In this document: positions 1 through 58,183 of the stretch, piece after piece
Layout of the letters: the number at the start of each line of letters is the position of its first letter
How positions within the stretch are numbered: the stretch's first letter is position 1
NCBI GenBank assembly: GCA_021817605.1
Contig: JAKAUN010000016.1
Coordinates: 1 to 58,183, forward strand
DNA: 58,183 bases
Reading direction: 5' to 3'
Source of the DNA: Thermoplasmata archaeon
GTDB taxonomy: Archaea; Thermoplasmatota; Thermoplasmata; Lutacidiplasmatales; UBA184
The notes under the pieces: model-generated
Database searches by the model: none
Told to the model about the DNA's origin: nothing
Seen by the model: only the letters and a program-made list of their open reading frames with translations
Program-made: the position numbers and the translations under genes

Positions 1-324
1 GTTCCGATTCGGTGATCGGTGGATCACAGGTTCCTTGCGCCTACCCACCGCTTATCGCAGCTTGGCACGACCTTCATCGGCGCCCGAGCCCAGCCATTCC
101 CCAACTGACAGGAGTCAGCTACACTGATTACGCTTGACAAGCGTCCAGAACGCGTGTGATTGGCGTCATCGGCCCCCTCGCCGGCACGGCGAAGGGACCC
201 TCGCCCTTCCCCGGAGAGGCCCCGGCCTCTGCGGGTGCATATGCCGACCGAACAGCAGCGCCGTGGCGCGGCCTTACTGCCAATGGGGTTTGCTATTAAG
301 CCGTTTCGTTCGGTCGGGCCGACC
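1..324. other. No gene recognised
   Basis: Open frames exist on both strands, but their translations are Arg/Pro/Ser-rich and look like chance frames in GC-rich DNA. I see no tRNA, no clear TATA box leading to a start, and no long repeat. The stretch lies downstream of the minus-strand nuclease gene that follows and may hold its 3' untranslated region or part of a gene cut by the window edge. Confidence 0.5.
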
Positions 325-1122
325 TCACCGGGGCTGCTGGGCGAACCGCGCCCGGTGGAAAGGGCCCTCGTAGCGGGTCGCCGCGTAGCGGCAGATCCCC
401 TCGGAGTTCGGCTCGCAGCCGCCGCAGGTCCGCTCGCACGGAACCGGCGCGCGGACCTGGTCGGAGCGGATCTCGTGGACGGCGAACTTGAGCCAGGCCT
501 CCTCGGCCTGGTCGTAGGGGACCTCGACCCATCCTTCGTGAAGGCCGGAGCCCGAGGCATCCCCGTAGAGGACGATGCCGTGCGACGGCCGTCGGCCGAA
601 GGCGGCCTCGACCAGGCGGCACTCCGCGATCGCCTGGACGGTGTCGAAGAGGCGCCCGTGCGCGGTGTGGTAGCCGACGAACAGGTGCGTCGCCTTGTAC
701 TCGATCGGAACGGGGGTCCCGTCGCGGAGGAGAGCGACCATGTCGGGGCGTCCCGCGAGCCCGAGGACCGGGTCGAAGAGGGTCGCGTGGCCCCCGACGA
801 ACCGCGCGTCGAGCCGCACGTTCTCCGGCGGGAAGAGGACCGGAAGGTCGTCCTCCCCCTCGTCCAGGTAGATGAGCCGGTCCTTCTCCGAGAAATCGAT
901 CCGACCTTCGAGGACCCGGGCCTGGCCGAGCGGCGGGGCGAGGAGCGGGGAGTGGCGCAGCGGCACCACGTCGGCCGGCGTGCGCACCGGGCCTACCGCC
1001 CCCGCCGCCGAGCGCCCCCGACGGGCCTTCTCTAGTTCCATCTCGTGCGGGCAGCGGAAGTACGCGACGAGGTCGTGGGGGGTCAGGCGCTCAGCGAGTT
1101 CGGCCGTGGGCGGTGCGAGCAT
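325..1122 (-). CDS. Cas4/RecB-like PD-(D/E)XK nuclease family protein
   Basis: 265 aa. An N-terminal segment with FRCPHEMELEKA carries one Cys. A middle RPDMVALLRDG... PIEYKAT stretch fits the Asp and E-x-K of a PD-(D/E)XK nuclease core. The C-terminus has a Cys cluster, CERTCGGCEPNSEGICRYA. One N-terminal Cys plus a C-terminal cluster is the layout of Cas4 and Dna2/AddB nucleases, in which the cysteines hold an Fe-S cluster; the family role is 5'-3' ssDNA processing. No CRISPR array or cas1/cas2 is visible, so a repair or housekeeping role is likelier than adaptation. It is the last gene of a minus-strand run with the nucleotidyltransferase-like and amidotransferase genes upstream. The family is fairly sure; the exact role is not. 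Confidence 0.72.
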   Translation of the reverse strand: MLAPPTAELAERLTPHDLVAYFRCPHEMELEKARRGRSAAGAVGPVRTPADVVPLRHSPLLAPPLGQARVLEGRIDFSEKDRLIYLDEGEDDLPVLFPPENVRLDARFVGGHATLFDPVLGLAGRPDMVALLRDGTPVPIEYKATHLFVGYHTAHGRLFDTVQAIAECRLVEAAFGRRPSHGIVLYGDASGSGLHEGWVEVPYDQAEEAWLKFAVHEIRSDQVRAPVPCERTCGGCEPNSEGICRYAATRYEGPFHRARFAQQPR

Positions 1123-1193
1123 CGCTCGACCTCGCCACGAGGGGGCTATGAACCTGCGTTTCGACCGGAAGGGGCTCGGCCCCCGCCGCGGGC

Positions 1194-2108
1194 CTAGCGG
1201 GCCAGCTCGGCGCGCAGCTCGCTTTGGTCGGCGAAGGAAAGCCGACTGCGCTCGAACAGGCCTTCGAGGAGCTCCCGGTTGGGCCCGACGCGGCGGAGCA
1301 ACTCGATCCAGGCGGGCAGCACATCGTTCCTGCCGCGTTCGCGGGCACGGAGGAGGCCGTACTCCGGTCGGCTCACCCGCAAAGGGATCCCGTCGACCTC
1401 GGCGGGGACGGTGCTCACGCGGCCGGGCTCCCCGTCAAACTCCCCCAGCGGCACGGCGACCCTCTCGAGGGGGACGGACCACTCGACGCGGGCCCCGTGC
1501 TGCGGGCTCCCCACGAAAGCCCGGGCTCCCCGGACTAGGCGCTCGGGCCCCCAGTCCGTGGGCCCCACGGGTTCGATGAGGTAGTCGGAGAGGAGCTCCC
1601 CGAGCCGATCGACCCCCTTGCGTGTCGTGCCGAGGTCGATGTCCCGGGGACGCAGCGCCCCTCCGAGCAGCAGACCGGCGGTCGACCCGCCGACGTACCA
1701 GGGGATCCCCTCTTTCTCGAGGGCGGGAGCTACCCTGCGGGCCAATTCCCCCAGCACGGCTAGGACCGGCACTGGGGCGCCGTCGTAGACCTGGGCGAGC
1801 ATCGAGGCGAGAGCGAATCGGCAGCGCTGGTAGGCGAAGCGGACCCTCGGCAGCTCGCCGGACGGCAGGAGGTAGCGTCGGTGCCAGCAGCGCGGCCCGC
1901 CGAACATGCACGGCGACGGCGGGTGGACGAAACCAAAGACGTCCAGAGGGCCTCGAGGGGGGCCTCCGGCGTCCTGGCCCCCGTCCTGGGCGTGGTGCGT
2001 GAACGTCGTCCCCTCGCCCCCGCGGTCGAGGGTGAGCTGATGCAGGAATCCTCCGCCGAGGTCGGGTCCCGAGACCATCTCGCTCGAGAGGACCGGACCG
2101 TCCGCCAC
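1194..2108 (-). CDS. Nucleotidyltransferase-fold protein with Cys/His-rich N-terminus
   Basis: 304 aa. A central WYVGGSTAGLLLGG followed by RPRDIDLGTT resembles the GG/GS...DxD core of minimal nucleotidyltransferases, so a nucleotidyl transfer reaction is inferred with an unknown substrate. Before it lies a PCMFGGPRCWHRRY stretch that could bind metal. The ATG lies 20 nt after the stop of the upstream amidotransferase, which points to co-transcription; the N-terminal part reads as coding and supports the long start. No substrate-recognition domain that I know is visible. It could also be a catalytically inactive antitoxin-like member, because only one clear acidic pair is seen. Confidence 0.65.
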   Translation of the reverse strand: MADGPVLSSEMVSGPDLGGGFLHQLTLDRGGEGTTFTHHAQDGGQDAGGPPRGPLDVFGFVHPPSPCMFGGPRCWHRRYLLPSGELPRVRFAYQRCRFALASMLAQVYDGAPVPVLAVLGELARRVAPALEKEGIPWYVGGSTAGLLLGGALRPRDIDLGTTRKGVDRLGELLSDYLIEPVGPTDWGPERLVRGARAFVGSPQHGARVEWSVPLERVAVPLGEFDGEPGRVSTVPAEVDGIPLRVSRPEYGLLRARERGRNDVLPAWIELLRRVGPNRELLEGLFERSRLSFADQSELRAELAR

Positions 2109-2128
2109 GGCGCTCCGTCCGGTGCGGA

Positions 2129-2995
2129 TCAGGCCGGGGCGGGCAGGAGCACGAGCGCCTCGGGGATCGGAATGCGTGCGACCGTCACTTCGACGCGTCC
2201 GTGCTCGCGGACGGCATGGAGATAGCGGCCGCTTCCCAGCGTGGTCCAGCGGGCACCCTCCCCGTCGAACGGCTCGCTGCCCACGACAACGGCGTGCGGC
2301 GTGGCCCGGTAGGTCATCTCGTAATAGCGTCGACCCTTGTCGAGGAGGCCGGTCCCGTGGTCTCCGGTCCAGAGGCAGAACACCCAGAGCTCGGAGGGGG
2401 AGGGGGCGAAGAGGACGTTGAGTCCGCTGAAGGCGGGCACGTCCGGCCGCCCGAGCTCCTTGTGCACTCGGGCGAGGTCCTCTACGGTGCGGACGTAGCC
2501 GCGCAGGGGGTCGGAGATCTCCCGGACGTTGCGGACGAGCAGCCAGAAGAGCACCTCGGAGTCGTTGACCCCCTTCACCTCCTTCTCGTACACGCCGAGA
2601 TACGGGCGGGTCTCCCGGGGGAACGGGATCGCTCCGTTGTGAGCGAAGAGGGCCGTGTGGCTCTCGAAGGGCTGGGAGTTCGGGAGTCCCGTGAGCTCCG
2701 AGGGAGGGAGCCTCATCGGATTGCTCGCATGCCTCAGGTGGCCGATCACCAGGGGCGGCGCCGCCTCGTGGGCCGCCTGCTCGAACCTTTCCCGCTCACC
2801 GGGCTCGAAGGCTCCCTTGACGCCCTTGATCACGTGCGGGCGGCCCTCCGGGGAGAACCATCCGATCCCCCAGCCGTCGGGCTGGGCGGTCTCAGGGGAA
2901 GCGTGCGATTGCGCGAGCAGCGAACGGTTCGTGTGCACCAGCCAAGGCTCGGCGGGGGTCGCGTCGCTTGTCAGGAGACCGAAGAGCCGGCACAT
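2129..2995 (-). CDS. Class II glutamine amidotransferase (YafJ/EgtC-like)
   Basis: 288 aa. The protein begins MCRLFG, so Cys2 becomes the N-terminal nucleophile after Met removal, as in Ntn-type glutamine amidotransferases. Further family motifs are QPDGWGIGWF, IGHLRHASNP and FAHNGAI. Such enzymes hydrolyse glutamine to ammonia; stand-alone members such as EgtC act on gamma-glutamyl compounds, and the acceptor here is unknown. A TATA-like element about 25 nt upstream makes a leaderless ATG likely. It leads a minus-strand run with the nucleotidyltransferase-like and nuclease genes. Confidence 0.88.
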   Translation of the reverse strand: MCRLFGLLTSDATPAEPWLVHTNRSLLAQSHASPETAQPDGWGIGWFSPEGRPHVIKGVKGAFEPGERERFEQAAHEAAPPLVIGHLRHASNPMRLPPSELTGLPNSQPFESHTALFAHNGAIPFPRETRPYLGVYEKEVKGVNDSEVLFWLLVRNVREISDPLRGYVRTVEDLARVHKELGRPDVPAFSGLNVLFAPSPSELWVFCLWTGDHGTGLLDKGRRYYEMTYRATPHAVVVGSEPFDGEGARWTTLGSGRYLHAVREHGRVEVTVARIPIPEALVLLPAPA

Positions 2996-3016
2996 CCCCC
3001 GCCGCCACCCGGCGGG

Positions 3017-3026
3017 ATTAGATAAA
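3017..3026 (-). promoter_or_regulatory. TATA-like box for the class II amidotransferase
   Basis: On the minus strand the element reads TTTATCTAAT. Its centre lies about 25 nt before the ATG at 2995, which fits an archaeal promoter giving a leaderless transcript. It stands out as AT-rich in GC-rich surroundings. Confidence 0.6.
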
Positions 3027-3104
3027 CGGCCGGCGGTTGGCGGGAGGTAACGCCCCCCATCAACGCTTTCTAGCTGTGGCGCGATTTACGATCGTTCGAG
3101 GACC

Positions 3105-3434
3105 ATGGTGCAGATCGACGTGACCCCGGCCGCCCGCGACCAGGTGCTCAAGATCATGGAGCGGCAGCAGAAACCCGACTCGGCCCTCCGGCTCTACGTC
3201 CAAGGCGGCGGCTGCTCGGGACTCACCTACGGGATGACGTTCGACAAGCAGGAGTCCGGCGACGAGGTCGCCTTCCGCGAGGGGGCCCTCACGATCGTCG
3301 TGGACCGGGCGAGCGCACCGCTTCTGGACGGGCTCAAGGTCGACTTCCTGCTCGGCCTCGAGCAGTCCGGCTTCAAGATCTCGAATCCCAACGCGAAGGA
3401 GACCTGCTCCTGCGGAAAGTCGTTCTCCGCGTAG
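3105..3434 (+). CDS. A-type iron-sulfur carrier (IscA/ErpA/HesB family)
   Basis: 109 aa, the normal family length. The three conserved cysteines are present: one in GGGCSGLTYGM and two in the C-terminal ETCSCGKSF. A-type carriers accept Fe-S clusters from scaffolds such as SufBC and pass them to apo-enzymes in the cytosol. It sits immediately upstream of a modified paralogue, and the pair probably arose by duplication. The ATG gives a start aligned with the family (MVQIDVTPAARDQVL). Confidence 0.93.
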   Translation: MVQIDVTPAARDQVLKIMERQQKPDSALRLYVQGGGCSGLTYGMTFDKQESGDEVAFREGALTIVVDRASAPLLDGLKVDFLLGLEQSGFKISNPNAKETCSCGKSFSA

Positions 3435-3453
3435 CCGCCCCCTGCGAGAGGGG

Positions 3454-3460
3454 CTTTATA
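3454..3460 (+). promoter_or_regulatory. TATA-like box for the second A-type carrier
   Basis: CTTTATA lies in the short gap between the two IscA-like genes. Transcription would start about 25 nt downstream, leaving roughly 25 nt before the ATG at 3508. The second paralogue therefore probably has its own promoter rather than relying only on read-through. Confidence 0.55.
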
Positions 3461-3507
3461 CCTCCGGCGTGGTGGATTCGTCGGGGCTGTTGAGGAGGGC
3501 CCCAAGC

Positions 3508-3921
3508 ATGAGCGATAGTAGGAAGATCGAAGTGGATGTCAGCAAGGAAGCGCAGGACCAGGTCCGCGACCTCATCAAGGCCCAGAAGCCCGGCACGGCG
3601 GTCCGCGTCTACCTGCAAACCGGCGGGGGCGGCGGCTGCGGCTGCGGCTCCGGCGGCGGGGGTTGCGGAGGCGGCGGAGCGGCGGCGTTCGGGATGGCCT
3701 TCGACCGACCCCGCAACGGCGACAAGGTGATCCCCGTCGACGGGTTCCAGATCGTCGTCGACGATTCGAGCGCCGAGTTCCTCAACGGGGCGAAGATCGA
3801 CTTCGTCCAGGACCTGAACGCCTCCGGTTTCAAGATCACCGCGCCGAACCTGCCCGCTCCGGAGCACGGGGCCGAGGGCGGCGGCAGCGGATGCGGATCC
3901 GGCGGCTGCGGGTGCGGCTAG
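3508..3921 (+). CDS. HesB/IscA paralogue with Gly/Cys-rich insertion and tail
   Basis: 137 aa from the ATG at 3508; a GTG at 3469 in the same frame precedes any plausible transcript start. The A-type carrier fold is recognisable (KIEVDVSKEAQDQV..., FGMAFDRP, SGFKITAPN). Where the family has its first Cys in a short GGGCSG loop, this protein has about 25 residues of almost only Gly and Cys (GGGGGCGCGSGGGGCGGGG). The C-terminus ends SGCGSGGCGCG instead of the usual CxCG. Extra thiols could bind additional metal or a different cluster. An Fe-S carrier or metallochaperone role is inferred from family and neighbour; the insert itself has no function I recognise. Confidence 0.87.
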   Translation: MSDSRKIEVDVSKEAQDQVRDLIKAQKPGTAVRVYLQTGGGGGCGCGSGGGGCGGGGAAAFGMAFDRPRNGDKVIPVDGFQIVVDDSSAEFLNGAKIDFVQDLNASGFKITAPNLPAPEHGAEGGGSGCGSGGCGCG

Positions 3922-4045
3922 ACACCCCCGGTCCAACCTTTTCCCCGCCCATTCTCCCGGCGCGGAGCGCCGACGTGGTTCTCGGCCGTGGCTCCTGCTG
4001 AGTTCGGGCGGCTGAGCCGCCTCGTTAGGAGGAGCGCATTAGATA

Positions 4046-4121
4046 TGGGCCCGGACGGATTTGAACCGTCGACCGACCGGTTATGAGCCGGTCGCTCTAA
4101 GCCGGGCTAAGCTACGGGCCC
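4046..4121 (-). tRNA. tRNA with CAT anticodon, probably tRNA-Ile2
   Basis: 76 nt without encoded CCA. Acceptor GGGCCCG pairs with CGGGCCC, discriminator A. The anticodon stem ACCGG/CCGGT closes loop CTCATAA, giving anticodon CAT. The GGGCCCG acceptor and the A37-A38 loop resemble archaeal tRNA-Ile2, whose C34 is changed to agmatidine to read AUA; elongator tRNA-Met is the alternative. No intron. The gene is 25 nt downstream of tRNA-Asn on the same strand, so the two are probably transcribed together. Confidence 0.93.
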
Positions 4122-4146
4122 GAGGGGGCGAGACGACCGACGAAGG

Positions 4147-4250
4147 CGCCGCCGAGCGGAGTTTGGGGTCCGCGGCGTTCGGCCGCGGACCTTTCGAACC
4201 GCTGATCTTTCGGTTAACAGCCGATCGCTCTGCCACTGAGCTACGGCGGC
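4147..4250 (-). tRNA. tRNA-Asn (GTT) interrupted by an intron in the T-loop
   Basis: A continuous reading gives a broken T-arm. If 32 nt are removed, a normal tRNA-Asn results. Acceptor GCCGCCG pairs with CGGCGGC, discriminator G. The D-stem is GCTC/GAGC and the anticodon loop CTGTTAA gives GTT. The T-stem AGCGG pairs with CCGCT and the T-loop becomes TTCGAAT. The only flaw is an A-A mismatch at 27-43. The mature RNA would be 72 nt. The intron lies between positions 59 and 60, a non-canonical site that requires the splicing endonuclease to act on the T-arm. Confidence 0.9.
4161..4192 (-). other. 32-nt tRNA-Asn T-loop intron with bulge-helix-bulge
   Basis: Reading the minus strand, the T-stem GCGG/CCGC is the outer helix. 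A central 4-bp helix forms between exon TTCG and intron CCAA, with one C-C mismatch. Two 3-nt bulges follow, AAA on the 5' side and ACT on the 3' side. The inner helix is a 9-bp intron hairpin, GGTCCGCGG with CCGCGGACC, closed by a 7-nt loop. Cutting each bulge after its second base leaves exactly the T-loop TTCGAAT. Boundaries therefore follow from the archaeal splicing rule. Confidence 0.85.
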
Positions 4251-4276
4251 ACCGACGCGGTCGAGCTGGCATCGGT

Positions 4277-4669
4277 CTAATAGCCTTTCCGGCCCGCGGT
4301 GGTGCGGTGCTCGTGCTCGACCACCCGTGCCTTGAGGTGCTGGATGAGCTCGCTCATGCGCGCCAGCGAGCTATCGAGCGAAGACCAGAATTCCTGGGCG
4401 CGGTCGGTCACCACGGCCCCGTCGGCCGAGGGCTGAATGACCCCCTCGCGCTCGAGGAGGTGGAGCGAGTAGCGCGTCTTGTGGATCGGGAGATGGAGCG
4501 CCTCGCTCAGCCGGATGATCCCAATCGGAGGGCTGCTCGAGAGCTTCTCCAGGATATCGACGTTGCGGGCAAGAAGCTCGAGCTCCTGCTCAATCCGCTC
4601 CGCGAGCGCAGCGGTGTCTCCGAGAGGTTCCGCCTCGGGTTCCGTCGTGGGCCCGCGTGCTGGCGGCAT
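4277..4669 (-). CDS. Winged-helix transcriptional regulator
   Basis: 130 aa. Residues about 35-95 (ILEKLSSSPPIGIIRLSEAL... TRYSLHLLEREGVI) read as a winged helix-turn-helix: a helix, a turn, a recognition helix, then a two-strand wing with VTDRAQEF. A C-terminal helix (SLARMSELIQHLKARV) could make a dimerising coiled coil. The N-terminal 20 residues are Pro/Glu-rich and probably disordered. It is transcribed away from the glycosyltransferase at 4816 and could regulate that locus, but the sequence shows no operator. A TATA-like element (RC of ggcttacttg) lies about 24 nt upstream. Confidence 0.75.
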   Translation of the reverse strand: MPPARGPTTEPEAEPLGDTAALAERIEQELELLARNVDILEKLSSSPPIGIIRLSEALHLPIHKTRYSLHLLEREGVIQPSADGAVVTDRAQEFWSSLDSSLARMSELIQHLKARVVEHEHRTTAGRKGY

Positions 4670-4815
4670 AGATACGGGTGCACGCGGGACGGCTTACTTG
4701 AGGGTTGTCACGTACTCCGCCGCCGTCCCGCCACGGCTCCGGGAAACCGCGAAGGCTCCGGGAGACTTCCCTGTCTGCCGCGAAGGGGCCCTTGTCCCCG
4801 ACGGAGCTGACGCAC

Positions 4816-6093
4816 ATGCCGTCGGCGCCCCCGCGCGGGACTCCCTCCTCGGGTCCGCCTCCTTCCGCTGGGGGACCAGGTGCCCGCCCGCCGCCGACCC
4901 CTCGCCTGGTCATCCTCACGGGCCTCGATGTGCGCGCCTTTCGCGGCGGCGAGAAGTATGCCGCCACCCTCGGCCGTGAGCTTGCGGCACGGGGAGCGCA
5001 GGTCCTTCTCTACAGCAAGGTCGATCCCCACGAGAAGCTCCGCTTGAGCGAGGCCCGCCTTCCGCTCGAGGTGGGGGTTCCGGTCGAATTCTATCGGCTC
5101 GGGTGGGTGCCTCTCCTGCCGCCGGTCCCCTGGCGTCCGAATCGGTTCCTCGACGTCCTCCGCTCCGCCGACACCATCTTCACGCTCGAATCCACTCCGC
5201 GGTTCGTCGCCCTGGTCGTCGTCCTGGGTCATCTGCTCGGTCGGCGCGTGGTCGTGGGACTTCACCATCCCTCGCAGGCCGAGGAGCTCGCGGCAGAGCT
5301 TGCCCGGGGAGGTTCGATCGGCACCCGAGCCCGTCTGTTCCGTTACTTCCTCAGGAAGGCAGACGCGATCCACACGATCAACGCCGGCCAGGCCGCCACG
5401 CTGAGGGACTGCGGGATCGACCAGAACGTGGCGATGGTCCACTCGTTCACGACGGCTCGGCCCGTGTCTCGGGCACCCGGCGCTCGCTCCTCGGAGCTCA
5501 CGGCGCTCTTCGTGGGACCTCTCGAGCGGGAGCAGAAGGGGATCGATCTCCTGGTGGACGTCGGGCGTCGGGTCCTCGCCCGGAGGAGCGACGTGCGGCT
5601 GAGGGTTGTCGGCGTGGGACCCGACGAGCCCCTCGTCCGCGAACTCGCAGGGCAGTACCCTTCGAGGGTCGAGCTGCTCGGGTTCGTCGCCGAGGGAGAC
5701 CTGCCTGGGGTCTACGCGTCCGCCGACCTCTTCTGGCTCACGTCGCGGGCCGAGTCGTTCTCCTTGGTAGCCCTCGAGGCCTTCACGCAGGGAGTGCCCG
5801 TGATCAGCTTCGCCATCCCCGGCCTAGAGGACGTGACCTCGATCTTCCCCGAAGGACGGGTCGCCGCGTTCGATGTCGACGCCTTCGCTGCCAAGGTCCT
5901 CGATCTTCTCGAGCTCCGCCAAATCGACCCCGCGCGCTTCGCGGAGATCGTAGAGCGCTGCCGCACCGAGGCGATCCGACGCTTCGGAACCGAGGTCCTC
6001 GTCCCTCGGCTTGCCCAAATGCTCGGCCTCTCTCTGCCGGGACCCACCCAAGGTTCTTCTCCCCCCGGGCCGCCCCCTGGGCCGCCACCCTAG
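4816..6093 (+). CDS. GT4-family glycosyltransferase
   Basis: 425 aa from the ATG at 4816; an upstream in-frame ATG at 4705 would add a Ser/Pro/Arg-rich extension that looks non-coding. The N-terminal Rossmann half starts RLVILTGLDVRAFRGGEKYA. The C-terminal half has LFVGPLEREQKGIDLLVDVG and the donor-binding TSRAESFSLVALEAFTQG with the E-x7-E of GT4 retaining enzymes. It transfers a sugar from a nucleotide donor to an unknown acceptor such as a lipid or glycan. There are no clear membrane spans, so it is cytosolic or peripheral. The tail is Pro/Gly-rich. Confidence 0.9.
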   Translation: MPSAPPRGTPSSGPPPSAGGPGARPPPTPRLVILTGLDVRAFRGGEKYAATLGRELAARGAQVLLYSKVDPHEKLRLSEARLPLEVGVPVEFYRLGWVPLLPPVPWRPNRFLDVLRSADTIFTLESTPRFVALVVVLGHLLGRRVVVGLHHPSQAEELAAELARGGSIGTRARLFRYFLRKADAIHTINAGQAATLRDCGIDQNVAMVHSFTTARPVSRAPGARSSELTALFVGPLEREQKGIDLLVDVGRRVLARRSDVRLRVVGVGPDEPLVRELAGQYPSRVELLGFVAEGDLPGVYASADLFWLTSRAESFSLVALEAFTQGVPVISFAIPGLEDVTSIFPEGRVAAFDVDAFAAKVLDLLELRQIDPARFAEIVERCRTEAIRRFGTEVLVPRLAQMLGLSLPGPTQGSSPPGPPPGPPP

Positions 6094-6326
6094 GCCGCCC
6101 CCTCGAGACCCTCCGGAGCGCTCGGGGCTCGCCTTCCGGTAACCCGCCGGGAGGAGCCGGAGCGGTGCGCTCCCCCGCCTCGGTCCTCTCCCTCGCGAGG
6201 AGGGCCCGGGGCGCCCCCGTCGGCCTCCCCCGCGATCCTCTAGGGAGGTACCGAGCGCGCCCATCGGAGGCCCGTTGGGCCAGGGAGGCCGTCATCTTCT
6301 GGGGTGCCGTGGAGGCGACAGCGTCG

Positions 6327-7124
6327 ATGGGACCGGAGGAGCTCGCGCGCCAAGCGTACAACCTCGTGGGGGAGCCCATCGAAGAGGTGGCGGCGCGCAA
6401 TCCGGTCAACGCCTGGATGCGCGAGGCGTCGCGGCGAGAGGCCCTCTCGGTCTTCGTGCCTGGATCCCGGCTGCTGGAGATCGGCTGTGGCGCGGGTTCC
6501 GACGCGATCTTCCTGGCCCGTCGTGGGTTCCGGGTCGTGGGCGTCGATGTGGCGGAGGAGATGGTCGCGGTAGCCCACCGCAGGGTCGAGCAGGCGGGAC
6601 TCGGCGGGAGCGTTCGGGTCGCAAGGGGCCGCGCAGGAGCGGACCTCGCCGGTCTCGGACCCAATCCCTTTGACGGCGCGTATGCGAACTTCAGTCTCAC
6701 CTACGAGCCCTCGCTTCGGAGGGTGGCCCGAAACCTAGCTCCCTTGCTGCGACCCGCCTCTCGCCTCCTCTTCACCGTGCCGAACCGACTGTGCCTCTCT
6801 GAGCTGGGAATCCTCTGGACCCGCGAGGGGAGGGCGGACCTCTCGGGCCGCTGGCGCGAGCCGGGCTCCAGGGAGATCCGGGGGGTTCGGGTCCCTATCC
6901 GTGTCTACTCGCCTTCGGAGGTCCGGCGTGAGCTCGGCGGCCTGTTCCGCCAGCGGCAGCAGGTCGGGCTCCCGGTCTTCTATCCCCCGCCCGGGGTCTG
7001 GAGCCCGAGGATCGACCGGCTCCGGCAGCTGCTGCGGCCTCTGGAAGAGGGCTGGACACGCCGTTGGCCCTGGAACGGCTTCGGCGACTGCACGCTCTTT
7101 GTCTTTGAGAAGCTCGGCGGCTGA
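6327..7124 (+). CDS. SAM-dependent methyltransferase (class I)
   Basis: 265 aa if the ATG at 6327 is used; a GTG at 6309 is possible. Motif I is LLEIGCGAGSDAIFLARRG, followed by VVGVDVAEEMVAVAHRRV (SAM ribose acidic site) and PFDGAYANFSLTYEP, typical of class I Rossmann methyltransferases. The substrate is unknown. Position 230 nt after the glycosyltransferase suggests, but does not prove, a shared role in glycan or lipid decoration. The gap between them contains no recognisable gene. Confidence 0.87.
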   Translation: MGPEELARQAYNLVGEPIEEVAARNPVNAWMREASRREALSVFVPGSRLLEIGCGAGSDAIFLARRGFRVVGVDVAEEMVAVAHRRVEQAGLGGSVRVARGRAGADLAGLGPNPFDGAYANFSLTYEPSLRRVARNLAPLLRPASRLLFTVPNRLCLSELGILWTREGRADLSGRWREPGSREIRGVRVPIRVYSPSEVRRELGGLFRQRQQVGLPVFYPPPGVWSPRIDRLRQLLRPLEEGWTRRWPWNGFGDCTLFVFEKLGG

Positions 7125-7207
7125 GGGAGGTCCCGGTCCGCTTCAGGCCGAGGAGCGGAGAAAGTCCTCGCCCGCGGCGGTCCCTGGATCTTCCGTCCCC
7201 GGGGAGG

Positions 7208-8209
7208 CTATCGAGGAGGAGCCCGCTCGTCCTTCGGAGGAGGGCCCACCCCACCGGACCCCTGCGGGGGCCCGAGCCCGGGCCGCACTGCCTCCCGGTA
7301 CGCCTTCCAGAGGCTGTGGCCACCGATCACCCCCACTACGAGGACGACAAGCACCGTAGCGTAGTCGATCCGGTTCAGGTTCGGCACGGGGTTGCCCGTA
7401 CTCACGTAATAGCCCTGCAGCCAGGGGAGGGCCGCGACGATGGCACCCACGATGATGAACACGAACCCTCCGACGTAGAGGGTGCGGGCCGCGGTCCGAC
7501 GGCCGATCTGCTGGATCTGCACCTCGCTGAGCCTCTTCATCCTGGCGAGACGCGCGAAGAGGGCGCCCGTGAGGATCTGCATCACCATCGTGCCGAGGCC
7601 GAACATCGTGCCGACGAGCGCCGCCCAGCCGACGTTGGGCAACTGCGGGGCGAGAACGAAGATGAGGATGGCAGCGAACCCTCCCACTCCCCAGCCGGCG
7701 ACGAAGCCGTGGACGAGGGCCATGCGGAGAGGCACCGCCCGAACCTTCTCCTCCGGGGGCGGGGCCGTGCCGGCGAGGTAGGTGTGGTGCGTGTGCCCTC
7801 GGAAGAACCGGCCGAACAGGCGCTCCATCCCGCGGTCGAGAGGCAGGTGGATGTCCGAGCCGCGCAGAAGATACCAGCCCGCGAGGAACATCACGACGCC
7901 TACCGCGAGGTAGACGTAGCCGTCCAGATTGTAGGCGGTGTAGACCGCGGCCAGCCCGAGAAAGCCGAGGGCGGTCAGGATCGACCGCTGGACGGTGAAC
8001 CCTGCCGAGAAGGTGAGACCGGCACGAGCGCCGCCGCGGCTGCTGTAGCTCCCGACGGAGTAGCTGAACGTGATGGGCCAGGTGTGCTCGTCGGGCGTGG
8101 CCCCGTGGAGCAGCCCGAGGAGGAATCCGATGGCGAGGATGACAGGGATCGACAGGCCCGCCGCTGAGCTGCCGCCGAACAGGGCAAAGAGCGCGTCGAT
8201 CACCGACAT
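7208..8209 (-). CDS. Nickel/cobalt-type permease (NiCoT/UreH-like)
   Basis: 333 aa from the second Met; the first Met at 8245 lies inside the upstream gene. About seven hydrophobic segments are visible. The first carries GLLHGATPDEH, the H-x4-D-x-H signature by which NiCoT permeases bind Ni2+ or Co2+, and a cytoplasmic loop is His-rich (RGHTHHTY). It probably moves a divalent transition metal across the cytoplasmic membrane; the metal cannot be told from sequence. The start overlaps the end of the DtxR-type regulator by 10 nt, so the two are co-translated and the regulator likely senses the same metal. Confidence 0.78.
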   Translation of the reverse strand: MSVIDALFALFGGSSAAGLSIPVILAIGFLLGLLHGATPDEHTWPITFSYSVGSYSSRGGARAGLTFSAGFTVQRSILTALGFLGLAAVYTAYNLDGYVYLAVGVVMFLAGWYLLRGSDIHLPLDRGMERLFGRFFRGHTHHTYLAGTAPPPEEKVRAVPLRMALVHGFVAGWGVGGFAAILIFVLAPQLPNVGWAALVGTMFGLGTMVMQILTGALFARLARMKRLSEVQIQQIGRRTAARTLYVGGFVFIIVGAIVAALPWLQGYYVSTGNPVPNLNRIDYATVLVVLVVGVIGGHSLWKAYREAVRPGLGPPQGSGGVGPPPKDERAPPR

Positions 8210-8649
8210 AGAGCTCGGCCCCCGGACCGCTCCGGCGTCGCGCACGCCGGGATCGGTTCACCGTGCGGACACGTGGACGGATGGCCCTCGGCGACGCAAA
8301 GACGCTCCACCGTCCGATGGGAAAGCGCAAGGTCGACCTCCCGCGCAGCAGCGCACGTGTCCTCGGGCGACAGACCGAGGCGGCTGAACATGCTCTCCGC
8401 GATGCGGTGGTGGCGACGGTACTCGACGAGCGTCTCCTGCCCCCTGGGAGTGAGCCGGGATTTCCCTCGGTAGCGCCGGACGAGCCGCAGGGCCTCGAGC
8501 TGCGTGAGATGGTCAAGGGCGGACGGCGAGCGGACCCGAAGCGCCTCGGCGACCGCATACAGCGAAGCCCCGCGCTGGGGGGTCTCGGTGGCACGCACCG
8601 CCTCGAGGGCCTCCACCTGACGCCGCGTCAAGCGTTGGAGCGCCTCCAT
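8200..8649 (-). CDS. DtxR/MntR-family metal-dependent repressor
   Basis: 149 aa. An N-terminal winged helix (ASLYAVAEALRVRSPSALDH, LTPRGQETLVEYRRHH) is followed by the dimerisation and metal-binding domain with HHRIAESMF, AAREVDLALSHRTVERLC and the GHPSTCPHGEPIP segment characteristic of this family. It would repress with bound metal. Residues E, C and H of the C-terminal region match metal ligands. It lacks the SH3-like third domain, like MntR. A candidate operator overlaps its own promoter, suggesting autoregulation together with the downstream permease. Confidence 0.9.
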   Translation of the reverse strand: MEALQRLTRRQVEALEAVRATETPQRGASLYAVAEALRVRSPSALDHLTQLEALRLVRRYRGKSRLTPRGQETLVEYRRHHRIAESMFSRLGLSPEDTCAAAREVDLALSHRTVERLCVAEGHPSTCPHGEPIPACATPERSGGRALCR

Positions 8650-8675
8650 ACCCTCCTCCCAACCCTGCGGACAAG

Positions 8676-8692
8676 ATAAGGTAGACCCTAAT
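8676..8692. promoter_or_regulatory. Candidate DtxR-type operator over the promoter
   Basis: An imperfect inverted repeat ATAAGG-TAGA-CCCTAAT lies 27-43 nt before the ATG of the regulator and overlaps the likely TATA region. Archaeal DtxR-type sites are often TTAGG-like inverted repeats. Binding here would block TBP/TFB. The assignment rests on position and symmetry only. Confidence 0.4.
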
Positions 8693-8693
8693 T

Positions 8694-9481
8694 CTAAGCG
8701 TTACCCGAGTGAGGTCTGCCGGGGAGGCCCGCTTCTCGCGGGGGTGGAACTACCCCAGGATCGCCCGGTCTCGGTGCCTCTCCACGATGCGGGCCGAGAC
8801 CGGCGAAGCGTAGCCCGTCAGCTCCGCGGACCGCCGTGCTCCGGATGCTTCTACGCCGCATGCTCTTCCTGGTGGCCGGCGCCGCCGTGAGGCGAGGACG
8901 AACTCGCCTTCCCCATCCTCGAGGCTGCACTCGACCCACGTCACCAGAGCAAACTCTCTCTCCCAAGGCGATTGGCGAGCGATCCTCGAGGTGCTCCGTC
9001 AGCCGGACCCCGGGCGGATCTCGAAGGAGCTGGAACCGAAGCGGGTGATGGTGTTCCCGTTCAAGGTCAGGCCAAGGGTCGCGTGTCACTGCAACCTAGC
9101 AGAGAACCATGGGAGGCAGGGTGAGCTGCGTCGGACGCTCGGCGACATTCGTCGGTCCGGGTGCGACGCGTGGGTGCTCGAGCGCCTGAGGTCGATCTAC
9201 CGGACCCTGCAAATTCGCGGGCTCAACTTCTTCGAACTCGTGCGGGAGGCGTTGCGAGGGAAGGGTGACCCGGCGTTTGCTGCTCCATCAGCCCAACCGC
9301 CAGGCGCATCGCGTGCGCAAAGAGAGCCGTGGCCCTAGCGAACGCCTCGATCCGAGTCTACCTCCCCGGATTCCGAGAGCTACTGAGGGAGGCAGTGGTT
9401 CATCGGGCTCTCGAGCCGCAGCGGGCACGGTACGCCGGTCACCGGCTCGCGACGCCCGAACCTTGGGGCAGGGGCGCCGTC
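8694..9481. other. Gene-poor stretch with decayed sequence
   Basis: Between the DtxR gene and the dienelactone hydrolase no intact gene can be defended. A piece resembling the C-terminus of an IS66 transposase lies within it (annotated separately). Short frames such as a minus-strand one at 8750-8944 and a plus-strand one from a GTG at 9329 to 9490 read partly protein-like but have no family I recognise. The stretch looks like decaying accessory DNA. Confidence 0.45.
9045..9275 (+). pseudogene. Remnant of an IS66-like transposase C-terminus
   Basis: The translation contains CHCNLAENHGRQ, then CDAWVLERLRSIYRTLQ and IRGLNFFELVREALRG. This follows the C-terminal pattern of IS66-type transposases (NxAExxxR, then R-(L/M)-x-S-V-x-x-T-x-R-x-x-G-x-N). 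The upstream catalytic part is missing and the frame is short, so it is a fragment. Assignment to IS66 rests on pattern similarity only. Confidence 0.42.
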
Positions 9482-10462
9482 TCACTTTGACGATACGTTC
9501 AATTCCCGGTCCAAGAAATCGGTCAGGCGCTCCCAAGCGTCCTGGGCCGACGCCTGATGATACACCTGAGGACGGGTATCGTTGAAGAAGGCGTGCATCG
9601 CACCGGGATAGACGTGCTGCTCGAATCGACCGCCCGCCTTCCGCATCGCGTCCTCGAGTTCGGGAACCGTGTCGGTAACCCGGTGATCCTCCCCTCCGTA
9701 CAGTCCCAGGACCGACGCCCGTATCTTCGGGACGTCCTCCAGAGGAGGATTCGCTCCGTAGAACACCACGGCAGCCCGGAGCTCGGAATCCAGGGTGGCG
9801 AGAAGGGCGACCAACCCGCCGCCCATGCAGAATCCGACGGCGGCAACCCTCGAGCCATCGACTTCGCTCCGGCGCCGAAGGTAGCGGGTCGATCCGAGGA
9901 GGTCCCCCGCGAAATCCCTTTGCTGGCGAGGGCTCATCACCCGCACGAGTGTCCGCACCGCCTCTTGCTCAGCAGGGGTGCGCTCGGCCAGCAACGGACC
10001 GAGCTTCGACGGGTCGCGCTGGACCTCGGGCGGCGCTTGCCGAAGCAACTGCATGCCTGCTCCGATATTCTCGGGTTTCATCGCCTCTCGGAGCTCACCG
10101 GTATAGAGGTCGGGGGCGAGGGCTACGTATCCTCGTCGGGCGAGTCGGCCAGCCACATCCCGGATATGGGGGCTCAGGCCCCAGATCTCGTGAACGATAA
10201 CCACAGCGGGCAGCGGCTGGCGTGCCTCGGGGATTGTCAGGACGGCTTCGACCTCACGGCCCTCGCCAGGGAATCGCACTACCTCCTCGCGAGTCAAGGT
10301 GGTCCCCTCCGCCTTCGCCAACGGGACGGAGACTAAAAGCGGGTTCGTCCGCCCGCTCCACGACGCCCCACGCCTCGTCCCAGCGCCGATCCCTTGGAGC
10401 TCAGCCGCCGCCTTGGTGCCCTTCGGCTGCATCCCCTGGGCGCTCCAGCGCTCGAAGGGCAC
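9482..10462 (-). CDS. Dienelactone hydrolase family alpha/beta hydrolase
   Basis: 326 aa from the first ATG; the family-like part begins near residue 50 (TLTREEVVRFPGEGREV), so a shorter start is possible. An alpha/beta hydrolase core is clear: VIVHEIWGLSPHIRDVA with the family Glu, nucleophile elbow GFCMGGG with Cys instead of Ser, Asp in GGEDHRVTD, and His in GAMHAFF. The Cys-Asp-His triad is that of carboxymethylenebutenolidase. An insert of about 50 residues after VALAPDLYTGE is longer than in the bacterial enzyme. Substrate unknown; cytosolic. Confidence 0.88.
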   Translation of the reverse strand: MPFERWSAQGMQPKGTKAAAELQGIGAGTRRGASWSGRTNPLLVSVPLAKAEGTTLTREEVVRFPGEGREVEAVLTIPEARQPLPAVVIVHEIWGLSPHIRDVAGRLARRGYVALAPDLYTGELREAMKPENIGAGMQLLRQAPPEVQRDPSKLGPLLAERTPAEQEAVRTLVRVMSPRQQRDFAGDLLGSTRYLRRRSEVDGSRVAAVGFCMGGGLVALLATLDSELRAAVVFYGANPPLEDVPKIRASVLGLYGGEDHRVTDTVPELEDAMRKAGGRFEQHVYPGAMHAFFNDTRPQVYHQASAQDAWERLTDFLDRELNVSSK

Positions 10463-10785
10463 GGGGAACAGGGAGTTCGGATACCGCTCAGGAGACGGAC
10501 TTGGAGGTCCCGTGCTGAGGGCACTCGACCCGGGCCCTCGGACGTGGAGAAAGGTCTAGAAAGAGCAACCGTCGAGCTGGCGACGGACCCGTTCCTCGGC
10601 GTGATCGGGGAGGGGCTTCGCCTGCCCCAGCCTACCTCCGGCAGAGCCGAAAAAACCCGGCGGAGAAACCCGTTCGTGAAGGGTTGCGATCCGGCTCTTC
10701 GACATCTCCCGCTTCGCGCTGTCGGTGCCGAACGTGGGACAACGCCCAGGCCGGATTGGTCACGGCGCCTCGGACCATAGGCGCG
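10463..10785. other. No gene recognised
   Basis: This 323-nt gap separates the dienelactone hydrolase from the small minus-strand gene next to the transposase. Frames present are Arg/Pro-rich and have no supporting promoter. No repeats or RNA structure stood out. Confidence 0.4.
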
Positions 10786-11019
10786 TCAGGATTCGCGAAC
10801 GTTCGGGCCAGCGGAGGTCTCCCGAGGAGAGCCGAGGTACCTCGAGGGTGCCTGTGCCATGAGCTCGTCCAGTTGCGACGCAACGTCCTTCCGGACGGGG
10901 ACGCCGAGGCCGGGCAGGAGGAGCTCGATCTCGAGGTTCCTCCGCCTGATTTCTAGGCCGTATACGGGACAGGTCCTCCGATCGAGTGCCTGATCTTCGG
11001 CGAGATCCTTCCGTTCCAC
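10786..11019 (-). CDS. Small protein of unknown function beside the transposase
   Basis: 77 aa from a GTG, reading VERKDLAEDQALDRRTC then YGLEIRRRNLEIELLLPG, with balanced composition unlike chance frames here. A TATA-like CATATTG centred about 23 nt upstream fits leaderless initiation at this GTG. In the same frame the reading continues three codons upstream to a stop, so the N-terminus may have been trimmed by insertion of the neighbouring element. It is transcribed divergently from the transposase and the two promoters share a palindrome. I do not recognise a family. Confidence 0.42.
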   Translation of the reverse strand: MERKDLAEDQALDRRTCPVYGLEIRRRNLEIELLLPGLGVPVRKDVASQLDELMAQAPSRYLGSPRETSAGPNVRES

Positions 11020-11040
11020 CGTCAGGTACTTCTACTGGCA

Positions 11041-11066
11041 ATATGTCCCGTAATTACGGGTCATAT
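11041..11066. repeat. 26-bp near-perfect palindrome at the transposase start
   Basis: The core CCCGTAATTACGGG (11047-11060) is a perfect 14-bp palindrome. It extends on both sides as ATATG-T and T-CATAT to 26 bp with a single mismatched pair. It overlaps the transposase ATG at 11065 and the TATA-like element for the divergent small gene. It could be an operator controlling both genes, or the inner part of the left transposon end. Confidence 0.7.
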
Positions 11067-12654
11067 GGCCTTTCGGGAGGTCTACCGCAAGGGGCGTCAT
11101 CACTACCTCTACGAGCGGGAGTCCTACTGGGACCCCAAGCTCCGCAAGGTCCGCAAGCGCACCCTGCGCTACCTGGGACCCTGCGACGCCCGCGGTCGAT
11201 TGCGAGCACCGCCCTCGGTTCGGGTTGACTCGCTTCACTCCTCCTTCCCGGTCGGACCCCTCGCCGTGCTCTACGCCGCCGCCCGGGACCTCCACGTGGT
11301 TGACCGCGTCGAGGAGGTGCTCGAGGTCGAGCGTTCGGAGGCGAGCCTGCTCCTTTCCCTCGCCCTCAGCCAGGCGATCCATCGACTCCCGTTGAGCCGC
11401 GTCCCGGACTGGATCGTCCGTAGTCCTCTACCGCGATGGGAAGCTTTCGATCCCGCCGGTATCGATCGCGCGGTGCTCGACACCGCGCTCGGGCGGCTTT
11501 CCCGCCTCCTCCCGACCCGCGACTGGGACCATCGCGGCTTCGACCTCCAGCGCGTGCTGACCCGAAGCTGGCGCAACGGCTCCCGAGAGCCGGCGACCTG
11601 CTACTACGACATCACCAAGCAGGCGTACTACGGCACGGAGTGTCCGTGGGCCGAGGTGGGGCATGACCCCGCGATCGGCGCGATTGGTTCCGTGGTTGGG
11701 TTCGGGATGGTCGTATCCCGCGACCACCACCACCCCGTTCTCTGTCGCCCGCTCCCGGTGTCGCAGAGCGACTCGGTCTCGTTGGCGACCACGCTCGAGA
11801 TGCTCCGGGGGTTCGGGCTGGGGTCGATCACGCTGGTCGTCAACCGAGGGATCGTCTCGAGGGAGAACGTCACACGCGTGGTCGGGGCCGGCCATCACCT
11901 CCTCGGCATGGTCCGGGGCTGGACGGAGGAGACCCGACGGTATGCCACGCGGTGGACCGAGGAAGGGCTGGAGCGACCGGAGCACGTGGTGGCCCGGTCC
12001 CACGGCAACGCGGCCTATGCCCGAGGGTTCACGGCGCCGCTGTTCGGGCAGCCGAAGGTCCGGGTCGTGGTGGTCTCGGATGCTCGGCGTCGGGTCGAGG
12101 AGCGGCAGAGTCGGGACCTGTTGGTCCAGGAACTGACCGGACACCCTCCTCGGGGTCGCCTGGGCGAGATTCGACACGAGCTGGGACGGGTCGCGGTGCC
12201 CTCCGTGGGCCGCCGAGGGTTTCGGGTCGACCGGGTCGCCCTCGAACGAGAGCGGAAGCTCGACGGGCGGTTCCTCCTGTTCCACACGGACCCCACGGTC
12301 CCGGCGGCCGAGGTGTTTCGGACCTACTTCCAGAAGGATGCGATCGAGAAGGTGTTTCGGACGGCGATGGGACCGCTGTCGCTCGGGCCCCTGCGCTACC
12401 GCCGTCGGGATCGGATCGAGGCGTATGCGACAGTGGTCTATCTGGCGTATCTGCTGTGGAGCTGGTCGCAGCGGAAGCTCGAGTCGAAATACCCGGGGCG
12501 GACGCTGGAGGAGGCGTTCCACACTCTCGGAGAAGTGGCGTGGATCCGGTTTGGGGCGGGGAAATCGGTTCGCGAATGGACGACTCGGCTCACGGAAGAG
12601 CAAGCCGGCCTGCTCTCCGCTCTCGGAGCGATGCCCTACCTACCCGTCCCGTAA
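11065..12654 (+). mobile_element. IS1634/IS4-like DDE transposase with Asn at the second acidic site
   Basis: 529 aa, full length for the family. The first acidic residue is in CYYDITKQAYYG, and the third, Glu, in YFQKDAIEKVFRTA, matching the YxxR/E region of IS4-type transposases. The second site, normally VADRG or VDRG, reads LVVNRGIVSREN: a single G-to-A change in the codon would turn Asp into Asn. No clear terminal inverted repeats were found by eye; a strong palindrome lies just before the ATG. The protein is otherwise intact, so either the change is recent and inactivating, or the catalytic Asp is elsewhere. Confidence 0.85.
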
Positions 12655-12672
12655 GACCTCGGAAAGTCAGGC

Positions 12673-12960
12673 TCAGGGGGTCGACCCGGGTGGGGTAGTC
12701 GAACGGGACCTCGTAGCGGGCGGGTCCCCGCGTCGAGAGACGACCCCCGGCGGGGGCAAAAGGGCGGTCCGCTGGACGAACCCTCCGTTGATCACGGCGC
12801 ACCACCACGAGCAGGCGGGCGACGAGCAGGCGTTCATCCGCTCGGCGCCGCGCCTCTCGGGGCGTTTCCGGAGGTCGGGCGCGGGGCGCCGCGTGTGCTC
12901 GCCGCACATCGGGCAGACCGCGATGTCCAGGAGGGTGGCCGCCCCGGGGGACAGGCTCAC
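12673..12960 (-). CDS. Small zinc-ribbon protein of the cassette
   Basis: 95 aa from a GTG whose last two bases sit inside a GTGA shared with the stop of the preceding gene. A metal-binding pattern is visible: AVCPMCGEH near residue 15, then MNACSSPACSWW about 25 residues later, giving a C-x2-C / C-x4-C arrangement. The C-terminal third is Pro/Arg/Ser-rich and probably disordered. No known family; small zinc-ribbon proteins of this type are common in archaeal viruses and plasmids. It ends 19 nt from the convergent transposase gene. Confidence 0.6.
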   Translation of the reverse strand: MSLSPGAATLLDIAVCPMCGEHTRRPAPDLRKRPERRGAERMNACSSPACSWWCAVINGGFVQRTALLPPPGVVSRRGDPPATRSRSTTPPGSTP

Positions 12961-13204
12961 GGGCGGGCCCCCCTCGGGGCGCGGGAGACGCGGCCGGTCC
13001 CGCCGCACCGCGGGCAGAGCGGCCGGACGAGGCGGGCGAGCGATCGGAGGGTCTCGAAGTCGAGCCCCATCCTGTAGACGTGGGAGTTCAGGGAGGCGGG
13101 GGTGAGGCGGAGCGCGCCCGCGTCACCTCCGGGTCGTCGAGGAGCATCCGGACGATGCGCGCGCGCAGCTCGTGCGAGCGGCGGCTCCCCGAGGCGCTCG
13201 GCAC
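12957..13204 (-). pseudogene. Small zinc-knuckle gene, apparently frameshifted
   Basis: From a GTG at 13204 one frame reads SRRSHELRARIVRMLLDDPE, then hits a stop at 13088. A second frame, open across the same region, continues sensibly as LTPASLNSHVYRMGLDFETL and ends PLCPRCGGTGRVSRAP at 12957. The two halves join if one base is gained or lost near 13115. The second half may instead start at the ATG at 13070 as a 37-aa protein. It is coupled to the following gene by GTGA. The CPRCGGTGR is a DnaJ-type zinc-knuckle motif. Confidence 0.42.
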
Positions 13205-13206
13205 GG

Positions 13207-13356
13207 TCAGTCCCCCCCGTCGTCCCGGAGCGCCTTCTCGACGATGGCGCGTAGCTCGTGGGCCCTGTCCCTCAGGTTCCTCTTCGCGCGCTCGTCGAGG
13301 CGGGCGATGGTGGAGACGGGCAGCTTCGTCGCCACCTGGCGCTCACGTTCGGACAT
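13207..13356 (-). CDS. 49-aa ribbon-helix-helix-like protein
   Basis: The protein reads MSERERQVATKLPVSTIARL and then DERAKRNLRDRAHELRAIV, a short strand followed by two charged helices, which matches the size and pattern of Arc/CopG repressors. It is the first gene of the minus arm of the cassette and is divergent from the plus arm. A TATA-like TTATCA about 18-20 nt upstream (RC of 13371-13376) could drive it. A role as local repressor of the divergent promoters is an inference. Confidence 0.62.
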   Translation of the reverse strand: MSERERQVATKLPVSTIARLDERAKRNLRDRAHELRAIVEKALRDDGGD

Positions 13357-13387
13357 CTGCGGATGATCCCTGATAACTCGGGAGTAG

Positions 13388-13395
13388 TTATAATA
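13388..13395 (+). promoter_or_regulatory. TATA box for the plus arm of the cassette
   Basis: TTATAATA is the most AT-rich octamer in this neighbourhood and lies 24-31 nt before the GTG at 13419, ideal for a leaderless archaeal transcript. The start of the RHH-like gene lies 32 nt away on the other side, so its product could act here. Confidence 0.7.
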
Positions 13396-13418
13396 TCCCG
13401 TGCCGCATGGGGTAAGCC

Positions 13419-13652
13419 GTGAGGGTCCGTTTCCCCAACGGGATCGAGGCCGAGGGGGCGGCGGCGGAGATCGCCGACCTGATCGTCTCGATACAGGAGC
13501 GCGTGAAGAACGGACCGATGGCCCTCCCGGCGCCGGCGGCGGGCCCGGCGGCGGAGGCGCAGGCGGCTCACTCGGAGCGGTGGTGCCCGAGGTGCGACCA
13601 CGAGTTCTCGTCGGCGCAGGCCCTCAGGATCCACCAATTTGGTATGGGGTGA
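13419..13652 (+). CDS. Small protein with a C2H2-like half finger
   Basis: 77 aa from a GTG placed correctly after the TATA box. It reads VRVRFPNGIEAEG, an Ala/Pro-rich linker, then CPRCDHEFSSAQALRIH at the C-terminus. C-x2-C-x12-H is three quarters of a C2H2 zinc finger; the second His is missing because the frame ends five residues later at QFGMG. The 14-bp direct repeat that recurs next to tRNA-Val covers exactly these last codons, so the finger may have been truncated by recombination. The stop overlaps the next gene by GTGA. Confidence 0.62.
   Translation: MRVRFPNGIEAEGAAAEIADLIVSIQERVKNGPMALPAPAAGPAAEAQAAHSERWCPRCDHEFSSAQALRIHQFGMG
13635..13648 (+). repeat. 14-bp direct repeat, copy 1 (CAATTTGGTATGGG)
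   Basis: Identical to the copy at 15764-15777, which runs across the 3' end of tRNA-Val. The distance between copies is 2129 bp and they enclose the genes from 13649 to 15729. A tRNA 3' end paired with a distant copy is the usual footprint of site-specific integration. Only 14 bp are shared, which is short for an att core. Confidence 0.6.
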
Positions 13653-13864
13653 CGCTCGAGGCCGTGCTCGAGCGGCACCTGAACCACGGCGAGTCGACCG
13701 TGCCCGTGAGCGAGGGCGAGTGGGCCGGGCTTCAGAACCTGCTGGCCTTCCGCGGCCGCGTCCGTGCGGCCCACGACAAGTCGCGGGAACAGTCGAGGCA
13801 CCCGTTCTTCGCGGGGCAGCGCCTCCGGCGCCTAATCCGCGAGCTGCTGGAGGAACGCCCCTGA
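13649..13864 (+). CDS. 71-aa basic protein, unknown
   Basis: Starts at the GTG that forms a GTGA overlap with the previous stop; reading VTLEAVLERHLNHGEST, then GEWAGLQNLLAFRGRV and ending GQRLRRLIRELLEERP. It is helical and basic toward the C-terminus, possibly nucleic-acid binding. No family recognised. The stop TGA overlaps the next start as CTGA. Confidence 0.5.
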   Translation: MTLEAVLERHLNHGESTVPVSEGEWAGLQNLLAFRGRVRAAHDKSREQSRHPFFAGQRLRRLIRELLEERP

Positions 13865-15054
13865 CCGCGTGGATCGTCGACGCCCTCAGCGCGTGGGAGG
13901 ACACCGCCCTCGTCCTCGTCACCGTGGTCGGCTCCTACCTGCTCGCCGACACCGTCCTCGGCCTCCGCCCCTCGGCCCCGGGGCGCTCGACGGCGACGCC
14001 CAAGATCACCGTGATCGTCCCGGTCTTCAACGAGCCCGAGGGCGTCCTGCGCCCCGTCCTCGAGGCGTGGAGGCGCATGGACTACCCCGACTACGAGGTC
14101 CTCCTCGCCGACGACAGCGACGTCCCCGTGGACGGCGGGGGGTTCCGCGTGGTGCGCAGGGGGTCCCGCGAGGGATTCAAGGGCGGCGCCCTCCGCAACG
14201 CGATCGCGCAGGCCGACCCGCGCTCCGAGTGGGTCGCCGTGTTCGACGCCGACTGCGTCCCGGCCCGCGACGCCCTCCGGCGCATGGCGTCGCACTTCGC
14301 GCCGGGCGTCGGCGCCGTCCAGGGCTACCAGACGATGGCCCGCAACCGGACGCGCAACCTGCTCACGAGGTTCATCTTCTACGCCCACGCCCTCGCCGAC
14401 CTGCAGCTCAGGGGGAGGACCCGCTACCGCGGGTTCGTCTGCGCCCAGGGGACGGTCCAGGCCTACCGCCTCGAGGCCGTCCGGTCCGTCGGCGGCGTCG
14501 CGCCCTACCTTACGGTCAACGAGGACCTCGACACGTCGTTCCGCCTGCTGAAGGCCGGCTGGCGGATCGTGTTCGACAGCGGGATCGTCGGCGACCACCT
14601 CGCCCCGGAGCGCGTCACTACGTTCTGGAGGCAGCTCGTCCGCTGGACCAGCTCGACCGTCCGCGAGTACCGGCGCCACCTCCCCTCGTTCCTCGCCTCC
14701 GACGGGGCGGGCTCCGTCCGCAAGGCGGACTCGGTCGCCTTCCTCCTGACGTGGACGCTGACCATGATCGTGACCCCCACGCTCTTCTTCATCCCGCTCC
14801 TCGGCGCCCTCGTCGCGCCGCTCCCCCTGTGGTGGACCGCGGGCGTCACGGCGATGCCGTTCCTCCTCTTCGGCGTCGTGGGCGCCACCAGGCGCAGCCT
14901 CCGCGCCGGCGCCGAGGGCGTGCTGCTCTACTTCCTCCTGCTCGTCCCCGGCTTCTTCGTGTCGTGGTACGCGGTCGTCAAGGGCCTCGTCTCCGAGGGC
15001 ACCTTCAACCGTACCAACAAGCTCGTCCACGAGTACGCCGAGGAGCCCGCGTGA
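13861..15054 (+). CDS. Membrane GT2 glycosyltransferase (processive, cellulose-synthase-like)
   Basis: 397 aa. An N-terminal membrane span precedes the GT-A domain: ITVIVPVFNEPEG, DDSDVP, donor site FDADCVP, NEDLDTSF and QLVRW, i.e. the D, DxD, (E)D, QxxRW set of processive GT2 enzymes. Three to four C-terminal hydrophobic segments follow. It polymerises or transfers sugars at the membrane, acceptor unknown. No ATG, GTG or TTG is available near the correct N-terminus; the position suggests initiation at CTG in the CTGA overlap. The neighbouring cupin suggests mannose-derived donors. Confidence 0.87.
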   Translation: MTAWIVDALSAWEDTALVLVTVVGSYLLADTVLGLRPSAPGRSTATPKITVIVPVFNEPEGVLRPVLEAWRRMDYPDYEVLLADDSDVPVDGGGFRVVRRGSREGFKGGALRNAIAQADPRSEWVAVFDADCVPARDALRRMASHFAPGVGAVQGYQTMARNRTRNLLTRFIFYAHALADLQLRGRTRYRGFVCAQGTVQAYRLEAVRSVGGVAPYLTVNEDLDTSFRLLKAGWRIVFDSGIVGDHLAPERVTTFWRQLVRWTSSTVREYRRHLPSFLASDGAGSVRKADSVAFLLTWTLTMIVTPTLFFIPLLGALVAPLPLWWTAGVTAMPFLLFGVVGATRRSLRAGAEGVLLYFLLLVPGFFVSWYAVVKGLVSEGTFNRTNKLVHEYAEEPA

Positions 15055-15206
15055 CCGAGGCACACCGCGTGCGGGGCGCCTTCTGCAAGTTCCACCCGGC
15101 CCTGTTCCTCGGCGAGTCCGCGCGGATGGCCCTGTGGGACGAGGGCACGCGCGCCGAGCTGTTCAACGGGATCTCGCGCGCGATCGACAGGAGGATGTGC
15201 CCGTGA
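15051..15206 (+). CDS. 51-aa protein of unknown function
   Basis: Coupled on both sides by GTGA. It reads MTEAHRVRGAFCKFHPALF then GTRAELFNGISRAIDRRMCP. Two Cys are present, no recognisable fold. Being bracketed by tight overlaps between two clear enzymes argues that it is translated. Confidence 0.5.
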   Translation: MTEAHRVRGAFCKFHPALFLGESARMALWDEGTRAELFNGISRAIDRRMCP

Positions 15207-15598
15207 GCGGATCGCCCCCCGCTTTTCCCCGTCGGATCGAGAAGCCGTGGGGCCACGAGGAGATCCTGGTCGAGACCGAGTTCTACCGCCTCAGGGTCCT
15301 CGCGATCCGGGCGGGGGAGGGGATCTCTCTCCAGCGGCACACCCGCAAGCACGAGTCGTGGTACGTCGACGGGGGCGCGGGCGAGGCCACCCTCGGCTTC
15401 TACACCGAGGGCGGATCGTTGGGCGCCTCGACCTTCCCGGTCTTCAAGGGACAATCCCTCACCGTCCCGCCCGGGACGGTGCACAGGCTCGGCGCCCTGC
15501 CGGACCGGGGGCTCCGCGTGATCGAGGTCTCCAACGCGGTGCCCGACACCGACATCGAGAGGATCCACGACCCGTACGCCGACCGGAGGGGACCGTGA
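15203..15598 (+). CDS. Mannose-6-phosphate isomerase-type cupin
   Basis: 131 aa, single cupin domain. It begins with the type II phosphomannose isomerase signature IEKPWGHEEIL. Metal ligands are seen in SLQRHTRKHESWYV (HxH...E) and PPGTVHRL (His), ending with VIEVSNAVPDTDIERIHDPY. The family interconverts mannose-6-phosphate and fructose-6-phosphate, feeding GDP-mannose; single-domain members may instead be sugar-phosphate isomerases of other specificity. Coupled to the upstream small gene and the GT2, which suggests a sugar-donor supply role. Confidence 0.85.
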   Translation: MSGSPPAFPRRIEKPWGHEEILVETEFYRLRVLAIRAGEGISLQRHTRKHESWYVDGGAGEATLGFYTEGGSLGASTFPVFKGQSLTVPPGTVHRLGALPDRGLRVIEVSNAVPDTDIERIHDPYADRRGP

Positions 15599-15729
15599 GC
15601 GGGTCCCCCCTCGCCGCCGAGCTCACCCAGCTCGCCGCGTGGGGGTTCCTCCGCTCCGGCGCCGAGGGCTACTCGATCGTCCCGGACGCGAAGACCCGCG
15701 TAACGGTCTTGACATCCTCCCACGACTGA
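15595..15729 (+). CDS. Truncated 3'-most gene of the cassette
   Basis: 44 aa from a GTGA-coupled GTG, reading VSGSPLAAELTQLAAWGFLR then SGAEGYSIVPDAKTRV. The last residues are encoded by an IS605-like end sequence, so the reading frame was probably cut there and the true C-terminus lost. Unknown function; the start resembles a winged-helix segment, but too little remains. Confidence 0.45.
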   Translation: MSGSPLAAELTQLAAWGFLRSGAEGYSIVPDAKTRVTVLTSSHD

Positions 15730-15744
15730 AGTCGTGGGCTTGCG
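15709..15744. mobile_element. IS200/IS605-like end hairpin without transposase
   Basis: GACATCCTCC is followed by an 8-bp perfect hairpin, CCCACGAC (15719-15726) with GTCGTGGG (15731-15738), loop TGAA, then GCTTGCG. This combination, TCCTCCC plus a GC hairpin with a TGAA-type loop, is typical of the subterminal ends of IS200/IS605-family elements. No TnpA or TnpB gene is present nearby, so it is a solo end or scar. Confidence 0.6.
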
Positions 15745-15763
15745 CTCGCCGCCGCGTTGTCAG

Positions 15764-15777
15764 CAATTTGGTATGGG
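15764..15777 (+). repeat. 14-bp direct repeat, copy 2, at the tRNA-Val 3' end
   Basis: Same 14 bp as 13635-13648. Four of its bases (TGGG) are the discriminator and last three acceptor bases of tRNA-Val; the other ten lie just downstream of the tRNA. The arrangement fits a short integration core at a tRNA gene that stays intact. Confidence 0.6.
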
Positions 15778-15846
15778 CCGGGGCGGATTCGAACCGCCGA
15801 CCTCCGCGTTGTAAGCGCGGCATCTTCACCCCTCGACTACCGGCCC
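15774..15846 (-). tRNA. tRNA-Val (TAC)
   Basis: 73 nt, no intron, no encoded CCA. Acceptor GGGCCGG pairs with CCGGCCC, discriminator A. The anticodon stem CCGCG/CGCGG closes loop CTTACAA, giving TAC (Val). T-arm GGCGG-TTCGAAT-CCGCC is regular. The 5' ten bases are also the last codons and stop of arcS on the same strand, so both must be made from one transcript or from overlapping promoters. Confidence 0.95.
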
Positions 15847-17693
15847 GTCATGTCCGAAGGCGGCTCGTCGGTCTTGTCGCTGTCGGCCGGCGGGTGTCGG
15901 TGATGGCGGACCTTCACCGCAACGCCACGGCGGAGCTCGGTCATCAACCTGCCCGGTAGCGCGGCCTCTCCTACCGCCGCGAGCCTTCCGTCCTGGAAGA
16001 TGCCCACCGAGTCCCCTGCGCGGATGGCGGGTTCCGCCGCGCGGACACCGGGGGCGAACAGGTCACCCTGGAGCGAGATGGCGGAATCGGCGTCGACGCG
16101 GAGAACCGTTTCCCCGAGGCGCACTGCGCCCGCCAATGTGAGATGGAGCAGCCCCCGTTCCTCACGGACCGTCGCGAGGTCGTGATGCCCGTCGGTCAGC
16201 CGCAGGAACCACGGCCGGCCGACGAGCCGGACGGGCGCGGTCATCAGTCTCTCGGCGGCCGCTGCCCCGAGCTGGAAGGTCACCAGGGAACGGAACTCCT
16301 CGAGCCACATCGCGCGGGGGCCCGGGCCCGGCTCGGGCAGCTGCGCAAGGATCCTCCCCAGCTCGGCGCGAAGACGAGCGAGCGCCGCAGCCGCCGTCGC
16401 GCGATGGTCGTCCACGGTCCCCACCATCTCGATCCCTTTCGGGAGCGCCTCCCGGAGGAATCGGTATTCCACCGGGTCGAGATGGAGCACCACGGTCCCG
16501 TAGTGGCCCTGAGCCAGGAGCCGTGAGAGCCCGTCGGTCACGTACGTCTGCTCGAGGGCGGACCAGTCCCCGGTGACCGGCACGTCGTAGTGGCGCGCCG
16601 GCGGTACGTCCTCGAGCTCGCGAGGGACAACTCCGAGCGGCGAGCTCACCGATACCGTGTGCACGCGCTCGACCCCTCGGAGACCCTCGAGGGCGCGGGC
16701 GAAGCGTCGGTGCGAGGGAGAGACGCGATACGGTTTGGTCCGAGAACACGGGACGAGCAGCAGGACCGCCTTGGACGGCGGAGGCAGGTAGCGGTCCCGC
16801 ATCCGTGCGCGGAAGCGCTCCATCTCCGGCCGCCGGTGCGACTCAGTGAGGACGTAGGTGTGCCGGACCGTGCCCGTGACGGGGGCCCGTTCGTCGAGAA
16901 GGTCGGCAAGCCCGCGATCGGCGTAGCGCAGGTGTTCGGCATTCGCCGGCTCCGAAATCAGCCGTGCCTCCACGAGCTCGCGCAGCGTGCCCCGTCGGAG
17001 CGCGTCCCGGGTCTCCTCGAGCGCACGACGGTAGGTGTTCCGGGCGTGGTCGACGAGGCTCCCGGGGGTCGCGCCGCAACAGGCGGGACAGTCGCAGGCG
17101 GGCCGCGGATCGCCCTCCCCGATCGTCAGGGAACCCTGCGTGAGGTCGAGGAAGGCGCCGGAGGAGGCGCGCAGCAGCCCCTCGGTCATGTCGAGGAGAT
17201 CGACCCCCAGGTAGGCGAGCAGCGCGACCCGGTGCGGCAGGGCGACCCGGGGTGCCCAGATCAGAGGTTCGGCACCGACGTGCTCCCGCAACGAACGGAG
17301 CGCCGTGACGAGGGGCTCCCCCTCGTTCCAGAGCGCGCGGGCGTTGCCGAGCACGAGAAGCTCGGGCGGCGTGGCACGTAGATTCGCGAGCGCCTCGGTC
17401 GAGGCGGGAGCGTGGACGAAAACCGCCTTTGGGTCGGGAGTCGGCACGACCCCTGTTCCCGGCGGGATGACCTCCGGGGCGAGAACGGGCAGGCGGAGCT
17501 CCCAGGTCTCGGGCGGATGGCCCAACACAAGGTGACGTTCTCCCGGGACGGACGCCACGCTGGCCAGGCTCGGGCCGAGCGGTTCGGCCGCCGTGCCGGT
17601 GGGGTCGAGTACCGCAGGCGTCCGCAATCGGACCGGCCCGGCCGACGCTTCCCCGAGGATCGCCAGGCCCTCGAGCCGCTCGGTGACGCGCAT
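15837..17693 (-). CDS. arcS: Archaeosine synthase ArcS
   Basis: 618 aa. ArcS (also TgtA2) converts preQ0 at position 15 of archaeal tRNA to archaeosine or its lysine adduct. Key features are the Cys cluster CDCPACC at about 200-206, the ArcS-specific PCSRTKPY (315-322) followed by SPSHRRF, and a C-terminal PUA-like RNA-binding domain (VRLGETVLRVDADSA, GDSVGIFQDGRLAAVGEA). TGT-like N-terminal half aligns with LGNARALWNE and VDLLDMTEG. The last codons ATG ACG GGC CGG TAG extend 10 nt into tRNA-Val. Tail after the PUA is short and charged. Confidence 0.92.
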   Translation of the reverse strand: MRVTERLEGLAILGEASAGPVRLRTPAVLDPTGTAAEPLGPSLASVASVPGERHLVLGHPPETWELRLPVLAPEVIPPGTGVVPTPDPKAVFVHAPASTEALANLRATPPELLVLGNARALWNEGEPLVTALRSLREHVGAEPLIWAPRVALPHRVALLAYLGVDLLDMTEGLLRASSGAFLDLTQGSLTIGEGDPRPACDCPACCGATPGSLVDHARNTYRRALEETRDALRRGTLRELVEARLISEPANAEHLRYADRGLADLLDERAPVTGTVRHTYVLTESHRRPEMERFRARMRDRYLPPPSKAVLLLVPCSRTKPYRVSPSHRRFARALEGLRGVERVHTVSVSSPLGVVPRELEDVPPARHYDVPVTGDWSALEQTYVTDGLSRLLAQGHYGTVVLHLDPVEYRFLREALPKGIEMVGTVDDHRATAAAALARLRAELGRILAQLPEPGPGPRAMWLEEFRSLVTFQLGAAAAERLMTAPVRLVGRPWFLRLTDGHHDLATVREERGLLHLTLAGAVRLGETVLRVDADSAISLQGDLFAPGVRAAEPAIRAGDSVGIFQDGRLAAVGEAALPGRLMTELRRGVAVKVRHHRHPPADSDKTDEPPSDMTGR

Positions 17694-17721
17694 CCGGCCT
17701 CGGAGAGCTGGGAGGGGCCGC

Positions 17722-18144
17722 TCACTCCGTAGGACGAGGCTTCGGAGGGGTCCGAGGCGACCGTGTCGTGCGGGGAGACTGAGGGAAGAACGCTTCCCAC
17801 TGGGCGACCAGGGCCTCGCGGCGGTCCGCGCCGGCCTCGGTGCGACCGCGTCGGCCGAAGAGGGGATCGTGCGCGTCGCGCACCCCGCGCAGGAACTCGG
17901 CGGGGTTGTCGCTTGCCCGCTCGAACCCGTAGAGGATGAGCTCGCGCAGGAAGCTCGACCTCCCCCTCCAGCCGATCCGGCGGCGGACCGCCGGGTTGAG
18001 ATGGCGTTTGGCCAGCCGCCAGACCTCGTTCGTCGTGCGGAAATCCCGGGCCGAGAGGCCGATCATCAGCTGCGGCATCGCTGCGGAAAGGTCGGGACCG
18101 GCCCGCTCTTTAGCTCGCCGCCGGGCGGCCCGCTGCCGGCTCAC
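17722..18144 (-). CDS. Conserved-looking hypothetical protein of the ubiD-ubiA operon
   Basis: 140 aa, or about 118 aa from an internal Met (MPQLMIGLSARDF). Helical and Arg-rich, with FRTTNEVWRLAKRHLNPAV and GRSSFLRELILYGFERA; the C-terminus is Pro/Thr-rich. The start overlaps the UbiA gene's end by four bases, and it is the last gene of the run. No domain recognised; the short basic helices could bind nucleic acid. A role in quinone synthesis is not supported by sequence. Confidence 0.6.
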   Translation of the reverse strand: MSRQRAARRRAKERAGPDLSAAMPQLMIGLSARDFRTTNEVWRLAKRHLNPAVRRRIGWRGRSSFLRELILYGFERASDNPAEFLRGVRDAHDPLFGRRGRTEAGADRREALVAQWEAFFPQSPRTTRSPRTPPKPRPTE

Positions 18145-19016
18145 ATACCGGGAACGTAGACCGACAGGGCGGTCCCGACCAGGAAGACGACGCCGAGCAG
18201 GAAGTGGCGACGGAAAGGGCGCGTCACCTCGCTCGGGTGCCGGACGAGACTCGCGTCCAGCGTCGCGGCGAGCGCGGCGACTACGGCGAGGCCGAGATAG
18301 TACGCCCAGCCGAGCCCCTCGGCCCAGCCGAAGAGGCCCAGCAGCACGAGCGCGGCCGCATGGAGCACCGCCACGAGGACGACCGAGCGGTCAGGTCCGA
18401 GGGCGAGAGGGAGCGAGCGCAGCCCGAGACTGCGGTCGCTCCCGACGTCCCCGAGGCTGTGGACCGTCTCGAAGGCCGTTCCCCATGCGAGGATGCCGAA
18501 GACGGCCCAGAGGGCCCCGGTCGGAAGGCGGCCGAGCATCCCGATGAAGACGGCCGCGGGGGTGACGGCCTCGACCAGGCCTAGGAAGACCGTCGTGAGG
18601 GCAGTGAACCTCTTGGTGTAGCTGTAGCCGAGGACGAGGGCGAGGGCCACGGGCGCGAGAATCAGCGCGAGAGGGTTGAGGAAGTACGATGCTACGACGA
18701 CCACGGCGGCGTTCGCGGCCGTGAGCAGGAGCGCTGTCCGAGGAGCGTAGCGGCCCGCGACGAGCGCCCGGTCCTGGGTCCGAGGGTTGAGCGTGTCGTA
18801 GCGGAGGTCGGCCCAGCGGTTGAAGGCGTGACCGGCGTTGCGCGCCGCGACGAACGCGACGAGCAGGAGGAGCAACGGGACCAGTCTCGGGTAGCCGTCG
18901 GTGGCGACGAGGAGGAAGGCGACGGCGAACGGGAGGTTGAGGCCGAGGTTCTGGATCTCCAAGAACCGGCCGAGCTCGCGGCCCGCGCCCTTCCCCGGCG
19001 CGAGGCTCGCGCTCAC
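18141..19016 (-). CDS. UbiA-family prenyltransferase (MqnP-like)
   Basis: 291 aa with about eight hydrophobic segments. The first Asp motif is seen as NAGHAFNRWADLRYDTLN (N-x3-N/D-x2-D-x3-D), the second as HSLGDVGSDRSLGLRS, which bind the prenyl diphosphate through Mg2+. It attaches a polyprenyl chain to an aromatic acid at the membrane. A UbiD decarboxylase immediately upstream, sharing an ATGA overlap, matches the MqnP-MqnL pair of the futalosine route to menaquinone. Without other mqn genes in the window this is a strong suggestion, not proof. Confidence 0.88.
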   Translation of the reverse strand: MSASLAPGKGAGRELGRFLEIQNLGLNLPFAVAFLLVATDGYPRLVPLLLLLVAFVAARNAGHAFNRWADLRYDTLNPRTQDRALVAGRYAPRTALLLTAANAAVVVVASYFLNPLALILAPVALALVLGYSYTKRFTALTTVFLGLVEAVTPAAVFIGMLGRLPTGALWAVFGILAWGTAFETVHSLGDVGSDRSLGLRSLPLALGPDRSVVLVAVLHAAALVLLGLFGWAEGLGWAYYLGLAVVAALAATLDASLVRHPSEVTRPFRRHFLLGVVFLVGTALSVYVPGM

Positions 19017-20494
19017 GGAGGCGCCCGACCAAGCAGCCGGGCGAGGGTCGGCTCGGCACGGATCGCACGTTGCGCGGCCTCGACCGCGGCCGGGTCCGAC
19101 CGGATTTCCTCGGGCCAGGGACGCGGGAAGCCGTCCTCCGGGCGCTTGCGCGTAGCGTCGATGCCGACCTTCCCGCCGAAATTGGGGACCGGGTTGGAGA
19201 TCGAGAGCTGATCGACGGGCCCCTCCACGCGGACGAGGTCACGAGCCGGATCGGCCTGCAGCCCGACGCGGTAGAGGACCTCGTTGAGGTCGTGGACATC
19301 CACGTCCTCGTCCACGACGACCAGATAGCGGACGAACATGAGCTGGCCGAGGCCCCAGAGCGCGTGCATCACCTTGTGCGCGTGGCCGGGGTAGGCCTTG
19401 CGGATCGAGACCACGCCGACGTTGATGAACAGCCCTGCCATCGGGAGGTTGAGGTCGACGACCTCGGGAAGCACGAGTCGGATCACGGGCAGGAAGATCC
19501 TCTCGGTGGCCTTCCCCAGGACCGCGTCCTCGGTCGGGGGCTTTCCCGTCACCGTGCCGAGGTAGACCGGCCTCTCGCGGCGCGTGATGCGTGTCACGTG
19601 GAAGACCGGGAACGGCTCGGGCGCGGAGTAGTAGCCGGTGTGGTCCCCGAAGGGACCCTCGACGGCGCGTTCGACAGGGTCGACATAGCCCTCGAGAACA
19701 ATCTCCGCGTTCGCCGGCACCTCCAGCTCCACGCTGCGTGCCTTGACGAGCTCGACCGACTCGGAGCGCAGGAATCCGGCGAAGGCGAAGTTCGAGATCC
19801 CCTCCGGGACCGGGGCGAGCCCGGAGAAGACCGTCGCGGGGTCGGCGCCGATCACGGCGGCTACCGGCATGCGCTCGCCCCGGGCGGCCCACTTACGGTA
19901 GTTGTTGGCGCCAACGCGGTGGACCTGGACGTGCATGCCAAGTGTCGTCCGGCTGTACTGCTGGAGACGGTAGATCCCCGCGTGCGGCGTGCCGGTCTCG
20001 GGGTCCGAGGTGATCACGACCGGGAGCGTCACCGTCCGCCCGCCATCCTTGGGCCAGCAACGGAGGATCGGGAGACGGTCGAGGTCGACCTCGGTTTCCT
20101 CGACCTCTTGGCAGGGACCGGAGCGCACCCGCTTCGGTCCGAGGGAGCGCACGGCAGAGAGGGCCGCGAGGGTCCCTTCGAGATCCTTGAGCGCCGCCCC
20201 CACCCCCGCCGGAGGGCGGAGGCGGGTGAGCTTCTCCACGCGTTCCGCCACGTCCTCGAGCCTCTCGGCGCCGAGGGCGAGGGCGATCCGCCGCGGGGAG
20301 CCGAGGACGTTGGTCGCCACCGGCATCGAGCTTCCCGGTACGTTCTCGAAGAGGAGCGCCGGGCCGTCGGCGCGGACGACCCGCTGGGTCACCTCGGTGA
20401 TCTCGAGGTCGCGGGAGACCGGGGCGCGGACGCGCACGAGGTCGCCCCGGCGCTCCAGGAGCTCGAGGAATTCGCCGAGCGACGCGAACGCCAC
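19013..20494 (-). CDS. UbiD-family prenylated-FMN decarboxylase (MqnL-like)
   Basis: 493 aa from the GTG at 20494, about 25 nt after a TATA-like CTTAAG; upstream in-frame ATG at 20551 would precede the promoter. Family features include PALLFENVPGS, IYRLQQYS... MHVQVHR, the ER-type ELVKARSVELEVPANAEIVLEGYVD region, EGPFGDHTGYYS and PAGLFINVGVVSIRKAYPGH-like segments. UbiD enzymes decarboxylate aromatic acids with prenyl-FMN. Its partner UbiX is not in the window. Coupled to the UbiA gene by ATGA overlap; together they fit late menaquinone synthesis. Confidence 0.9.
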   Translation of the reverse strand: MAFASLGEFLELLERRGDLVRVRAPVSRDLEITEVTQRVVRADGPALLFENVPGSSMPVATNVLGSPRRIALALGAERLEDVAERVEKLTRLRPPAGVGAALKDLEGTLAALSAVRSLGPKRVRSGPCQEVEETEVDLDRLPILRCWPKDGGRTVTLPVVITSDPETGTPHAGIYRLQQYSRTTLGMHVQVHRVGANNYRKWAARGERMPVAAVIGADPATVFSGLAPVPEGISNFAFAGFLRSESVELVKARSVELEVPANAEIVLEGYVDPVERAVEGPFGDHTGYYSAPEPFPVFHVTRITRRERPVYLGTVTGKPPTEDAVLGKATERIFLPVIRLVLPEVVDLNLPMAGLFINVGVVSIRKAYPGHAHKVMHALWGLGQLMFVRYLVVVDEDVDVHDLNEVLYRVGLQADPARDLVRVEGPVDQLSISNPVPNFGGKVGIDATRKRPEDGFPRPWPEEIRSDPAAVEAAQRAIRAEPTLARLLGRAPP

Positions 20495-20578
20495 GGAGAC
20501 CTCGGAGTCCCGCCGTCTCTTAAGCGCCCCGCGCGGGAAAGACAGGTTCATATCGAAACCCGTTGTCGGCCGCCGGCC

Positions 20579-21316
20579 GTGCAGTCGATCACCCTCGAGT
20601 TCCGGACCGACGATCTCGTGGCCCTCGGGGTCGTTCCCCAGCAGCTCTTCGACCGCTACGAGGAGGTCGAGCTACTCGAGACGCTGAGCCTCGAGGAGGG
20701 CTCCCGCCTCGAGCTCGTGCGGCTGCGCCGCCGCGGCCCGGTGCGAGGGGCTCCCGAGCTCGAGCGCGACGCGCGTCGCATCCGTGTCCTCTACGGGCTC
20801 GACAGCTTCGAGGTGGTCGAGGTCCGCCCGCGCACGCGCGACTACGTCCTCCTGGTGCGTCAGCGCAACCCCGATCGCCTCCGCCACTGGCTGAGCCTCG
20901 CCGGCGGGGAGATCAGCCCCGCCGCCCCGTTCCGTCTCTCCTCCGAGAGGGCGGTCGCTTCGTTCCGGGGCGACGAGAAGGCGATCCGCCGGGTGGTCGC
21001 CCGTCTCGACCGTGAGGAATTCCCCTACCGCGTCCTGCGCGCGAGCCCGCGTCCGTCCCCGCCCGCCCGCTCGGCCGCCGAGCTCACGGAGCTGCAGGGC
21101 CAGCTGCTCGCACGAGCGTGGCTCCTCGGCTACTACGCGATTCCCCGTCACGTGACGCTCGGCCGCCTCGCGCGGGGCTCCGGACGCAGCGCCCCGGGGT
21201 TCGGCAAGGTGCTGCGCCGAGCGGAAGGTCGGCTGGTCGCCCGATGGCTCGCCTCGCGAGGGGAGATCTCCGAGCCGTCCTCTTCCCAGGCCCGCGGCGG
21301 GCGCGCGGAAGGCTAA
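20579..21316 (+). CDS. Bat-type HTH transcriptional regulator (HTH_10)
   Basis: 245 aa from a GTG 26-30 nt after a TATA-like TTCATAT (20547-20553). An N-terminal sensor-like region of about 160 residues (SITLEFRTDDLVALG... LVRLRRRGPVR) has no clear ligand motif. The C-terminus, LTELQGQLLARAWLLGYYAI then HVTLGRLARGSGRS and FGKVLRRAEGRLVARWL, is the HTH_10 domain first seen in bacterio-opsin activator Bat. Divergent from the ubiD operon, with about 85 nt between starts, so it may regulate that operon or itself. Confidence 0.85.
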   Translation: MQSITLEFRTDDLVALGVVPQQLFDRYEEVELLETLSLEEGSRLELVRLRRRGPVRGAPELERDARRIRVLYGLDSFEVVEVRPRTRDYVLLVRQRNPDRLRHWLSLAGGEISPAAPFRLSSERAVASFRGDEKAIRRVVARLDREEFPYRVLRASPRPSPPARSAAELTELQGQLLARAWLLGYYAIPRHVTLGRLARGSGRSAPGFGKVLRRAEGRLVARWLASRGEISEPSSSQARGGRAEG

Positions 21317-21334
21317 GAGGGGGAATCCCTCGCG

Positions 21335-21778
21335 GTGTCGATGCGCTCGTTCTCGGTGGTCTTCGAGCCGGTCGACGGGCTCGCCGGGGTGAAGGTCCCC
21401 GTGCGGGCCACCCAGGGCTCGGCGTGCTACGACCTCTCGGCGATCGAGGCGGCGACGGTCCGCCAGGGCGCCGTCACCCTCGTGCGCACCGGCTTGCGCG
21501 TGCGCTGTCCGGTCGGCACGTTCCTCGAGGTGCGTCCGCGCAGCGGGCTCTCGTCGCGAGGGGTCGTGATGGTCAACGCCCCGGGAACGATCGACCGGGA
21601 CTACGCCGGGGAGATCCTGGTCCCCCTCACCTACCTGTTCGAGGGTAGCTACCGCCTGGACGCCGGCGACCGCATCGCGCAGATCCGCCTCGTGGCCGAG
21701 ACGCCCGCGCGGTTCCGTCGCGGGAGCGTCCGTCCGCAGGGCTCCCGTTCTGGCGGCTTCGGCAGCACCGGCCGCTAG
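21335..21778 (+). CDS. dut: dUTP diphosphatase (trimeric dUTPase)
   Basis: 147 aa. The five dUTPase motifs are in order: SACYDLSA (1), RPRSGLSSRG (2), NAPGTIDRDYAGEI (3, with catalytic Asp), GDRIAQIRL (4) and the C-terminal GSRSGGFGSTG (5, P-loop-like arm closing the site). It hydrolyses dUTP to dUMP and diphosphate, lowering uracil incorporation. An ATG two codons downstream of the GTG is an alternative start. It abuts the helicase gene tail to tail. Confidence 0.92.
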   Translation: MSMRSFSVVFEPVDGLAGVKVPVRATQGSACYDLSAIEAATVRQGAVTLVRTGLRVRCPVGTFLEVRPRSGLSSRGVVMVNAPGTIDRDYAGEILVPLTYLFEGSYRLDAGDRIAQIRLVAETPARFRRGSVRPQGSRSGGFGSTGR

Positions 21779-23398
21779 TTACGGGAACTCCGTCAGGAGC
21801 CGCTGGACCGCGCGTGCCGGGGGCGGCGCCGGCCCGCGCCCTCCGAGCGCATCGGCCTCGACCTTCTCGAGCATCGTGCGCATCCGGCGCTCCCGCGCGA
21901 ACGCCGCCCGGTGAAGGCCGACATCCCGGGTCCCGTCGGCGACCAGCACGACGGCGCGGCCGGCACGGGCTCGCCCCGTGCGTCCCCGCCGCTGGATCGT
22001 CCGGATGACGTCGGGGATCGGCTCGTAGAAGACGACCAGATCCGTTGCGGGGATGTCGAGCCCCTCTTCCGCGACGGAGGTCGCGACCAGGCAGTTGACC
22101 TCCCCCGCGCGGAACCTGTCGAGGATCCTGACCTGTTCCTTCTGCGAGAGCCCTTGGTCCTCGCCGTGCGCCGCCTGGCCGACGAACCGGCTCGGACGGA
22201 CCTTCGGGTCGCCGAGGGCACCGAGCTCGCCTACGAGCCGGTCGACGGTGTCGCGGTACTGAGTAAAGACGATCACCCGCGCGTTCGGCCCGCGGAGCAG
22301 CTCGTCGCAGACCAGACGCACCGCCGTCGCGACCTTCGGGTGCTCGAGCTCGAGGTGCTCCAGGTCCCGTCGGGCCTGCTCGACATCCGGGTCGAAAAGG
22401 AACGAGCGCTGGGCCGGGGTCATGCGGCGGCCCTCGGGAGGAAGCTGGCGGCGGAGGAACTCCCTCAGCGCCTCGACTCCCTGGCTCTCGATGAGCTCGA
22501 GCGCATGGAACCCTTTCATCGCCACGGCCTGCGCGGTGACCGCCTGCCAGAGCGAGCCGAGCCCCGGGCCTCCGCGCGCGCGCTCGGTCTCGATCACCCG
22601 GTGGAGCCGGCGGCCGGCGTCCAGGACGGCGCGTCGCCCGCTGTCGCCGTCGGCGAGCACCCCGAGCTTGCGCAGCGTCTCGGTCGAGCGCGCGATGCAC
22701 GCGCGAAAGAGGATGGCGAGACGCTGGACCTCGGGAGGAACGGGGACCGTGAGGGTCTCCACACCGATCCCGTGGAGGTACGGGGCGACATCGGGGCTCT
22801 CCTCCGTCCGGTACTCGAAGCGTTCGATGCCGAGGTTCGCCCAGACCTCCTGGATGCGCGCGAGGCTCCCTCCCGGGGAGGCGGTCATCGCGAGGACCCG
22901 GGCGCGCGGCCCTTCGCGGTTGGCCCGTCCGATGGGGACGTAGGGGTAGTCGCCGACGGCGCGGTGGGCCTCGTCAAAGACGACGAGCGAGAAGGTCTCG
23001 AGCGGAAAGTGCCCTTCGGCGAGGTCGTTCGCGACGACCTGGGGCGTCGCGAGGACGACCTGCGGCGGGTGGAGCAGCTCGGCGCGGCGGGCCGGCTCGA
23101 TCGCCCCCGTGAGCGTGATCGGCTCCGGGACGAAGAGCGCACCGGCTACCGAGCGGGCGTGCTGGACGACCAGGGGTCGCGTGGGGGCGAGGAAGAGGAC
23201 CGAGCGGGTCGGTTCGCGCAGAAGCGACTCGGCGGCGACGCGCAGGGCGATCGAGGTCTTCCCAAGGCCGGTTGGCAGGACGACCAACGTGTTGTGCTCG
23301 GCGGCGGCGGAGGCGATCGTCCGCTGGTAGTCGCGCTCCTCGATCGTGCCGGGGCGTATCCGCGGGTGCTCTACGGTCTCCATCGACGCGGGCGCCAC
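21779..23398 (-). CDS. Hef/FANCM-type SF2 DNA helicase without nuclease domain
   Basis: 539 aa from a GTG. SF2 motifs are clear: LPTGLGKT (42-48), FLAPTRPLVVQ, TGAI, DEAH (142-145), TASPGG, then VIVFTQYRDTV, GEVNCLVATSVAEEGLDIP and QRRGRTGRA. The order and the long insert between DEAH and motif IV match the Hef/FANCM/Mph1 group that remodels stalled replication forks. Euryarchaeal Hef often has a C-terminal XPF-type nuclease of about 200 aa; here the protein ends after motif VI with a short Pro-rich tail, as in stand-alone helicases. A separate XPF partner would be expected elsewhere. Confidence 0.9.
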   Translation of the reverse strand: MAPASMETVEHPRIRPGTIEERDYQRTIASAAAEHNTLVVLPTGLGKTSIALRVAAESLLREPTRSVLFLAPTRPLVVQHARSVAGALFVPEPITLTGAIEPARRAELLHPPQVVLATPQVVANDLAEGHFPLETFSLVVFDEAHRAVGDYPYVPIGRANREGPRARVLAMTASPGGSLARIQEVWANLGIERFEYRTEESPDVAPYLHGIGVETLTVPVPPEVQRLAILFRACIARSTETLRKLGVLADGDSGRRAVLDAGRRLHRVIETERARGGPGLGSLWQAVTAQAVAMKGFHALELIESQGVEALREFLRRQLPPEGRRMTPAQRSFLFDPDVEQARRDLEHLELEHPKVATAVRLVCDELLRGPNARVIVFTQYRDTVDRLVGELGALGDPKVRPSRFVGQAAHGEDQGLSQKEQVRILDRFRAGEVNCLVATSVAEEGLDIPATDLVVFYEPIPDVIRTIQRRGRTGRARAGRAVVLVADGTRDVGLHRAAFARERRMRTMLEKVEADALGGRGPAPPPARAVQRLLTEFP

Positions 23399-23416
23399 CC
23401 ACGATGCGGCCGCGCC

Positions 23417-23423
23417 TTTAATA
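23417..23423. promoter_or_regulatory. Shared TATA-like element between divergent genes
   Basis: TTTAATA is the only AT-rich element in the 45-nt gap between the helicase GTG (23398) and the glycosyltransferase ATG (23444). It lies about 22 nt from each start, so either direction fits leaderless initiation. Its near symmetry would let TBP bind in both orientations, with the flanking BRE bases deciding direction. Confidence 0.55.
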
Positions 23424-23443
23424 CGGGAGAGCTACGCCCCGCG

Positions 23444-24604
23444 ATGGCCGCCGTGCTGCTCGAAGCGGGGGTGGCGGTCGCCACCGTCCTCGTGCTCCTG
23501 TTCCAGGGAGCCGCGCTTTGGCTCGCTCGCCAGATGCCCGGCCTTGAGCCGCCGGCCGAGGAGCCCCCGGCCACCGCGGCCGAGCCGGTGAGCGTGGTCA
23601 TTGCCGCGCGCGACGAGGAGAGCGACCTTCCCGCGACGCTGGACGCGCTCCTCGCCCAGGACCACCCGAGCCTCGAGGTCGTGGTGGTGGAAGGAGGCTC
23701 CCGGGACGGGACTCGACGGGCGGTCGAGAGCTACCTGCCGCGTGTTCGGCTCGTGGACGAGCCTCCGCTTCCCGAAGGGTGGGTCGGGAAGAACTGGGCG
23801 TGCTGGACCGGCGCGCTCGCGACGACGGCTCCCTGGCTTCTCTTCCTCGACGCCGACGTGCGGCTGGCCCCTTCCGCTGTGCGGACCACCCTCGCCTGGG
23901 CGCGTCGCGAAGGCGCCGCGCTCGCGTCGATCGCCCCCAGGGTCGAGATGCAGGGGTTCTGGGAGCGGACGATCCTGCCGTTCTACGTCCAGATGGTCCT
24001 CACCTACTTCCGGGCACCCCACGTCAACCGCGACAGCTCGCGCACCGCGATGGCCAACGGCCAGTACTGGCTCGTGCGGCGCAGCGACTACCTACGGCTC
24101 GGGGGCCACGAGGCGGTGCGGGAGAAGGTCCTCGAGGACGTGGCGATCGCCCGGCGTTTTCGCTCCGCCGGCCTGCGGTTGCGCCTCGCCTGGGCGCCCG
24201 AGCTGGCCGTCACGCGAATGTACCGCGACCGGCACGAGATGTTCGAAGGCCTTCTCAAGAACATCCACGACACCGAGTTCTCCGCGGTCCGCCAAGCCGC
24301 CCTCCTCGTCGGCCTGGTCGGGCTGTTCTGGCTCCCGCTCGCTGTCCTGCCCATCGGGCTCCTGCTCTCCTCGCCGTGGATCACCGCTCTGGGAGCGGTC
24401 CTCTACCTCGCGCTCTTCGGAAAACACGTCCTCTTCGCCCGGGCGGTCGGGGCGCCGGCGGCCTACGGCCTGCTCTTCCCCGTCGCCGTGGGATTCTACG
24501 TCGTGGCGGTCGTCACCTCGATCGCGCGCGGTCTGGCACGCGGTACCGTCACCTGGAAGGGCCGCGCCTACCCCGTCGCGGGAGCCCGCGCACCGAAGCG
24601 CTAA
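23444..24604 (+). CDS. GT2 glycosyltransferase (CrtQ/HpnB-like)
   Basis: 386 aa. An N-terminal membrane anchor is followed by SVVIAARDEESDLP, the donor site LFLDADVRLA, the LPEGWVGKNWACWTGA motif shared by carotenoid and hopanoid-associated GT2 enzymes, NGQYWLVRRSDY and VLEDVAIARRF. Two to three C-terminal membrane spans complete it. It probably glycosylates a lipid or isoprenoid at the membrane; substrate unknown. Transcribed divergently from the helicase and followed 25 nt later by the aldehyde dehydrogenase. Confidence 0.88.
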   Translation: MAAVLLEAGVAVATVLVLLFQGAALWLARQMPGLEPPAEEPPATAAEPVSVVIAARDEESDLPATLDALLAQDHPSLEVVVVEGGSRDGTRRAVESYLPRVRLVDEPPLPEGWVGKNWACWTGALATTAPWLLFLDADVRLAPSAVRTTLAWARREGAALASIAPRVEMQGFWERTILPFYVQMVLTYFRAPHVNRDSSRTAMANGQYWLVRRSDYLRLGGHEAVREKVLEDVAIARRFRSAGLRLRLAWAPELAVTRMYRDRHEMFEGLLKNIHDTEFSAVRQAALLVGLVGLFWLPLAVLPIGLLLSSPWITALGAVLYLALFGKHVLFARAVGAPAAYGLLFPVAVGFYVVAVVTSIARGLARGTVTWKGRAYPVAGARAPKR

Positions 24605-24629
24605 TTGGCACCCTGCCTCCCCGCGGTCG

Positions 24630-26102
24630 ATGACCTCCGAGACGAAGTTTGGTCTGTTCATCGGCGGGCGCGAGACCGACGGAGCCCGGGGAGAGACCCG
24701 GCCGGTGCTCGACCCGGCGAACAACCGTTCCTTCGCCGAGGCCGCGGTCGGGTCCGCCGAGGACGCCCGTGCGGCGCTCGAAGCCTCCGAGAAGGCCTTC
24801 CACGAGTCCTGGTGGGCGTCGGACGACGGGGCCCGCAGGGCGAAGGCGTTGCTCCGGCTCGCCGGGCGCCTCGAGGAGCAGCGCGAGAGGTTCGCCCTCC
24901 TGGAGACCCGCAACAACGGAAAGACCCTGCGCGAGGCGACCGGGGACATCGGCTACGTCGTCCGGACGATCGAGTACGTCGCGGGGCTCGCCGACAAGCT
25001 CCAGGGAGAGACGATACCGGTCCCGGGCAGCCGTTTCGACTACACGCTGCGCGAGCCGCTCGGCGTGACGGCCCACATCGCTCCGTGGAACTACCCGTTG
25101 CTGCTCGCGATCCGTTCGGTCGCCCCGGCGCTTGCCGCGGGCAACGCGGTCGTGCTGAAGCCGGCGACGCTCACTCCCCTCTCGGCGCTGGCGTTCGGCC
25201 GGCTCGCCTCCGAGGCCGGCCTGCCGGACGGCATCCTCAACGTCGTCGCGGGCGCCGGAGGAGAGGTGGGGGAGGCGCTCCTCAAGGACCCGCGATGCCG
25301 CTCCGTCTCGTTCACCGGGAGCGTGGAGGTCGGACGCCGGATCGCGGCGCTCGCGGCGGAGCGGGTCCTTCCTGCCACGCTCGAGCTCGGCGGCAAGAGC
25401 CCGGTCCTCGTGTTGCCGGACGCCGACCTCGACCGCGCCGCGCGCTCGATCGTCCAGGGGATCTTCAGCAATGCCGGCCAGATGTGCTGGGCTGGCTCCC
25501 GTCTCCTCGTCCACGAGGCCGTACGCGAGCCGCTTCTTGCCAAGGTGAAGTCCCTCGCCGAGGGATTGCGCCTGGGCCCGGGGGTCGAGGAGGGCGTCGA
25601 GATGGGACCCGTGGTCTCTCGCGAGCAGCTGGACCGCGTCCTCGGGTTCGTCGAAGAGGCACGCCAGGACGGCGGTCAGGTCCTCACCGGCGGCTCAAAG
25701 GCCTCCGAGGGTCGGCTGGCGGAAGGCAACTTCGTCCTCCCGACCGTCATCGCCGACCTCCCGGCGGAGGCGCGGGCGGTTCGGGAGGAGATCTTCGGGC
25801 CCGTTCTGGCGACGAGCTCCTTCGCCGACCTCGACGAGGCCGTCCGTCTGGCCAACGCGACGCGCTACGGACTCTTTGCCGCCGTCTGGACCAAGGACCT
25901 TTCGAGCGCGCACAGCCTCGCCCGCCGCCTCGAGGCCGGGATGGTCAACATCAACGACCCGCCGACCTCCTTCCCGCAGACGCCGTTCGGCGGGTTCAAG
26001 GAGAGCGGGATCGGCTTCGAGCAGGGGCTGCGCGTCGTCGAGAGCTACACGCGCGTCAAGAACGTCCTCGTCAACTTCGGCGGCCCGCGCAAGAAGCCCT
26101 AG
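24630..26102 (+). CDS. NAD(P)-dependent aldehyde dehydrogenase
   Basis: 490 aa, family length. Conserved elements: oxyanion Asn in APWNYPLLLAIR, cofactor-binding KPATLTPL and FTGSVEVGR, general base Glu in LELGGKSPV, nucleophile Cys in NAGQMCWAGSRL, EEIFGPVL and the C-terminal PFGGFKESGIG. It oxidises an aldehyde to its acid; similarity of NNGKTLREA and the overall pattern is to betaine-aldehyde or gamma-aminobutyraldehyde-type enzymes, but specificity cannot be set. Probably co-transcribed with the preceding GT2. Confidence 0.93.
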   Translation: MTSETKFGLFIGGRETDGARGETRPVLDPANNRSFAEAAVGSAEDARAALEASEKAFHESWWASDDGARRAKALLRLAGRLEEQRERFALLETRNNGKTLREATGDIGYVVRTIEYVAGLADKLQGETIPVPGSRFDYTLREPLGVTAHIAPWNYPLLLAIRSVAPALAAGNAVVLKPATLTPLSALAFGRLASEAGLPDGILNVVAGAGGEVGEALLKDPRCRSVSFTGSVEVGRRIAALAAERVLPATLELGGKSPVLVLPDADLDRAARSIVQGIFSNAGQMCWAGSRLLVHEAVREPLLAKVKSLAEGLRLGPGVEEGVEMGPVVSREQLDRVLGFVEEARQDGGQVLTGGSKASEGRLAEGNFVLPTVIADLPAEARAVREEIFGPVLATSSFADLDEAVRLANATRYGLFAAVWTKDLSSAHSLARRLEAGMVNINDPPTSFPQTPFGGFKESGIGFEQGLRVVESYTRVKNVLVNFGGPRKKP

Positions 26103-26172
26103 AACCCCTCGCAAGGTCGCCCGTCGTTCGTACGAAACCCCAAAAGACGCCCCTCCCGCTCCTGTCGGAGCC

Positions 26173-26793
26173 ATGGTCACGGCGACGGCGCAAGGAGTCT
26201 GGGGCGCCTGCCGGTTCTGCGGAGCCGCCGTCTCCCCGGGAGCCCGGGTCTGCGGCCTCTGCGGGGCCGACCGCCCTCTCGCGGCCGCCGAGGTCAAGAA
26301 CGCGCCGCGGTCGGTGCGCCGACGCCTTGCCCTCACCTGGGCGGTCCGCGTGGTGGCCGTCATCGGGGCCATCGTGGCGCTCGCCGCGGCGATCCTCCCC
26401 GCCACCCTCAGTGGGCCCCCGTCGATCCCCGACCCGCTCTCCACGCAGGGGACCTACACGCTCTCCCCGGGCGCCTACACCCTCCTTTCCGGGGAGGTGA
26501 CCGGCGGCGACTACGTCGTCGGCAACTACACCACCCTCGACCCGTTCGGGGCCAACGTCTTGGTGGCGGTCTACAACACGAGCGGCTGGGCGAACTATCT
26601 CGATCACGGGACCGCGACCCCGGTCTGGTCGCTGCCCGCGGGGGCGACCGGCCGGATCATCTTCACGGCCCTGTACACCGACAACTACACCTTCGTGATC
26701 TCGAACCCCTACGCCTCGTCCACCGGGGTGGTGGTCAAGGTCTTCGTGTTGACCCAGTACGAGTCGAACGTCGGCGCCGACGGGTTCGGCTAG
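26173..26793 (+). CDS. Zinc-ribbon, single-pass membrane protein with extracytoplasmic domain
   Basis: 206 aa. Residues about 12-33 hold a rubredoxin-like zinc ribbon, CRFCGAAVSPGARVCGLCG. A membrane span follows at about 60-80 (VRVVAVIGAIVALAAAILPA). The rest, about 125 aa, is Gly/Thr/Tyr-rich with beta-like repeats (TYTLSPGAYTLLSGEVTGGD, GRIIFTALYTDNYTFVI), predicted outside the cell. This zinc-ribbon plus TM plus beta-sandwich layout is frequent in Thermoplasmata-like archaea but has no known function. It overlaps kptA tail to tail by four bases. Confidence 0.75.
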   Translation: MVTATAQGVWGACRFCGAAVSPGARVCGLCGADRPLAAAEVKNAPRSVRRRLALTWAVRVVAVIGAIVALAAAILPATLSGPPSIPDPLSTQGTYTLSPGAYTLLSGEVTGGDYVVGNYTTLDPFGANVLVAVYNTSGWANYLDHGTATPVWSLPAGATGRIIFTALYTDNYTFVISNPYASSTGVVVKVFVLTQYESNVGADGFG

Positions 26794-27476
26794 ACGTCCG
26801 GCGGGCTCTCCGTCGGAGCTTCGGCGGGAGAGGCATCGGGCGCTGCTTCGAGGCGGCGCAACAGCTCCGCCGGGACCTGGTCGACGAGATAGACGGTCTT
26901 TCCCGCCCGCATGATCACGATGCCCTGCTCACGCGCCTTTTGCGTGTCGACCTCGAGGATGATGGGTTCCGGAGTTCGGACCTTGCCCGCGGAGGTCGCG
27001 TCCGCCGCCGTCTTCGACAGGTGCACCTTGCGCCGGTCCGACGGCCGGAGGCCGACCTCCAGGACGATCGTCGCCTCGTCCGGAGTGACGGGATAGTAGA
27101 GGTGATCCGGGATGTCGTCCGTGGGCAGGTCGAGGTCGATCTCGAGGGTGTGGCCGTAGGTCGCCCGGACCCGGTCCTCCCGGACCTCGTAGCGGCCCTT
27201 GGCGTCCGTCTCGGCGATGGCCACCAGATGATGCACCCGCAGCCAGTGGTAGGAGGGGTGGCGATGGGAGATGGCACGCGCGATCTTGGGCAGCTCGATC
27301 CAGCCGTGCGCGTCGACCTCGAGACCGTAGCGGTCCGGGAAGTGACGTAGCACGCCGGTGAGGATGCGTCCCAGGTGGTCGAGCTCCCGGTCGTTCATCA
27401 GGAACCGACCGTTCTGGCCGCAAACCGGGCAGTTCTCCGCCCGGAAGTAGCCGTGCTGCTCGCACTCCTTCAGCAT
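26790..27476 (-). CDS. kptA: RNA 2'-phosphotransferase KptA/Tpt1
   Basis: 228 aa with an N-terminal zinc ribbon (CEQHGYF...CPVCGQ), as in archaeal members. The KptA core follows: LGRILTGVLRHFP, WIELPKI, VREDRVRATYGHTLEID (with the RATYGH motif) and the NAD-binding SDRRKVHLSKTAADA. It removes a 2'-phosphate from RNA with NAD, producing ADP-ribose 1'',2''-cyclic phosphate. The C-terminal 20 residues are Pro/Glu-rich. Just downstream of rpoL on the same strand. Confidence 0.92.
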   Translation of the reverse strand: MLKECEQHGYFRAENCPVCGQNGRFLMNDRELDHLGRILTGVLRHFPDRYGLEVDAHGWIELPKIARAISHRHPSYHWLRVHHLVAIAETDAKGRYEVREDRVRATYGHTLEIDLDLPTDDIPDHLYYPVTPDEATIVLEVGLRPSDRRKVHLSKTAADATSAGKVRTPEPIILEVDTQKAREQGIVIMRAGKTVYLVDQVPAELLRRLEAAPDASPAEAPTESPPDV

Positions 27477-27492
27477 CGCAAAGGGAATCGTC

Positions 27493-27780
27493 CTAGGCCT
27501 TGACCTTCTCCGACTTCTTGTCGAAGTCGGTGAGAAGGTCCTCGTAGAGGTCGGTGAGGTCCTTGAGGACCCGCTTCAGCACCTGCTGGGGCTTCTCGCC
27601 CTTGGTGCGGAGCATGAGCGTCGGGCGGTCGAGGTAGGGATGGCCAAAGAAGTAGCGGGCCTCCACGACCTTCTCCTCCCGCTGGAGCGCCTCGACCAGC
27701 GGAACGAGGAGCGTCTCCTCACCCTTGGGCAGCTCGACCCGCAAGAGGTCGTGCTCCTTCTCTACGACGCGCAGTTCCAT
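27493..27780 (-). CDS. rpoL: RNA polymerase subunit L (Rpb11)
   Basis: 95 aa. RpoL dimerises with RpoD (Rpb3) to start archaeal RNA polymerase assembly. The signature is clear: MELRVVEKEHDLLRVEL, EARYFFGHPYLDRPTLML and the helical C-terminus with LKRVLKDLTDLYEDLL. A CTTAAG element about 40 nt upstream may be the TATA box, leaving a short leader. kptA follows 16 nt after the stop, so the two are probably one transcript. Confidence 0.94.
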   Translation of the reverse strand: MELRVVEKEHDLLRVELPKGEETLLVPLVEALQREEKVVEARYFFGHPYLDRPTLMLRTKGEKPQQVLKRVLKDLTDLYEDLLTDFDKKSEKVKA

Positions 27781-27990
27781 CGGGGACCCCGAGGAAACGG
27801 GCCACTTGGCCTCGCTTCTTAAGGGTGGCGGGGGCGGCCCGGGCGCGCCGTCTCGGCCCCCAGGGCGCGCCGACAGCAGGGGGCGCCCCCGGCCCCGTCC
27901 CAGGACGATCCCCGCCTCCGGGACGGGCCCCCCCCGGGGGTCTGCGCCGCCGGACCTTTAACCTCCGCGCGCTCGGACGTCGGAGCGAAG

Positions 27991-29394
27991 ATGCGCTGGC
28001 TCGTTGTCGGCGGCGGCGCCCGGGAGCATGCGATTGCCGCCACGCTCGCGCAGGCGGGCGCGGAGCTCCTGGTCGCCAGCCCGAACACCAACCCCGGTCT
28101 CGAGCACCTCGCAATCGGCTCGCGTCGGCTCTCCGTGACGGATGTCACGGCGGTCGTCGCGTTCGCCAGGGAGGCCAAGGCCGACGCCGCGATCCTGGGA
28201 CCGGAGGCGCCCCTCGCGGCGGGAGCCGCCGACGCGCTCCGCGCCGCCGGGATTCCGAGCGTGGGCCCGGGCCAGCAGGCCGCCCGGCTCGAGTCGTCCA
28301 AGGCGTTCTGCCGCGAGCTGCTGGCCCGTCATCGTGTCGGGGGCCAGCCCAAGTCCCTCGTGGTGGCCGCCCCCGAGGAGGTCGACCCGGCGGTCGCCTC
28401 GATCGGGGGAGCGTTCGTGGTGAAGCCGGACGCGCTCACCTCCGGCAAGGGGGTCTGGGTGCAAGGGGCCGACTTCGCCGAGGATTCCGAGGGGGCCGAC
28501 TACGCGAAGGGCTTTCTCGTGCAGGGGACCCGTGTCCTCCTCGAGGAGAAGCTCGAAGGCGAGGAGTTCAGCCTGATGGCCTTCGTGACCGACTCGGGCG
28601 TCTACCCGATGCCCACCGTCCAGGACTTCAAGCGTTCGCTCGAAGGCGACCGGGGGAGGAACACCGGTGGGATGGGAGCCTACTCCCAGCGCGACCACCT
28701 GCTGCCGTTCCTCTCCTCGGCGGCCCGGGACGACGCCGTCAAGGTGCTCGAGGAGGCCGTCGCCGCCCTGCGCGCCGAGGGGCTGCCGTACCGTGGGATC
28801 CTCTACGGCGGCTTCCTCCTGACCGCCCACGGGCCGAAGCTGCTCGAGTTCAACGTCCGTTTCGGCGACCCCGAGGGGATCAACGTCCTTTCCCTCTACG
28901 AGGAGGGGGACTTCTCCGAGCTCCTCCTCGGCGTCGCCGAGGGCCACGTCGACCCGAACCTCATGCGCTTCCGCCTCCGCTCCACGGTCCTCAAGTACCT
29001 GGTCCCGCCCGGCTACGGCAGCCAGCCGAAGGCCGGCGGCCTTCTCGTCCTGGACGACGCCGCGATCTCGGCCGAAGGGGTCCACGTCTACTACGGACAG
29101 GTCGACGCGCGCGGACCGGGCACGGTCGCCATGTCGAGCTCCCGCGCCGTGGCCCTCGTCGGCGAAGCGAGTGCCATCCACGAGGCCGGGACCCGCGTCG
29201 AGAAGGCCCTCGCACACGTCACCGGCGACTACTATGTCCGCCACGACATCGCGACGCCCGAGGACCTCGAGCGCCGCAAGGAGCACATGCGCCAGCTTCT
29301 GGTCCCGGGTTCCAAGGCCTCGCCGCTGCCGCTGAGCGTCGCCGCCCCGGACGCCCCGGCCTCGAGCGCCGGACCGCCCGAACAACTGACATGA
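27991..29394 (+). CDS. purD: Phosphoribosylamine-glycine ligase PurD
   Basis: 467 aa. PurD joins glycine to 5-phosphoribosylamine using ATP in purine synthesis. N-terminal Rossmann start MRWLVVGGGAREHAIA, GPEAPLAAGAADAL, then ATP-grasp domain with VKPDALTSGKGVWV and EEFSLMAFVTD, the DFKRSLEGDRGRNTGGMGAY motif, LEFNVRFGDPEG, and a C-terminal region typical of archaeal PurD. TATA-like TTTAAC lies about 30 nt upstream. The last 25 residues are Ala/Pro-rich. Confidence 0.94.
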   Translation: MRWLVVGGGAREHAIAATLAQAGAELLVASPNTNPGLEHLAIGSRRLSVTDVTAVVAFAREAKADAAILGPEAPLAAGAADALRAAGIPSVGPGQQAARLESSKAFCRELLARHRVGGQPKSLVVAAPEEVDPAVASIGGAFVVKPDALTSGKGVWVQGADFAEDSEGADYAKGFLVQGTRVLLEEKLEGEEFSLMAFVTDSGVYPMPTVQDFKRSLEGDRGRNTGGMGAYSQRDHLLPFLSSAARDDAVKVLEEAVAALRAEGLPYRGILYGGFLLTAHGPKLLEFNVRFGDPEGINVLSLYEEGDFSELLLGVAEGHVDPNLMRFRLRSTVLKYLVPPGYGSQPKAGGLLVLDDAAISAEGVHVYYGQVDARGPGTVAMSSSRAVALVGEASAIHEAGTRVEKALAHVTGDYYVRHDIATPEDLERRKEHMRQLLVPGSKASPLPLSVAAPDAPASSAGPPEQLT

Positions 29395-29449
29395 ACTCCC
29401 TCCTCCTTGGGCCGTCGCCGGGCTTTCTCCCCGGCGGGGAGCGTCCCTG

Positions 29450-29758
29450 ATGTTCTGCCCGAAGTGCAAGCGCCTGATGCGCCCGGACAAGGCGGGCGGG
29501 AAGTGGCGGTGCGCCGCCTGCGGGGCGACCGTCCCGCTCGGACCGGGCGTGGAGGTCGGTCGCTCGACCCCGCAGAGCCGCGAGGTCGCCGTGGTCGAGA
29601 CGAGGGTCGCCACCCTTCCGACGGCGCAGGAGACCTGTCCCAAGTGCTCCAACACGGAGGCCTACTGGGTCCTGCGCCAGACCCGCGGGGCCGACGAGCC
29701 GGAGACCCGCATCTTCGAGTGCACGAAGTGTGGCCACAAGTGGCGGGAGTACCAGTGA
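29450..29758 (+). CDS. tfs: Transcription factor S (TFS, TFIIS-like)
   Basis: 102 aa with two zinc ribbons: FCPKCKRLM...CAACG at the N-terminus and CPKCSNTEAYWVLRQ with CTKCGHKW at the C-terminus. Between them is TRGADEPET, whose Asp-Glu pair inserts into the polymerase active site and stimulates cleavage of backtracked RNA, matching the RSADEPMT motif of TFIIS. The stop overlaps the GTG start of asnS as GTGA, indicating translational coupling. Confidence 0.95.
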   Translation: MFCPKCKRLMRPDKAGGKWRCAACGATVPLGPGVEVGRSTPQSREVAVVETRVATLPTAQETCPKCSNTEAYWVLRQTRGADEPETRIFECTKCGHKWREYQ

Positions 29759-31059
29759 GCGCCCCGGGCTTCGACGCCGTCGGCCGTGCCTTCGCCCCCG
29801 ACGCCCTCGGCAAGGAGGTCCGCCTCCACGGCTGGGTACTGAGGTCGCGCTCCTCCGGTGGCATCCTGTTCGTGGTCCTGCGCGACCGCACCGGCAGCGT
29901 GCAGGTGACCGCGCGTCGTGACGCCCTCGGCGCCGAGCCGTTCTCTGCCGCCGAGAAGGTCCAGGCCGAGGGCGCCATCGAGGTCACCGGGACCGTCGCG
30001 GAGGACCGCCGGGCCCCCGGCGGGAGGGAGGTCCGCGCGAGCCGGCTCGTCGTCGTCGACGCCGGGCAGCCGTTCCCGATCTTCTCCGACCAGACCGAGG
30101 AGTTCCTCCTCGACAAGCGCCATCTGGCGATTCGCTCTCAGGAGCATGTCGCCACCTTCCGCGTGAAGGCCGAGCTGCTGCGCGCGCTGCGCGAGTTCCT
30201 CGACGGCGAGGAGGTCCTCGAGACGACCCCTCCGATCCTTTCGGGAAACGCCGCCGAGGGAGGCGCGGAGGCGTTCCGCATCGACTACTTCGGCCGGCCG
30301 GGGTATCTCTCCCAGACCGCGCAACTCTACCTCGAGGCGCTCCTCTTCCCCCACGAAAGGGTCTACGCCCTCACCCCGTCGTTCCGCGCGGAGAAGTCGC
30401 GGACCCCACGCCACCTCACCGAGTACCTCCATCTCGAGGTCGAGCTCGCGTGGTGCGACCTTGCCCGCCTCCTCGACTTCGAGGAGCGGATGGTCTGCTC
30501 GGTCGCGCATGTGCTCGCCGAGCGGCGGCCCAAGGAGCTCTCCGAGCTCGGCCGGCCGCCCGAGGAGCTTCTCGCCCTCCGCCCCCCGTTCCCGCGCCTC
30601 CGCTACGACGAGGCGATCGAGCGCCTCGAGGCCCAGGGATTCCCGGTGCGGTGGGGAAGCGACCTCGGCACCGCCGAGGAGAAGGCGCTGACGCTTGAGG
30701 AGAAGTCACCGATCTTCCTCACCCACTTCCCGAAGGAGATCAAAGCGTTCTACATGCTCCGCTCGCCCGGGGACGCGCGCACCGTCGAGGCCGCGGACCT
30801 TCTCGCCCCCGAGGGCTACGGCGAGCTCATCGGGGGCTCCTGCCGCGAGACCGACGTGGGGCTGCTGACCGAGCGGATCCGCGAGGTCGGGGCGAACGTC
30901 GAGGAGTACGACTGGTACCTCGACCTGCGTCGCCACGGCAGCATCCCCCACGCCGGTTTCGGCCTCGGCATCGAGAGGATCCTGCGCTGGCTCCTGCGTC
31001 GTGAGCACATCCGCGAGACGACCCCTTTTCCCCGCACGCCCGCGCGCCACACGCCCTGA
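29755..31059 (+). CDS. asnS: Asparaginyl-tRNA synthetase
   Basis: 434 aa from a GTG in a GTGA overlap. The N-terminal OB-fold anticodon domain (VRLHGWVLRSRSSGGILFVV) is followed by the class IIb core: TPPILSGNAAEGGAEAF, motif 2 region LTPSFRAEKSRTPRHLTEY, and motif 3 HAGFGLGIERILRW. The ending RETTPFPRTPARH is AsnRS-like; archaeal AspRS ends VLFPRDxxR. It charges tRNA-Asn; the matching tRNA-Asn gene with its odd intron lies at 4147. AspRS is the alternative and is less likely. Confidence 0.88.
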   Translation: MSAPGFDAVGRAFAPDALGKEVRLHGWVLRSRSSGGILFVVLRDRTGSVQVTARRDALGAEPFSAAEKVQAEGAIEVTGTVAEDRRAPGGREVRASRLVVVDAGQPFPIFSDQTEEFLLDKRHLAIRSQEHVATFRVKAELLRALREFLDGEEVLETTPPILSGNAAEGGAEAFRIDYFGRPGYLSQTAQLYLEALLFPHERVYALTPSFRAEKSRTPRHLTEYLHLEVELAWCDLARLLDFEERMVCSVAHVLAERRPKELSELGRPPEELLALRPPFPRLRYDEAIERLEAQGFPVRWGSDLGTAEEKALTLEEKSPIFLTHFPKEIKAFYMLRSPGDARTVEAADLLAPEGYGELIGGSCRETDVGLLTERIREVGANVEEYDWYLDLRRHGSIPHAGFGLGIERILRWLLRREHIRETTPFPRTPARHTP

Positions 31060-31165
31060 GCGGACGGCGCGAGGCCGACCTGCTCGCGCGAGCGACCGAC
31101 CGGGAGAGGAAGATTCAAGAGCGCGAGCGGACCTTGGCCTTTCCTCGCTCATCGGGGGCCCCAGC

Positions 31166-31699
31166 GTGGGAACGGAGAATGCGACAAGCCGCGGGGCCGA
31201 GCGGCAGGCATCGGCGCCCGAGAGGTCCGCCGCGACCGTGTCGGTCGAGCGGATCACCCACCAAGACGTGCCGGCGGTCTGCGCGCTGCTGAAGAAGGTC
31301 TGGGAGACCGAGCCCGGCGGGCTCCCCGCCGAGCTCATGAAGGCCTGGCTGCCGAGCCCGCTCGAGTTCACCAGCCGGATGGAAGGGGTGACGTTCTTCG
31401 CGGCGCGTCGCGAAGGGCGGCTCGTCGGGCTGGTCGGAGGAGAGCTCCTGCACGGTTCCTGCCGTCTTCTCCAGCTCGTGGTCGAGCCGGACGGGCGGCG
31501 CCACGGTGTCGCGAGCTCCTTGGTCGCGGCGGCGGTCGACTGGGCCAAGCGTTCGAACGCCGCCTCGGTCTGGGTCGAGTCGCTCGCCCGGTTCAGCGCC
31601 GCGGTGGCGCTCTTCAAGCATCTGGGCTTCGTCCACTCCGGCACGCTCCACCGCCACGAGTGGAACGAGGACGTCGAGTTCTTCGAGAAGGTCTTCTAG
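31166..31699 (+). CDS. GNAT-family N-acetyltransferase
   Basis: 177 aa from a GTG. Residues about 25-175 form a GNAT domain: VSVERITHQDVPAVCALL, GRLVGLVGGELLHGS, LLQLVVEPDGRRHGVASSLV (acetyl-CoA-binding R/Q-x-x-G-x-G/A, with HGVA) and ALFKHLGFVHSGTL. It acetylates an amine, perhaps a protein N-terminus as in RimI-like enzymes. The first 20 residues are low-complexity. It lies 107 nt after asnS on the same strand, tail to tail with the next gene. Confidence 0.85.
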   Translation: MGTENATSRGAERQASAPERSAATVSVERITHQDVPAVCALLKKVWETEPGGLPAELMKAWLPSPLEFTSRMEGVTFFAARREGRLVGLVGGELLHGSCRLLQLVVEPDGRRHGVASSLVAAAVDWAKRSNAASVWVESLARFSAAVALFKHLGFVHSGTLHRHEWNEDVEFFEKVF

Positions 31700-31703
31700 A
31701 CGG

Positions 31704-32687
31704 TCAGCCCGACGCGCCCGACGGCGCGGCGCCGTCCTTGGGCGCAGGGGCCACGCGGATGGACCGCGACGACCCTATCCGGCGGAGCAGTCGCACGCCC
31801 TCCTCCCAGCGGCCGGCGAGCACGCGTCGCGCGCCTTCGGCGAGCTCCGCCGCCTCCGCGTCGGTGGGGACACCGGCCTCCTGCTCGAGGACCAGTCGGT
31901 CCCCGAGCCGCGCCACGTAGCCCGGCAGGGCGGCCCGGAGCGCCTCGACCGCCTTGGCCCGGACGGCACGGATCCTCTGGCGGAGCACCGCGAGCCGGCC
32001 CGCCCTCAGGTCGGCCTCGAGCTCGGAGGAGATCGCCGACGCCCGCTCGGAGGCGTCGACGCCGATCGCCTCGAGGTCGTGCAGCAGGGCGAGGAGCCTC
32101 TCGAGGTCGTCGCGGGCCTGCTCGAGGTGCCGCTCCTTGAGCGCCACGACGCGGTCGACCTGCTGGAAGGCGGAGAGCGCGACGGCCAGCTCGCCGGCCC
32201 GCGCGGCGTGCATCGCCTCTTCGAGCTGGTCGTGCTCGAGACGCGTGTCGACCGAGTAAGCCTTCAGTCGGGCGATGCGGGGCCCGATGCGCTCGCGCAT
32301 CCGCTCGAAGGCGGCGTTCACCTGCCGCCGGGCCTCGAGCTCGAGGTGGTGGACGGCCTTCTCCCAGACCTCGGGATGGTCGGTCCGTCCGGCCGCCTCC
32401 TCCGCCCAGGTCGGCGGTCGGGGAAGCTCGATGCCGAGGGGCCGCGCGGCGTCTGCCCATTCGACCAGGTGGCCCAGCCGACGCGCGAGCTCCGCGGAGG
32501 GGGAAGGGGCCGCGGGCCGGTTCCCGGGCTCGCCGGACTCGGTGGCCCGCGTCCTCCCCGAAGGAGCCGTGGCAGAGACCGCCGCGTTCCCGGGGTCGTC
32601 ACGGTGCCTCCCGCAGGTCGGGCAGGCCACGGAGCCGGCCGGCACGTCGCGGCCGCAGTTCGGACACGTCCAGCCCTTCCCGCCCAT
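31704..32687 (-). CDS. Zinc-ribbon plus long coiled-coil protein, unknown
   Basis: 327 aa from the second Met (MGGKGWTCPNCGRD). An N-terminal double-zinc ribbon, CPNCGRDVPAGSVACPTCGRH, precedes a Pro/Ser-rich linker and a mostly helical region from about residue 65 to 300 with long Glu/Arg/Leu-rich stretches such as ALKERHLEQARDDLERLLAL, predicted coiled coil. No enzyme motif seen. Cytosolic; could be a scaffold. Its end is four bases from the GNAT gene on the opposite strand. Confidence 0.7.
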   Translation of the reverse strand: MGGKGWTCPNCGRDVPAGSVACPTCGRHRDDPGNAAVSATAPSGRTRATESGEPGNRPAAPSPSAELARRLGHLVEWADAARPLGIELPRPPTWAEEAAGRTDHPEVWEKAVHHLELEARRQVNAAFERMRERIGPRIARLKAYSVDTRLEHDQLEEAMHAARAGELAVALSAFQQVDRVVALKERHLEQARDDLERLLALLHDLEAIGVDASERASAISSELEADLRAGRLAVLRQRIRAVRAKAVEALRAALPGYVARLGDRLVLEQEAGVPTDAEAAELAEGARRVLAGRWEEGVRLLRRIGSSRSIRVAPAPKDGAAPSGASG

Positions 32688-32771
32688 CCCGACTCGTTCC
32701 CCTGGCCGACTCACGGCAGGGCACGGCGAACTATCACGGTGCGGATGGAACGGACGGCCGACCCGGGAAGA

Positions 32772-32856
32772 TGCAGGGGGTGAGATTTGAACTCACGAAC
32801 TCCTACGAGACCAGGACCTCAACCTGGCGCCTTTGACCAAGCTGGGCCACCCCTGC
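32772..32856 (-). tRNA. tRNA-Leu (GAG)
   Basis: 85 nt with the long variable arm of class II tRNA. Acceptor GCAGGGG pairs with CCCCTGC, discriminator A. The anticodon stem CCAGG/CCTGG closes loop TTGAGGT, giving GAG. The variable arm TCTCGTAGGAGTTCG contains the extra stem. T-arm GTGAG-TTCAAAT-CTCAC is regular. No intron and no encoded CCA. Confidence 0.95.
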
Positions 32857-32967
32857 ACGCCCGTCCGCGCTTTCCGAGCGCCGATGATAACCTTTGCGAA
32901 CTTGGGCTCGGCCGGCCGGTGTCGACCCGCAAAAGGCCTTGTAGGGTCTCCGATTAGTGCTGGCTCC

Positions 32968-33321
32968 ATGGTCGGCGACACTCCGAACGGCACAACCACG
33001 GTCTTTATCGGCCTCAAGCCCACGATGACCTACGTCTTCCAGGTCGTGACCCAGCTCAACTCCGGCGCCGGCCCGGTGGTCGTCAAGGCCCGAGGGAACG
33101 CGATCGGCAAGGCGGTCGACGTCGCCGAGGTCGTCCGTCGCAGGTTCCTCGAGGGATTGGTCGACGTCGGCCCGATCACGATCGACACCGAGCGCCTGAC
33201 GAACCGCGAAGGACGCGACGCCAACGTCTCGTCGATCGCCATTCCTCTCACGAGGACGGGGCCTGTGGCGGGTGCGCCGGCGGCGTCGCGGGAGCCGCCT
33301 GCGGCGGCTCCGAAGGGCTGA
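32968..33321 (+). CDS. albA: Alba chromatin protein
   Basis: 117 aa. Alba is a small dimeric DNA/RNA-binding protein that coats the archaeal chromosome. The core VFIGLKPTMTYVFQVVTQLN, VVVKARGNAIGKAVDVAEVV and the C-terminal beta-hairpin (ITIDTERLTNREGRDANVSS) match Alba; the DNA-contacting Lys region GLKP is kept. The last 25 residues (Pro/Ala) are an extension not found in Sulfolobus Alba. Its 3' end overlaps the opposite gene by 74 nt. Confidence 0.93.
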   Translation: MVGDTPNGTTTVFIGLKPTMTYVFQVVTQLNSGAGPVVVKARGNAIGKAVDVAEVVRRRFLEGLVDVGPITIDTERLTNREGRDANVSSIAIPLTRTGPVAGAPAASREPPAAAPKG

Positions 33322-35113
33322 GCGAGCGCACGACCCACGTTCCCGCCCAGAGGTCCCCTACCCTCTGGTGCTCGTAGGTCAGCTGTATCGACAGCAGCCC
33401 GATCGCCCCGAAGAGCAGGATCCCCGCGACCACGAATACCGCGATCGCCCCGACGGTAAGGATCCCGACCAGGACCGACACGCCCGTGAGCGGGAGCCCC
33501 TCGTTGCCCTTCACCAGGATCCCTACCGAGAGCGCCGTCCCGAGGCAGACGAACGTGATCGTCGGCAGCAGCGAGACGTTGCGGACGAGCGAGGCGAGGC
33601 CGCTGGGCGGACCGTAGGACCTGTCGCGGACCTCGAGGTGGCCGAGGCGTTTTCCGAGCGTGCCGCCCCCGAAGAGCTCGGCGAGGACGAAGTAGAGGAA
33701 CGCCGCGGTGATGCAGCCGTAGAGCGCCGTGTTGAACCCCAGCCCGAGAAGGAGCGTGTCCAGCGTCCCCGGGCTCGCGAGCGCGATCGCGGCGAGGACG
33801 GCCCCGCTCGCGCCGGCGACGAGCGCGATGTCCACGGCGAAGGCGGTCGCGCGCTCGAGCCACGTGGCGTAGCGGGGGCGCCCGAGCCGCCCGGCGACGG
33901 CGACGAGCCATCGTGCGGTCAGCCAGCCGCGCAGGCCCTCGGTGGGATCGGAGGAGCCGGCGCGCGCGACGCTCTCGAGGTTCTCCTGGTCGCTCACCAC
34001 CCAGCCGGCGACCGGCAGCCCGTCCCAGGGGCGCGCGGGGGACGGAGCCGGACGCGCTCCGCGCAGGCGTCGGGCCTGCTCGGCGGCGAGCCGCGCCGCC
34101 TCGGCCGAGCCGCGCAACGAGCCGGTGATGTCGCCGCTCACGCCGAGATCGAACGCGTGGCGAAGTCGGCGCGCCGGGCTCGCCGGCTCTTCCGGGAGCG
34201 GTTCTCCGAGAGGCTCCCAGCCACGACCGAAGAGCAGGTGGACGAGGAAGGCTCCTCCCAGCGCGAGGAAGCCGGAGAGGTAGACGAGGTCGACCACGCC
34301 CGCGCCGCCGATCACGTAGATGCCCGACGGGCCGGCGCCGTAGAGTCCGGGCTGGCGCAGCAGGTCCGCGCCCAAGGTGGTGCCCCAGCCCCCGGCGAAG
34401 AACGCCGCGGGGAGCGCAAAGCCCTCCTCCCTGGGGAAGACCCACGTCGCGAGGAGCCCGGCGAGCAGCCCCGCGCCGAACGGAGGCAGGAGGAAGTAGG
34501 GAAACGTCTCGACGATGCCCACGCCGGCGATCGCGGACGAGCCGGCGAACGTGAGGACGAGCACGGCCGAGCTCAGCAGGTAAAGGAACACCAGCCGTCG
34601 GGAGGCCGGCTGCCGCAGCGGGGCGAGGAGCGCCGCGAGGAGCACGGCGACGCCGAGGGCGACCACGACCACGAGCAGCTCGGCGGCTGCCGACGGCGCG
34701 AGACCTATCGTCCGTCCGAACGGACCGATCCACGCGGAGCCCTGGGGGAGGATCAGGAGAAGGGAGATCGTCCCCTCGATCGCGAGCCCGAGGAAGAGCA
34801 CCCCCGCCGAGCGCCGAAGGGGCGGAGCGAACCGTCCGACGGAGAGCGTGGCGACCAGGAGCGGGAAGACGGCGCCCGAGAAGCTCAACCCGACCACGTC
34901 GTGCGACACGGGGGCGAGGGGGACGACCGCGAAGCTCGCTGCCAGCGCGCCGGGAAGCAGCAGCCAGAACTCGCGGGCTCCGAGACCGAGGCTCTCTGCG
35001 AAACGCGGGCGCCACCAGGCGAGCCCGAAGAGCAGGGCCCAGGCAAGTCCAGGTACGAGGAGGGTGACGACCGTCGCGACGATGTCGAGGGTGAGCTGGG
35101 CCGGGTCGACCAA
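33248..35113 (-). CDS. Multi-pass membrane protein: DUF1614-like domain fused to an RDD domain
   Basis: 621 aa. The N-terminal ~300 aa has about eight spans; its end, AFFAGGWGTTLGADLLRQPG then YVIGGAGVVDLVYLSGFLAL, matches the DUF1614 pattern (GxLGTLIGADLL, IGGAGTFDGIFLTG). A soluble Arg/Ala-rich linker of about 100 aa follows. The C-terminal ~190 aa carries an RDD domain: RATAFAVDIALVAGASG (R and D), GGGTLGKRLGHLEV, and TYEHQRVGDLWAGTWVV. RDD proteins have been linked to ion exchange; DUF1614 is uncharacterised. The fusion is therefore probably a transporter or integrity factor; no substrate can be named. Confidence 0.82.
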   Translation of the reverse strand: MVDPAQLTLDIVATVVTLLVPGLAWALLFGLAWWRPRFAESLGLGAREFWLLLPGALAASFAVVPLAPVSHDVVGLSFSGAVFPLLVATLSVGRFAPPLRRSAGVLFLGLAIEGTISLLLILPQGSAWIGPFGRTIGLAPSAAAELLVVVVALGVAVLLAALLAPLRQPASRRLVFLYLLSSAVLVLTFAGSSAIAGVGIVETFPYFLLPPFGAGLLAGLLATWVFPREEGFALPAAFFAGGWGTTLGADLLRQPGLYGAGPSGIYVIGGAGVVDLVYLSGFLALGGAFLVHLLFGRGWEPLGEPLPEEPASPARRLRHAFDLGVSGDITGSLRGSAEAARLAAEQARRLRGARPAPSPARPWDGLPVAGWVVSDQENLESVARAGSSDPTEGLRGWLTARWLVAVAGRLGRPRYATWLERATAFAVDIALVAGASGAVLAAIALASPGTLDTLLLGLGFNTALYGCITAAFLYFVLAELFGGGTLGKRLGHLEVRDRSYGPPSGLASLVRNVSLLPTITFVCLGTALSVGILVKGNEGLPLTGVSVLVGILTVGAIAVFVVAGILLFGAIGLLSIQLTYEHQRVGDLWAGTWVVRSLSPSEPPQAAPATPPAHPPQAPSS

Positions 35114-35196
35114 CGTGCCTTCCGCCGATCCGCCGGCCGCGGGCCGAGCCCGCCGGCAACCTAAAGGCTTTGTCGCGGTGCTCGCTCTGCCCGCCG

Positions 35197-36597
35197 ATGG
35201 GAGCGCCGCGCACCGAGGTCGATTCGCTGGGCCGGCGAGAGGTCCCCGCCGAGGTCTACTGGGGGATCCAGACGCTGAGGGCAGTGGAGAACTTCCCTGT
35301 GAGCGGGCTGCGGGCCTCCCGCCATCTGGTGCGGGCCTACGCCCTGCTGAAGCTCGCCTGCGTACGGGCGAACCTGGAGAAGGGCGGGCTGGACGCCGAG
35401 CGGGGAAAGGCGCTCGAGCAGGCTGCCGAGGAGATGGCCTCGGGTCGTTTTGCCGACCAGTTCGTCGTTGACGTCTTCCAGGCGGGGGCGGGAACCTCCC
35501 TCCACATGAACGTCAACGAGGTCCTGACCAACCGGGCGCTCGAGATTCTCGGTCGCCCGAGAGGCGACTACGCCCATCTCTCGCCCAACGACCACGTGAA
35601 CCGCGGCCAGTCGACCAACGACACGTTCCCTACCGCAGCCCAGGTCGGGCTGCTCTTCGCGCTCCGCGAGCTCCGCACCTCGCTCGAGACCCTCCTCGCA
35701 AGCCTCCGGGCCAAGGGCGAGGAGTTCGCGGGCCTCGCCAAGGCGGGTCGCACGCACCTCAAGGACGCGATGCCCGTGACGCTCGGCCAGGAGCTGAGGG
35801 CCTACGCCTCGGCGCTCGCGCACGTGCTCGAGGCACTCCCGGCGATCGAGAGGGCCCTCGCCGAGGTCCCGCTCGGGGGGAGCGCCGTGGGTACCGGGGT
35901 CAACTCGGTCCCCGGGTTCCGGGAGCGGGCCGTCGAAGAGTACGCGCGCCTCACCGGACTTTCGCTGGTCGTCGCCCGCGACCCGTTCGAGACGATGCAG
36001 AGCCGTTGGCCGATAGGATTCGCGTCGGCCTGGCTGCGCACCCTGGCCCTCGAGCTCGTCCGCATCGCCAACGACCTCAGGCTCCTCTCGAGCGGTCCCG
36101 CCACCGGGCTGGACGAGGTGCGGGTCCCCGAGATCCAGCCCGGCTCGTCGATCATGCCGGCGAAGGTGAACCCCTCCGCCGCCGAATGCCTCGACATGAT
36201 CGCCTTCCACGTCCTCGGGGCCGACCAGGCGACCTCCTTCGCGGTGCAGGCCGGCCAGCTCGAGATCAACGTCATGATGCCCCTCGCTGCGTTCGAGACG
36301 CTCTTCTCGACGGAGATCCTCACGAGGTACCTGCCGGTCTTCGCCCGATCCTGCGTGGACGGCCTCACTCCGAATCCCCGCAGGCTCGAGGAGTACCTGC
36401 TCGGCTCGGCGGCCCTCGCGACAGCCCTCACCCCGAAGCTTGGCTACCTCAAGGTCGCCGAGCTCCTCCATGAGGCCGAGCGCGTCGGCCGCCCGGTGAA
36501 GGAGCTTCTCGTGGAGAAGGGGCTTCTCACGCGCGGCGAGGTCGAGAGGCTCCTCGGTCCGGCGGCACTGCTGCGGCTCACCGAGCCGGTGCGCTAG
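35197..36597 (+). CDS. aspA: Aspartate ammonia-lyase
   Basis: 466 aa of the fumarase/aspartase superfamily. It converts L-aspartate to fumarate and ammonia. Signature GSSIMPAKVNPSAAE, together with VNRGQSTNDTFPTA and GRTHLKDAMPVTLGQE, is present. PAKVNP rather than PGKVNPTQ, and EAGQL-like QAGQLEINVM, favour aspartase over class II fumarase, though fumarase cannot be excluded. The start at 35197 follows a TATA-like CCTAAAGG about 30 nt upstream; a Cys-rich extension from 35170 would be unusual. Confidence 0.87.
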   Translation: MGAPRTEVDSLGRREVPAEVYWGIQTLRAVENFPVSGLRASRHLVRAYALLKLACVRANLEKGGLDAERGKALEQAAEEMASGRFADQFVVDVFQAGAGTSLHMNVNEVLTNRALEILGRPRGDYAHLSPNDHVNRGQSTNDTFPTAAQVGLLFALRELRTSLETLLASLRAKGEEFAGLAKAGRTHLKDAMPVTLGQELRAYASALAHVLEALPAIERALAEVPLGGSAVGTGVNSVPGFRERAVEEYARLTGLSLVVARDPFETMQSRWPIGFASAWLRTLALELVRIANDLRLLSSGPATGLDEVRVPEIQPGSSIMPAKVNPSAAECLDMIAFHVLGADQATSFAVQAGQLEINVMMPLAAFETLFSTEILTRYLPVFARSCVDGLTPNPRRLEEYLLGSAALATALTPKLGYLKVAELLHEAERVGRPVKELLVEKGLLTRGEVERLLGPAALLRLTEPVR

Positions 36598-36635
36598 GGC
36601 GCCACGGCGCCTATCGTTCGGGAGGGGAAGGGTCG

Positions 36636-37391
36636 TTGGGGTCGGTCGAGGAGACCGCGGTCGCCCTCGGCAACCCCAACAGCGAGGAGTTCCGTCGGGC
36701 CTCCGACGTCCTGGGAAAGGTCGGGCTCACCCAGTACGAGGCCCGGGCCTACATCGCCCTGGTCGCCCGCGGCGTCGGGGACGCGGCGAGCCTCGCCTCC
36801 GCGGCCGGGATCCCCCGCACCAGCGCCTACAAGGTGCTCGAGTCGCTTGCCGGCAAGGGCTACGCCCAGCCGACCGGCGGCAAGCCCATCCTGTTCCGCC
36901 CTCGCCCTCCGCTCGAGGTCGCCGAGACGCTCAAGGGGGCGATCCAGGAGGTCTTCGAGCAGCTCGCCCAGCTCCACCGTGTGGTCGCCGAGCACGGAGA
37001 GCCCCAGCTCGTCTACCTGCTCTCCGAGCGCGAGAAGGTCCTCGGCAAGATCGCGGACCTCCTCGACCAGTCGACGCAGACGTTCATCCTCACCACCCCG
37101 CAGGTCGCCGACCTGCGTGAGGCGCTCGGCAAGAAGATCCAGAGCGCCGCCAAGAGGGGCGTCCACCTCACGTTCGTCACCGCTCCCCTGCAGAAGGTCC
37201 CCGAAGGGGTCGTCTACGTCGCCCGCGAGAACCTCCTCGCGACCGAGGTGCTCGCCGACGGGGAGCACGCGCTCCTCGCCGCCCCCGGCCTGGATGCCTG
37301 CGGGTTCACCGACAACCCGATCCTCATCGCCCACCTTAAGCAGTTCCTGGACGTCGTGCTCGAGAAGGGCCCCACGCCGTCGGGGCCGTAG
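36636..37391 (+). CDS. TrmB-family transcriptional regulator
   Basis: 251 aa. An N-terminal winged helix, VGLTQYEARAYIALVARG and ASLASAAGIPRTSAYKVLESL, is typical of TrmB. A coiled-coil linker (EVFEQLAQLHRVV) and a C-terminal PLD-like sensor region (STQTFILTTPQVADLREAL, HLTFVTAPL) follow. TrmB proteins sense sugars or other ligands and regulate sugar transport and glycolysis/gluconeogenesis. Ligand unknown. Lies 38 nt after aspA and may be co-transcribed with it and taw2. Confidence 0.88.
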   Translation: MGSVEETAVALGNPNSEEFRRASDVLGKVGLTQYEARAYIALVARGVGDAASLASAAGIPRTSAYKVLESLAGKGYAQPTGGKPILFRPRPPLEVAETLKGAIQEVFEQLAQLHRVVAEHGEPQLVYLLSEREKVLGKIADLLDQSTQTFILTTPQVADLREALGKKIQSAAKRGVHLTFVTAPLQKVPEGVVYVARENLLATEVLADGEHALLAAPGLDACGFTDNPILIAHLKQFLDVVLEKGPTPSGP

Positions 37392-37398
37392 GGCTCCG

Positions 37399-38256
37399 AT
37401 GGCACGCCCCCGGCTCCCGCCGGCCGAAAGGGTGCGTGCCCGGCTCGCCCGCTCGCTGGGCCGCGAGCTCGCCGGGGGCGTGCCGGACGGCTACCAGCGC
37501 CTGGGACGCGTGCTCCTCGTCCGCGTCCCTCCCGGGCTCTGGCCCCATCGTGCGGAGCTCGGGGAGGCGTGGCGGGAGGAGCTGGGCGTCGAGACGGTCC
37601 TCGCCCGGGCGGGCCCGATCGGCGGGGAGCTCCGTGAGCCGTCGGTCGTCCGACTTGCCGGGGGAGCTACCGTCACCGAGGTCGTCGAGCACGGTATCCG
37701 CTGGAGGTTCGACGCGGCGCGGATAATGTTCGCCCAGGGCAACCGTGTCGAACGGCAGCGGGCTCGGCGCCTCGTGCGGCCCGGCGAGACGGTCGCGGAC
37801 CTGTTCGCGGGGATCGGCTACTTCGCCATCCCGGCGGCGGTGGGGTCTCGGACGACGCGGGTGCTCGCGGTCGAGAAGAACCCGCTGGCGCACGGCTTCC
37901 TGGTCGAGAACGCGCGTCTCAACGGGGTCGCCGACCGGCTCCTCCCCCTCCTCGGGGACAACCGCGTAGTGGAGCTTCCCGAGCACGCCGTCGACCGGGT
38001 CTTCCTCGGCTGGCTCCCCGACGCCACTCCGTGGGTCGGCCGCTCGCTTAGGCTCCTGCGACGGGACGGGGGAGTGCTCCATGTCCACCGTGTCGACGAC
38101 GTACGGGTGCCGCTCGCGGCAGCCGCCGAGAAGGTGGCAGCGGAGATTGTCGCTTCGGGAGGCCGCCTCCGGGGGCCGCCCTCGGCGCGCGAGGTCAAGC
38201 CCTACGGGCCGGGCCGACGGCACCTGGTCGTCGACGCCGTCGCCGCCCCCGGCTAA
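37399..38256 (+). CDS. taw2: Wybutosine-pathway aminocarboxypropyltransferase Taw2 (Trm5-like)
   Basis: 285 aa. SAM-binding VADLFAGIGYFAIPAAV and LAVEKNPLAHGFLVENA put it in the Trm5/Tyw2 group. The later motif DRVFLGWLPDATPW matches the L-G-W/Y-L-P segment of Tyw2 and lacks the NPPY of Trm5 m1G37 methyltransferases. Taw2 moves the aminocarboxypropyl group of SAM to imidazoguanosine-37 of tRNA-Phe. Trm5 remains an alternative because the two families are close. Overlaps the convergent aminotransferase by four bases. Confidence 0.85.
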   Translation: MARPRLPPAERVRARLARSLGRELAGGVPDGYQRLGRVLLVRVPPGLWPHRAELGEAWREELGVETVLARAGPIGGELREPSVVRLAGGATVTEVVEHGIRWRFDAARIMFAQGNRVERQRARRLVRPGETVADLFAGIGYFAIPAAVGSRTTRVLAVEKNPLAHGFLVENARLNGVADRLLPLLGDNRVVELPEHAVDRVFLGWLPDATPWVGRSLRLLRRDGGVLHVHRVDDVRVPLAAAAEKVAAEIVASGGRLRGPPSAREVKPYGPGRRHLVVDAVAAPG

Positions 38257-39374
38257 GGCGAGGCCGCCGGCGCCCGCGCGGCGAGCGACTCCATCACGAC
38301 CGGGAACGCCCGGCCGAACCGCTCGATGTCCGAGGGCGCGTTGGAGAACGACACGCGGAAGAAGCGGCGGCCGTGCGTCGGCGACAGATAGTTGCCCGCC
38401 CGGACGAACACGCCGTGGCGGAGGAGCAGCTCCTCCTGCACCGCCTCGGGAGCCACCCCGGTGGGAGCGATGTCGACGATGGTCATGTTCGCCCGCGAAG
38501 GGGCCGCGGGGGTCGTCGCGCCGTCGACCCCGCGGACGATCTCCTCGACCCGGTGGCCGTTCTCGCGGGTCTGGCGGACGACCTTTCCGATCCACGAGGG
38601 CTTCGTGCGGAGTGCCGCCTTCGCCGCGACCTGGGCGAGGATGTTGATGCCGAGGTCGTTGGTGTTGTAGCGGGCGATCCGCTTCGTGAGCTCGGGACTC
38701 GCGAGGAAGCCGCCGAGACGCAAGCCGGCGAGCCCGCAGTTCTTGGAGACCGACCAGACGGTGATCGTCTCCTCGGGGGCGAACTCGGCGGCGAGGGCAT
38801 GGCCGTCGGAGAAGTCGCGGTAGGTCACGTCGTTGAGGAGGAGCAGCTTGGCATCGTGGGCGATCTCCGCGATGGCCCGGACCTCGTCGCGGGGATATCC
38901 CGAGCCGACCGGGTTGAGCGGGTCGATGAGCAGGAGCATCCGGGTCTTCGGCCCGATCGCCTCCTGGATCCGCTCGGCGGTGAGGCGCCAGGGCGGGCGG
39001 TAGACGTCCAAGCAGCGGACCGTGGCGCCGGTGAGCTCCACGAACCGGTGGATGATGAGGTAGCTCGGGTCGGAAGCGAGGACCTCGTCCCCGGAGGCAA
39101 GGAGCGCGCGGGTGATCATGTAGAGCGATTCGGTGCCTCCCCCGGTCAGGAAAGGAAGGTTCGCGCCGAGGCCGAGATCGGCTCGGGCGAGCTCGAGCAG
39201 TTCGGGGTCCCCCGAGGCGAGGGGGTAGCCCTCGTAGAGGCGTCGGCGGACCGCCTCGTCGACCGCCTCCCGGACGATCTCGGGAGGGACAAGGTGGTTG
39301 GTGTTCTGGGAGAGCCAGGCGACCTGGTCGTGGTGGGCGTGCGCGTAGCGGAAGGCGTCGAACGGCTCGGCCAC
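38253..39374 (-). CDS. PLP-dependent aminotransferase (class I/II, HisC-like)
   Basis: 373 aa. Fold type I features: LTGGGTESLYMITRALL (phosphate cup), DPLNPVGSGYPRDEV, NDVTYRDF (Asp/Tyr contacting PLP), the Schiff-base Lys in VWSVSKNCGLAGLRLGG and the substrate Arg in FFRVSFSN. Similarity of the SxNTNxL start and overall motif order is to histidinol-phosphate/aromatic aminotransferases. The real amino donor is unknown. A GTTAAG element about 25 nt before the ATG, overlapping the menG-like stop, suggests its own promoter. Confidence 0.87.
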   Translation of the reverse strand: MAEPFDAFRYAHAHHDQVAWLSQNTNHLVPPEIVREAVDEAVRRRLYEGYPLASGDPELLELARADLGLGANLPFLTGGGTESLYMITRALLASGDEVLASDPSYLIIHRFVELTGATVRCLDVYRPPWRLTAERIQEAIGPKTRMLLLIDPLNPVGSGYPRDEVRAIAEIAHDAKLLLLNDVTYRDFSDGHALAAEFAPEETITVWSVSKNCGLAGLRLGGFLASPELTKRIARYNTNDLGINILAQVAAKAALRTKPSWIGKVVRQTRENGHRVEEIVRGVDGATTPAAPSRANMTIVDIAPTGVAPEAVQEELLLRHGVFVRAGNYLSPTHGRRFFRVSFSNAPSDIERFGRAFPVVMESLAARAPAASP

Positions 39375-39398
39375 GGGAGCGGAGGGCTCGGGACGGGC

Positions 39399-40190
39399 TT
39401 AACGGCTTTCCTCGGAGGGCGCGCCGGCCTCCGCAAGATAGACCGTGACGACCCCGAGCGACTGGGTCCGCGCCGTGTGGCGGGAGAACCCCGCCTCGCC
39501 GTGCATCGCGAGCAGGCGGGGCCGGTCGGGGAGGCCGCGCAGCGACTCGGGCAGGTAGCGGTACGGTCCTTCGCTGCCGAACGCCCTTCCGAGGAGCGGG
39601 ACGACGTGGTCGAAGTGCGCGTGGAAGACCGCGCGGATGGGCGCCGCGGAGGGCTCGCCGACCTCGAGCGAGAGGAGGACCCCGCCCGGACGCAGGACCC
39701 TTCGCATCTCGGCCAGCCCGGCAGGGAGGGAGCTCAGGTTGCGAAGCACGAAGGCGTTGGTCACCAGGTCGAAGGAGCGGTCGGCGAAGGGCAGCCTGAG
39801 GGCGCTCGCGCGTCCGAACTGCAGGCGCTCGCCGCCGGCGCCCCCGGGGGCCGCGCCCCGCGCCCGACGGACCATCTCGAGGGTGAGGTCGGTCGCGACC
39901 ACTCGGGCGGACGGATAGTGCGTAGCAACCGCGCGGGCGAACTCGCCGGTGCCGCACCCCACGTCCAGCGCCCGCACGATGGGCACCCGGCGGAACCTGT
40001 CGAGCTCCCAGAGGGAGCGCGCCCGCCAGAGAAAGTCCTGGCCGAACGTCGCGAGGTGGTTGAACCTCTCGTAGTGGCGGGCGATGAACGTGAACATCGT
40101 GCGCACTTCCCGCTCGAAGCTCGCGGTCGAGCGGTCCGGGTACGGCGAGCCGTCCGGGGCGGTCCGGGCAGGGGGGAGCCGCTGCGCCAC
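39399..40190 (-). CDS. UbiE/MenG-type quinone methyltransferase
   Basis: 263 aa from a GTG placed about 25 nt after a TATA-like GTTAAG. Residues about 30-260: FTFIARHYERFNHLATFGQD, then ALDVGCGTGEFARAVATHY (motif I), PFADRSFDLVTNAFVLRNL and RRVLRPGGVLLSLEVGEP. The YxxFNxLxxFGxDxxWR opening is the UbiE hallmark. It would methylate demethylmenaquinone. Together with the UbiD/UbiA pair at 18-20.5 kb it supports menaquinone production, though other methyl acceptors are possible. Confidence 0.87.
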   Translation of the reverse strand: MAQRLPPARTAPDGSPYPDRSTASFEREVRTMFTFIARHYERFNHLATFGQDFLWRARSLWELDRFRRVPIVRALDVGCGTGEFARAVATHYPSARVVATDLTLEMVRRARGAAPGGAGGERLQFGRASALRLPFADRSFDLVTNAFVLRNLSSLPAGLAEMRRVLRPGGVLLSLEVGEPSAAPIRAVFHAHFDHVVPLLGRAFGSEGPYRYLPESLRGLPDRPRLLAMHGEAGFSRHTARTQSLGVVTVYLAEAGAPSEESR

Positions 40191-40213
40191 GGTCGGGCGA
40201 GGCCGGACGGGAC

Positions 40214-42658
40214 TTAACGGGCCGCCGCCGCGCTCCCGTCCCCGCGGCCGAGGGCGTGCTCGAGGTTGGCGATCTCGGGGAGGAGCTCGGCACGGAGCTC
40301 GGCGACCCCGCTCGCCCTCGCCTCGGCGAGGAGCTCTCGTGCCCGCGCCGGGTCGCGCGAGCGCAGCGCGAGGCGGGCGCGGCGCACCAGGAGCTCGGCG
40401 AGCTCGCCCTTCGTGCCCATCCGACGCGCGCTCTCCTGCGACTCGGCGTAGCGGCGATCGGCGTCGGCAAGATGCCCCTCCTTCTCGGCGATGAGGCCCC
40501 GGATCATCTCGACCTGCTGCTGGGCGAGGTGGTCGCCGGTCGGGCGGAGGGTGCGGTCGGCTCGGTCGATGAGCTCGCTCGCGGCCGAGGTGTGGCCGAG
40601 CTCGGCCTGCCATTGCGAGAGGTTGAGCAGGCAGTAGCCGATCCAGATCGGCGAGCGCGAGCGCTCGGCGGCCTCGAGCGCGAGGCCGATGTCGTGGAGG
40701 GCCTCCTCGGTGCGGCCGACGCGGTGGAGCAGCACGGCGCGGTTCATCCGCACGCGGGCGACCGCGCTCGGGTCGTCCAGCTGGGCGAAGAGGGCCGCCG
40801 CCTGCGCGTAGAGCGCGAGGGTCGGCACCACGTACTTGGCCCCGCGGGGAAGCAGCGTGTTCGCCACGTCGACCAGCGCGTGGCCCCTCTCGTGCGGGTT
40901 CCCTGCCTTCTCGGCGATCGCGAGCGCGGCGCGCTGGTGCTTCTCGGCCCGGGTGAGGTCGGAGAGCCGCCAGTAGAGCGTTCCCAGGGCCCTCTGGGCG
41001 GCGAAGATGTCGCGGGGCATACCGGAGGACCGGTCGAGGAGCTCGGCCGCCTCGAGGGCGAACGGTTCGGCCTCCCGGTAGGCCGAGCGCTCGATCCGTG
41101 TCCAGGCGAGCGCGAGGAGGGCGCGGCCGAGGTCGACCTCCGAGCCTTTCTGCTCCCGAGCGGAGGTCACTGCCTCGTGGAGGGTCTCCTCGGCGGCGGG
41201 AAGGTCCCCGATCTCGTTGAGAAGACGGCCGATCTCCGTCAGCAGCCGGATCTCGACACGAAGGTCCCGTGGCTCCTGCCGACGGGCCGCTCCGAGCGCC
41301 CGACGCACCAGCGTGAGCGCCGTCTCGGAGGCGAAGGTCCGGGCGGCCTCGTCCGCCGCCCGCAGGTTGTACTCCACCGCCTTGGCCTCGTCGTGCCCGA
41401 GGTAGAAGTGCCGGGCGAGCTCGAAGTCGCTGGTGTCCGCACGGCTCTCGAGGGCGGCGGCGACCTTGCGGTGGAGGATCGCCCGACGGGTCTCGGTGAG
41501 CCCGGAGTAGATCGTCGCCCAGATCCCCTCGGAGACGAACTCGTAGATCTCCGCGCCGCGCTCCCGCAGGATGCCGTCACGCACGAGGCGGTCGACCGAC
41601 TCGCCCACGGCCTCCTCGGTCAGGCCGGTCGCCGTCTGGAGCTTAACGAAGCTGAACTCCCGCCCGAAGACGCTGGCGTAGGTGACGACCCGTCGGTCCG
41701 CCCCCTCGAGCGAGCGCGTGCGCTCAAGGACGGCGCTGAGCACGTCGCCGACGGGCGCGCGGGAGCTCTCCCGTCCGAGCCCGCTCCCCGCCACCCTCCG
41801 CACGAGAAGCTCGATGCCGAGGGGGTTCCCTTCGGACTCGGTCTGCCAGCGCACCACGTCATCCGGGTCCGGGGTGGCTCCGGCCATCAGCCAGGCGGCG
41901 AACTCCCCGACCTCGGCGACGCTCAGGGGACGGAGCTCGACCTGACGGAAGAGCCCCTCGGCGGAAAGCTCCCTCACGGCTCGGGGACCGGCCCGCTCGG
42001 GAAGAGCGTCGGACTCCGCGGTCGCCACGACCACGAGCCGTCGCCCGCGTCCCTCCCGCGCGAGGGCCATGACCATCTCGAGCGAGAGGGCATCGGCCAG
42101 GTGGAGGTCGTCCACGAGGACGGCGATCGGTCGCGCCTCGGCCCGCGTGAGGAAGTGGTCGACGAACCGTCTCCTCAGGTCGTCCCGCGCCGCTCCAAGC
42201 CCTTCGATCTGGCTGCGGCCTGCCGGGGAGAGGAGGCTCTCGAGCCCCTCGGGGACGAGGCCGCGGGGAGCTTCGCGCGCCTCCGAGCGCGCCCCGAGGC
42301 TCTCCGGGGGAAAGAGGGCGGGGAAGCCTATCGGGAGCACGCCGACGACGTGGGGGTAGCTCTCCTCCTCGAGCGGCTCGATGGATGCGGAAAGAAGCTC
42401 GCGGGCAAGCGAGAACGGCGGAGCGATCTCCTCGGGCAGCCCCCGAGCCCTGACCGTCCGGAATCCGCGTGCCCTTGCTTCCTCCCCGACCGCCCGGAGG
42501 GTCTCGCTCTTTCCTATTCCCTCGGGCCCGAGAAGGAGGATTCCTCGGGCCAAGGTCGACTCGACCTCGTCGAAGGCGTGCCCGACCTCTCGCAGTGCCT
42601 CGGCCCGGCCAAAGAGCGGGCGGGACTCGTCCGATCCGAGTCGTCCTGCCGCGGTCAC
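40214..42658 (-). CDS. STAND-type NTPase with winged-helix and TPR repeats
   Basis: 814 aa. N-terminal NTPase: Walker A GPEGIGKS (44-51), Walker B-like VLVDDLHLAD (about 181-189), and an LRPL sensor. A winged-helix region follows (VTYASVFGREFSFVKLQ... LVRDGILRERG). The C-terminal half, from about residue 420, is built of TPR-like helix pairs (RALLALAWTRIERSAYREAE, ADEAARTFASETALTLVRRA). This is the architecture of STAND switch proteins (COG3899/MalT-like) in signalling or defence. No DNA-binding or effector domain is seen. Preceded on the same strand, 30 nt away, by a paralogue lacking the NTPase. Confidence 0.85.
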   Translation of the reverse strand: MTAAGRLGSDESRPLFGRAEALREVGHAFDEVESTLARGILLLGPEGIGKSETLRAVGEEARARGFRTVRARGLPEEIAPPFSLARELLSASIEPLEEESYPHVVGVLPIGFPALFPPESLGARSEAREAPRGLVPEGLESLLSPAGRSQIEGLGAARDDLRRRFVDHFLTRAEARPIAVLVDDLHLADALSLEMVMALAREGRGRRLVVVATAESDALPERAGPRAVRELSAEGLFRQVELRPLSVAEVGEFAAWLMAGATPDPDDVVRWQTESEGNPLGIELLVRRVAGSGLGRESSRAPVGDVLSAVLERTRSLEGADRRVVTYASVFGREFSFVKLQTATGLTEEAVGESVDRLVRDGILRERGAEIYEFVSEGIWATIYSGLTETRRAILHRKVAAALESRADTSDFELARHFYLGHDEAKAVEYNLRAADEAARTFASETALTLVRRALGAARRQEPRDLRVEIRLLTEIGRLLNEIGDLPAAEETLHEAVTSAREQKGSEVDLGRALLALAWTRIERSAYREAEPFALEAAELLDRSSGMPRDIFAAQRALGTLYWRLSDLTRAEKHQRAALAIAEKAGNPHERGHALVDVANTLLPRGAKYVVPTLALYAQAAALFAQLDDPSAVARVRMNRAVLLHRVGRTEEALHDIGLALEAAERSRSPIWIGYCLLNLSQWQAELGHTSAASELIDRADRTLRPTGDHLAQQQVEMIRGLIAEKEGHLADADRRYAESQESARRMGTKGELAELLVRRARLALRSRDPARARELLAEARASGVAELRAELLPEIANLEHALGRGDGSAAAAR

Positions 42659-42688
42659 GCTACCTCCGCTCCCCGACGAACGAGCGCC

Positions 42689-44296
42689 TCACGCGAGGGG
42701 CCGCTCCCTGCCCACGGGGAGATCGGGGGGGCTCCTGCGGGAAGCCTCGGTGGCTGCCGTGAGGCCCAACTGGCGCTCGAGAAAGGCGATCGCCGGAGCG
42801 AGCCGGGGCGAGAGCTCGGCGACGCCGAGCTCCAGCGCGCGGGAGAGCGCCGTGCGCGCCTCCTCGAACTCGCGGGTCTTGAACTTGAGATGGGCTAGAC
42901 AGTACTGCCCCTCGGCTTCCTCGGCGGTCAGGTGGTAGCGCTGGGCGATATCGATCGCCCGGGCGTAGGCGGCTGCCGCGTCGTCCCACTGGCCCCGACG
43001 CTCTGCGATCCTCCCCGCATTCTTCGCGGCGAGGTCGAGGCCCAGGTGGTCGGCAAGGCGTCCGAGGATGCGCCCGGCCTGGACGTTGTCGCGTTCGGCC
43101 TCCTCGAGCTGGCCGACGGCGAGCCGAAGCTCGACGCCGGAGAGGAGGCAACGCCCCGCTCCCCGGGAATCGTGGCCTCGCTCGGCGACCTCCCTGGCGC
43201 GGTCGAGAAGCTCGAGGCCCTCGAGCGGCCGGGACTCCCCCACGATCGTCCCCAGGTTGTGGAGCGCCCGGGCAAGCTCGACCCAGTCACGGCTCGTGCG
43301 CAGGCGATCGACGGCGCGCTCGTACCACTCGATCGCGATCGGGCGCACCTCCTCCCCGAGAAGGGCGAAGGCGTTGCCGATCTCTATCGAGAGCCGGCCA
43401 AGCACGCGCCCGTCGGCGTCGGCCGGCAGGGCATCGAGCGCCCGCATGCCGTGCTCGAGCGCGTCGCGGTAGCGGCCCTCCTGGAAGGCGACGCGGCCAA
43501 GGAGACGGTAGGACTGCGAGGCCCCGACGCGGTCGCGGACCTCCTCGAAGATCCCGAGCGCCTGCATCGCCCCGTCGGTGGCGGCCTGATCGTCGAGGTT
43601 CTCCCGGGCGACCTCCGCCCGGGCCAGGAGCAGGCGCGCGCGGACCTGCGGGACGTCCCGTTCGAGATGGTCGAGCGCGAGGGCGTAGTAGCGGTCGGCG
43701 GTACGGTACTGCCCGGTCGCGTAGGAGAGGTCGCCGAGCTCCTCGGCGACCTCCGCCCGCTCCCGCCGGTGGTCGCCGTCCAGGGCGGGGAGGTCGAAGA
43801 GCGCCCGCTCGAGGAACGGGATCGCGGCCGAGGGTTCGTCCCGCTCGCGGGCGAGCTTCGCCGCCCTGCGGTTGTAGACGTAGGACTTCGAGGGGACCTT
43901 GCCGAGGAAGTAGTGGCGGCCGAGCTCGGCGGCCAGCGACGAGGAGGGCTCACAGCGGCCTCGTTCGAGGACCTCGGCTATCTTGCGGTGAAGGAGCCGG
44001 TGACGGCTCTCGGTCATCGACCGATAGACCGAGGCGCGCAACTCCTCCTGGACGAAGCAGAAGGCCCCGCCGCCGGGTTTTTCCGTGAGGAACCCCCGAC
44101 GCACCAGCTCCTCGAGCTCCTCGGCAAGCAGCTCTTCCTCGACGCCCATGGCGTCACGTAGTAGCTCGAAGGGAAACTCCGGTCCGATGGCGCTCGCGTA
44201 GGCGAGGATGCGTCTCTGGCCTGCGGAAAGAACGGCGAGGTCCGGCCCTACCGGAGACGCGCCGGCGCTCCCCCCGTCGTCCGGTCGGGCCCCCAT
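42689..44296 (-). CDS. NTPase-less paralogue of the STAND protein (winged helix plus TPR)
   Basis: 535 aa from the ATG at 44296, about 24-30 nt after a TATA-like ATTAAG; the longer frame up to 44431 would precede the promoter. Residues about 20-130, with LSAGQRRILAYASAIGPEFP and RHRLLHRKIAEVLERG, align with the same region of the STAND neighbour (RRVVTYASVFGREFSF, RRAILHRKVAAALESR). The remainder is TPR-like repeats. The P-loop domain is absent. The two probably arose by duplication and may form a mixed complex, with this one acting as adaptor or regulator. Confidence 0.82.
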   Translation of the reverse strand: MGARPDDGGSAGASPVGPDLAVLSAGQRRILAYASAIGPEFPFELLRDAMGVEEELLAEELEELVRRGFLTEKPGGGAFCFVQEELRASVYRSMTESRHRLLHRKIAEVLERGRCEPSSSLAAELGRHYFLGKVPSKSYVYNRRAAKLARERDEPSAAIPFLERALFDLPALDGDHRRERAEVAEELGDLSYATGQYRTADRYYALALDHLERDVPQVRARLLLARAEVARENLDDQAATDGAMQALGIFEEVRDRVGASQSYRLLGRVAFQEGRYRDALEHGMRALDALPADADGRVLGRLSIEIGNAFALLGEEVRPIAIEWYERAVDRLRTSRDWVELARALHNLGTIVGESRPLEGLELLDRAREVAERGHDSRGAGRCLLSGVELRLAVGQLEEAERDNVQAGRILGRLADHLGLDLAAKNAGRIAERRGQWDDAAAAYARAIDIAQRYHLTAEEAEGQYCLAHLKFKTREFEEARTALSRALELGVAELSPRLAPAIAFLERQLGLTAATEASRRSPPDLPVGRERPLA

Positions 44297-44466
44297 CCCA
44301 TCCCTCCTATCTCGCGAGCCGGGCTTAATGAACCTTCGTTCCCGGCCGGAGCCGGGCGCGGGGGCTGCGAGGAGGGCCGACTCCTCCCGCCGATCCCCGG
44401 GCCCGTTGCCCCTCGCTCGGTCACGACGCAAGGGTTAAGTCGGCCACCCCGGCTCGGGCGTCCGTC

Positions 44467-44724
44467 ATGGCCGCAGCTGCGCCCCCCGTCGCTGCCGAAG
44501 CGCGCCGGCTGAGGGAGCTGCCCCTCGCCCGGAAGGTCACGTTCTGGTCGTTCGCGACCCTGGTCGTCCTCGGAGTCTCCTTCTATCTGTGGTGGGGCCT
44601 TTCCCACGACGTCTGGATCGACAACGGCGTCTACGCCGTGACGATCACCCTATTGCTCTTCGGCCTCGCGGGGATGTGGCTGGTCCTTCCGAACCCGCCC
44701 GCCCCCGGCTCGCCCAACCCGTAG
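44467..44724 (+). CDS. Small membrane protein with two spans
   Basis: 85 aa. Two hydrophobic stretches are visible: VTFWSFATLVVLGVSFYLWW and YAVTITLLLFGLAGMWLVL, with a short outside loop (GLSHDVWIDNG). A GGTTAAG element 28-34 nt upstream fits a leaderless start. Divergent from the STAND/TPR genes and convergent with proS. Function unknown; DUF-type small membrane proteins like this are common in archaea. Confidence 0.68.
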   Translation: MAAAAPPVAAEARRLRELPLARKVTFWSFATLVVLGVSFYLWWGLSHDVWIDNGVYAVTITLLLFGLAGMWLVLPNPPAPGSPNP

Positions 44725-44757
44725 GGCGGTCCGGTCCTCTCTTCCGGGGGAACGGCC

Positions 44758-46185
44758 CTACAACGGTCGGGCGGCGACCGCCCACCGCACCCCGTCCGTC
44801 CTTCCGCAGGCAATGCACGCCTTCGGCGCCTCGGTCGGGGCGACCGTGTCGGCCTCGGGGGTACCGAGCAGGGCGCCGTCGATCGCCTTCTCGACCTCGT
44901 GGCCGCAGCTCTCGACGCCGCACCAGCCGATCCATCGGGCCGTCTCCGAGCCGACGAGCTCGCCGAGGGCGGCCGCCGGCACGATCGCCTCGCGGAACCG
45001 CTCCTCGGCCCGACGGGTAAGTTCCTGGTCGAAGGCGGCGAGCAGGCGGCCGACCGCCGCCTCCAGCTCGACGAGGGCGATCCTCTCCTTGCGCCCGAGC
45101 CGATCGGCTGCGGTGGCCGTCGCCGCCTCCGCCTCCCGTCGCCCGATCTCGAGCCGGAGCGGAACTCCCGAGAGCTCCCAGCGGTAGTACTTCGCCCCGG
45201 GCCGCTCGTCGGAGCCGTCCAGGAAGACCCTGCGGCCGACGGCCTTCAGCCGTTCGCTGACCTCGCGGCTCGCGCGCTCGACCGCGTCCTCCGCGCCCGC
45301 GGTCGGGATCGGGACGACGACGACCTCGTAGGGGGCGATCTGGCTCGGGAAGACCGCCCCTTTCTGGTCGCCGTGCACGGCGACGATCGCTCCCAGGAGC
45401 CTCTCGGAGAGGCCGAAGGTCGTCTGGTGCACGTGACGACGCGAGCCGTCGGCGGCCTCGTACTCGATCCCGTAGGGACCCGAGAAGTTCTCCCGGTAGT
45501 GGTGGACGCTGCCGATCTGGAGCGTGCGGCTCCCCCCGACGGGGATGTCGAAGGCGATCGAGTAGTACGCGCCGGCGAACTTGTCCCACTCCGGACGGCG
45601 GAGCGAGAGGTACGGAAGGCAGAACGCCACGGCCATGCGACCAAAGGCCCCCAGGTTGGAGCGGACCCGCTCGGTCGCCGCCGGCTCGTCGACCTGGCAG
45701 GTGTGCTCCTCGAAGAAGTGGATCTCGCGCACCCGGACGAACGGCCGCGTCGTCTTGGTCTCGTAGCGGAACGTGTTGACGATCTGGTAGACGTTGAGCG
45801 GGAGGTCCTTGTGGGAGCGGACCCACAGGGCGAAGACCGGGTACATCGCCGTCTCGCTGGTCGGCCGCAGCACGAGCGGCACATCCAGTTCGGAGAGTCC
45901 CCCGCGGGTCACCCAGTAGACCTGGGCGTCGAACCCGGCGATGTGCTCCTTCTCCTTCGCGAACTCGTTGGCGGCGATGAGGGCCGGGAACTCGACCGCC
46001 TCCGAGCCGGTGGCCTCGATCTCCCGGACAAGCACGCGGTCGAGGTTGCGTCGGGCCTTGAGGCCGTAGGGGGGCCAGACGTTCATCCCCTTGACGCCGT
46101 AGCGCTTGTCGGAGAGGTTCGCGGCCTCGACCACGGCGAGGTACCAGTCGATGAACGCGTCCCTCTTGTTCGGTAGGTCGGCCAT
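44758..46185 (-). CDS. proS: Prolyl-tRNA synthetase (archaeal/eukaryal type)
   Basis: 475 aa from the ATG at 46185, about 25 nt after a TATA-like GATATAC. The class IIa core has LRPTSETAMYPVFALWVRSH, LPLNVYQIVNTFRYETKTTR (motif 2) and HQTTFGLSERLLGAIVAVHG (motif 3), then an anticodon-binding domain (APYEVVVVPIP). The C-terminal zinc domain with CGVESCGHEVE and CIACGRTDG is typical of the archaeal type. Charges tRNA-Pro. Confidence 0.95.
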   Translation of the reverse strand: MADLPNKRDAFIDWYLAVVEAANLSDKRYGVKGMNVWPPYGLKARRNLDRVLVREIEATGSEAVEFPALIAANEFAKEKEHIAGFDAQVYWVTRGGLSELDVPLVLRPTSETAMYPVFALWVRSHKDLPLNVYQIVNTFRYETKTTRPFVRVREIHFFEEHTCQVDEPAATERVRSNLGAFGRMAVAFCLPYLSLRRPEWDKFAGAYYSIAFDIPVGGSRTLQIGSVHHYRENFSGPYGIEYEAADGSRRHVHQTTFGLSERLLGAIVAVHGDQKGAVFPSQIAPYEVVVVPIPTAGAEDAVERASREVSERLKAVGRRVFLDGSDERPGAKYYRWELSGVPLRLEIGRREAEAATATAADRLGRKERIALVELEAAVGRLLAAFDQELTRRAEERFREAIVPAAALGELVGSETARWIGWCGVESCGHEVEKAIDGALLGTPEADTVAPTEAPKACIACGRTDGVRWAVAARPL

Positions 46186-46298
46186 GCCGAGCGGCGGAGG
46201 GAGTGCCGGGGGTATATCGGTGGTCCCCCGGGAGGTCGGCCGTCGGCAGGCGTTCACCTAGGGTCTTAAGCCACGAGGCCGCTCTAGCTCGTAGGCCG

Positions 46299-47387
46299 AT
46301 GCGGCTGGTGGTCTGCGTCGACCGGGACGACGACCTGGGCCGGAAGGCCGAGGTCACCGGACCCATCGTTGGCCGGGAGAAGGTGGTCGACGCCGCCGTC
46401 CGCCTCGCGATCGTCGACCCGGAGGATTCGGACGCCAACGCCCTCTTTGCTGCCGTGAGCCTCTTAGACGAGCTCAAGGCCGCGGGGGAGACCAGCGAGG
46501 TCTGCGTCCTCACCGGCGCGGCCAAGGTCGGCATCGCCTCCGACCGGCGGGTCGCCGAGCAGTTCGACCGGGTCCTCGAACAGGTCCGGGCGAGCTCGGC
46601 CTATCTGGTGAGCGACGGGGCGGAGGACGAGTACCTGTTCCCCATCCTCTCCTCGCGCGTCCGCATCGACGGGGTCCGTCGGGTCTTCGTGCGGCAGAGC
46701 CCGAGCCTCGAGGGGACCTACTACACCCTCGTGCGGGCGCTCAAGGACCCGAAGCTGCGGGCGAAGACGATCCTCCCCTTCGCCTTCGTCCTGCTCATCC
46801 TGGGCTTCGCGGCGGCGAGCGGGCTGCTCCTCTGGGGCGTGATCGGGCTCTCCATCCTCCTCGGCATCTACCTCATCTTCTGGACGTTCGACATCGACGA
46901 GGCGATCATCGACGCGATACGGACCGCCAGCGCCGACACCCGTCAGGGGTCGGTGGCGTTCGGCTTCGGGCTCTTCGCCATCGCCCTCGTCGGCGTGGGC
47001 TTCCTCACCGGCTACAACCTCTGGGTCGCCTCCCCGGGCTCGTCGCTGCTCGACCGCGCTCTGCTCTTCCTTCAGGCCAGCCTCATCTGGTGGGTCGCCG
47101 GAGCCGGGGTCTGGGAGACCGGCCACGCGCTGCGCCGCCGCTTCGCCCGCGGGAGGTTCCCGCGTTCCTACCTGGTCGCCACCACCTCGCTCGGGGGGAT
47201 CGGCCTCATGAGCTACGGGCTCGTCTTCCTCGTCCAGTTCCTCGAGGGGCTTCTCTCCCCGCCGGCGATCCCGCTCCTCGCGGGCCTCATCGTCTCGGGC
47301 CTCGGGCTTGTGATCGGCGCCGGGATGATCCAGCAGTACTTCCGGTCCGTCGCGCAGCAGGCGGTTACGCCGACGACCCCCGGGTAG
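46299..47387 (+). CDS. DUF373 family membrane protein
   Basis: 362 aa. The soluble N-terminal third begins MRLVVCVDRDDDLGRKAEV and contains DPEDSDANALFAAVSLLDEL and VSDGAEDEYLFPILSSR, all DUF373 hallmarks. The C-terminal two thirds have six to seven membrane spans. The family is nearly universal in archaea and uncharacterised; a nucleotide- or metal-binding role for the DRDDD segment has been guessed but is not shown here. Its end overlaps the opposite phosphoribosyltransferase gene by 23 nt. Confidence 0.9.
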   Translation: MRLVVCVDRDDDLGRKAEVTGPIVGREKVVDAAVRLAIVDPEDSDANALFAAVSLLDELKAAGETSEVCVLTGAAKVGIASDRRVAEQFDRVLEQVRASSAYLVSDGAEDEYLFPILSSRVRIDGVRRVFVRQSPSLEGTYYTLVRALKDPKLRAKTILPFAFVLLILGFAAASGLLLWGVIGLSILLGIYLIFWTFDIDEAIIDAIRTASADTRQGSVAFGFGLFAIALVGVGFLTGYNLWVASPGSSLLDRALLFLQASLIWWVAGAGVWETGHALRRRFARGRFPRSYLVATTSLGGIGLMSYGLVFLVQFLEGLLSPPAIPLLAGLIVSGLGLVIGAGMIQQYFRSVAQQAVTPTTPG

Positions 47388-47985
47388 CCGGAAGCACCCG
47401 AGCGAGGTCCTCTGCCGGCACGACGAGGCCGCAGCGCTCCTTGAGGGTCCTCCTCACGGCCTCCGGCCCCTCCGCGACCTCGGCCGCCCGGGCAGCGAGC
47501 GAGGCGAGGTCCTCCCAGTAGTTCCAGGGGAAGACGACCCAGACCCACGCGTCGCGCGAGATCTCCTCGGCGAAGTAGGTCGGGACGAACTTCGAGTGGC
47601 CGATGTGCAGGAACGCCGCGGTCTCGAGGCGGGACGGCTCCGCAGCTCGGATGTGCTCGGCGGCGAGCTCGAGGCTCTCGCCGGTGTCGGTGAGGTCGTC
47701 GACGAGCAGAACGGTCTCCGAGGCGACCGACCCGGAGAGCCCCTCGCTCAGCACGGCGCGGCCGTCGCGCGTGGCGGTCACTCCCCAGTGCTGGGCACGC
47801 AGCGAGACGATCCGACGCACCCCGAGGCGGTCGGAGAGGAGGCGCGCCGGCACCCAGCCTCCCCGGGTGAGGCCGACCAGCGTCGAGGGGACCCTGCCGG
47901 CGGCCCGGACCTTCTCGGCGATGGTGTCGGCCCAGCGCTCGACCTCGGGCCAGCCGGCCCGTCGGCACCTCGGCAGGTCGACCAT
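47365..47985 (-). CDS. Purine phosphoribosyltransferase-like protein
   Basis: 206 aa. The PRPP-binding motif VLLVDDLTDTGESLELA is clear, preceded by LVGLTRGGWVPARLL, and a VFPWNYWED segment that resembles archaeal xanthine/hypoxanthine phosphoribosyltransferases. It would join a purine base to PRPP for salvage. The base is not predictable. It follows gdhA by 23 nt on the same strand and is probably part of the same transcript. Confidence 0.9.
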   Translation of the reverse strand: MVDLPRCRRAGWPEVERWADTIAEKVRAAGRVPSTLVGLTRGGWVPARLLSDRLGVRRIVSLRAQHWGVTATRDGRAVLSEGLSGSVASETVLLVDDLTDTGESLELAAEHIRAAEPSRLETAAFLHIGHSKFVPTYFAEEISRDAWVWVVFPWNYWEDLASLAARAAEVAEGPEAVRRTLKERCGLVVPAEDLARVLPATRGSSA

Positions 47986-48008
47986 CGCCCCCGTCGACGC
48001 TCGAAGGC

Positions 48009-49271
48009 CTACGGGTAGATCCCGCGGATCCGGATCGCGTCGACGACGCGCTGGATGGCGAGGATGTAGGCGCCCGTGCGGTTGTGGGTCTTGTGCTCGG
48101 TCGCGACCTTGTGGACGTCGGCGTAGGACCGGGTCATCACGCGCTCGAGGCGCTCGTTGACCTCGTTGAGCGGCCAGAAGAACCTCTGGATGTCCTGCGC
48201 CCACTCAAAGTAGCTTACCGTGACCCCTCCGGCGTTCGCCAGGATGTCGGGCAGCACGGTGACCTTCTTCTCGAAAAGGACGGTGTCCGCCTCGGGAAGC
48301 GTCGGCCCGTTCGCTGCCTCGGCGACCATCCGGGCCTCGATGCGGTCGGCGTTCTTCCCCGTGATCTGGTTCTCGAGGGCCGCCGGGACGAGGATGTCGA
48401 CCTTGGACTCGAGCAGCTCGTCGTTCGTTATCGCCTTGGCACCGGGAAAGCCGACGACCGAGCCGGTCTTGCGCTTGTGCTCTTCGACGGCGTGCGGGTT
48501 CAGCCCCTCGGATCGGTAGATCCCTCCGCGGGAGTCCGAGACGGCGACGATCGTCGCCCCCTGCTCGTCATGGAGGAGGTTCGCCGTGACGCTGCCGGCG
48601 TTGCCGAATCCCTGGACCGCGACCGTGCCGCCGCGGACCTTGAGGCCCGCGTCCTTGGCCGCCTCGCGGATGACGTAGGCGCAGCCGCGCCCGGTCGCCT
48701 CGCCGCGGCCCTCGCTGCCACCGAGGCTGATCGGCTTGCCCGTCACGACCCCGGGGACCGAGTAGCCCTTCTGCATCGAGTAGGTGTCCATGATCCAGGC
48801 CATCGTCTGCGAGTCGGTGTAGACATCCGGGGCAGGGATGTCCATCTCTGGCCCGATGATCGAGGAAATCTCGCTCGCGTAGCGCCGGGTCAGGCGTTCG
48901 AGCTCTCCCTTGGTCATCGTCTTCGGGTCGCAGACGACTCCGCCCTTCGCTCCCCCGTAGGGGATGTTGACGACCGCGCACTTCCAGGTCATCCACGCCG
49001 CGAGGGCGCGGACCTCGTCCAGGGTCACCTGGGGGTGGTAGCGGATGCCGCCCTTGGTCGGGCCTCGGGCCATGTTGTACTGCACCCGGTGGCCGGTATA
49101 GACCCGGTAGCTGCCGTCATCCATCCGCACGGGGAAGTTGACGGTGAGCTCCCGCTTCGGGTGCTTGAGGACCTCCCGGGTGCCGCCTTCCAGCCCGATG
49201 ATGTCGGCGACAATGTCGATCTGCTTTCGCGCGGTCTCAAACGGATTGACAGCGGAACCATCCTTTGGCAT
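48009..49271 (-). CDS. gdhA: Glutamate dehydrogenase
   Basis: 420 aa, hexameric GDH size. It interconverts glutamate and 2-oxoglutarate plus ammonia with NAD(P). Features are GPTKGGIRYHPQVTLDEV, the catalytic Lys in NIPYGGAKGGV, PAPDVYTDSQTMAWI, and the Rossmann motif VAVQGFGNAGSVTANLL. ISLGGSEGRGEATGRG is the family stretch preceding the cofactor domain. NAD versus NADP cannot be settled by eye. Confidence 0.95.
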   Translation of the reverse strand: MPKDGSAVNPFETARKQIDIVADIIGLEGGTREVLKHPKRELTVNFPVRMDDGSYRVYTGHRVQYNMARGPTKGGIRYHPQVTLDEVRALAAWMTWKCAVVNIPYGGAKGGVVCDPKTMTKGELERLTRRYASEISSIIGPEMDIPAPDVYTDSQTMAWIMDTYSMQKGYSVPGVVTGKPISLGGSEGRGEATGRGCAYVIREAAKDAGLKVRGGTVAVQGFGNAGSVTANLLHDEQGATIVAVSDSRGGIYRSEGLNPHAVEEHKRKTGSVVGFPGAKAITNDELLESKVDILVPAALENQITGKNADRIEARMVAEAANGPTLPEADTVLFEKKVTVLPDILANAGGVTVSYFEWAQDIQRFFWPLNEVNERLERVMTRSYADVHKVATEHKTHNRTGAYILAIQRVVDAIRIRGIYP

Positions 49272-49363
49272 GCGGCTACCTCGGACGGTCTCGGGGAGCC
49301 AGCCGAACGTACTTGAACGTAGCGCGGTGGGTGTGACGGTCCGACACGGGGGGGCCGCAGGGC

Positions 49364-50347
49364 CTACTCGAACGGCTGCCAGCCCGCGTGGGGAAGCTCG
49401 ATCTCCCTCGCTCCTACCCGGAGGAATGCGCCACGGCCGATGCCGATTGTGCCGATGACGCGCAGAGGACAGCCGAGGCGCGCGAGGGCGGCTCGCGCCC
49501 GACCGACGACGGAGGGGGGGACCGTGGCCAGGAGCTCGTAATCCCCGCCGTAGAAGCCGATCGTGCGGCGCCTTTCGGGCGGGAGTCGGAGGAGACGGCG
49601 GTCCCACGGGAGCGAGGCCTCGTCCACCACCACGCGGACCCTGCTCGCCCGGGCGAGGAGCCGGGCGCTCTCGGCAAGGCCGTCCGAGGTGTCGAGCTGG
49701 GCGCGGGCGTAGCGCGCCAGCACCGGCCCTTCCCGCACGCGGGCGGTCAGCTCGAGCATCCTTGCGACGGCCCTCTCCCGGCGGGGCCCGCGCTCGGAGA
49801 GGCCGATCGAGGAGGCCCCTCCGCGGCCGACCGTCCCCGTGGTGACAAGGAGCTCTCCGGGACGGGCGGCGGAGCGAGCCCGCAGCCGGTCGGGGGGCGC
49901 CCAGCCGAAGGCCACGCCGGCGACCATGGGGGTCGGGCCGGGCTTGGTGTCGCCGCCGACCACGTGGGCACCGGCGGCCGCCGCCGTCCTTTCCGCGCCG
50001 AGCACCAGCCGCTCGGCCCAGCGCTGCGGTGTGCCGACCGGCACGACCACTGCGAGAAGGATCGCGCAGGGTCGGGCGCCCTTCGAGGCGACATCCGAGA
50101 GTCCCGCCGCCACGGCGGCGCGGCCGAGGAGCTCGGGTGGCGTGTCGGGGAGGAAATGGTGTCCCTGGACGAAGGAGTCCACGGAGGCGACCACGAGCTC
50201 CCCTTCGGGCGGACGGAGCGCCGCCGCGTCGTCGCCGAGCGGAAGCAGCCCCGCGGACCCCCAGGGTAGGCGTCGCGAGAGCCACGCGTGGAACGCGCGC
50301 TCGTTGAGGGGCGTTTTCCCCACGCGTCGCGCGCGCGCCGGGGGCAT
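49364..50347 (-). CDS. thiL: Thiamine-monophosphate kinase
   Basis: 327 aa. It phosphorylates thiamine monophosphate to the diphosphate with ATP. ThiL/PurM-superfamily motifs: LLPLGDDAAALRPP (N-terminal Mg2+ site), ASVDSFVQGHHFLPD, GLSDVASKGARP, GGDTKPGP, QLDTSDGLAE and GGDYELLATVP. The ATG overlaps the stop of the acyl-CoA dehydrogenase gene by one base (TGATG), so the two are translationally coupled even though their pathways differ. Confidence 0.92.
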   Translation of the reverse strand: MPPARARRVGKTPLNERAFHAWLSRRLPWGSAGLLPLGDDAAALRPPEGELVVASVDSFVQGHHFLPDTPPELLGRAAVAAGLSDVASKGARPCAILLAVVVPVGTPQRWAERLVLGAERTAAAAGAHVVGGDTKPGPTPMVAGVAFGWAPPDRLRARSAARPGELLVTTGTVGRGGASSIGLSERGPRRERAVARMLELTARVREGPVLARYARAQLDTSDGLAESARLLARASRVRVVVDEASLPWDRRLLRLPPERRRTIGFYGGDYELLATVPPSVVGRARAALARLGCPLRVIGTIGIGRGAFLRVGAREIELPHAGWQPFE

Positions 50348-51537
50348 CACTTGTACGGGACGAACTCCTTGCCCAGGAGCTCGCGCCCGAGGATGATCCT
50401 CATGATGTTGAGACCTCCCTCGGCGCCCACGAGGTAGCTCGTAATCCCGCGGAGTCCGAGCTCGAGGCCGACGTCCTTGGTGTAGCCGGCGGCGCCGAAC
50501 CACATCATCACCCGCTTCACGCACTCGAAGGCGATCTGAGGGGCGGCGAGCTTCACCGACGCCACGGCAAGGTTGACCTCGGAGCGGTGCGCGCGGTCCT
50601 CCTTTGGCGAGGGCTGGTCGAGAAGCCAGGCGGCCCTACGGCACTGCCACTTCACGGCCTCGACCTGGGTGTAGAGGTCGGCGAGCTCGAACTGGATCGC
50701 CTCGAATTTGCCGAGCGGCTGGCCGAAGACCGTGCGCTCGCGGATGTAGCGCGTACCGGTCTCGAGGGCGCGTTCCGCCGCCCCCACGCACGCCGCGCTC
50801 ACGAACGTGCGAGCGTTGGAGAACCCTTCCATCGCGACCTCGAATCCACGACCCTCCGCCCCGACCAGGTGGCGCGCCGGGACCTTCGCGTCATGGTAGC
50901 TGAGGGCCCCGGTGGAGATTCCCATCCGGCCCATGTTCTCGAACCGCTGGGTATCGATGCCTTCCGTGCGGGTCGGAACGTAGAGGAAGTTGAACCCGCC
51001 CTTGCCGTCCTTGCTGAGGGTGAGGTGGCCCCCGCCGAGACGCTTGGCCTCCTCGACCCCGGAGACGAACGCCTTCTCGCCGCGAAGCAGGAACTGCTCT
51101 CCCTCGCGTCGCGAGGTCGTGCGCATGGACGCGAGATCGCTCCCCCCTGTCGGCTCGGTGGTCGCGACGCCGAGGAACGCCTCGCCGGCGGTCACCTTGG
51201 GGAGAACCTCGCGCTTGGTCTCCTCCGAGCCGTGGCGGGCGAGGATGGCGCCCCAGCCGGCTTCGAGGAGGAAGAACACCGCCGTGGCCATCGAGAAGTC
51301 GCCGCGACCGATCTCCTCCGCGGCGAGCTCGGTGAGGACGGCCGAGGCGCCCATCCCCCCGTACTCCTCGGGAACGGGCATCGCGAGCAGCCCGAGCTCG
51401 GCCATCGGACCGAGGACCTCGTGGGGAATACTCCCGGCCGCGTCCAGGGAGCGCTCGTGGGGGCGCAGCACCCGGTCGCCGAAACGTCGCACGGCCTCCT
51501 GGAAGGCGCGCTCCTCGTCGCTCAGCCGGAAATCCAT
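50347..51537 (-). CDS. Acyl-CoA dehydrogenase
   Basis: 396 aa, family length. An FAD flavoprotein that makes a trans-2 double bond in acyl-CoA, passing electrons to ETF. Seen: LSDEERAFQEAVRRFGDRVL, VPEEYGGMGASAVL, TTEPTGGSDLASM, the FAD site RTVFGQPLGKFEAIQFELAD and MMWFGAAGYTKDVG. The catalytic Glu is plausibly in LVGAEGGLNIMRIILGRELL, the position of the YEGT motif of MCAD. ETF genes are not in the window, and chain-length preference is unknown. Confidence 0.92.
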   Translation of the reverse strand: MDFRLSDEERAFQEAVRRFGDRVLRPHERSLDAAGSIPHEVLGPMAELGLLAMPVPEEYGGMGASAVLTELAAEEIGRGDFSMATAVFFLLEAGWGAILARHGSEETKREVLPKVTAGEAFLGVATTEPTGGSDLASMRTTSRREGEQFLLRGEKAFVSGVEEAKRLGGGHLTLSKDGKGGFNFLYVPTRTEGIDTQRFENMGRMGISTGALSYHDAKVPARHLVGAEGRGFEVAMEGFSNARTFVSAACVGAAERALETGTRYIRERTVFGQPLGKFEAIQFELADLYTQVEAVKWQCRRAAWLLDQPSPKEDRAHRSEVNLAVASVKLAAPQIAFECVKRVMMWFGAAGYTKDVGLELGLRGITSYLVGAEGGLNIMRIILGRELLGKEFVPYK

Positions 51538-51609
51538 CGGACCGGGGCGCGGACGGGGTGGCGAGGATTTAGCCTCGCCGCGCGCTCCCGGAAGACGCGG
51601 AACGACCCC

Positions 51610-52671
51610 ATGTCGGGCAAGGACACAGGCGGGCGGCGGTCGGGGGACGGGAAGGTCCGGGTCGCGGTCAACGGCTTCGGGACGATAGGCAAGCGGGTCG
51701 CCGACGCCGTCACGCGCCAGCCGGACATGGAGCTTGTCGGCGTGGCCAAGACGCGGCCGAGCTTCGAGGCCCGACGGGCCGCGGAGCGTGGCTACCGCCT
51801 CTTCGTCGCGGGGGGCGGAGAGCGCGCGGCCTTCGACGCCGCGGGCCTCCCCCTCGCCGGGACCCTGGACGACCTGCTGCACGACGCGGATGTCGTCGTC
51901 GACGCCACGCCCGAGAGGGTGGGCAAGGCGAACGCCAAGATCTATTCCAGCCTCGGGGTGAAGGCGGTCTTCCAGGGCGGCGAGGCCGCCGAGGTCGCCG
52001 AGGCCTCGTTCAGCGCGCTCGCGAACTACGCCGCCGGCCGCGGGAAGCGGACGCTGCGCGTGGTCTCGTGCAACACGACCGGCATCGCGCGGGCGGCCTC
52101 GGTCCTCGTTCCCCGCTGGGGGGTCTCGCACTGGGAGGTGACCCTCGTCCGACGCGCGGCCGACCCGGCCGAGACGAAGAAGGGCCCGGTGAACGGCATC
52201 CTCCCGACGTTCCGGATGCCCTCCCATCACGGGCCGGACGTCCGCACGATCTTCCCGGAGCTCCCCATCGCGACGACCGCCGTAGTCGTCCCGACCACGC
52301 TCATGCACGTGCACGTCAACCACGTGCGCCTCGAGCGCCCTCCCACCGACTCCGCTGAGCTGTTGCGGGCGTTCCGTGAGAGCCCGCGTTTCCATGTCTT
52401 CGCGCCGTGGGAAGGCGTGGAGGGGACCCCCCAGGTCATGGAGTACGCCCGGGACCGCGGCATCGGCTTCAACGACATGATGGAGAACGTCCTCTGGGAG
52501 AACGGGCTTCGGGTCGACGGCTCGGACGCCTACTTCTTCCAGGCGATCCACCAGGAGTCGATCGTCGTCCCGGAGAACATCGACGCGATCCGGGCGATGT
52601 TCGAGCTCGCGCCGGACGGCCGGACGTCCATTCGCATCACCGACAGGGCGCTCGGGCTCAGCGTCCGTTGA
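51610..52671 (+). CDS. gap: Type II (archaeal) glyceraldehyde-3-phosphate dehydrogenase
   Basis: 353 aa. Archaeal GAPDH interconverts glyceraldehyde-3-phosphate and 1,3-bisphosphoglycerate with NAD(P). N-terminal Rossmann VAVNGFGTIGKRVADAV, DATPERVGKANA, the catalytic Cys in VVSCNTTGIARA, and the HHGPDVRTIFPELPI segment are diagnostic of the archaeal type. The N-terminus is 10-15 residues longer than usual (MSGKDTGGRRSGDGK). Divergent from the acyl-CoA dehydrogenase. Confidence 0.94.
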   Translation: MSGKDTGGRRSGDGKVRVAVNGFGTIGKRVADAVTRQPDMELVGVAKTRPSFEARRAAERGYRLFVAGGGERAAFDAAGLPLAGTLDDLLHDADVVVDATPERVGKANAKIYSSLGVKAVFQGGEAAEVAEASFSALANYAAGRGKRTLRVVSCNTTGIARAASVLVPRWGVSHWEVTLVRRAADPAETKKGPVNGILPTFRMPSHHGPDVRTIFPELPIATTAVVVPTTLMHVHVNHVRLERPPTDSAELLRAFRESPRFHVFAPWEGVEGTPQVMEYARDRGIGFNDMMENVLWENGLRVDGSDAYFFQAIHQESIVVPENIDAIRAMFELAPDGRTSIRITDRALGLSVR

Positions 52672-52722
52672 CCGGCCGGATCGCCCCGTCGTTCCTACCG
52701 ACGAGAGGCCCCACCCGACCCC

Positions 52723-52734
52723 AATTATCAAATA
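52723..52734 (+). promoter_or_regulatory. TATA-box region of the rpoE operon
   Basis: AATTATCAAATA is the most AT-rich stretch in the gap, ending 24 nt before the ATG of rpoE at 52759. It fits an archaeal TATA box giving a leaderless transcript for the rpoE-spt4-coaE-rps24e-rps27ae genes. Confidence 0.7.
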
Positions 52735-52758
52735 GCGGGGCCCGCTCGCGCGCGGCGC

Positions 52759-53400
52759 ATGTATTACGTTGATCACCGTCAGGACGTCGTTCGCATCCCA
52801 CCGGCCCGTCTCGGGCCGGAGCTGGCGACCGTCCTGGTCGAACTCGCCCAGCAGCAGTTCGAGGGCAAGCTCGTCGACGGCCAAAGCCTCGCCGTGATGA
52901 TCCGGGAGGTGAAGCCGATCGGGGAGGGACACATCATCCACGGGGACGGAGGCGTCTACCAGGAGGTCGAGTACGAGGCCCTCCTCTTCCGGCCCGAGAT
53001 CCAGGAGGTCGTCGAGGGCGCGGTGGTCGAGATCCGCAAGTTCGGGGCGTTCGTGCGGTTCGGACCGCTGGACGGCCTGCTGCACGTCTCCCAGATCATG
53101 GACGACCGGGTGAACATCGACGAGCACAACCAGCGCCTGGTCGGGGTCGAGTCGAAACGCGACCTCAAGGTCGGCTACAAGGTCCGCGCGCGGGTCGTCT
53201 CGCTCTCCCTCTCGGAGATCTCCCCTCGGGACAGCCGCATCGGTCTCACGATGCGCCAGCCGGCCCTCGGCCGTTTTGAGTGGATCCAAGAGGCCCACCG
53301 GCGCTCGGAGGAGCGGTCCGGCAAGAAGGCCCCGGCCGCCCCGTCCGGGAAGAAGGCCTCGGCCAAGGCCGCGTCGAAGGAGCCGGCCACGGCCAGCTAG
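52759..53400 (+). CDS. rpoE: RNA polymerase subunit E' (Rpb7)
   Basis: 213 aa. The Rpb7 N-terminal RNP-like domain (MYYVDHRQDVVRIPPARLG) and the C-terminal S1 domain (VVEIRKFGAFVRFGPLDGLL, HVSQIMDDRV) are evident. It forms the polymerase stalk with RpoF and binds nascent RNA. The last 30 residues are Lys/Ala/Ser-rich, a basic tail beyond the usual length. Followed directly by spt4 and the translation genes. Confidence 0.95.
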   Translation: MYYVDHRQDVVRIPPARLGPELATVLVELAQQQFEGKLVDGQSLAVMIREVKPIGEGHIIHGDGGVYQEVEYEALLFRPEIQEVVEGAVVEIRKFGAFVRFGPLDGLLHVSQIMDDRVNIDEHNQRLVGVESKRDLKVGYKVRARVVSLSLSEISPRDSRIGLTMRQPALGRFEWIQEAHRRSEERSGKKAPAAPSGKKASAKAASKEPATAS

Positions 53401-53412
53401 GACGGTTGCGCG

Positions 53413-53598
53413 ATGATCAACCTCAGGGCGTGCAAGAGCTGCAACACGGTTACCGACCAGCCGAAGTGTCCCCGCTGCGGCGGGGAAGTCTCGCGCGAGT
53501 GGCAGGGCTACCTGGTGGTCATCGACCCGGAGAAGTCGGAGATCGCCCGGAAGATGGGGATACGTGCCGCGGGCCGGTACGCGCTCCGCGTCAAGTGA
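53413..53598 (+). CDS. spt4: Transcription elongation factor Spt4 (RpoE'')
   Basis: 61 aa. Zinc ribbon CKSCNTV...CPRCGG, then WQGYLVVIDPEKSEIARKMG, the exact Spt4 pattern. It pairs with Spt5 to close the polymerase clamp. The next gene starts inside it, at a GTG at 53564. Confidence 0.95.
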   Translation: MINLRACKSCNTVTDQPKCPRCGGEVSREWQGYLVVIDPEKSEIARKMGIRAAGRYALRVK

Positions 53599-54121
53599 GA
53601 CGCGGGCCTGGGCGGTCCCCGACGCGCTCCGCCCGACCCTGGCCGAGCGCTACGGACCGGTCTACCGCGGAGCGGAGGCCGACCGACGGATCGCCTCCCT
53701 CGGGGTCTTCGGCTCCTGCGGCGACAAGGTCACGCTGCGCGCCCTCGAGCTCGGACACCCTCCGCTCGTTGGAATCGTGGATTACAAGACCCGCCGCGGA
53801 CAGCCGGTCCCTCGCGAGGGGTTCCGGAGCCTGGCCCATCGCCATCTCCTGCGGGTCCGCAACCCGCCCGGGATGCTTACCGAGAAGCTACGCAGCGCGG
53901 TCCGAGCCACGATCGAGGCGGGCGGCGGTCTCATCGAAGTGGACGGCGAGGAGGACCTTGGCTCCCTTGCCCTGGTCGAGTCGCTCCCGCCCGGAGCGAC
54001 CGTTATATACGGCATCCCAGGTGAGGGGGTCTCCTTCGTGCTGGTGGACGCCGTCGCGAAGGCTCATGTCCGCAATCTGATCGCGCAGATGGAGCTGAGG
54101 AGGGTCGACCTTGGAGATTAG
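53564..54121 (+). CDS. GTP-dependent dephospho-CoA kinase (DUF359)
   Basis: 185 aa from a GTG at 53564, the only usable start, which lies 34 nt inside spt4. The family completes coenzyme A synthesis in archaea, phosphorylating dephospho-CoA with GTP. Conserved parts: SCGDKVTLRALELGHPP, GIVDYKTRRGQ, RNPPGMLTEKLRSAVRA and VDGEEDLGSLALVESLPPGA, with VIYGIPGEGVSFVLVD at the end. Sits between spt4 and rps24e, the usual euryarchaeal order. Confidence 0.9.
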   Translation: MPRAGTRSASSETRAWAVPDALRPTLAERYGPVYRGAEADRRIASLGVFGSCGDKVTLRALELGHPPLVGIVDYKTRRGQPVPREGFRSLAHRHLLRVRNPPGMLTEKLRSAVRATIEAGGGLIEVDGEEDLGSLALVESLPPGATVIYGIPGEGVSFVLVDAVAKAHVRNLIAQMELRRVDLGD

Positions 54122-54485
54122 GATCCTGGAGCAGAAGGCCAATCCGCTGCTCAAGCGCCAGGAGGTCCGTTTCGAGATCGCTCACGCCACGGCGGCGACC
54201 CCCAAGCGCGACGATGTCCGCGGCGAGCTCTCCAAGATGCTGAAAGCCTCCAAGGACCGCGTCATCATCGAGCGGATGCGCGCCCGTTTCGGGACGGCGA
54301 CGACGCAGGGGACGGCGAACGTCTACGACAACTCCGAGGCGGCGAAATCCATCTCGCGCGAGCACATCCTCATCCGCAACGGCCTCAAGGAGAAGGAATC
54401 CCCCGCAGCCCCCGCCGCGGCTTCCGAGGCTCCGGCCGCTCCCGAGAAACCCGCCGAGTCCCCCGCAGCGCCGAAGAAGGAGTGA
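54111..54485 (+). CDS. rps24e: 30S ribosomal protein S24e
   Basis: 124 aa from a TTG that overlaps the kinase gene by 11 nt. The S24e fold is recognisable: EIRILEQKANPLLKRQEV, HATAATPKRDDVRGEL, DRVIIERMRARFGTATTQGT and NVYDNSEAAKSISREHI. The last 30 residues (Pro/Ala/Lys) exceed the common length of about 100 aa and look like a flexible extension. Confidence 0.94.
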   Translation: MEIRILEQKANPLLKRQEVRFEIAHATAATPKRDDVRGELSKMLKASKDRVIIERMRARFGTATTQGTANVYDNSEAAKSISREHILIRNGLKEKESPAAPAAASEAPAAPEKPAESPAAPKKE

Positions 54486-54491
54486 GCCGGC

Positions 54492-54695
54492 ATGGCAAAG
54501 GCGCGTGTGGGCCTCTATTCGGCGACGGACAGCGGGCTGGAGCGCACGCACCGAAGTTGCCCGAAGTGCGGGCCGGGAACCTTCTTGGCCGAGCACTCCA
54601 ACCGCCGCTCCTGCGGCAGGTGCGGCTACTCCGAATCGAAATCCTCCGGTTCCGCCGGTCCGTCTAGAGGCAAACCCGCGGCCAAATCCTCGTGA
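54492..54695 (+). CDS. rps27ae: 30S ribosomal protein S27ae
   Basis: 67 aa. The zinc-binding [20 protein letters not shown] with a following CGY matches S27ae. It is the last gene of the operon that begins with rpoE. The C-terminal 18 residues are Ser/Gly/Lys-rich. Six bases separate it from rps24e. Confidence 0.94.
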
Positions 54696-55153
54696 GTCCG
54701 GCGTCGGGAGCTTCCGCCCCGGGCGTCCCTTTGTTCCCTGCCCGGTGCCTTGGCCGTACTCCTCTCGAGCGGGTCGTCGAGTCCGACGACCCCCTTGGTT
54801 CGGGGCTTGCCGCCGGGTCGATGACCGGGGTCCTCGCGTCGGGGGATCGGTGGCCTTCCGCCGGGGGTCGTAGGGTCAAGCCGTGGGCCGCGCCCTCCCG
54901 TGCCTCGCCCCCCGGCCCCCGCCTCTTCTGTGGACGGGTGGAGGGCGTCGGGGTCTCTCCGCCCCAGGGAGCGGTGGGGTCCTGACGGCTCCCCCGGTCC
55001 TGCCGAGACTTCGGAACCAAGCGCTACCTCTCGACCGCGGTCGCGCTCCAGCAACGGCGAAACAGGCCAAGAGCACCGGGCCCCACCGCCCCGCCGTGAT
55101 GGGGACGAAGCGAAGGGGTAAGCTGTCCGGCGGCGTCGAGCGGGAGAACCACC
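54696..55153. other. 458-nt gap with a strong hairpin, no gene recognised
   Basis: Frames here are Arg/Pro/Gly-rich on both strands. I looked for RNase P RNA and SRP RNA landmarks such as GAGGAAAGTC and GGAAGGGAGCA and did not find them. A clear perfect stem is noted separately. The stretch could be a 3' UTR, a promoter region for the next gene, or an unrecognised structured RNA. Confidence 0.45.
54771..54792. other. Perfect 9-bp hairpin GGGTCGTCG / CGACGACCC, loop AGTC
   Basis: The stem is uninterrupted and lies 76 nt after the stop of rps27ae, so it may protect or terminate the operon transcript, or be part of a structured RNA. No T-run follows it, so it is not a typical archaeal terminator. 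Confidence 0.5.
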
Positions 55154-55564
55154 GTGTCGCGTGGCATCGAGCTCGGCATCGGACTCCGAGAGGGCCTGTC
55201 GGATGAGAATGCGGTGGCGACGGCCCTCGGCAATCTCGCTGCCTCCGAACTCCAGAGCGTGCGGAAGGAACCGCTGGAGTGGAAGATCGTCCGGGTGGAG
55301 GAGGTCGGCGAAGGGCATCACTTCGCTCTCCTTGTCCGCCATCCCCAGCGCCTCATCGACCTCGGCCTCCGCGAGGAGTTGAAACGGATCCTCGAGCGCC
55401 TTTCCACGCTCTCGGAGGCCGAGCTCCAGTCGAAGTTCCAGGAGGCAAAGAGGATGGGTCTACGGACGATACCGCTCACCGAGACGAAGGAACAGGTCGA
55501 CTACTGGCTCGACAAGGACTGGGTGCTCGGCTGGGTCGGCGACATGGCCGGGATCGTTCGGTGA
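55154..55564 (+). CDS. Conserved-looking hypothetical protein, unknown
   Basis: 136 aa from a GTG. Composition and periodicity are protein-like: SRGIELGIGLREGLSDENAV, LEWKIVRVEEVGEGHHFALL and DYWLDKDWVLGWVGDMAG. It reads as an alpha/beta fold with a beta-hairpin near the middle (IVRVEEVGEGHHFALLVRHP) and a helical part after it. No domain recognised. Convergent with DUF1634 on the other side of an 86-nt gap. Confidence 0.65.
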   Translation: MSRGIELGIGLREGLSDENAVATALGNLAASELQSVRKEPLEWKIVRVEEVGEGHHFALLVRHPQRLIDLGLREELKRILERLSTLSEAELQSKFQEAKRMGLRTIPLTETKEQVDYWLDKDWVLGWVGDMAGIVR

Positions 55565-55650
55565 GCCTGGCGCGCTTCACCGGTGACGAGCCGAGGGAGA
55601 GCCCTCGCCGACAGCACCAGCGGCCGACCGTTCGGACGGCGGATCCCCGG

Positions 55651-56055
55651 TCAGTGAAAGAGGGGGCCGAGCACGAAGATCCCCGCGACCAGCAGCACAA
55701 GGACCGTCAGCGAGATCTTCGCGAGGGCCCGGTCCGCGTCGCGCACGAAGTAGTAGAACCCGGTCGCGACCCGGGCGAGCGGCGTCGCGACCAGGACGAG
55801 GATGGCGAGCGTCAGGACGGCCTCGCTGCGCAACTGCACGATCCCACGAAGCAGCCCCGCGGGATTGAGGTACCCCGCGATGGGGTTCGACCGCACGAGG
55901 CCCGGTAGGTCGCCGTAAGGGTGACGGAGGACGAAGTCCGTCAGCCCCGCGATCAGGAGTGCCGCGGAGCCTACCATCCCGGTTCGGAGGACGGCCGACA
56001 TCCGACGGTAGGCGTTCGCCGGAAGCATCGCGGGCTGTCCTTCGGCGTCGGTCAT
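55651..56055 (-). CDS. DUF1634 membrane protein
   Basis: 134 aa with three hydrophobic segments (VGSAALLIAGLTDFVL, AVLTLAILVLVATPLARVAT, ISLTVLVLLVAGIFVLG). The DLPGLVRSNPI and LLRGIVQL segments match DUF1634. Its gene overlaps the TauE-type gene start by four bases; DUF1634 and TauE/SafE proteins are frequently adjacent in archaea, so they likely act as a complex. Confidence 0.87.
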   Translation of the reverse strand: MTDAEGQPAMLPANAYRRMSAVLRTGMVGSAALLIAGLTDFVLRHPYGDLPGLVRSNPIAGYLNPAGLLRGIVQLRSEAVLTLAILVLVATPLARVATGFYYFVRDADRALAKISLTVLVLLVAGIFVLGPLFH

Positions 56056-56903
56056 CCGATCCCCAACCCACGAAGGACGAGCTCAACGCCCAACACGGCG
56101 ACAAGCACGAGGAAGATCGAGGCGACGCGAGCGCTGCTCATCCCCGGCAGGAGCCGGCTGCCGACCATGGCCCCGACCGCGGTGCCTAGCGCCACGGGTC
56201 CTGCGATGACCGGGTTGACGTCGCCCGCAAGCAAGAGCACCCCGGAGCTCGCCGCGACGGTCACCCCGATCATGAAATTGCTGGTCGCGGTCGCCACCTT
56301 GGCGTGGAGTCCGAGGAACCTTTCGAGCGCGAGGACCTTGAGCACCCCACCGCCGATGCCGAACATCCCCGAAACGGTCCCCGCAGCGAACATCGTGGCG
56401 AGAGCGGGAGTCGTTCGCTCGGCTTCGTAGCTGACCTCTCGGCCAAGGTGGGGATCGTAGTAGGAGCCCTTCAGCTTCAACGCCCGGGACCGCCGGTCGA
56501 CCCGCCGCTCGCCGGCCGGCTTGGCGGCACGGCTGAGGCTGCTGGGAACCGTGAAGAGGAGAACGGCTCCGAGCGCCACGAGGAGTGCGGATCCGAGGCC
56601 GGACTTGGCCAAGAGGAGGGTCGCGGTCACCCCGAAGAGGGCGCCAGGAACCGTCGCGATCTCGAGGAACATGCCGATGCGTATGTCGGTGAGCCGGTCC
56701 CGGACGTAGGCCGCCCCCGTCGCGGTCGAGGTGGCGAGGACACTGACAGCGCTCGCCCCGATGGCATCGACCAGCGGGATCTGGAAGGCGACCACGAGGA
56801 GTGGTACGATGACGACCCCACCTCCCAGTCCCGAGAGCGAACCGAGCAGGCCTGCTGCGACGCCGACCAGGAGGATGAGGAGGAGGAGAATGATGAATGC
56901 CAC
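56052..56903 (-). CDS. TauE/SafE-family sulfite/anion exporter
   Basis: 283 aa from the GTG at 56903, about 22 nt after a TATA-like CTTTATCC; the longer frame to 56951 would precede the promoter. Two repeats of four spans with the signature GLGGGVVIVPLL in the first and GMFGIGGGVLKVLAL in the second, as in TauE/SafE proteins, which move sulfite or organosulfur anions. A 40-residue charged loop separates the repeats (VDRRSRALKLKGSYYDPHLG). Paired with DUF1634. Confidence 0.88.
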   Translation of the reverse strand: MAFIILLLLILLVGVAAGLLGSLSGLGGGVVIVPLLVVAFQIPLVDAIGASAVSVLATSTATGAAYVRDRLTDIRIGMFLEIATVPGALFGVTATLLLAKSGLGSALLVALGAVLLFTVPSSLSRAAKPAGERRVDRRSRALKLKGSYYDPHLGREVSYEAERTTPALATMFAAGTVSGMFGIGGGVLKVLALERFLGLHAKVATATSNFMIGVTVAASSGVLLLAGDVNPVIAGPVALGTAVGAMVGSRLLPGMSSARVASIFLVLVAVLGVELVLRGLGIG

Positions 56904-57286
56904 GCCCGGGCAATGAGAGGAGGATAAAGGCCTGACGAAAGGCGTCGACACCGCGGGAGCCCGAGGAGTCTACCCCACTCTTCCAAGGCGGGCAGAGCCA
57001 GGGGGGTTGGCATGCGAGGGGGGTGGTCCGCGGCACGCTGCTGTCGACAGCCCGGCCCGTGTCGGACGGCGCCCTGCCCCTGAGGAAGGATGGGCAGTTC
57101 CGGCGACCGGCGCGAGACCGACCGTCCGGGGGCCATCCCTACTGCCTAACCTGGCGCACGCTCTTTATGCGGAGACGCTACGCTCGGGCGCTGGAGGAGG
57201 GGTTCGTGCGCTCCGTGGTAGCCACCGTGGACAACCCGCCACCGACCATTGGCCCGAGGAGAGGTCGACCCCGGCCCCGAAGCAGC
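56904..57286. other. Gap before tRNA-Arg, no gene recognised
   Basis: No convincing CDS. A CTTTATG element at about 57160 resembles a TATA box, and a frame starting at 57169 reads MRRRYARALEEGFVRSVVAT, but it runs into the tRNA and has no family. The short distance to the tRNA suggests the element could instead drive a precursor of tRNA-Arg. Confidence 0.4.
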
Positions 57287-57360
57287 GGGCCCGTAGTATA
57301 GCTTGGACATCACGGAGGCCTCCGGAGCCTCAAACCCGGGTTCGAATCCCGGCGGGCCCG
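57287..57360 (+). tRNA. tRNA-Arg (CCG)
   Basis: 74 nt. Acceptor GGGCCCG pairs with CGGGCCC, discriminator G. Anticodon stem GAGGC/GCCTC closes loop CTCCGGA, giving CCG. T-arm CCGGG-TTCGAAT-CCCGG is regular. The D-stem is weak, with only two clean pairs. No intron or CCA. Immediately downstream lies the reverse-oriented repeat core also seen at tRNA-Val. Confidence 0.9.
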
Positions 57361-57379
57361 TAACTCTTTCCTTATAGAA

Positions 57380-57391
57380 CCCATACCAAAT
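57380..57391 (-). repeat. Third copy of the repeat core (ATTTGGTATGGG, minus strand)
   Basis: Twelve of the 14 bases of the direct repeat at 13635 and 15764 recur here on the opposite strand, 19 nt after tRNA-Arg. Downstream begins the second accessory stretch. Three copies, two of them tRNA-adjacent, argue against chance, but 12 bp is short for certainty. Confidence 0.5.
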
Positions 57392-57480
57392 CGACCTCCG
57401 TCGCGAGGCCGATCCGACGCGCGTCCCAGCACTCGCTACGCCAGAACGACGCGTCCTGTAAAGGAGCCGGGGGTGACTCC

Positions 57481-57696
57481 TTGACCCCCCGGTACGCCGA
57501 GATTACCTTCCTGGTCGAGCCGGAGAACCCTCCGGCCCCTGCCCCGGCCCCCCGATTCGTCTGCGAGCGTTGCCGCTCCGACGCTTGTCACAACCTGACC
57601 CTGCGCATCTCCTTCTGTCCGATTCACGGGTTCGCCGCGCGCTTGGTGGAGGTCCGCCCCGCAGTGTGCGCACGCGCACACGCGGGCCCCGGGTGA
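57481..57696 (+). CDS. Small Cys-rich ORF of the second accessory stretch
   Basis: 71 aa if the TTG at 57481 is used. It reads MTPRYAEITFLVEPENP, a Pro/Ala linker, then VCERCRSDACHNLTLRI and SFCPIHGFAAR, giving a C-x2-C-x4-C...C-x2-H pattern that could bind zinc. No TATA box was found and the family is unknown. Small zinc-ribbon ORFs like this also occur in the 13-15 kb cassette. Confidence 0.42.
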   Translation: MTPRYAEITFLVEPENPPAPAPAPRFVCERCRSDACHNLTLRISFCPIHGFAARLVEVRPAVCARAHAGPG

Positions 57697-57701
57697 CTTC
57701 C

Positions 57702-57932
57702 ATGCAGAGGGCCGCGTCTCCGTCAGAGGTGGGGTCCCTCGGACCCCAGTCTGGGGCACCGGACCCCTCCCCCGGACCCGAGTTTCACCCGACAAACCCA
57801 CCCCCTTTCACCCTACAAACCCCCCTAGTTTCACCCTACAAACCTGCCCGCCGCAGGGCCAACCTCCGGCAGGTCTACCTCTCCAACCGCAACTGGAGCG
57901 AGTTCCAGCGGATCCGCCAGATCGTAGGTAAG
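57702..57932 (+). pseudogene. Gene truncated by the IS481-type element, RHH-like C-terminus
   Basis: From an ATG at 57702 the frame runs through a Pro-rich stretch to RRRANLRQVYLSNRNWSEFQ and RIRQIV, then meets sequence at the end of the insertion element at about 57933. The VYLSNRNWSEFQRIR segment looks like the strand and first helix of a ribbon-helix-helix protein. The iteron-like repeats lie inside its frame. Insertion removed the C-terminal half. Confidence 0.42.
57783..57844 (+). repeat. Three iteron-like direct repeats, 23-bp period
   Basis: TTTCACCC(G/T)ACAAACC occurs at 57783-57798, 57806-57821 and 57829-57844. The second and third copies are identical, the first differs at one base. 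The start-to-start distance is exactly 23 bp both times, slightly over two helical turns, so bound proteins would sit on nearly the same face. This is the pattern of plasmid replication iterons or of a cooperatively bound regulator. Confidence 0.75.
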
Positions 57933-57939
57933 TGTGGTG

Positions 57940-57985
57940 TGACAGGACATTTGACCGGTTAAGCTGACAACACATCTGACCGGTT
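57940..57985. repeat. Two subterminal direct repeats at the IS481-type end
   Basis: TGACAGGACATTTGACCGGTT (21 bp, shown here only as its ends TGACAGG...TGACCGGTT) at 57940-57960 recurs at 57965-57985 with 18 of 21 bases the same. The second overlaps the transposase stop. Such paired repeats are likely transposase-binding sites; the outer copy probably marks the element's end. Confidence 0.55.
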
Positions 57986-58183
57986 CTGGAGGGCCCTCAG
58001 CTGACTTTGGCTCATCAACTTTCGGTCGTGGTAGACCTCTGCCGGCGTCTTCCATCCGATCCCTCCGTGGATGCGCGACCGGTTGTACGCCCGCCGCCAC
58101 CGGTAGAGCTCTCGGCGGAAGTGGCCGAGCGAGCGGAAGTGCACCCGTCCCACGAGCTCCTGGGTGAGGGTCCCGTGGAAGCG
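57959..58183 (-). mobile_element. IS481-type transposase, 3' part only (runs off the window)
   Basis: 74 residues are visible: RFHGTLTQELVGRVHF at the edge, then FRRELYRWRRAYNRSRIHGG and IGWKTPAEVYHD. This is the rve-type core end of IS481/IS3-like transposases, where the third catalytic Glu lies just before RFH and so outside the window. The stop TAA sits at 57959-57961. It interrupts the gene to its left. Confidence 0.85.

Follow-up and report, generated by a model that had tools for sequence, protein, structure and literature searches.

This locus raises the question of whether a 32-nt insert within the T-loop of a tRNA-Asn gene is an intron, and if so what kind of enzyme would take it out. 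The original prediction, made from the letters of the DNA, placed the insert between tRNA positions 59 and 60 within a bulge-helix-bulge (BHB) motif, and the gene, the insert and its boundaries are as it described (coordinates in the Table, given for the window, which is the whole 58,183-nucleotide stretch analysed). The minus strand of 4147-4250 reads GCCGCCG TA GCTC AGTGGCA GAGC G ATCGG CTGTTAA CCGAA AGATC AGCGG TTCGAA (32 nt) T CCGCT CGGCGGC G, and splicing in silico gives a canonical 72-nt tRNA with a full cloverleaf in which the T-loop consensus UUCRAAU is exactly regained. The interrupted gene matches Rfam RF00005 at 35.5 bits only, and ARAGORN makes no call at 4147-4250. A second, intact tRNA-Asn, which would have counted against the prediction, was looked for by running the spliced sequence against the 1.75 Mb genome, which is rated 100% complete, and none was found; the plasmid search gave only ordinary bacterial tRNA-like matches. 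Judged from sequence, we put at about 0.93 the probability that the locus is the functional and sole tRNA-Asn gene of this genome, carrying a 32-nt BHB intron at 59/60.

Table. Features of the tRNA-Asn locus and its surroundings, in window coordinates
Feature	Position	Strand	Evidence
tRNA-Asn(GUU) gene with intron, 104 nt; mature form 72 nt without CCA	4147..4250	-	RF00005 match; cloverleaf once spliced
5' exon, tRNA positions 1-59	4193..4250	-	100% over query 1-58 in own genome
32-nt intron between positions 59 and 60	4161..4192	-	T-loop uninterrupted in 14 other families
3' exon, positions 60-73	4147..4160	-	
T-stem 5' strand, BHB outer helix, pairing with 4155-4159	4199..4203	-	covariation helix 1
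U54U55C56G57 of the T-loop, central helix 5' strand	4195..4198	-	
5' bulge AAA, predicted cut after the second A	4192..4194	-	sequence; rule of 3-nt bulges
Intron hairpin 5' strand, 10 bp in the minimum-energy fold	4182..4191	-	
Intron hairpin 3' strand	4167..4176	-	
CCAA, central helix 3' strand, C.C mismatch with C56	4163..4166	-	
3' bulge ACU, predicted cut after C, U becoming position 60	4160..4162	-	sequence
GGAAAGGCTATTA, BRE/TATA-like element 28-40 nt upstream of tRNA-Asn	4278..4290	-	conserved among 83 upstream regions
tRNA-Met(CAT), intron-less, directly downstream of tRNA-Asn	4046..4121	-	

Details of the BHB needed some revision, in that the outer helix is the entire 5-bp T-stem and not four base pairs, and the intron hairpin of the minimum-energy fold has 10 bp (with a 5-nt loop) and not nine, while the bulges AAA and ACU and the single central mismatch stand. 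The central helix UUCG/CCAA thus has three of four pairs plus the C.C; it is absent from the isolated minimum-energy fold, in which a 7x7 internal loop takes its place between a formed T-stem and a formed hairpin. Across 81 tRNA-Asn genes the central helix has all four pairs in 28, three in 42 and two in 11, and the C.C recurs at the same place in 31 of the 81, and therefore an EndA that tolerates C.C is needed. Position 57 and its partner covary, G57 being opposite C in 57 genes and A57 opposite either G (13 genes) or U (5 genes), and in some of the A57 relatives the cut site could move by one nucleotide.

To survey relatives, 106 genomes from the order were searched and the loci were then read. 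The tRNA-Asn insert lies at the identical place in more than 80 species from six of the family's seven genera, and is present in every relative with a readable tRNA-Asn, the seventh genus (g3) not being among those read. In most relatives the part of the 5' exon covering query 1-58 matches at 86-98%, and the intron varies from 28 to 35 nt and is divergent in sequence. Structure has been kept despite this drift: among 41 distinct 32-nt introns, two-sided changes are seen in eight of the nine modelled hairpin pairs, and 87.8% of hairpin cells are paired versus 77.5% with shuffled 3' letters and 40-52% with slid partners. A chance origin of the insert was rejected on the strength of this covariation above controls and the common site in more than 80 species, together with an intron pairing reached by none of 200,000 shuffles of the intron and a precursor fold 4.1 sd better than dinucleotide shuffles (z = -4.1).

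Further out, 12 other families belonging to the class or the phylum have an intron-free tRNA-Asn, and in two more (f24 and f3) the intron of tRNA-Asn is elsewhere in the gene with the T-loop intact, as the spliced form predicts. Within the same order, family f3 (G002, G003) has a tRNA-Asn intron at 37/38 only, and in family f2 (G001) the gene has two introns, one at 37/38 and a short one, about 14 nt long, in the T-loop. The tRNA-Asn intron may have gone from a short BHL-like form, as in f2, to the hairpin form of the present family (f1), or else have been gained separately.

Could the mature tRNA instead keep the insert, as a hairpin that extends the T-loop? Even unspliced, the precursor does form its T-stem and a stable hairpin, but removal of the insert restores UUCRAAU to the letter, 14 other families have the T-loop uninterrupted, the intron tail complementary to the T-loop is conserved, and sister families carry a 37/38 intron in tRNA-Asn, with EndA and RtcB both encoded in the genome; retention seems very improbable. 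A pseudogene or disrupted copy, the asparagine codons being read by another tRNA, might be argued from the missing ARAGORN call, yet is scarcely credible given a genome rated complete that holds no other tRNA-Asn, and exons and promoter element conserved in more than 80 species.

In 82 of the 90 loci examined, tRNA-Met is the neighbour of tRNA-Asn. At the contig edge the minus strand of window positions 1-125 holds the 5' end of an archaeal 23S rRNA, and no 16S rRNA lies within the window, which suggests unlinked rRNA genes. An IS1634-family transposase gene (NCBIfam NF033559) occupies 11065-12654, and at 15774-17693 on the minus strand a tRNA-Val directly adjoins an ArcS-like gene (archaeosine synthase subunit alpha, 383 bits, under the family cut-off of 440).

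The interrupted tRNA-Asn is one of many in this genome. Thirteen further tRNAs have 59/60 introns of 26-38 nt, making 14 with Asn: Arg(TCT), Arg(TCG), Glu(CTC), Ser(GCT), Ser(GGA), Ser(CGA), Gln(CTG), Ala(GGC), Gly(TCC), Asp(GTC), Lys(TTT), His(GTG) and Leu(TAG). D-loop introns are found in four tRNAs, the initiator Met, Arg(GCG), Lys(TTT) and Leu(TAG) (G000 loci L021, L033, L043 and L035, on contigs C11 and C12), so that Lys(TTT) and Leu(TAG) have D-loop and T-loop introns both, and four introns are canonical (Trp, Tyr, Leu-TAA and one CAT tRNA). In total at least one intron, mostly in the T-loop, interrupts 20 of the 43 tRNA genes found (about 47%), these counts being lower bounds from tRNA-model matches and the D-loop boundaries having been set by eye. 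Since a general tRNA model scores such genes low and ARAGORN misses the tRNA-Asn, metagenome-assembled genomes of this clade may seem short of essential tRNAs.

Most of the 59/60 introns end in GAA(A)(A/C) before the U and pair through this tail with the T-loop UUC, the non-Asn tail being NGAAA(A/C) followed by U. In the 46 non-Asn T-loop introns C56 is opposite G in 45, and R57 is opposite either its Watson-Crick partner or a purine (A.G or G.A) in all 46, suggesting that a purine-purine pair is tolerated at this end of the central helix; all four central pairs are present in 24. The conserved T-loop thus gives half of each predicted splice site.

Introns of this kind extend beyond the genome. 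In another genus G023 has them in 13 of the same 14 tRNAs, and the intron sets common to genera suggest mostly vertical inheritance, as judged from sequence, since the family ancestor. T-loop introns occur in G002 and G001 too, in the latter down to 13-15 nt and BHL-like (short ones at loci L207-L209 and L280), and none was seen in the loci examined of G396. The Arg(GCG) D-loop intron is common to the present genome, G023 and G001. When 395 genomes were screened by pattern, with the reversed pattern as control, about 10 matches versus mostly 0-1 in the control were seen throughout the family, along with a weaker excess in the two sister families and an excess also in the distant family f29; the screen is indicative only, and the small excess outside the order and f29 may include ordinary tRNAs. 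In f29, which belongs to another class of the phylum, genome G199 (L243-L255) has 11 isoacceptors with T-loop introns of 18-42 nt, most of which have GAAAA before the U, and this expansion was apparently independent.

As to the enzyme, the genome encodes a single EndA of 353 aa and a single RtcB ligase. The EndA has two int_endo units in one chain with its catalytic Y292, H300 and K331 invariant and in the C-terminal unit, which makes it a two-domain alpha'2 enzyme on the EndA type check that the original prediction had called for. Its AlphaFold model (pLDDT 94) most resembles the fusion enzyme of M. kandleri and the alpha'2 enzyme of A. fulgidus. Compared with M. jannaschii and A. fulgidus EndA it lacks any insertion ahead of the LSLIE strand, at the CSL/ASL site, as that site is taken from A. 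pernix and ARMAN-2 with the ASL located from the phmmer alignment start, and so the Lys-bearing loop there that would mark a broad-specificity EndA is missing. Every genome in the order has one EndA gene, the f29 genomes have two-unit EndAs as well, and a genome of the same class has an EndA of 289 aa, as long as the T. acidophilum chain. For the thermosome, too, the best PDB matches come from Thermoplasma acidophilum, in agreement with the predicted euryarchaeal-type genome and pointing to a probably Thermoplasmata-like host lineage; the 23S gene with no linked 16S in the window was also used in placing the lineage.

The endonuclease of relaxed site choice that had been anticipated is therefore only partly borne out: an imperfect central helix must be tolerated by EndA, but the enzyme is an ordinary alpha'2 without CSL or ASL. 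That a specialised CSL/ASL-type EndA or another nuclease makes the cuts, and not the plain alpha'2, would accommodate both the imperfect central helix in 53 of the 81 tRNA-Asn genes and the BHL-like introns of 13-15 nt in the sister family. It is nevertheless improbable, given that each genome in the order has a single EndA gene, that the fold is nearest to those of M. kandleri and A. fulgidus EndA and that the CSL/ASL site holds no insertion; one group moreover reports that homodimeric EndAs also cut BHL-like motifs (PMC8707768), which fits the data here.

Cutting of the intron by the plain alpha'2 enzyme would likely be standard EndA/RtcB splicing at an unusual position, and the 59/60 position itself calls for no special enzyme, since it is the motif that EndA recognises. 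In the precursor U54-R57 of the T-loop would pair with the intron tail (GAA in most introns, CCAA here), leaving a 5' 3-nt bulge of A58, A59 and the first intron base and a 3' 3-nt bulge of the last two intron bases and U60. Homodimeric EndA would then cut both bulges and RtcB would join the exons, and probably circularise the intron, splicing presumably coming before T-loop modification and folding of the elbow. Nearly every archaeal tRNA carries a UUCRA T-loop. With this near-universal sequence as the 5' half-motif only the tail would have to match, and therefore one position may recur across tRNAs. We lean to the wider view that the T-loop is a standard intron site across the order, and probably independently so in a family of another class, built from the UUCRA half-motif and a short GAA-containing tail (minimal introns being 13-15 nt) and cut by a loopless homodimeric EndA, which would break the link between EndA type and intron diversity.

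A search of the open-licence literature found no account of T-loop introns for this group. Non-canonical archaeal BHB introns, including those at 59/60, are mostly known from Crenarchaeota and Thaumarchaeota (PMC4090602, PMC8450103), and the present ones are like them in position and size and, as predicted, in BHB architecture and the EndA plus RtcB route. They differ in having a euryarchaeal-type host and an alpha'2 EndA without CSL/ASL, and in that non-canonical introns lie chiefly in the T-loop, in 14 tRNAs and mostly with a common GAA-containing tail. The permuted tRNAs of Thermofilum pendens and Cyanidioschyzon merolae are joined at 59/60 (PMC3218864), and so have the same T-loop junction, whereas here the exon order is normal and the intron short. 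Atabeyarchaeia and Freyarchaeia, which are Asgard archaea and so of a different phylum, also have many non-canonical introns outside the Crenarchaeota, with 92-95% of tRNA genes interrupted (PMC11291895) in comparison to about 47% (20/43) here.

Intron diversity has been held to track heterotetrameric or loop-bearing EndA, and tRNA introns to be few and canonically placed in Euryarchaeota with alpha4 or alpha'2 EndA (PMC4090602, PMC6379350, PMC4033280). The Thermoplasmata-like order is an exception to this published rule, which links non-canonical introns mainly to heterotetrameric or loop-bearing enzymes, and the rule of enzyme-intron co-evolution becomes testable here with one recombinant protein and one transcript. 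The A. fulgidus and T. acidophilum alpha'2 EndAs (PDB 1RLV/2GJW and 2OHC) have the same two-domain chain with C-terminal Y/H/K and are classed as narrow (PMC6379350); the present EndA is about 50-60 residues longer and, unlike those narrow-classed enzymes, is encoded in genomes with many T-loop introns.
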